Shown piece by piece: positions 1 through 23,783 of a DNA stretch of 23,783 nucleotides. Every line of letters begins with the position of its first letter. The stretch's first letter is position 1. Origin of the DNA: a virus. Both the position numbers and the translations under genes were made by a program. The stretch covers positions 1 to 23,783 of IMG/VR virus record IMGVR_UViG_3300028762_000043; one strand, written 5' to 3'. The notes beneath the pieces were generated by a model. That model was given only the letters and a program-made list of their open reading frames with translations. It ran no database searches and was not told where the DNA came from.

Positions 1-566
1 GCCAAGGAAAATTTGCCGCCGACCACGCCGGCTACCGGCCGATCAGGCCACCTGACCACAAACTCATGCGCACCTGCTGGGTCCGTTTCCATGAGCAGAA
101 GTGGGTCAATTCTCGTGAGCGCTGAGGCTGGACCGGTGCCGCCTGCGGCTCATTGCTGATAAGAGCGGGCCTTGGGAGGTTCCTTACGACCCGTCCGAGC
201 CGAATGCGCCGCGCCCGCCGGTGCTCGTCCGCGAGCAACTTCAGATTGGTCATCTTGCGCAGCAGGCCCACGCGAGGCTGCCGCGGGCGGATAGGCTGCG
301 GGTCGAGGTGCAGTGCCTGCGCCGCCTTCGAAATACCATTTGCCACGACGAGGTGTTGGGCGCGCCCGACGTCGGAACGCTGATCCGGCTGGCCCCCTGA
401 TGCAAACCCCTGGCGGGCATGCCGCGTGGCGCTGTCCCGATCTGGCTAGCTGCCAACCTTGCCAGTTCGCGGAACATCGTAGGTTTTGACTTGCCAATTC
501 ATCCCCCGCGGCTCGTGGCAACACAGCACTTCTCGTTCCTTCGGTCATCATACGCACCTACTGGGG
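1..566. other. Left flank, no supportable gene
   Basis: Several overlapping frames are open on both strands, but none has a recognisable domain, a convincing ribosome site or the codon pattern of the neighbouring phage genes. The longest continuous minus-strand frame (502 down to 32) is broken by a TAG at 446-448 and reads as an arginine-rich peptide I do not recognise. The stretch lies just beyond the last tail gene and is locally less GC-rich around 480-560. It could be a phage/host junction, a decayed gene or the edge of a mobile element; nothing in view decides between these. Confidence 0.5.
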
Positions 567-1379
567 TCACAGCCGTTCCTGGATTCGGAAACTACGCGAC
601 CACGCCACCGGGCTGTCCTGCGTGGTCGCTGCATCCTCCCCCGCCACAGCAACTGCGCCCCACACCGCCCGTGCGTTCAATTCATCGCGAGGCAAACCCA
701 CATCCGGCACCCACAGCGCCTCGCCGGCGGCGCCGAGCGCTGCCAGCATGCGTCGGTGCTCACCGCGGACCTCGGCGGTGGTCAGCAACGGCAGGCTGAA
801 CCGGACGACGCGCGGGTTCGCCAGCGCCGGCACCGGGAACTCGGCGCCGGTCAGCGAATTGCGGTCGCGGCGGTCGAGAACCGCGCGGCCTTCCTGCAAG
901 CCGTAGGCGGGTCCGTGCGCCAGTCGCCACAGCGACCCTGCCACCAGCCGGCCGATGTCGATCGAGCTGAGGCCGGCGACCGCCACGTCGACCTGGAGGT
1001 AGCGTCCGGTCACAGCCGATGTCACCATCACCACGTTGCCGCCGCAGCCGGCGTCGGTCGCGGCATCGACCGCCCCGGTATCCAGCACGATGCCCGCCGA
1101 TCCCAGGCCGGGCGCCGGCGTCGCGGCACCCATCGCCACCCGCCAGCGCACGGTGGCGCCGGCGACCAGGTTGGTCGAGATCAGCGCCGCCGCCTCGATG
1201 GTGGTGTCGACCCCGAAGTCGACCAGGATGGCGGCCGTCGTGCCGAGCCATCGCGCCCGGTGTCGTGGCTGCGGGTCCAGCAGGTTGCCCACCGGCATCG
1301 TCGCCACCGGCGTCCCGCCGACCGACACCAGCGACGCCGCCCCGGCAACGCGGTCATCCCACAGGAAGGCGCAGCCCAT
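567..1379 (-). CDS. Discoidin-like distal tail protein
   Basis: A 270-residue protein, the last gene of the minus-strand late operon, starting 3 bases after the stop of the hub-like gene. The N-terminal half resembles the galactose-binding-like (F5/8 type C) modules common in siphovirus tail tips: an NLLDPQPRHRARW segment (about residues 32-44) is followed by a VDFGVDTTIEAAALISTN stretch, and the rest alternates short hydrophobic beta-type segments. Such modules usually sit at the tail tip and bind carbohydrate or neighbouring tail proteins. No signal peptide or membrane segment is seen. Its place next to the hub-like gene supports a distal tail role. The fold assignment rests on sequence pattern only, and a plain structural tail protein without sugar binding is equally possible. 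Confidence 0.6.
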   Translation of the reverse strand: MGCAFLWDDRVAGAASLVSVGGTPVATMPVGNLLDPQPRHRARWLGTTAAILVDFGVDTTIEAAALISTNLVAGATVRWRVAMGAATPAPGLGSAGIVLDTGAVDAATDAGCGGNVVMVTSAVTGRYLQVDVAVAGLSSIDIGRLVAGSLWRLAHGPAYGLQEGRAVLDRRDRNSLTGAEFPVPALANPRVVRFSLPLLTTAEVRGEHRRMLAALGAAGEALWVPDVGLPRDELNARAVWGAVAVAGEDAATTQDSPVAWSRSFRIQERL

Positions 1380-1382
1380 GGC

Positions 1383-3110
1383 TCAGGCCCCCGGCAATGT
1401 GCAGATCGTCATGGTCAGCCGCCGCGCGGCCAGCGATTCGCGCCAGGCGACCACCACACCCTTCACGCCGGCCTCCAGCCCGTAGCCGGGGAATGTGATG
1501 GTGGCGATGTCGCCGCACTCGATCTGGCCCAAGAAGCGATCGGTCCTGACCTCGAAGATGCGCGGGCCGGTCTCCAGCCAGTCGAGCCACTTCCGCGCCC
1601 GGGCGGCAGCCTCCGATTCGTTCCAGTAGAGGCCGGCGAAGCGCAGGTCGCGCGGCTGCGCGACGCGCGCCGTCAGCACAGCCGACTCAACGCGGGCGGG
1701 GCCGGAGCTGTCGTTGACCAGCTGCTGGCGCGCGTCGCCGGCGACGGAGCCGGCGAGGTCGGAGAGCGGCTTCCAGTTGCGTCGCCAGGCGATGGCGACG
1801 GCGCGCGGCAGCGGGCGCAACCCGGCCGGCATCGGCACCGGATGCAGGTCGATCATCCACTCCGGTTGCAGATCGATCTGGGTGGCGTCGGCCACGAGCG
1901 GATCGAACAGCCGCAGCAGGCCGTTGCGGTTGCCGCAAAGCACCGCGCCGCTGCCGGCGACGATCTCCTGGGCGGCCTCGGAGGCGGAGAGGTCGGCGGT
2001 GCCGCGATACCAGCCGACCACGCCGGGGAGGTCATACTCGGCATAGTCCCAGGCGGTGACGTGCAGATCGGCGGCCGACAGCTTCGGCCCGAGTGACAGC
2101 AGCAGGCGCCGGAGGATGCCGCCGGTGCTGTCGGCATAGCCGCCGACGCTGTCGCCGCGCACGTCCGCCGTCACCGCACCGTCCGGCGAACTGCCCAACT
2201 GGAACATGCCCAGCGCCGGGTAGTCACGGGCCTGGCCAACGCTCGGCCGAGTGCCGGTCACCATTTCCTGGGCGACGCCGCGGATGCGCACCACATCGTG
2301 GGCGACGATCGCCCGCCAGTGGCTCTGGTAGGTCGGCAGCGTGCCGTCGCCGAGGTCGATGTTGCCGAGGGCGATCGGTTCGATGTTGAAGACCTGGCCG
2401 AGGCAGACCGGACGCGGCGCGTCCTTGAGCGCCAGCGGGCCTTCCAGGCCGCCGGTGCCGGCATAGCGGCTGGCCTGCAGCGGGGTGGCCAGGCGCTCGG
2501 CCACATCGACCGCGGAGACGGTGGCGGTGTGCAGCTTCGACGCGGAGATGGCGCGCACGTGGCCAGTCCAGCCGATCGGGAAGTCGGCCAGCGACGCCTC
2601 GGGATTGCCGGCCGTCAGCACCGCACCGGAGTCGAAGGCGGTCAGCACGGCGCCGTCGGCGCCGAGCAGCACCGGGCAGGACGGCAGCGCGTCGGCGGCG
2701 CGGATGGTGACGCTGCGCCCGTCGGCGGTGCCGTAGCGGACGGCGTCGGACAGTGCCTGGTCCTGGTTGAAGAGTTCGAAGTCGACGACGGTCAGCGCCA
2801 CCAGCCCGCCGACGCCGACCGCGTCGATGGCGCTCTGCGACATGTCGATATCGCCGAGCATGCGCGCCTGCCACAGCACCGAGGCCGGCTCGTCATGGAC
2901 ACCGCTGGCCCAGCCCATGTTGGCGACGCGGAAGACCCGGACGGGATCGGACGGGGCCGTGCCGTGCACCTCCATGTCGACCAGCATGACCGCCGGTTGC
3001 GGCTGCTCGCCGGCGACGCGCGGCTGGCGCGGCTGCACGTAGGCCTGGCAGAATTCCGGCGGCAGCACCGCCGCGGCGATCTCGGTCGATGCGCGCCAGA
3101 GGTCGGTCAT
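1383..3110 (-). CDS. Tail hub/tip-like protein
   Basis: A 575-residue protein. The frame is open much further upstream, but the start at 3110 (MTDLWRAS) is preferred because it makes an ATGA overlap with the stop of the upstream fibre gene; the extra upstream codons are only a shadow of that gene. The segment around residues 231-247 (APRPVCLGQVFNIEP) has the pattern seen in tail-hub proteins of many siphoviruses. Later come a TADVRGDSVGGY motif and a C-terminal DIATITFPGYGLEAG segment, both usual in that group. Hub proteins join the tail tube to the tip and fibres and may assist cell-envelope penetration. No enzymatic motif is visible. Position after the tape measure and fibres and before the discoidin-like gene agrees with a tip component. 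The functional name is inferred from pattern and context. Confidence 0.6.
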   Translation of the reverse strand: MTDLWRASTEIAAAVLPPEFCQAYVQPRQPRVAGEQPQPAVMLVDMEVHGTAPSDPVRVFRVANMGWASGVHDEPASVLWQARMLGDIDMSQSAIDAVGVGGLVALTVVDFELFNQDQALSDAVRYGTADGRSVTIRAADALPSCPVLLGADGAVLTAFDSGAVLTAGNPEASLADFPIGWTGHVRAISASKLHTATVSAVDVAERLATPLQASRYAGTGGLEGPLALKDAPRPVCLGQVFNIEPIALGNIDLGDGTLPTYQSHWRAIVAHDVVRIRGVAQEMVTGTRPSVGQARDYPALGMFQLGSSPDGAVTADVRGDSVGGYADSTGGILRRLLLSLGPKLSAADLHVTAWDYAEYDLPGVVGWYRGTADLSASEAAQEIVAGSGAVLCGNRNGLLRLFDPLVADATQIDLQPEWMIDLHPVPMPAGLRPLPRAVAIAWRRNWKPLSDLAGSVAGDARQQLVNDSSGPARVESAVLTARVAQPRDLRFAGLYWNESEAAARARKWLDWLETGPRIFEVRTDRFLGQIECGDIATITFPGYGLEAGVKGVVVAWRESLAARRLTMTICTLPGA

Positions 3111-5425
3111 GCGAGTCCCCATTTGCGCAGCAGCGCCGCTTCGATCGCGGCGATGTCGGCGGCGTTGAAGTGCGTGCACACGACCAGGTCGCCGAGGTCG
3201 ACGGTGCTGGACCAGCTGTCGCCGCCGAGCACCGTCATCTGCGACACCGCCCAGGAGGCCGGCGACCAGGTCTTGCGCGCGGTCTCGGCGCCGTTGCGGC
3301 GGATGATGGCGTCGGTGCCGGTCCAGCCGATCGTCATCACGTAGGGGGTGTAGGGCGTGAACAGGCCGGCGGACTCGCCGATGTTCGGCCCCTTCAGGTA
3401 GAGCGCCGCGGTGGTGATGAAGCCGTCCGGGTCGGTGTCCTCGAAGCTCGGGCCGGTCGGGCGCGCCTTGGTGGTCAGCAGCAGGACCGGGTTCGACCCG
3501 GGCGTCTCGAAGGCGAAAATGCGCTCGAAGGAGGAGACGGCGAGGCCCCAGCGGAACACGAAGGTAGCCGACCAGCCCGCGCCGATGGCGCCGACGATTG
3601 CCGAGTCCGTGCAGGCCAGCCACTCGTTCTCGAAGGCGCGGAGCATGCCGTGCGGGCCGCGGACGTTGGGGATGAAGACCGGGCGGTTGTCTTTGGTGGG
3701 ATCAGCGACGTTCTTGGCCGGCTGCACCAGCTTCCGCCCGGCGATCTTGTCGGTGACCTGCCCGGCCTGGCCGGTGATCAGGCCGGTCGCCGTGTTCGGC
3801 AGATCGTCCATGCGTGTCCAGTCCGAGCAGTCCCACCATGCCGCGGGGTTGCCCGGCATGGCGGCGATCGGGCTGGCGTAGATCACCGGCGCGTGGCCGA
3901 TCGTGTCCGCCATCTCCCCGCGATTGACACGCGCGTTCGGACTGGAGGAAGCGCCCATCTGCGCCACCGCGGCGGCGAGCCGGGCCAGGTAGTAGGGCGG
4001 CCCGCCGGCGGCGGCGTCCGCGATCGTCTGCCGCGCCACGCCGAGGCTGCCGGCGAAGCTGCCGCGCTGCATCCACCGGTGCCAGTCGTCCCACAGCGCC
4101 TGCTCGATATCCTGGCCCACGTCGCGCACGTGCACGCCGGAGGGCTGATAGAAGAACCAGTTCGGCGGCTGCCTGATGAAGGCGAAGTACTCGTCAAGGC
4201 GCGGCGCATCGGTCGCGCTGTCCCACGACCATGGCAGCGTGGACCGAATCAGCGGACCAACGATGGCGTCGTTGTAGGGCATGGTGCCGAACTGCGGCCA
4301 CAGCAGGTCGCCGACCGGCGGCGACGGCTGGCCCGGCGGCAGTTCCCCGGTCGGGTCCGGCAGGCCCGAGCCGTCGAAGTTTGCGTAGCCGATATTGGCG
4401 CAGAACACCGGCGCGCCGGTGCCCATGGCGGTCGAGAGCAGCGCGCGGAAGTCACCGGCCACCGGCGAGGACAGCGGGCCGCTCGGGCCAATCACGTAAG
4501 GGTTGGTCGGCCACGGGCCGTTGTGGATGCAGTCGTTCGGCCCAGGATCGACCATCACCGCCGAGTGCTGGATGCCCAGCGCCTGCGCGAGTGCAATTGC
4601 CGGTTGCATCGCCCCGGTGCGGATGGTCGCGAAGGTGTGGCCGGAGGCGCCATAGTTCAGAAACACCGGGTCGGCGTCGGGGTCGGCGAACTGCCGGCAG
4701 CGCTTGCGCAGGATGAGCGGGTTGGCGTTCAGCACGGTGATCGACATGCCGAAGATGGCGCGGAAGTCGGTGCCACCGGCGGCGCCGAGGTCGAACACGG
4801 CGAGGTTGACGGCGAGGCGGATCTTGCTCGGCGCATAGTCGGGCGGCCCGCCGGTGCCGCCGTTCACGCAGTGCATCCGCACCCAGCGCGCGCGGCCCGG
4901 CGCGATGCGCACCAGCTGGGTGCGGCGGTTCTTGTGCGAGGAATCCTCGACCGCGAGGTCGCTCGGATACCAGGCGGTGTGCGGCACCACCGTCCATGTG
5001 CCGCTGCCGGCGCTGCCGTCGATGGAGTCGAAGCTCTGGAATACGGTGATGGTCCAGTCGCGGCAGAGGTCCGGCACGTAGCAGAGCATCGCACCGGCCG
5101 GACCGACCGCACTGATGCACAGCGCGATGTCGCGCGATCCGCCGCCTGTGTCGACGTGCTCGGTTTCGGTCTCGGTGGACTGGATGGTGACCAGCGGCCA
5201 GGTCTTGTCGGTGGCGCTGGCGACGAGGCGCGCGGCAAGAGTCGCAGGCGAAACCTGGGCATCATACCAGGCGCCGTCCGTGGTCACGCGCGCGGCGGTG
5301 ATCGGCAACCGCCAGTTGGTGTTGGGCCGGCCCGGCCACGCCGGCAGCAGCGAGCGGGCATAGACCGGCAGGCCGCCGCTCAACAGCAGCGGGCCGCCGG
5401 GACGGATGCGCAGGAAGCTGGTCAT
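3107..5425 (-). CDS. Tail fibre with SGNH-hydrolase-like and lectin-like domains
   Basis: A 772-residue protein starting inside an ATGA overlap with the upstream fibre gene. Residues 1-215 look like a beta-rich binding module. The central part carries blocks resembling SGNH/GDSL hydrolases: FGMSIT (Ser228 in the nucleophile position), NYGASG (Gly259), DPGPND (Asn297) and PSGVHVRD (His432). The usual Asp before the nucleophile is Met227, and the usual Asp three residues before the His is Ser429, so activity may be altered or lost. The C-terminal 180 or so residues resemble a concanavalin-like/laminin-G lectin domain and end in an AAIEAALLRKWGLA helix typical of such modules. Known phage fibres of this type deacetylate or bind surface polysaccharide during adsorption. 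Structure and target are inferred; the motifs are seen directly. Confidence 0.65.
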   Translation of the reverse strand: MTSFLRIRPGGPLLLSGGLPVYARSLLPAWPGRPNTNWRLPITAARVTTDGAWYDAQVSPATLAARLVASATDKTWPLVTIQSTETETEHVDTGGGSRDIALCISAVGPAGAMLCYVPDLCRDWTITVFQSFDSIDGSAGSGTWTVVPHTAWYPSDLAVEDSSHKNRRTQLVRIAPGRARWVRMHCVNGGTGGPPDYAPSKIRLAVNLAVFDLGAAGGTDFRAIFGMSITVLNANPLILRKRCRQFADPDADPVFLNYGASGHTFATIRTGAMQPAIALAQALGIQHSAVMVDPGPNDCIHNGPWPTNPYVIGPSGPLSSPVAGDFRALLSTAMGTGAPVFCANIGYANFDGSGLPDPTGELPPGQPSPPVGDLLWPQFGTMPYNDAIVGPLIRSTLPWSWDSATDAPRLDEYFAFIRQPPNWFFYQPSGVHVRDVGQDIEQALWDDWHRWMQRGSFAGSLGVARQTIADAAAGGPPYYLARLAAAVAQMGASSSPNARVNRGEMADTIGHAPVIYASPIAAMPGNPAAWWDCSDWTRMDDLPNTATGLITGQAGQVTDKIAGRKLVQPAKNVADPTKDNRPVFIPNVRGPHGMLRAFENEWLACTDSAIVGAIGAGWSATFVFRWGLAVSSFERIFAFETPGSNPVLLLTTKARPTGPSFEDTDPDGFITTAALYLKGPNIGESAGLFTPYTPYVMTIGWTGTDAIIRRNGAETARKTWSPASWAVSQMTVLGGDSWSSTVDLGDLVVCTHFNAADIAAIEAALLRKWGLA

Positions 5426-6687
5426 GTGCGGAATGCCAGGGCAGGAGACGCAGCGCCATCGATGGCAACGACCGTTCCGAAGCTCGCCGGCAGCGTGCCG
5501 GTGAACGTTGTGTTGGTCGCCGAGTACACGCCCGTGTTGCCATAGGTTGTCGAGAACACAGAAGTTTGGTCAGGAAACCCGATGAACTGGTCTCCAAGAA
5601 ACTGATCGACCGCGGATGCATAGGCAGTCAGGATGAAGGCTTGGTTCGCCTGCATCGCCAGCCATACCAGGCCGGCGGGAATCGTGGTCCCCGGCACGCC
5701 GCCCGGCTGGATGTTGATCGCGCCGGTGGCGTTGGCGGCGACCGATGTGCTGCCTCCGACGAGCAGGGCGTCGCCGGCCTGGCCGATCTCAGTGTAGACG
5801 CCGAACAGCACCGTGCCGGCCGAGGCGATCGCGGTGGCGATGCGCGCGCCGATGTAGTGGACCAACGTGTCCGCGTGCAGGAAGAAGGGCAGCGCGTAGA
5901 GCCGCCCCGCCGTCAGGGTCGCCGTGCCGGATAGCGGGCCGGGCGGGCGGAACCAGCGCCCTGCGGCACGCACAGAGGGGCCTGTGCCGTCGCCGCCCGA
6001 CACGTCGCCCCTGGTCAGCTGCCGCCACGTGGGCGCGCCGGCGGCGCCGGACGGGGCAGCGAACACGGTACGCTTCGCCTGGCTCGGGAAGGCAATGGCG
6101 GACGCGCCCGACAGGTCGACCGTCGCGCTGCTGCCGACGGCGAGCGTGCCGCTGTTCCCGACCCACAGATGCGAGACGTGGGCCGGCGCCGGATTGACTT
6201 GCCCAAGCTCGCCGACCAGCCCGTTCGGGAAGGCGCTGGAATAGTCGAACGCCACCGCGTTGCCGATCAGCCCGAAGCCGGCGCCCAGCAGGATGGTGCC
6301 GGTCGCCGTGGCGGTCCCTTTCTGCACCGCCGCGACCCCGATGTAAGCGCCGGTCGAATTCGACAGCGTGCCGTCCGCCGACAACGCCAGGCCTACGCCG
6401 ATAGTGGCCGGCACGATGCTGCCCGCGGCATTGGCGAACAGCAGCCCCGGCGGCGCAACGGTGCCGGCCACGTCAAGCGTCTCGTTGGAGAGCATGAAGG
6501 TGCCGCCAAGCGCGCTGACGCGGTCGGCGTGCCACTTGATCGAGGGGTTGGCGTCGATGTCCTGCGGCACCCACGCTGCACCATTGAACTGCAGCACGTT
6601 GCCCGTGGTCGGGAGCCCGCTCACGGTCAGCGGCACGTAGCCGAGCGCGCCGGAGATGTCCGACGAGGAGATGCGACGGTTTGACAT
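5422..6687 (-). CDS. Tail fibre protein
   Basis: A 421-residue protein whose ATG overlaps the upstream stop by one base (TGATG) and whose stop overlaps the next start (ATGA). Near the N-terminus, ISSSDISGALGYVPL is the short fibre repeat found in many caudovirus tail fibres, followed by GNVLQFNGAAWVPQD, another common fibre segment. The rest is rich in Gly, Ala, Thr and Ser with regular hydrophobic spacing, consistent with a trimeric beta-structured shaft and a distal domain. No catalytic motif or chaperone-cleavage site is recognised. It lies between the collar-domain protein and the SGNH-type fibre, so the three probably form one adsorption apparatus. The receptor cannot be predicted. Confidence 0.7.
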   Translation of the reverse strand: MSNRRISSSDISGALGYVPLTVSGLPTTGNVLQFNGAAWVPQDIDANPSIKWHADRVSALGGTFMLSNETLDVAGTVAPPGLLFANAAGSIVPATIGVGLALSADGTLSNSTGAYIGVAAVQKGTATATGTILLGAGFGLIGNAVAFDYSSAFPNGLVGELGQVNPAPAHVSHLWVGNSGTLAVGSSATVDLSGASAIAFPSQAKRTVFAAPSGAAGAPTWRQLTRGDVSGGDGTGPSVRAAGRWFRPPGPLSGTATLTAGRLYALPFFLHADTLVHYIGARIATAIASAGTVLFGVYTEIGQAGDALLVGGSTSVAANATGAINIQPGGVPGTTIPAGLVWLAMQANQAFILTAYASAVDQFLGDQFIGFPDQTSVFSTTYGNTGVYSATNTTFTGTLPASFGTVVAIDGAASPALAFRT

Positions 6688-7847
6688 CAGATCCCCGCAT
6701 AGAGCGCGATGTTGCAGATCACGGCCGGTGGCATGTTCTGCGACCCGCCGCCGCCGGCGGCCTGGATGGTCAGGTCGATCGAGGCGGAGGCGATCGAGAC
6801 GGACACGGTCTGCGGATAGACCACGGCTCCGGTGAAGCTGATATTCTGGCCACCGCCATTGCCATACCCGCCGCCGCCGACGTTGAACGGATGCGTCGCG
6901 TCAGTGCCGTGGTCGTGCGGCGAGGTGGACGCGCCATGGGAGTGCGGGTCCTCGTTGACGCCGTGGCTGTGGGACTGGAGGAACTCGCTCCCGCCCGCCG
7001 CGCCGAGCACAGCGTTGACGCCCCACCCGCCGGGCGTCAGCCGGCCGGCGGCGATGCCGCCGAGAGTGTCGGCGCCGAACAGCGCCCGGCCGCGGCAGTC
7101 GGGAACATTGAAGGTGGTGCCGCCGTCGCCGCCACCGTAGGTGGTGCCGATCATCGCGAAGAGGGCGGCGTAGTAGCTCCGCGAGACGGCCTGGCCGGCG
7201 GCCCACAGGCAGCGCGGCGGCGCGGTTGTGCCGGCAAAGTGGAAGAGCTCGCCAACGAACTTCGTGGTCTCGCCGAACGCTGCCCAGGCGGCGCCGACGC
7301 GCAGGATCTCGGCCGACTGCCCGGGCCACAAGGTCAGCGTCTGCGCGCCATTGATCGGGTCGGTGCCGGCCGGGTCGATGACGAGCATGGCCGTGCCGGC
7401 ATTGCGCACCAGATAGCCGAGTCCCTCCGGCATGGCGCCGATTGCCGGCAGGGACATCGTTGCCGCGTTGCTGCCGGTCCAGACCATTGCGTTGCCGGCA
7501 TCGATGACCCCGAGGGCCATGGTGCCGGAGCCGGTGACGACGCCGCGCTGCGACGGGTCGATCCAGGCGAACACGTCCGAGGCGCCGACCGGCAGGTCGA
7601 CCAGGTTGCCGCCGTTCGACGACGCCATCACCACCGCGCGTTGCAGCGCGCCTGGGAAGCCGCCGTCGAAGTCGCCGAAGCCAAGCTCGTAGAAGCCGGC
7701 ACCCTGGATGACGTAGGGGACGCGCCGGGCGGCGTTGCCGAACGTTTGCTGGAAGCCGCGCCGGTCGGTGCTCGGCGCGTTCAGCGCCAGCGGCCCGGTG
7801 CCGGGCGTGCTGGTGGTCTGGTGGCAACGCCAGGAGAGGATCGGCAT
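6687..7847 (-). CDS. Tail collar-domain fibre protein with HxH motifs
   Basis: A 386-residue protein. The frame also allows a TTG start at 7868, but the ATG at 7847 is preferred because GGAG sits 8 bases before it, overlapping the end of the tape-measure gene. Residues about 197-252 match the phage tail collar domain: FVGELFHFAG, then AAGQAVSRSYYAALFAMIGT, YGGGDGGTTFNVPDCRGR. A histidine-rich run follows with three HxH pairs (His293/295, His302/304, His311/313); in T4 long and short fibres such pairs bind metal ions that lock the trimer. The C-terminal part is glycine-rich and ends in PPAVICNIALYAGI, a typical end for collar-type fibres. It probably forms part of the fibre or tip. The N-terminal 190 residues are of unknown function. 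Metal binding is inferred. Confidence 0.8.
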   Translation of the reverse strand: MPILSWRCHQTTSTPGTGPLALNAPSTDRRGFQQTFGNAARRVPYVIQGAGFYELGFGDFDGGFPGALQRAVVMASSNGGNLVDLPVGASDVFAWIDPSQRGVVTGSGTMALGVIDAGNAMVWTGSNAATMSLPAIGAMPEGLGYLVRNAGTAMLVIDPAGTDPINGAQTLTLWPGQSAEILRVGAAWAAFGETTKFVGELFHFAGTTAPPRCLWAAGQAVSRSYYAALFAMIGTTYGGGDGGTTFNVPDCRGRALFGADTLGGIAAGRLTPGGWGVNAVLGAAGGSEFLQSHSHGVNEDPHSHGASTSPHDHGTDATHPFNVGGGGYGNGGGQNISFTGAVVYPQTVSVSIASASIDLTIQAAGGGGSQNMPPAVICNIALYAGI

Positions 7848-7860
7848 GATGTATGCTCCG

Positions 7861-10800
7861 TCAGGCAACTTTGCGGGCGATCAGCGCCTCGATGCTCGAC
7901 GCAAGGCGGCGGATTTCGGTGAGCGTCGCCGAGGCGACATCGACCTGCTGCTGGCCGTAACGAGCAAACGTGTCGCGCAGGGCGTCGGTGCCATCGACCT
8001 GCGCCTGCAACAGCGAGCCGAGGCCGGCGGTATCGCCGCCCTTGGTCGAGACCACCGAGGCCACCTCGGCGACCAGCGCGGCGTAGCGTTCCGAGGTGCC
8101 GAGAAAGTCCCGCGCCACCGGCAGCACCTGCTGGGCGATGGCGGTGTAGTCCGACAGCGCGCCGCCGGCGTCGAGCGTGTGGCGCGCGTCGTTCAGCAGC
8201 GACAGGCCGGCGAAGTATTGCTGCTCGGGCGCCAGCGCCGATTGCGAGCCGATGGTCAGGTTGGTCAGCAGGCTGCGCGTGGCGGATTGGTTCTCCGCCT
8301 GGTTGCGCTGCTCGATGGCATCGCGTTCGGCCTTCAGCACGTCGTTGAGCTTGCCGGTGATCGAGGCATAGTCTGCCGTTGCCTTGTAGGCATCGCCGAA
8401 GGCGTCGGTCAGCTGCTTCGTGAGGGCCGTGCGCTCGGCGGTGGCGGCGATGTCGGCCTGTGCCAGGTCGGCTTCGGTGGTCTTGCCCTGCGCACGCAGC
8501 AGCCGGATGTCGTAGCCGGCCACGGTGTCGGACACCGCTTTCGCCGCGGCATCGCGGATAGCCTGGATCTGCTCGTCGCGCTTCTGCACCAGCGCGTCCT
8601 CGGCAAGGCCGTATTGCTTCGCCTGGGTGATGGCGTCACCGAAGGTCTTGTTCAGCGCGTCAATCTGTGTTTGCACCGTGCCGATGTTGACCGTGGTGGC
8701 GGTGAGCTTCTCGTAGGCGTCGTGCAGGTAGGTCAGCCCCGCGACGGCAGCGTCGTAATTGCCGCGCGTCGCGTCGAGCACCTTACTGACATTGCCGGCG
8801 GCATCGGTGAAGGCGCCGGTCAGCTGGTTCTTGAAGATCGTGACGATGCCGGCGATGTCGCCGACGCCGGTGGTGTAGCGGGTGGTTGCGCCATCCTGGG
8901 TCCAGTCCAGCTTGCTGCCATCACGGGTGCCAACCTGCAACGCGATGCTGGCCTGCGCCTTGCTGCCGGCCAGCGCTTCCAGCGTGGCGACCGCCTGCTG
9001 CATGGCGGACAGGGCGTTCTGCCGGCCACCCTGCGTCTCCGAGGTTTCCTTCGGCCCGCTGCTCTGCCAGACCGCGCCGGTTGCAAGGTCGTAGGTGCCG
9101 ACCGCCGTGTGGTCGGAGGGCTTGGGCCCGAACAGGCTGCCGCCGGCGCCGCCGACCAGGCCGCCGATCAGCCCGCCGATGATCGTGCCGACACCGGGGA
9201 TGATCGAGCCGATCGCCGCCCCGGCGGCTGCGCCGGCCCCGGCGCCGATGGACGCCTGCGTCGCATGCGCCGGGTTCAGCGCGCTGCCCAGCATGCTGCC
9301 GGCGCCGAAGCCGATGCCGACACCGCCGAGCATCCCGCCGATGGTTGCCCCCGGCATGGCCGACACGCCGGCGCTGCTGATCGCACCTTCCGCAATCATG
9401 CCATGCGCGCCGCTCGCCATCAGCCCGGCGACCGCATCGGTGCCGGCCACCGTCGTGCCGCCCCACAGCGTCGTGCCCATCAGGCCGGACAGGCCAAGGC
9501 CGTCGCCAAGCGAGCCGGACAGATCGTAGCCGAACAGCTTCGTGCCGCTGCTGCCCAGGTTGAATAGGTCGCCAAGGCTGGACAGCACGCCGCCGCTGCC
9601 GCTGCTGGACGAACCGAGCAACCCGGACATGTCCGACAGCGTGGTGCGGTTGCCGCCGACCAGGCTGTTGAGCAGCGGATTGATCAGCGCCAGCTTGGCG
9701 ACTTCCTGCAGCACGGAAGTCAGCACCGCGCGCAGCACGTTGCCCCATCTCACCACCGAGCCGGTGGCGAAGGCATCCGTGATGGCGCTGCCGACCTGAT
9801 CGAACACCTGCGTCGCCAAATTGCCGACCTCGGTGATGACCGTCTTCTGCCGGGTGAGTTCGGCGTTGGCGGCGGCGACCTCGCCGGCCAGCGACACGTC
9901 GCGCGCGCCACGCCCCGTGTTCGGATCGCCACCGCCGGCGAGGACACGCTGCCGCTCCTTCAGCACCGCCAGTTCACGCTCGCGCTCCTCGACGCTGGCC
10001 GACAGCAGCCCCTGCTCGGCGCGGATGTATTCCAGCTGGTCCTGTTGGCTCTGGATGTTCTGCGCCTCGCGTACCTGCTCCTGCGCCTGGGCGAGCGCGG
10101 TGTATTCGTCGGTCAGCTTGGCTATTTGCGCGGCGCTGGCCTCGTGGCCCTCCTGCGCCAGCTTGCGTGCCTCCTTCTCCGCCTTGTCGGCGGCGGTGGC
10201 GCGCTGCGCGGCGGCGGTGCCCTGTTCGGTCGCATCGGCGAGCCGCAGCTGTGCCGCGACCTCGCCGGCCGCATCGGCGATGTAGAATTCGATGGTGCGG
10301 GCGTGGTCTTTCGTGGCGGTGGTCTGGTTGGCCAGGGCGGCGGTCACGCGGGTGCGGATCAGTTCCTCCCGCGCCGCGCCGGTGAGTCCCTTCTCGGCCG
10401 CTTCCTGCTCGGCCAGCAGCGTGGCGCGCAGTTTTGTCCGTTCGCTCTCCTGCGCCTTCGAGACCTCGATGCTGATCCGGTCCGCCGCGGTCAGGTCCTG
10501 CACCAGCTTGAGCTGGCGCTGCTGGTCCGAGAGGCTGACGCCGGCGACGCTGTCGGCAGAGTTCCAGACATCGTAGGACGGAAGTGAAGCTGCGCCAGCC
10601 GACGCTGTGGCATCGGCCGGCGCAACGGAGCGCGGCACCAGCATGCGCGCGAGCACGCCGGCCTGGCCAGGAATGACCTCTGCGATGGAGGCAAGGCGTA
10701 CATTCGACGCCGCCGTGACTGCGGATGAAGCCGCATTCAGCGCCTTCTCGGCGGCGCTGGTCAGCTGCCCCAGCAGCCAGCGGATATTCGGGTCATTGGC

Positions 10801-11835
10801 GATGGTGTCGGTGAAACCGCGCCAGGCCGTGGACAGACGCCGCATCGCCTGCTCGAACGGGCCGGCCATCGACTCGTCCATGCCCTCGATGCGACGCTTC
10901 AGGGCGGCGAACTCGGCGTCCAGCGCGCCGGCCCGGTCGCCATGCTCCAGCATGGTCCTGATCGCGTCGCGCTCGGTGACGGTCAGGAAGTTCAGCGCGT
11001 CGTCGAGTTGCTTCACCCCGGCATAGCTGCCGCTGAACGCGGCGGCCAGTTTGTCGGCGGCGGCGGAGGCGTCACTGGCCAGCGCCACCGCCGCGTCCGG
11101 CGCCAGCGACGAGACACGGGCGATGTTGGTGTCCGAGACGCCCGAATTGCGGGCGAACTTGCCGATGACCGACGTTGCATCGGCCTCGGATAGCCCCTTG
11201 TCCTGCAGCGCGCGGACGTAGCTGCGCAGGCTGCCAGTGGCGATCTCCGCATCGCGCCCGACCGCGCGCAGCGTGTTGGAGAGGAGTGTGTTCTCCTTGT
11301 CGAAGCTGGTCACTGCCGATACGGCGACGCCGGCCGCCGCGGCGAGCACGCCCAGGCCGATGCCAACCGGCCCAAGCGAGCCGACAACACTGACCAGGGC
11401 ACCGCCCAGCCCGGTGAACGCGCTGGCCACCGTCGCCGTGCCGCGCGACGCGGCCGCGCCGGCCACCGCCGCCGCGCCATAGGCGGTCGCCGCCGCCTGC
11501 AACGAGTCGGTCAGGTCGCCGCTGGTCTTCGCCGCCTCGGCGCTGGCATCGCCATGGTCGCGCAGCGTGGCCTCGGCCGCCGACGCCGCCGCGCCCTGCT
11601 GGCCCAGGCCGGCCCGCAGCCGCGCCAGTGCTTGTTCCGAGCCCGACAGCGACCGCGACAAATCCTGCACGGCCCCGGACATGCCGGCGAGCGCCGGGCG
11701 TGCATCGGCGACCGCATCCTGCACGCGCCGCATGGCGGTGGCGCCGGCGGTGCCGATGCCTTCCAGCTGCCGGCGTACATCCTCGGCGCCGTCCGTCGAC
11801 AGCCGGATCGAAATGGTGCGCGCGGCGCCGCTCAT
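7861..11835 (-). CDS. Tail tape measure protein, lambda gpH-like
   Basis: A 1324-residue protein, the longest in the window. The start at 11835 (MSGAARTISIRL) overlaps the upstream stop by one base; the longer open frame upstream only shadows the preceding gene. It is rich in Ala and in predicted helix. A hydrophobic Gly/Ala stretch lies at about residues 130-178, the next 200 residues resemble the prophage tape-measure (TMP_2/lambda H) domain, a long Glu/Arg/Gln-rich coiled-coil follows, and a second strongly hydrophobic Gly-rich segment lies near residues 820-920 (GSIIPGVGTIIGGLIGGLVG). The protein fixes tail length inside the tube and later helps DNA pass the cell envelope. It follows the G/GT chaperone pair and the DUF6441-like gene. 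Simple scaling from length (about 0.15 nm per residue) would suggest a tail near 200 nm. Confidence 0.92.
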   Translation of the reverse strand: MSGAARTISIRLSTDGAEDVRRQLEGIGTAGATAMRRVQDAVADARPALAGMSGAVQDLSRSLSGSEQALARLRAGLGQQGAAASAAEATLRDHGDASAEAAKTSGDLTDSLQAAATAYGAAAVAGAAASRGTATVASAFTGLGGALVSVVGSLGPVGIGLGVLAAAAGVAVSAVTSFDKENTLLSNTLRAVGRDAEIATGSLRSYVRALQDKGLSEADATSVIGKFARNSGVSDTNIARVSSLAPDAAVALASDASAAADKLAAAFSGSYAGVKQLDDALNFLTVTERDAIRTMLEHGDRAGALDAEFAALKRRIEGMDESMAGPFEQAMRRLSTAWRGFTDTIANDPNIRWLLGQLTSAAEKALNAASSAVTAASNVRLASIAEVIPGQAGVLARMLVPRSVAPADATASAGAASLPSYDVWNSADSVAGVSLSDQQRQLKLVQDLTAADRISIEVSKAQESERTKLRATLLAEQEAAEKGLTGAAREELIRTRVTAALANQTTATKDHARTIEFYIADAAGEVAAQLRLADATEQGTAAAQRATAADKAEKEARKLAQEGHEASAAQIAKLTDEYTALAQAQEQVREAQNIQSQQDQLEYIRAEQGLLSASVEERERELAVLKERQRVLAGGGDPNTGRGARDVSLAGEVAAANAELTRQKTVITEVGNLATQVFDQVGSAITDAFATGSVVRWGNVLRAVLTSVLQEVAKLALINPLLNSLVGGNRTTLSDMSGLLGSSSSGSGGVLSSLGDLFNLGSSGTKLFGYDLSGSLGDGLGLSGLMGTTLWGGTTVAGTDAVAGLMASGAHGMIAEGAISSAGVSAMPGATIGGMLGGVGIGFGAGSMLGSALNPAHATQASIGAGAGAAAGAAIGSIIPGVGTIIGGLIGGLVGGAGGSLFGPKPSDHTAVGTYDLATGAVWQSSGPKETSETQGGRQNALSAMQQAVATLEALAGSKAQASIALQVGTRDGSKLDWTQDGATTRYTTGVGDIAGIVTIFKNQLTGAFTDAAGNVSKVLDATRGNYDAAVAGLTYLHDAYEKLTATTVNIGTVQTQIDALNKTFGDAITQAKQYGLAEDALVQKRDEQIQAIRDAAAKAVSDTVAGYDIRLLRAQGKTTEADLAQADIAATAERTALTKQLTDAFGDAYKATADYASITGKLNDVLKAERDAIEQRNQAENQSATRSLLTNLTIGSQSALAPEQQYFAGLSLLNDARHTLDAGGALSDYTAIAQQVLPVARDFLGTSERYAALVAEVASVVSTKGGDTAGLGSLLQAQVDGTDALRDTFARYGQQQVDVASATLTEIRRLASSIEALIARKVA

Positions 11836-12512
11836 CAGGGTTTGGCCTCGTCTGCCAGGGCCGCGGTGATCCTGTCGCCGAGGATCGGCCCGGCCGCCTG
11901 CCGCACCGCTTCGATGTCGATGCGCTTGCCGGGATGCACGGCGTCGGTGAGGATGAAGGTCGGCACGAAGGGACGGCGCTCGCCCGGGAACAGTTGCTTC
12001 GACATGCGCCAGGCCATCTCGTCGCGCCGCAGCGTGCCGAAATCGACCGCGTCGCCGCCGCGCAGGCACCACAGCCGCACCGCCGGGTTCGACTTCGGGA
12101 CGATCAGGAAGGTGCGGCCGCGCGCCCGCACCATGTCGCCGATGGAGACACGGGGATTTCCGTGGGCGTCCTGGTTGTTCGGCGTCGGAAACACCAGGTA
12201 GCGGCCGTGCCTGGCGACGATCTCCTGCGGGTCCACCAGGGCCAGCACCATTTTCGGCTTCTTCGGATAGATGAACCCCGCTGGTGCCAGCGTGCTGTTC
12301 TGCAAAGCGCTGCCCCCGGTTGGGAAGATGCGGACACCGAACAGGCTGTTGATGCCCTCCGCCGGGAGCGAACCAACCAACTGGGCGCGTATCTCTTCGT
12401 GCACGGCGTCCGTCGCTTCCGTCACGCCGCGGCGGAGGGCGATGGCAAGATCGGCCCTCGCCTGCCGCATCATCGCTTCGGCGTCGCCGATGATGGTGGA
12501 GCGGATGTCCAT
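11835..12512 (-). CDS. DUF6441-like phage protein
   Basis: A 225-residue protein. The start MDIRSTIIG at 12512 overlaps the stop of the frameshift reading frame by one base (TGATG); upstream codons in this frame are arginine-rich shadow. The N-terminal third is helical (ALRRGVTEATDAVHEEIRAQL), the middle is beta-rich with aromatic and lysine clusters (AGFIYPKKPKMVLALV), and the C-terminus is a helix ending ILGDRITAALAD. This pattern recalls the DUF6441 family of alphaproteobacterial phages, but I recognise it from memory only. Its position between the tail chaperones and the tape measure marks it as a tail-assembly factor. It might replace lambda gpZ, which has no clear counterpart here; that is inference. 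Confidence 0.55.
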   Translation of the reverse strand: MDIRSTIIGDAEAMMRQARADLAIALRRGVTEATDAVHEEIRAQLVGSLPAEGINSLFGVRIFPTGGSALQNSTLAPAGFIYPKKPKMVLALVDPQEIVARHGRYLVFPTPNNQDAHGNPRVSIGDMVRARGRTFLIVPKSNPAVRLWCLRGGDAVDFGTLRRDEMAWRMSKQLFPGERRPFVPTFILTDAVHPGKRIDIEAVRQAAGPILGDRITAALADEAKP

Positions 12513-12823
12513 CACGCCGATCCCCGCAAGCGCCGCTGCTCGTCGTCCATCCGCGCATCGAGTCCGCCGAGCATGGCGAAGGCGTCGACGACCCAGGCGG
12601 CCTGGTCGGCAACGCCACCGGCATCCGGCCAGCACCCAATGCCGCCCATGCCGCCGCGGCAGGACGCCCACAGCCGCACGAAGTCGTGCCAGGGCGGTGG
12701 GACCACCAGCCGCGGGTTGGTCGCCCAGGGTTCCCCGCCGACCAGCCATTGCGTGAAGTCCGCGGGGGTCAGGCCGCCGGCGTAGGCGCCGGGCTCCCGG
12801 GCGACGGCGAGAGCCCCGCGGAG
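12512..12823 (-). CDS. gpT-like extension read by -1 frameshift from gpG
   Basis: This 103-codon frame has no credible ribosome site or ATG near its beginning, but is entered exactly when ribosomes slip -1 on the heptamer at 12823-12829 in the gene upstream. The joined product would be 179 residues of gpG followed by 103 residues here, 282 in all. There is no stop between the slip site and the TGA at 12512-12514. The segment contains TPADFTQWLVGGEPW and VPPPWHDFVRLWASC, then a Gly-rich part and a helical end (ARMDDEQRRLRGS). In lambda the T domain of gpGT binds the tape measure and recruits tail tube protein. A separate GTG start at 12706 would give a 64-residue peptide and is the weaker reading. 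Confidence 0.75.
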   Translation of the reverse strand, partial: LRGALAVAREPGAYAGGLTPADFTQWLVGGEPWATNPRLVVPPPWHDFVRLWASCRGGMGGIGCWPDAGGVADQAAWVVDAFAMLGGLDARMDDEQRRLRGSA

Positions 12824-13359
12824 TTTTTTTCCGCATCCGCACCGGGATGCATCAGCACCGAGGCGCGCCAGCCGACCGCTTCCACCTCGTCGCCGGGCAG
12901 CAGGTCGAGCAGCTCCGCCGGTACCATGCCGCGCACGCGCGTGAAGGGTGGCAGGCCGGGTCCGTCCCAGCCGCGCAGGGCGTGGCGCGCCGCCACCCAG
13001 GGCAGCATGCCGAGGTAGCGCTGCCGGGCCGCCAGCATCTCGGCATAGGCCGGCACCGCGGCGCAGGCCGCCTCGATGGCACGAAGCCGCGCCTGCAACG
13101 CCGTGTCGTCCGGCGTTGCGCTGGCAGCATCAATCGCGGCAACCAGCTCATGCGCGTTGCCCGGCGCGATCTCGGCGACGGCGGCGCGCAGCGCTTCGAG
13201 CATCTGCTCGCGCGGCGGATACAGCCCGCCCTCGCGCGCCAGGTCGGCGCGGAAGGCCTGGCGCTCGCGAAACGTCAGCGGCGCGATCAGGTAGCTTCGC
13301 GGCGAACCCTCGGGAGAGAAATGCTCGGCGTCGCGGCGGGAGAACACAGGATCGGTCAT
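12769..13359 (-). CDS. Tail assembly chaperone gpG-like
   Basis: A 196-residue protein beginning two bases after the tail tube stop. It is largely helical and alanine-rich, with LTFRERQAFRADLAREG near residue 29, a helix AELLDLLPGDEVEAVGW near 148-164 and a disordered Ser/Pro/Ala tail after residue 179. Size, place between tube and tape measure, and the slippery A AAA AAC codon pair (Lys178-Asn179) with an open -1 frame all match the gpG half of a siphovirus G/GT pair. gpG-type proteins coat the tape measure before tube polymerisation and are not kept in the virion. The tail after residue 179 is read only by ribosomes that do not slip. Family assignment rests on context and the frameshift signal, not on direct sequence recognition. 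Confidence 0.8.
   Translation of the reverse strand: MTDPVFSRRDAEHFSPEGSPRSYLIAPLTFRERQAFRADLAREGGLYPPREQMLEALRAAVAEIAPGNAHELVAAIDAASATPDDTALQARLRAIEAACAAVPAYAEMLAARQRYLGMLPWVAARHALRGWDGPGLPPFTRVRGMVPAELLDLLPGDEVEAVGWRASVLMHPGADAEKNSAGLSPSPGSPAPTPAA
12791..12816 (-). promoter_or_regulatory. Stem-loop downstream of the frameshift site
   Basis: Six bases after the slippery heptamer, GGGCTCTC (12816-12809) can pair with GGGAGCCC (12798-12791) across a 10-base loop, giving an 8-bp stem with one G-U pair. The 6-base spacer is in the range known to stimulate -1 frameshifting by pausing ribosomes. In GC-rich DNA stems arise often by chance, so its role is probable, not proven. Confidence 0.6.
12823..12829 (-). 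promoter_or_regulatory. -1 ribosomal frameshift slippery heptamer
   Basis: On the minus strand the seven bases read A AAA AAC, with AAA and AAC as zero-frame codons of the gpG-like gene (Lys178, Asn179). It is part of a run of seven As (12824-12830), the most prominent homopolymer in a GC-rich gene. A -1 slip here leads into an open frame ending at 12512. This is a classical X XXY YYZ signal. Confidence 0.85.
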
Positions 13360-13361
13360 GA

Positions 13362-14528
13362 TTAGAAACTCGCCAGGAACAGCGCCGCATCGGCGCCTTC
13401 GCAGTTGAAGGCGATGTCGTGCTTGCCGAGGCCGTCGATGGCGCCGGGCTTGAACGACACTGCCTTGGCCAGCGGCGCGGTAACCAGGAAGCGGTTGCCC
13501 GCGCTGGCGCCAAGCATGGCCATCAGCGGCATCTGCGTCCCCTGCTTGAAGGCGGTGTACAGCGCCACCGAGCCGGTGGTGTTCATCAGCGGATCGATCG
13601 TGCCCTTGCTGGCGCGCGCGGTCGGGATCGCCGGGTCATAGCCCTCGGCCGCCTCCGGGTTGTCCGGCAGCACCACGGTGACGCCGGCGTCCAGGGTGAG
13701 CCGTCGGGACTGCGCCAGCGTGCGGTTCAGCTGGCAGCGCCCACCGACAAACCGCGGCGGGGTCTGCCGCACGATGCTGTTCCAGCCGGTCGGCATCGCC
13801 GCGGTGGTGAAGGCCAGCATCTGCGCGCGCAGGTCGAAGCTGAGATAGGCGATGCCGCCGGTCGACAGCTCCAGCGAAAAACTCCCCTGCGCCCCAGTGA
13901 ACTTCCACACGAAGCCGTCGGCGAAGAAGTACAGCGTGCAGGTCTTGATCAGCGAGCCGTCCGAGGTTGGCGCATACAGCACGTTGATCGGCACCTGCGC
14001 CAATGTGCCGGTGCTGCCGGCGGTGGCCATGGTCTCACCGATGGTCGCGACGCGGGTGGCGCTGTAATCGGTGATGCCGGTGGTGAGCGTACGGTCGCCG
14101 CTCAGCAACAGCGGCATGCCGCGATAGGCCTGCGCAGTGCCGAGGAACGGGCTGACCAGGGTCAGCGACGTGGTGGTGCCGACGGTCGCCGCGGTCGGCG
14201 CGCCGACGGCAACGGCGGTGATCGTCTCCGTCATGGTGCAGCATTGCAGCAGCCTGCCCCATTCCGGCGCGGTGCCGGCACTGCCCGAGCCCCGCAGCGG
14301 CAACTTCAGCTGAATGCGCGGACGCAGCCCGCCGACGATGGAGGGTGCCTTGTCGAGCGAGCCGGTGAGCTCGGTGTTGTCGACGACGACCGGATCGAAG
14401 TCGACGGTGAAGTCGGATGCGATCCAGTCGCCGGCGGCGGGCGTGCCGCCGATGGCATCGGTGCCGGACACGGTCTCGATCTTCGCCGCCACCGCGGCGA
14501 AGTTCATGCGGACCAGGGTGATCGCCAT
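13362..14528 (-). CDS. Major tail tube protein
   Basis: A 388-residue protein with a GGAGG ribosome site 9 bases before its ATG. It is Thr/Gly/Ala/Val-rich with alternating beta-type segments (for example TAATVGTTTSLTLVSP and KTCTLYFFADGFVWKF). The start pattern, MAITLVRMNFAAVAAKIETV followed by GSLDKAPSIVGGLRPRIQ, is common in tube proteins of GC-rich siphophages and prophages. It lies between the tail terminator and the G/GT chaperones, exactly where lambda gene V lies. Tube proteins stack as hexameric rings around the tape measure. The length is above the 150-250 residues usual for lambda-type tubes, so it may carry an extra decoration domain. No enzymatic motif is seen. Confidence 0.78.
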   Translation of the reverse strand: MAITLVRMNFAAVAAKIETVSGTDAIGGTPAAGDWIASDFTVDFDPVVVDNTELTGSLDKAPSIVGGLRPRIQLKLPLRGSGSAGTAPEWGRLLQCCTMTETITAVAVGAPTAATVGTTTSLTLVSPFLGTAQAYRGMPLLLSGDRTLTTGITDYSATRVATIGETMATAGSTGTLAQVPINVLYAPTSDGSLIKTCTLYFFADGFVWKFTGAQGSFSLELSTGGIAYLSFDLRAQMLAFTTAAMPTGWNSIVRQTPPRFVGGRCQLNRTLAQSRRLTLDAGVTVVLPDNPEAAEGYDPAIPTARASKGTIDPLMNTTGSVALYTAFKQGTQMPLMAMLGASAGNRFLVTAPLAKAVSFKPGAIDGLGKHDIAFNCEGADAALFLASF

Positions 14529-14543
14529 GCGGGCGGGCCTCCG

Positions 14544-14993
14544 TCAGGATGTGAAGGGCTGGCCGGTTGGGGCAACCGCCAGCAGCGAGAAGCGGGCGAC
14601 GAACGCGCCGGCCGGGCGGGCGGATTCGTCGGCGGCGTAGGTGCGGAAGCTGGCACTGTCCTCGGCGACGTCACTGATACCGCCTGCATCCGGCGTCCAG
14701 CCGGCCAGCGCCGTGATCACCGCGGCATGCAGGGCGGACACCGCCTGCTCGGCGCCGAGGTCGGTTGCGGCACCGGCATAGCCGACGACATCGAAGCCGA
14801 TGGTGTAGTGGGTGGCACCGGGCTGCTGCGTGGTGTCGGCGGCCCAGTCGGTGCCGGTGACGATCAGCCGCGGCAGCGCCTCGGCATCGGTGTCGACCGG
14901 TGCGCGCCGGGCGCGCTCGACGGTGGCGCCCGGCACGGCACTGGCCAGCTGTGCAGCCACCGCAGCGAGCGCCGCCTCGCGGAGCGGGGTCAC
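14544..14993 (-). CDS. Tail terminator, gpU-like
   Basis: A 149-residue protein with a GTG start at 14993. The start sits in a GTGA overlap with the natural end of the upstream membrane-protein frame, suggesting translational coupling. The first helix (LREAALAAVAAQLASAV) followed by a PRLIVTGTDW strand, a YTIGFDVVGYAG strand and a helix AVSALHAAVITALAGW fits the alpha/beta pattern and size of lambda gpU (about 131 residues). gpU-type proteins form a hexameric ring that stops tube growth and joins the tail to the head. Position directly before the tube gene agrees. Sequence similarity to gpU itself is not obvious by eye, so the call depends on pattern plus gene order. Confidence 0.65.
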   Translation of the reverse strand: MTPLREAALAAVAAQLASAVPGATVERARRAPVDTDAEALPRLIVTGTDWAADTTQQPGATHYTIGFDVVGYAGAATDLGAEQAVSALHAAVITALAGWTPDAGGISDVAEDSASFRTYAADESARPAGAFVARFSLLAVAPTGQPFTS

Positions 14994-15088
14994 GGCTGCT
15001 CGCGCGGCCGGGTCCGCTCCTGCACCAGGATGGCGAGGCGCTCATCGATTCGTGCCAGCCGCTCGGCAATCGCGGTGAACTGCAGCAG
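14990..15088 (-). other. In-frame continuation of the membrane protein past TAG
   Basis: Beyond the amber codon the frame reads LLQFTAIAERLARIDERLAI and on to REQP before a TGA at 14990-14992. It continues the amphipathic helix begun before the stop, with Glu/Arg/Leu heptad-like spacing, and its TGA forms a GTGA overlap with the next start, the junction style of this operon. This suggests a 98-codon ancestral gene with a recent nonsense change, or read-through. A sequencing error is also possible. Confidence 0.65.
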
Positions 15089-15286
15089 CTAGCCGCTGTC
15101 GGAGTGTTCGAGCACCACCACGCGACGTTCGTGGTCGTCGAGACGGAAGGTCACGCCGGCCGCCCACCAGGCAACCCCGAGCGTCTGCAGCACGACCGCA
15201 CCGATCAGCGCGATTGGCACACGGCGGTCGAGATGCCAGGTATTGTCCGGCGCCGGAGCGACCGGCTCCGCGGGCGCGATGTCCAT
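15089..15286 (-). CDS. Small membrane protein ending at an amber codon
   Basis: Read to the first stop this is a 65-residue protein. It has a Pro/Ala-rich cytoplasmic-type start, one clear membrane helix (IALIGAVVLQTLGVAWWAAG, about residues 25-44), then the start of a charged helix (FRLDDHERRVVVLEH). A GGAGG ribosome site lies 5 bases before the ATG. The stop is TAG at 15089-15091, and the same frame continues for 32 sensible codons (see 14990-15088). Small single-helix proteins with a coiled-coil tail occur in many phages as lysis accessory or inner-membrane proteins of unknown role. It stands between the FII-like and terminator genes, where lambda has gene Z; it is not Z-like. Function is unknown. 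Confidence 0.7.
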   Translation of the reverse strand: MDIAPAEPVAPAPDNTWHLDRRVPIALIGAVVLQTLGVAWWAAGVTFRLDDHERRVVVLEHSDSG

Positions 15287-15298
15287 GGAGGACCTCCA

Positions 15299-15610
15299 TC
15301 AGGTTGGCACGAGGGTGAGCCGCCACGAGATGCCGATCGCGTCGCGGGCGGCGTCCTCGACGCGGTGCACGACGCTGCCGAGACGCAGCTCGTCGCCGCG
15401 CACCGGCGTGGCGTCGGTCGCGAGCAGCGTCGCGGTGATGCTGCCGGCGCGGGTGCCGAGACCGGCCAGTCCCGGCACCATGTCGTTGGGCGAGGTCAGC
15501 ACCACCCGCACATCGATCCACGCGCCGGGCGGGCGGCGGTAGGCGGCGTCGCAGCCGATGTTGCCATCGGCATGCAGCGCCGCCATCGCTGCGGCGAACG
15601 CGCCGCTCAT
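15299..15610 (-). CDS. Head-tail joining protein, gpFII-like
   Basis: A 103-residue protein whose ATG overlaps the upstream stop by one base (TGATG). Lambda gpFII (117 residues) has a helix-rich start followed by a small beta barrel. Here the first 15 residues are helical (FAAAMAALHAD) and the rest is beta-rich. The TPVRGDELRLGSVVHRVEDA segment matches the pattern 'RGD-x-LxxG-x-xYxVe' seen in FII and related joining proteins, and ISWRLTLV forms a final strand. These proteins attach to the gpW-type ring below the portal and provide the surface for tail docking. The gap from the gpW-like gene (five other genes lie between) is larger than in lambda. Confidence 0.65.
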   Translation of the reverse strand: MSGAFAAAMAALHADGNIGCDAAYRRPPGAWIDVRVVLTSPNDMVPGLAGLGTRAGSITATLLATDATPVRGDELRLGSVVHRVEDAARDAIGISWRLTLVPT

Positions 15611-15840
15611 CAGGCCGGGGTGGCGGGCGCCGGTTCGGACGCGGCGGCCGTGTTGGCGGCGATCGCCGCCGCCAGCGTGCCGGCGCTGGCGTCCAGCGAC
15701 GCGGCCAGCGCGGCGAGCTGGTCCTCGTCGTGGCTGGCGTCACGGATGTGCTGCGCCAGGCCGGTGATCAGCGCCACCGCGCTGTCGATGACGGTCTGGA
15801 TGCGGGCGACCTTGTCGGCGAGGGTGTCGAGCGTGGACAT
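15610..15840 (-). CDS. Small helical phage protein, function unknown
   Basis: A 76-residue protein with an AGGAG site 8 bases before the ATG. The sequence is helical and Ala-rich, with VIDSAVALITGLAQHIRDA followed by DEDQLAALAASLD and a tail AAAIAANTAAAS. This arrangement (a VxDSAxALxxxL helix, an Ala/Leu/Asp helix, and 'AxxAxAANT' near the end) is frequent among unassigned small phage proteins next to lysis or tail genes. The hydrophobicity is too low for a membrane helix; it probably forms a coiled-coil. It follows the holin-like gene and precedes the FII-like gene. No role can be assigned from the sequence. Confidence 0.7.
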   Translation of the reverse strand: MSTLDTLADKVARIQTVIDSAVALITGLAQHIRDASHDEDQLAALAASLDASAGTLAAAIAANTAAASEPAPATPA

Positions 15841-15867
15841 GACGGATTCTCCTGGTGAGGTGGATGG

Positions 15868-16044
15868 TCAGGCGATGGCGCCGGTGTCGCGCAGCAGGAT
15901 GCCGAGCAGCCCGGCGAGGCCGGTGCCGGCGAGCGTGACGTCCTGGACGAGGCCGGGATCGAGATGCAGGCCGAACCCGGCCAGCAGCGCGGCGAGCGCG
16001 GCATAGGTGCTGCCCTCGCCGAAACGGGCGATCAGGTAGGTCAT
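15868..16044 (-). CDS. Holin-like small membrane protein
   Basis: A 58-residue protein with a good ribosome site (AAGGAG, 6 bases before ATG), too short to stand out by length. Two hydrophobic helices are visible: TYAALAALLAGFGLHL (about residues 13-28) and VTLAGTGLAGLLGILL (about 36-51), separated by a polar turn with DPGLVQD. This two-helix plan with a conserved-looking Gly-rich second helix and a short charged end (RDTG) is common in class II-type holins and holin-like proteins of phages. It lies directly after the GH108-like gene, which is the usual lysis pairing. The lysis role is inferred; a structural or unknown membrane role cannot be excluded. Confidence 0.6.
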   Translation of the reverse strand: MTYLIARFGEGSTYAALAALLAGFGLHLDPGLVQDVTLAGTGLAGLLGILLRDTGAIA

Positions 16045-16089
16045 CGATGGCTCCTTGGATTGTGCCGGCAGAACCCCGCCGGCGGGGGA

Positions 16090-16296
16090 TCAGGCGATCG
16101 CGCCGAGGGCGCGATGCAGCTGCCAGCCGAACTCGAAATCCTCCTGCGAGGCCTCGTGTTCGGCGATCTCGATGTAGCGGCACGACTGCTGCGCGATGAT
16201 CCCCCAGGCGGTAGTGTCACCATGGTCGTGCGCGTTGTCGCTGTAGGCTCCCTCGCGGCCGAACAGCGCAGCAATGCGCTGGTCCCAGATGTCCAT
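16090..16296 (-). CDS. GH108-like lysozyme, truncated
   Basis: A 68-residue protein whose start overlaps the stop of the decoration gene by one base (TGATG). Residues about 4-34 resemble the beginning of glycoside hydrolase 108 lysozymes: WDQRIAALFGREGAYSDNAH then GDTTAWGI. Glu15 of the REGAY motif stands where these enzymes have their catalytic Glu. Full members are about 150-200 residues; here the frame ends soon after with an acidic stretch and a DFEFGWQLHRALGAIA tail, so the core of the domain is missing. No second frame nearby restores it. It may be a deletion remnant of the endolysin, a non-enzymatic derivative, or an unrelated small protein with a chance match. The holin-like gene 45 bases downstream supports a lysis origin. 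Confidence 0.5.
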   Translation of the reverse strand: MDIWDQRIAALFGREGAYSDNAHDHGDTTAWGIIAQQSCRYIEIAEHEASQEDFEFGWQLHRALGAIA

Positions 16297-16643
16297 CACG
16301 TGCCCACCGGCGGCACGCGCACCAGCGTTACCCGCACCGTGGCGTCCGCGGCGAGCGCCGCCGCGGTGGCGAGGCCGACCTGGTAGTTGCCGGTGAGCGT
16401 GGTGGTGATGCGCCGGTTGGTGTTGTCCCAGAACACCCGGCTGCCAGCGGTGATCGCCAGCGCCGGTTCCTTGGTGAGGTCGAACACGCCCTCGGTGGCC
16501 GCCTCGACGACCGCGTTCTGCGCGCCATCGAAGGCAGCAACACCGAACATCGCGCCGACCAGCAGCCCCTGGCCGGCGGTGACGCCGCCGGCATAGGGCA
16601 CCGCCATGCCGAGGCTGTCGCCCGGCTGGACGAAGTTCTTCAT
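16296..16643 (-). CDS. Capsid decoration protein, DUF2190-type
   Basis: A 115-residue protein with GGAG 9 bases before its ATG, following the capsid fusion gene by 24 bases. It has the pattern of the DUF2190 family: MKNFVQPGDSLGMAVPYAGG at the N-terminus, VTAGQGLLVGAMFGVAA, then a beta-rich core with GVFDLTKEPALAI and FWDNTNRRITTT, ending in the VRVTLVRVP strand. Members are often mislabelled as recombinases in databases but lie beside capsid genes and act as head decoration or stabilisation proteins. Position and pattern agree well. No signal or membrane segment is present. Confidence 0.82.
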   Translation of the reverse strand: MKNFVQPGDSLGMAVPYAGGVTAGQGLLVGAMFGVAAFDGAQNAVVEAATEGVFDLTKEPALAITAGSRVFWDNTNRRITTTLTGNYQVGLATAAALAADATVRVTLVRVPPVGT

Positions 16644-16667
16644 GGGAAGGGTCTCCTGAAGCCGGGA

Positions 16668-18722
16668 TCACAGGCCCGGGTTGTACCAGCCGCCGCGGAA
16701 GTCGATGGCGCCGACACCGAAGTCGAAGATCACCGACACCTCGACACCATCCACGCCGGACACCGGACCGGTGGTGACCTGGGGTCCCTCGGCACCGTTC
16801 AGGTAGCCGTAGACATAGACCGGTGCTGCGGTGGGATCGGCGAACAGGTACCAGCGGTTGCTCGGGATCAGCGGCTCGACCACCGGCTGCACGAAGCCGG
16901 CATAGACGTTGACGTTCGAGATCTGCGTGGCGCCGACGCTGAAGGTCAGCTGCCGCGCCGCCAGTTCGAGGTTCGGCCCGACCAGCAGGCGCATGCTGGA
17001 GCCGATGGCGATCGGCAGGCCATCCAGCGTCTTCTGCTTCATCACGCCGGCGCGGCCGGTGGCGAGGTTGGACAGATCGAGCGCGGTGCCGGCGGAGGCC
17101 TGGTTGGCGCGCGTTGCAGCGGTGCCGAACACCGCGGCGCTGCCGGTGGCGAGCGTCGGGCCGGAGCCGCTGGCGGTGTTGAGCAGGGCGTAGGCAGTCG
17201 CGTTCTCGAAGTCCGCCACGCGCCGGCCGATCATGGCGGCGAAGTCGGTGAAGGCGCCGAGGTCGTCATTGACCAGCATCTGCCGCGTCACCCGGATGCG
17301 CCGCGCGAAGGTGCTGAGCGAGACGAGTTCCTGGCTCTCCGACATGGTGCCGGCCTGGATCTCGCCGTTCTCCGACAGCTGCACCAGGTTGGGGAAGTCG
17401 CCGACGCGCAGGTGGCGATGCGGCTTGAAGTCGCGGAAGTCACGGCGGAGGAAGATCTGCCGGTAGCTCGGCTGCGCCGGCTGGTAGGCGGCCAGCAGCA
17501 TCTTGTTGGCCGCGGCCGACAGCAGCAGCGGGAAGTCCGAGGTGGTGTGGAAGGCACGTTCGGCCAGCTTGGCGGTATCGCGCGGGATGTTGCGCTCGCC
17601 GCGGGCGCGCATCAGCTCGGCGACCATTTCGCTCGGACGCCAGCCGATGAACTCGGCATGCCGGCCGCCGGCGGGTGCCTGGTAGCCGGGCATGACGCGC
17701 ACCGCAATCGCTTCGGCCATGGCGTCGCGGATGACGTCGGCGCTCTCGCGCGCCGGCGTGGCGGCGGGCGATGCCGGCAGCGCGGGCGCACGCGCACCCT
17801 GCACCATGGCGTCCCACAGTGCGCTGCGCAGCACCTCCGGCGTCCAGCCATCGGCGATCGCACGTTGGTGCAGCGCATCGACGGTGGTGGCGGCGACGAG
17901 GCCGCGCGCGCCCTGCGCGACAGGGCCGAGGGCGGCGATGCGGTCCCGTTCGGCGCGCACTGCGTCGGCGGTGGCGTCGCAGGGCGACGGCGTCGCCGCT
18001 GCCGGTGGCGGTGCCGCAGCGCGCGTGGAGTCAGTGGCAGGCATGGCGGGCGGGGTCTCCTGGACGGGCGGGCTGGTCGCAGCGGGCGGCGCTGCCTCGG
18101 CGGCCGGGGCGGCCGGCGTCGTGTCGGGCATTGGGGATTCCTCTGGGATGGTCAGGGCAGGTTCGATGGCGGTGGCGGGAGGGCCCTGATTCCCATCGCC
18201 ACGCACAGCCGCCGCCGGGTCCACCGGGACCGGCACGACCGAAATCTCGTAGGGTTCCCAATCGACGGCGCGGTGCACCGTGCCGTCGCGCGGATCGGTA
18301 ACCTGCTCGTAGCGGTGCACGCGATAGCCGACCGACACGCTGCGCAACGTGCCATCGGCGATGCGTTGCCACAGCGGCTCGACATCGTCGGCGGCCGAGA
18401 ATTGCAGCGTCGCCGTGCCGCGTCCGTCCTGCAGTCCGGCCGCCAACACGCGGCCGACCACGTCACGCGCATCGCCGCGGCGGTGGCTGTTCAGCACCGG
18501 CGCCCGACCGCTCTGCAGCCCGTCCATGCGGACTGCACCCGGCGACATGTCGAGCTCCTCGGTGATCATGCCGAGCGGGGCGACAAAATTGCGGGCACGC
18601 GCGCCGGTGGACCACACCACCTCTACGGTGCGCGCGGCACGGTCCACGGTGGCCGGTGCGGCGAGCGCGCGCGCAGCCACCAGCGGCGCCGGCTCGGCGC
18701 TCGCTTCGGTCATCTCGGTCAT
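16668..18722 (-). CDS. Prohead protease/major capsid fusion protein
   Basis: A 684-residue protein. Residues about 20-178 resemble the S78/U35 prohead protease: VLNSHRRGD places the catalytic His at 80, and LRSVSVGYRV places the Ser at 130, with WEPYEISVVPVPVDP after it as in HK97-type proteases. Residues about 180-250 form a Pro/Ala-rich linker, 250-345 a helical, scaffold-like part, and from about 385 a major capsid domain (LLSAAANKMLLAAY, then VSLSTFARRIRVTRQMLVND and a C-terminal beta part). One polypeptide therefore encodes protease, linker/scaffold and shell. The ATG at 18722 has AGGA 9 bases upstream, at the end of the portal gene. An internal in-frame start at 18131 is likely (separate entry). 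The fusion class is known in some phages; the separation of its products is not visible here. Confidence 0.88.
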   Translation of the reverse strand: MTEMTEASAEPAPLVAARALAAPATVDRAARTVEVVWSTGARARNFVAPLGMITEELDMSPGAVRMDGLQSGRAPVLNSHRRGDARDVVGRVLAAGLQDGRGTATLQFSAADDVEPLWQRIADGTLRSVSVGYRVHRYEQVTDPRDGTVHRAVDWEPYEISVVPVPVDPAAAVRGDGNQGPPATAIEPALTIPEESPMPDTTPAAPAAEAAPPAATSPPVQETPPAMPATDSTRAAAPPPAAATPSPCDATADAVRAERDRIAALGPVAQGARGLVAATTVDALHQRAIADGWTPEVLRSALWDAMVQGARAPALPASPAATPARESADVIRDAMAEAIAVRVMPGYQAPAGGRHAEFIGWRPSEMVAELMRARGERNIPRDTAKLAERAFHTTSDFPLLLSAAANKMLLAAYQPAQPSYRQIFLRRDFRDFKPHRHLRVGDFPNLVQLSENGEIQAGTMSESQELVSLSTFARRIRVTRQMLVNDDLGAFTDFAAMIGRRVADFENATAYALLNTASGSGPTLATGSAAVFGTAATRANQASAGTALDLSNLATGRAGVMKQKTLDGLPIAIGSSMRLLVGPNLELAARQLTFSVGATQISNVNVYAGFVQPVVEPLIPSNRWYLFADPTAAPVYVYGYLNGAEGPQVTTGPVSGVDGVEVSVIFDFGVGAIDFRGGWYNPGL
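18129..18144 (-). promoter_or_regulatory. Internal ribosome site and ATG in the capsid fusion gene
   Basis: On the minus strand AGAGGA (18144-18139) lies 7 bases before an in-frame ATG (18131-18129), codon Met198. This falls directly after the protease domain, in the linker. Initiation here would yield a 487-residue protease-free scaffold-capsid product sharing the stop at 16668. The signal is stronger than the ribosome site at the main start. Use in vivo is inferred. Confidence 0.6.
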
Positions 18723-18727
18723 GCGGA

Positions 18728-20200
18728 TCAGTCCTGGGTCTGTGGATCGCGGGCCGGCGCAGCCGCGCCGGTGGCGGCAATCTCGACCGCGGCCAGCTGC
18801 GCCGCGTCCTGCGCAACGCCGGTCTTGGCGACGCGCCGCGGATCGGTATCGAGCGCCACACCCGCATCGTCCACCGCGGCGTTGGCATCGCGGATCATCT
18901 CGACAGCCTGGCGGAAATCGTAGCCGAACGACGCCACCGCCTCGGGCAGCGGCACGAAGCCGGCCCGCACCTGCGCCACCAGTGCGGCGGTGTCCTTCAG
19001 CGGGTCAATCATCTCGTGCGCCGGCGACACGTGCGACACACCCTCCGGCATCTCCGTGCCCCACAGCCCGAGCAGCGCGCCCTGGGCGTGGAAGCGCTCG
19101 GCGATCGGCCGCACCAGCATCGGGATCAGCATGCCGTACTGGACTTGTTCGCACAGCCGGCGGAACTCGATCTTGCCCGCCCGCAGGCTGGAGTAGTTGG
19201 CCGCCGTCAGGTCGCCGGACACCTGGTCGTAGGTCAACCCGGTGCCGACCGCGGCGGCTTCCAGCGCCCGGCGCGCGAAGGCGGTGTGGCTGCCACCGCC
19301 GGACGGGTTGACCACCTCCACGGCGCCGGTGCCGCGGCGATACAGGATCATGCCAGGCTCGAAGGATTCCACCGCACGGCCCTGCGCATCACGTAGCAGG
19401 CCGGATGCTGCACCAGTGAGTGCCTCATCGGAATCATCGGTCACCACCGCCGCCAGGCACGCCTCGATCTTGGCCTTCATCAGCAGCGCCGCCTCGTAGT
19501 CACCGAGGTCGCGCAGCCGCAGCAGCGCCGGCGCCAGCCAGGACACATCGCGCAACTGTCCGGGCCGGCGCTTGCGGTAGACGTGCAGCACGTCGCGCGC
19601 TGGCACCTGTTCGCTCGTGCGCCATCCCTGCGGCATCATCCAGGCCGCGCCGGGATGCTGTCGGAACAGCCAGTAGGCGATGGGGGCGCCGGCGTCATCG
19701 AGCGCAATGCCCTGCATCGTCGGCACGCCATCAACGGACCCGAAGCGGGACGCATCGAGGTAGTCGCTCTCCAGCACCTGCAACCGCAGGCCGACCGGGT
19801 TGGCGAGCGTCGGCTCGGCCGGCAACAGGCGCACCAGGCACTCGCCGCTCTCGACCACGCCGCGCATGACCAGCGCCTGCAAGCCGTAGAGGTCCAGCCG
19901 GTTCTCTGCGTCGCAGGCGGTGCTCTCCGCCCAGCGCCGCCAGGCATCGGCGTGCATCTTGTCCGGCCAGCGCGTGGTGATGCCGGCGCCGACCGCATTG
20001 CCGGCCCACAGATCGACGACCCGGGAGGCGTAGGGGTCGTTGCGCACGGCGTCTCGGGCGCGCCGTGCGATCGTCGCCGCCGCACCGGCCACTTCCGTGT
20101 TGGCGCTCCCGCCGGACGGTGCCCAGACCGAGGCACGCGTGTCCTGCGCCGCCGCGTAGCCGCGCAGCGCGTGCCATGCCTTGCGGAACCGGGCGATCAT
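18728..20200 (-). CDS. Portal protein, lambda gpB family
   Basis: A 490-residue protein whose ATG overlaps the gpW-like stop (ATGA). It follows the lambda-family portal pattern: RDAVRNDPYASRVVDLWAGN near residues 49-68, then WRRWAESTACDAENR, GLQALVMRGVVESGECLVRL, a LQVLESDYLD strand, DVLHVYRKRRPGQLRDVSWL, and the DLTAANYSSLRAGKIEFRRL helix near 330-350. The portal forms the dodecameric DNA channel at one head vertex and binds the terminase and the gpW-type ring. Length is close to lambda gpB (533). The C-terminal 40 residues are Ala-rich and probably disordered. No fused protease domain of the ClpP type is attached, in keeping with the protease being joined to the capsid protein instead. Confidence 0.93.
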   Translation of the reverse strand: MIARFRKAWHALRGYAAAQDTRASVWAPSGGSANTEVAGAAATIARRARDAVRNDPYASRVVDLWAGNAVGAGITTRWPDKMHADAWRRWAESTACDAENRLDLYGLQALVMRGVVESGECLVRLLPAEPTLANPVGLRLQVLESDYLDASRFGSVDGVPTMQGIALDDAGAPIAYWLFRQHPGAAWMMPQGWRTSEQVPARDVLHVYRKRRPGQLRDVSWLAPALLRLRDLGDYEAALLMKAKIEACLAAVVTDDSDEALTGAASGLLRDAQGRAVESFEPGMILYRRGTGAVEVVNPSGGGSHTAFARRALEAAAVGTGLTYDQVSGDLTAANYSSLRAGKIEFRRLCEQVQYGMLIPMLVRPIAERFHAQGALLGLWGTEMPEGVSHVSPAHEMIDPLKDTAALVAQVRAGFVPLPEAVASFGYDFRQAVEMIRDANAAVDDAGVALDTDPRRVAKTGVAQDAAQLAAVEIAATGAAAPARDPQTQD

Positions 20201-20433
20201 GTGGTCGTTCCTCGGCCGAAGCTGGCCAGCGTGGTGCCGGGCCGGCGCGCTGTGCTGTTCTCCGAGGCATAGCCGGCGGCGAGTGCCCGGCGGATGTCGT
20301 CGAGCGCCCGGTATTCCACCGTCCGCCCCTCGAAAGTCACCCGCGTGGTGCCGGTGGTGAACGCCTCGGCCAGGCCGCGCCAGCGATTGCCGGCGGGCTG
20401 CGCCAGTGCCCAGGCCAGGATGGTGGGGTCCAT
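20197..20433 (-). CDS. Head-tail connector, gpW-like
   Basis: A 78-residue protein with GGAG five bases before its ATG and a stop overlapping the portal start. Lambda gpW is 68 residues, with two helices flanking a beta hairpin. Here a first helix (ILAWALAQPAGNRWRGLAEAF) leads to RVTFEGRTVEYRALDDIRRA, the hairpin plus second-helix pattern of the family, and a disordered polar tail. It lies between large terminase and portal exactly as W lies between A and B in lambda. The protein forms a ring under the portal that retains packaged DNA and accepts gpFII-type proteins. Confidence 0.8.
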   Translation of the reverse strand: MDPTILAWALAQPAGNRWRGLAEAFTTGTTRVTFEGRTVEYRALDDIRRALAAGYASENSTARRPGTTLASFGRGTTT

Positions 20434-20443
20434 GCTTTCTCCT

Positions 20444-22393
20444 TCAGCGCAGCCAGCCGGAGCGCGACCCCAGCCAGGACCGCGGGCGGATGTCGGTCGT
20501 TGCCGCAGTCGATGGCGGCGCCGACGTCGTGGGCGTCATCGGTTCTGGCATCGCCGCCGGCGGCAGCGACACCGCGTCGGCCAGCCGTTGCCAGCGACCT
20601 TCGCCCCAGCCATCCATGCCGAGCGCCGCCGCGGCCGCGCGGGCATAGACCCGGCAGTCCAGTGCCTCGTTGCGCTCGCGCGTCTTGACCCATTCCAGCT
20701 TGCGGAAGCCGTTGCGCGTGCTCCGCGCCACCAGCGCCTCGGCGGTCAGCTGCCGGCAGAACTCTTCGCCCGCGGCGTGCACGGGCAGGTGGATGTAGCC
20801 GGGTGGCCAGGGATCGCCGCTCTCGTCGGTCGGCCGATCGAGCTTCAGCCAGCCATAGGTCTCGCCCTTGAGGAACGACGAGCCGACCGGCCAGACCTTC
20901 AGCCCGCCCAGCTTGCGCCCGCCGCGCCGCACCTCCGTTGCCGCCGGTTGCCCGACCGCGGCGCGCAGGTGGTCCTGGCCCTTCACCGCGATCACCCGCA
21001 CTGCGCCGGCGCGCCGCACGAAGCTGTAGACCTCGGCCGTGGTCATGCCGTCGCCGCTGTCGATCGCCGCCATCGCCACGCCGATGCTGTGTCCGCTGGC
21101 GTGCCGCCAGGTCTCGCCGAGCAGGCCGCGCAGTTCGTCCCACACCGCGGCCTCGAACGGATTGCCGGCCAGCACGCGATGCTCGACCAACCAGGACTGC
21201 CGGTCCGCGCCCCAGGCCCAGAGGCTGGCTTCCAGCCGATCGCGCTGCACATCGACGCCGGCGGTGAGCATCAGCCCACCGAGCGGCACCGTGCCGGGCG
21301 GCCAGTCCTCACGCCGGTCGTAGAGTCGCTGCCAGTCCGGCGCTTCGCCACTCTCCTGCCAGGTCTCGCCCAGCACCGTGTTGCGGAACGTCTTGATGGC
21401 GCGGTCGTCGCCCTGCGCCGCTTCCCACTCGCGCGCCACCTGCTCCCAGGAGAACCAGCCCACCGGCGAATAGAGCGCCGAGATGTGGAAGCCGATCGCA
21501 TGCGGGTCCTGCGCCACCGCGGTCGCCCGCCACTCGCCGGCCGCCAGCATGGCCGTCTTGTGTGGCTCGTCGATCGGCTTGTCGCAGGCTTCGCAGTGAT
21601 AGCGGACGCTGCGCGGCTGACCGTTCTCCCAGATCAGCCGTTCGAAGCGCAGCACCTGCATGTGCTGGCAGTGCGGGCATGGCACGAAGAACCGACGCTG
21701 GTCGGTGGCCGCGTATTCGCGCTCGATCCGCGACAGCCCCGAGATCGTCGGCGTCGACACCAGGAACACCTTGCGGCGCCAGCCGAAGGTGCGGGCGCGG
21801 GCCTCTGCCAGCGCCACCGGATCACCTTCGCCCTCCACGTCACCGGGATAGGCGTCCACCTCGTCGAGGAACAGGAACCGCGCCGGCATCGAGCGCAAAC
21901 CCACGGCGCTGTTGGCGCCGGTCAGCACCAGGATGCCGCCCGGGAACTCCTTCGACAGCATCGTGTTGCCAGCATCGCGCGCCCGCGCCGGTGCCACCCG
22001 TTCGCGCAGGGCCGGCGTCTCCTCCAGCAGCGGGTCGATGCGCTGCCGGCTGAAGCGCTTCGCCAGTTCCACTGTTGGCTGCACTGCCAGGATCGGCGCC
22101 GGCACGTGGTGGACGATGTAGCCCAACCAGCAATTGCCTGCCTCGCTACCTCCGGTCTGCGCCCCCTTCATGAGCACGACCCGCCGGGCCGGATGCACCG
22201 CCGACAGCGCGTCCATGATCTCGCGCAGATACGGCGCCCGCGAGGTGCGCCACGGCCCCGGTTCCGACGATGCCCGCGTGCTGAGCACGCGGTGCTGCTC
22301 GGCCCAGGCGCTGACGGTGAGTGCCGGCGGCGGCCGCAGCATTCGGCCCATCCGGCGGCGTACATGTTCAGCGGTCCGCGGCGCGATCTCCAA
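20444..22393 (-). CDS. Terminase large subunit, gpA family
   Basis: A 649-residue protein, close to lambda gpA (641). The packaging ATPase half has a Walker A-type MKGAQTGGS (residues 75-83) and a Walker B FLFLDEVDAY (173-182). A four-cysteine zinc ribbon follows (CPHC, then CEAC). The nuclease half begins at AGVDVQRDRLE, whose Asp would bind metal, with AAIDSGDGMTTAEVY further on. It cuts concatemeric DNA at cos-type sites and drives it into the prohead. The start is uncertain: TTG at 22393 overlaps the small subunit by 26 bases, while ATG at 22351 would remove 14 residues; neither has a strong ribosome site, and coupling to the upstream gene is likely. The C-terminal 50 residues are Pro/Thr/Ser-rich. 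Confidence 0.93.
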   Translation of the reverse strand: MEIAPRTAEHVRRRMGRMLRPPPALTVSAWAEQHRVLSTRASSEPGPWRTSRAPYLREIMDALSAVHPARRVVLMKGAQTGGSEAGNCWLGYIVHHVPAPILAVQPTVELAKRFSRQRIDPLLEETPALRERVAPARARDAGNTMLSKEFPGGILVLTGANSAVGLRSMPARFLFLDEVDAYPGDVEGEGDPVALAEARARTFGWRRKVFLVSTPTISGLSRIEREYAATDQRRFFVPCPHCQHMQVLRFERLIWENGQPRSVRYHCEACDKPIDEPHKTAMLAAGEWRATAVAQDPHAIGFHISALYSPVGWFSWEQVAREWEAAQGDDRAIKTFRNTVLGETWQESGEAPDWQRLYDRREDWPPGTVPLGGLMLTAGVDVQRDRLEASLWAWGADRQSWLVEHRVLAGNPFEAAVWDELRGLLGETWRHASGHSIGVAMAAIDSGDGMTTAEVYSFVRRAGAVRVIAVKGQDHLRAAVGQPAATEVRRGGRKLGGLKVWPVGSSFLKGETYGWLKLDRPTDESGDPWPPGYIHLPVHAAGEEFCRQLTAEALVARSTRNGFRKLEWVKTRERNEALDCRVYARAAAAALGMDGWGEGRWQRLADAVSLPPAAMPEPMTPTTSAPPSTAATTDIRPRSWLGSRSGWLR

Positions 22394-22883
22394 GGTCTGG
22401 CGGGTCGAAGCGATCGGCCGCCTCCATCAGCAGGTCGGCGACGTGCTGTTGCAGCACGGTCTGCACGAGATGTGGATCAGCCCCGAGCGCCGCCGCAATC
22501 AGGCCGGCGACCCGGGCGGGCCAGTTCAGCAACGCGTCGCGCATGGCGCCGGCGATCTCGTCGATCGCGCTGTTGGCAGCGTGAACGTCGAGCAGCCGGC
22601 CCTTCTCCTCGTCCAGCGCCAGCCGCTGCGATTCCACTTGCAGCGCCAGCTGGGCGATCTTCAGCCTTCCATACGGCGTTCCTTCCGCCGCCGCACCATG
22701 CGCGGCGAGCGGCGAGCGAACCGGGTCGGCCGTCTCCACCATGCGGCGCCGGGTTTTTTCCACGTCCCACTGCCCGTCAGGCTCGCGGGCAATGCGCTGC
22801 TTCTGCTCGGCTTTGCGCAGCGCCGCCTCAGTGACGCCGATGCGCCGGGCCAGTTCGCGGGTCGATGCGGTCAGTTCCGGCAT
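22368..22883 (-). CDS. Terminase small subunit, Nu1-like
   Basis: A 171-residue protein and first gene of the late operon, with GGGAGG 9 bases before its ATG. The N-terminal 50 residues form a winged-helix-type DNA-binding domain (STRELARRIGVTEAALRKAE, then DGQWDVEKTRRRM). The middle is a charged, coiled-coil-like helix (RLKIAQLALQVESQRLALDE, continuing EEKGRLLDVHAANSAIDEIA). The C-terminal part would contact the large subunit. Lambda gpNu1 (181 residues) has the same order: DNA binding, self-association, gpA binding. It recognises the packaging site, which in lambda lies close to this gene; the adjacent 22884-23008 spacer is a candidate. Confidence 0.85.
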   Translation of the reverse strand: MPELTASTRELARRIGVTEAALRKAEQKQRIAREPDGQWDVEKTRRRMVETADPVRSPLAAHGAAAEGTPYGRLKIAQLALQVESQRLALDEEKGRLLDVHAANSAIDEIAGAMRDALLNWPARVAGLIAAALGADPHLVQTVLQQHVADLLMEAADRFDPPDLGDRAADR

Positions 22884-23008
22884 GGGCGGCGACCTCCCGC
22901 CGCACGGTCATGGCACGCAGAATGATGCGATTTCAGCGCTCTATCCGCTTGGCTGCGGCGAACCGCAGCGCGAATGGTCCATCACGCAAGGACGCACAGG
23001 AGGCCACC
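22884..23008. promoter_or_regulatory. Divergent intergenic region
   Basis: This 125-base spacer separates the minus-strand late operon from the plus-strand genes, so it should hold promoters for both, though no clear -35/-10 pair can be picked by eye. It contains a perfect 7-bp hairpin (22952-22958 with 22963-22969, loop CGAA). It could also hold the packaging (cos) site, by analogy with lambda. Confidence 0.5.
22952..22969. repeat. Inverted repeat, GCTGCGG-CGAA-CCGCAGC
   Basis: Two perfect 7-base arms enclose a four-base loop in the divergent spacer. The repeat could be an operator, a terminase-recognition element or an RNA hairpin in the leader of the 74-residue gene. No T-tract follows, so it is not a good terminator. 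Confidence 0.55.
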
Positions 23009-23233
23009 ATGACCAAGCGCGAAGCCAACCAGCAGCAGAGCCTGAACCTCTTCCTGGCCCGCAAAGCCGAGTTCGACCGGATGGTCGCCGAACTTCAGCA
23101 GATGAGCAGCGACCATTTCGGCGCCGACCCCGAGGGGGTCCTCTGGTGCGAGGCAGCAACTCTTGGCGACTGGAACACGATGCTCCGCGAGATCACCGAC
23201 GCCTACTTCCGCCGGGGCGAATTCGCCGCCTGA
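23009..23233 (+). CDS. Conserved small protein, function unknown
   Basis: A 74-residue protein with a strong AGGAGG site 5 bases before its ATG; the frame is open further upstream but that part is arginine-rich and unlikely. It is acidic and helical: QSLNLFLARKAEFDRMVAEL, then SSDHFGADPEGVLWCEAATL, then NTMLREITDAYFRRGEFAA. The layout (a LxLFLARKAE helix, a 'DHF..DP..v.W..a.tL' turn, and a helix ending 'ITD..FrrGE.A') matches a recurrent hypothetical protein of alphaproteobacterial genomes and prophages. It precedes a DUF3489-type gene in the same direction. No DNA-binding or membrane motif is seen. It is transcribed away from the late operon and may belong to the early or host side. Confidence 0.75.
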   Translation: MTKREANQQQSLNLFLARKAEFDRMVAELQQMSSDHFGADPEGVLWCEAATLGDWNTMLREITDAYFRRGEFAA

Positions 23234-23253
23234 CGCGACGCTTTCCGCGCACT

Positions 23254-23280
23254 GCCCCGCCCGGGTGCGCCCGGCGGGGC
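23254..23280 (+). terminator. GC-rich hairpin, possible terminator
   Basis: GCCCCGCC (23254-23261) pairs with GGCGGGGC (23273-23280), with an inner GGG/CCC pair, one bulged C and a TGCG loop. It lies 21 bases after the stop of the 74-residue gene. Only two Ts follow, so termination may be weak or the hairpin may act as an attenuator before the next gene. Confidence 0.5.
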
Positions 23281-23333
23281 TTGGGGTGGTAGCAGGCGCC
23301 CGATGGTCGGGAGCCGCTCACGGAGTCCCGAAG

Positions 23334-23783
23334 ATGACCGATACCGCCCCGAAGCTTTCCGACACTGCTCGCATCGTCCTGACCCGCGCCGCCGAGCACC
23401 CCGAGCGCCTCGTCTCCTTCCACAAGAAGCTGCCCGCCGGCGCCCGGCACAAGGTCGCCGAGAGCCTGCTGAAGCAGGGACTGCTCGAAGAGACCGCCGG
23501 CGCCTACCGCGACGCCCCGGTCACCGAACAGGACGATGGCATGCTGCTGACCACCCTGCGCACCACCGACGCCGGCTTCCACGCCATCGGCGCCGAGCCG
23601 CCCACGGCGCCACACGCGGCTTCCGCCGACGCGGTCGCACAGGAAGCTGCCGCGGTCGCCGACGCCCTCGACGCCGCGCCCACGGCGCCCGCCGGGGCCA
23701 ACGGGCGCGACACCTTGCGCCAGGCCGCACAGGCACTGCTCGACGCCTGGCGCGGCATCGCCAGCCTGGACGCGGTTGCGATC
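23334..23783 (+). CDS. DUF3489-type protein, cut by window end
   Basis: The first 150 codons of a gene running off the right edge; GGAG lies 8 bases before the ATG. The N-terminal part (LSDTARIVLTRAAEHPE, then LPAGARHKVAESLLKQGLLE, then LRTTDAGFHAIGAEPP) has the winged-helix-like pattern of DUF3489 proteins, followed by an Ala/Pro-rich linker and the start of a C-terminal helical part (RDTLRQAAQALLDAW). DUF3489 members are small, possibly DNA-binding proteins common in alphaproteobacterial prophages and near restriction or recombination genes; their role is unknown. In typical members the C-terminal helices carry an HTH-like motif, which would lie just outside the window. The same direction as the 74-residue gene suggests a shared transcript. 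Confidence 0.72.
   Translation, partial: MTDTAPKLSDTARIVLTRAAEHPERLVSFHKKLPAGARHKVAESLLKQGLLEETAGAYRDAPVTEQDDGMLLTTLRTTDAGFHAIGAEPPTAPHAASADAVAQEAAAVADALDAAPTAPAGANGRDTLRQAAQALLDAWRGIASLDAVAI

Follow-up and report, generated by a model that had tools for sequence, protein, structure and literature searches.

Conserved A AAA AAC and G GGA AAC slip sites point to a lambda G/GT-type frameshift in an apparently unnamed family of phage tail chaperone candidates

A siphovirus-like phage of alphaproteobacteria, represented by a 23,783-nucleotide viral sequence (IMG/VR record IMGVR_UViG_3300028762_000043, the whole of which is referred to here as the window), very probably encodes a tail assembly chaperone pair, G and G-T, by means of a -1 ribosomal frameshift at the heptamer A AAA AAC; we put the probability of this reading at about 95%. 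It is built on the anatomy of the two overlapping frames, a slip heptamer that is conserved among relatives, a switch at that heptamer in the frame under conservation and a location among tail genes.

According to the proposed mechanism, most ribosomes would stay in the zero frame and synthesize a G protein of 196 amino acids. A small share of them, when AAA is occupied by tRNA-Lys and AAC by tRNA-Asn, would slip back by one base into the -1 frame and go on to produce a G-T fusion of 282 amino acids. By analogy with lambda gpG and gpGT, from which the chaperone function of both products is also proposed, the roles may be divided so that G coats the tape measure protein and T brings in the major tail protein, and tail assembly may be controlled by the G:GT ratio.

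The genes of interest lie on the minus strand of the window, where the order is terminase small subunit, portal, capsid-protease fusion, tail terminator, major tail protein candidate, G/T, a DUF6441 gene, tape measure and further tail proteins. The tail terminator (14544-14993, minus strand) matches PHROG 4204 (E 3e-7), and in most related loci a homologue precedes the major tail protein gene. The major tail protein candidate (13362-14528, minus strand; 388 residues) was assigned by its position and has no Pfam or PHROG match; where the upstream DNA is long enough, nearly all loci have a homologue at this position. Downstream of T are the DUF6441 protein (PF20039; 11835-12512, minus strand), homologues of which follow T in about 56 of the 90 unique loci, and the 1324-residue tape measure protein (7861-11835, minus strand), recognized by PF06791 TMP_2 (E 1.6e-12) and PHROG 24. 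Homologues of the terminator, major tail protein, DUF6441 and tape measure genes keep this order in most loci.

Some Roseomonas-type loci carry cassettes of about 0.7–2.5 kb directly before G or after T (L081 1481-2287, minus strand; L081 3491-4396, plus strand; L015 3306-3943, minus strand), which include a DUF4365 gene and antisense toxin-antitoxin pairs (an addiction-module antidote, PF21716, beside a Gp49-like gene, and an HTH gene beside a ParE-like gene). Accessory genes seem to have a hotspot at the flanks of the frameshift pair, inside the tail operon.

The zero-frame gene (12769-13359, minus strand) begins directly after that of the major tail protein candidate and would encode the G-like chaperone; it is retained as an open frame in 30 aligned homologues, with 30–71% identity to the window, and its predicted structure has an all-helical core (pLDDT 88). 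Near its 3' end the codons GAA AAA AAC (12831-12823, minus strand) specify Lys178 and Asn179 with AAA and AAC. A tandem -1 slip requires that the heptamer be read as A AAA AAC in the zero frame, and the one at 12823-12829 (minus strand), which forms part of a run of seven consecutive A, is placed in this manner. AAAAAAC occurs twice in the whole window; the second copy (22759-22753) is inside the terminase small subunit gene and out of slip frame there.

From the heptamer on, the -1 frame is open from 12823 to a TGA at 12514-12512, so that the T part (12512-12823, minus strand) comprises 103 codons plus the stop. The TGA shares one A with the ATG of the DUF6441 gene at 12512. The predicted structure of T has a pLDDT of 88, and the T product would be made only as part of the predicted 282-residue fusion. 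These features (the heptamer in the correct frame at Lys178-Asn179, an open -1 frame of 103 codons, a TGATG overlap and a 282-residue product) had been described in a first-pass annotation made from the letters of the window, and all of them hold on re-reading of the codons.

Relatives were collected with a profile built from three T sequences; the search of viral contigs yielded 65 loci and that of bacterial genomes 42. The closest matches to the window T have 63% identity and occur in two viral contigs. The T relatives belong to alphaproteobacterial phages and prophages, the bacterial genomes being mostly Roseomonas and other Rhodospirillales or Acetobacteraceae, with the addition of Synechococcus phage MinM1 (ON981384), whose T is 39% identical (tblastn). 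A total of 107 loci were read including the window and MinM1 (106 besides the window), corresponding to 90 unique sequences with the window, and grouping of the T proteins at 80% identity gave 24 lineages below that level. One weak partial match of 32 residues (L115), the only examined match lacking the heptamer, was left out as probably not a T homologue.

Several bacterial genomes contain two or three G/T copies on different contigs, and a 92-kb viral contig (IMGVR_UViG_3300036770_007174) has two divergent copies (L032 and L036) about 69 kb apart. The presence of multiple copies per genome suggests several related prophages.

Conservation of the heptamer and of the -1 frame in relatives had been proposed as a check on the frameshift, and both are kept in all 106 related loci. 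A heptamer in slip frame is found where T homology begins in 107 of 107 loci, as A AAA AAC in 60 unique sequences and G GGA AAC, the only substitute, in 30. Position by position across 17 lineages, conservation upstream of the slip site is high in the zero frame and low in the -1 frame; downstream, the -1 frame is highly conserved from its first leucine on. In several clades a zero-frame stop follows AAC directly, and T is still kept in the -1 frame. Without slippage at the heptamer it would be difficult to account for the switch in the conserved frame together with the retention of T beyond a zero-frame stop. We infer both the occurrence and the efficiency of slippage from this conservation, which bears out the main point of the first-pass annotation, namely a frameshift pair resembling gpG/gpGT. 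That annotation had also emphasized the A-run; about a third of the unique relatives have G GGA AAC instead, and comparison of the sequences indicates that what is conserved is the class of heptamer and not the A-run as such.

Other explanations for the two frames can be weighed against the same data. T might be a separate gene with its own start, its overlap with G reflecting compact packing. An open reading frame of 64 residues beginning with GTG does exist inside T (12512-12706, minus strand), and in MinM1 T is annotated as a separate CDS with an ATG start. This GTG at 12706 is codon 40 and the earliest ATG, GTG or TTG of the window -1 frame. T residues 1–39 ahead of it are conserved, beginning with the very first one past the slip, and both L1 and A4 are invariant among relatives. 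In addition, 77 of the 90 loci lack any ATG, GTG or TTG in the T frame from codon -20 to codon +8, and the heptamer is universal despite being made of rare codons: in the G genes of the 24 lineages AAA accounts for 4 of 45 Lys codons (9%) and GGA for 11 of 267 Gly codons (4%). A separate T gene is consequently very unlikely, and the 64-residue frame is best regarded as spurious, as had been suspected.

The T frame could also be reached if the RNA polymerase slipped on the run of seven A in the window, where an extra A would shift reading to that frame. The 30 of 90 unique relatives with G GGA AAC have no long homopolymer, however, and both heptamers conform to the X XXY YYZ pattern of tandem slippage, which makes transcriptional slippage highly improbable.

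There is scarcely any chance that the heptamer is kept merely for the residues that it encodes in the zero frame. The Asn encoded by AAC is indeed invariant, both at the heptamer in each of the 24 lineages and in the position-wise comparison of 17. Yet at the slip codon Lys and Gly alternate among lineages and the codon stays AAA (11 lineages) or GGA (13 lineages). The codon ahead of it ends accordingly, always in A before AAA and in G before GGA, which completes the heptamer whether this earlier codon specifies Glu, Ala, Val or Arg.

Finally, although homopolymer runs are typical sites of sequencing error, an error or a pseudogene indel has practically no probability as the source of the split, since it recurs at the same codon in 90 unique sequences from many independent records, among them phage genomes, prophages and isolates (Roseomonas ponticola, for example).

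A stem-loop after the slip site had been put forward for the window. A hairpin does fold at 12791-12816 (minus strand), with 9 pairs (one U-G), an 8-nt loop and the 6-nt spacer originally noted; it does not possess the special stability or the conservation expected of a stimulator. Its z score is -1.27, with 24 of 200 shuffles equally good, and a slightly shifted segment of 55 nt folds differently (z = 0.0). Post-slip segments of 34 relatives have a mean z of -0.50 (standard error 0.21); control segments from these genes span -0.52 to 0.16, a range that includes this value. Folding 33 aligned slip sites together gives a consensus energy of only -1.2 kcal/mol, and the pairs of the window hairpin are 65% retained in relatives with zero compensatory changes. 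The dual coding of the post-slip stretch limits these comparisons. A sound post-slip hairpin is present in a single clade (L041-L064), in which the pairs barely vary and are hence uninformative. A scan of the slip site against Rfam gave no match, and a conserved stem-loop 5–9 nt after the heptamer, sought by stability, consensus folding and covariation, was not found. The stem-loop was accordingly rejected as a frameshift stimulator, its stability resembling that of shuffles and controls and its pairs being broken in relatives.

At least 24 lineages use just two heptamers, each with AAAC as its last four bases, and lack a conserved stem-loop. Such a pattern would suggest efficient slippage of alphaproteobacterial ribosomes at XXXAAAC, either with no structural stimulator or, in some clades, with help from the immediate stop. 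We regard this as a tentative and rather doubtful proposal. It differs from the situation in E. coli, where AAG-based sites are favoured; there, A_AAA_AAC promotes less slippage than A_AAA_AAG (PMC5009743), which counts against the frameshift reading of the window.

Profile searches for named families gave no hit above chance. No significant match to Pfam or PHROGs was obtained for 30 G and 32 T proteins, profile searches of the G proteins against NCBIfam found no match, and neither did tblastn of G against phage records. The structural models of G and T have no significant match among solved structures in the PDB. In a fold search of viral proteins with the G model, the second-ranked hit was a named tail assembly protein and several tail assembly chaperones came lower, all of them weak (best E 0.05). 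G and T apparently constitute a sequence family that is new, with no name in the libraries searched, within the known class of lambda G/GT-type tail chaperone frameshifts.

A well-sampled and apparently unnamed tail chaperone family would in this way be added to a known recoding mechanism. The interchange of two heptamers provides a clean comparative data set, and the efficiency of AAAC-type sites becomes testable outside E. coli. Annotators could correct a recurrent error in alphaproteobacterial phages and prophages, in which T is missed or truncated.

The G/GT pair of phage lambda is the model tail assembly chaperone frameshift (Levin 1993; Xu 2004; reviewed in PMC5009743), and the two proteins reportedly arise from slippage near the end of the G gene. 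The lambda slip heptamer is G GGA AAG. As in lambda, the window pair lies between the major tail protein and tape measure genes and consists of a G gene with a tandem-slip heptamer near its 3' end and an overlapping -1 frame devoid of its own start, yielding a fusion product. Unlike lambda, the window uses A AAA AAC and its relatives A AAA AAC or G GGA AAC, and the DUF6441 gene intervenes between T and the tape measure gene; judging from lambda-like gene order, DUF6441 may be a relocated tail completion protein. In addition, the window G and T have no detectable sequence homology to any chaperone family of Pfam or PHROGs.

Conservation of the G-T frameshift extends widely across long-tailed phages (PMC5009743). 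The same two heptamers as in the window family are found in the tail chaperone genes of the haloarchaeal viruses HCTV-1 and HCTV-2 (G_GGA_AAC and A_AAA_AAC; PMC5009743), which differ from the window family in having archaeal hosts. In Rhodobacter phage RcKvothe (OP009275), an alphaproteobacterial siphophage that by gene content appears to belong to the described RcC cluster (PMC8601537), the tail assembly chaperone is annotated as a joined gene and contains G GGA AAC in slip frame. The phage resembles the window in the place of the chaperone within the tail operon, the fused capsid-protease and the presence of a DUF6441 homologue, which lies upstream of the gene adjoining the tail tube in RcKvothe and between T and the tape measure in the window family. 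The RcKvothe chaperone was considered as a homologue of the window pair and discarded, as no sequence similarity was detected for either G or T.

Another known phage, MinM1 (ON981384), has A AAA AAC in slip frame and then a DUF6441 gene after T, and differs from the window in having a zero-frame stop immediately after AAC. In its record (L013 149-403, ON981384.1) G is split across the record ends as a misc_feature, no frameshift is annotated and the separate T CDS starts 20 codons past the slip site, which exemplifies the mis-calling of T by annotation pipelines that had been predicted for the window.
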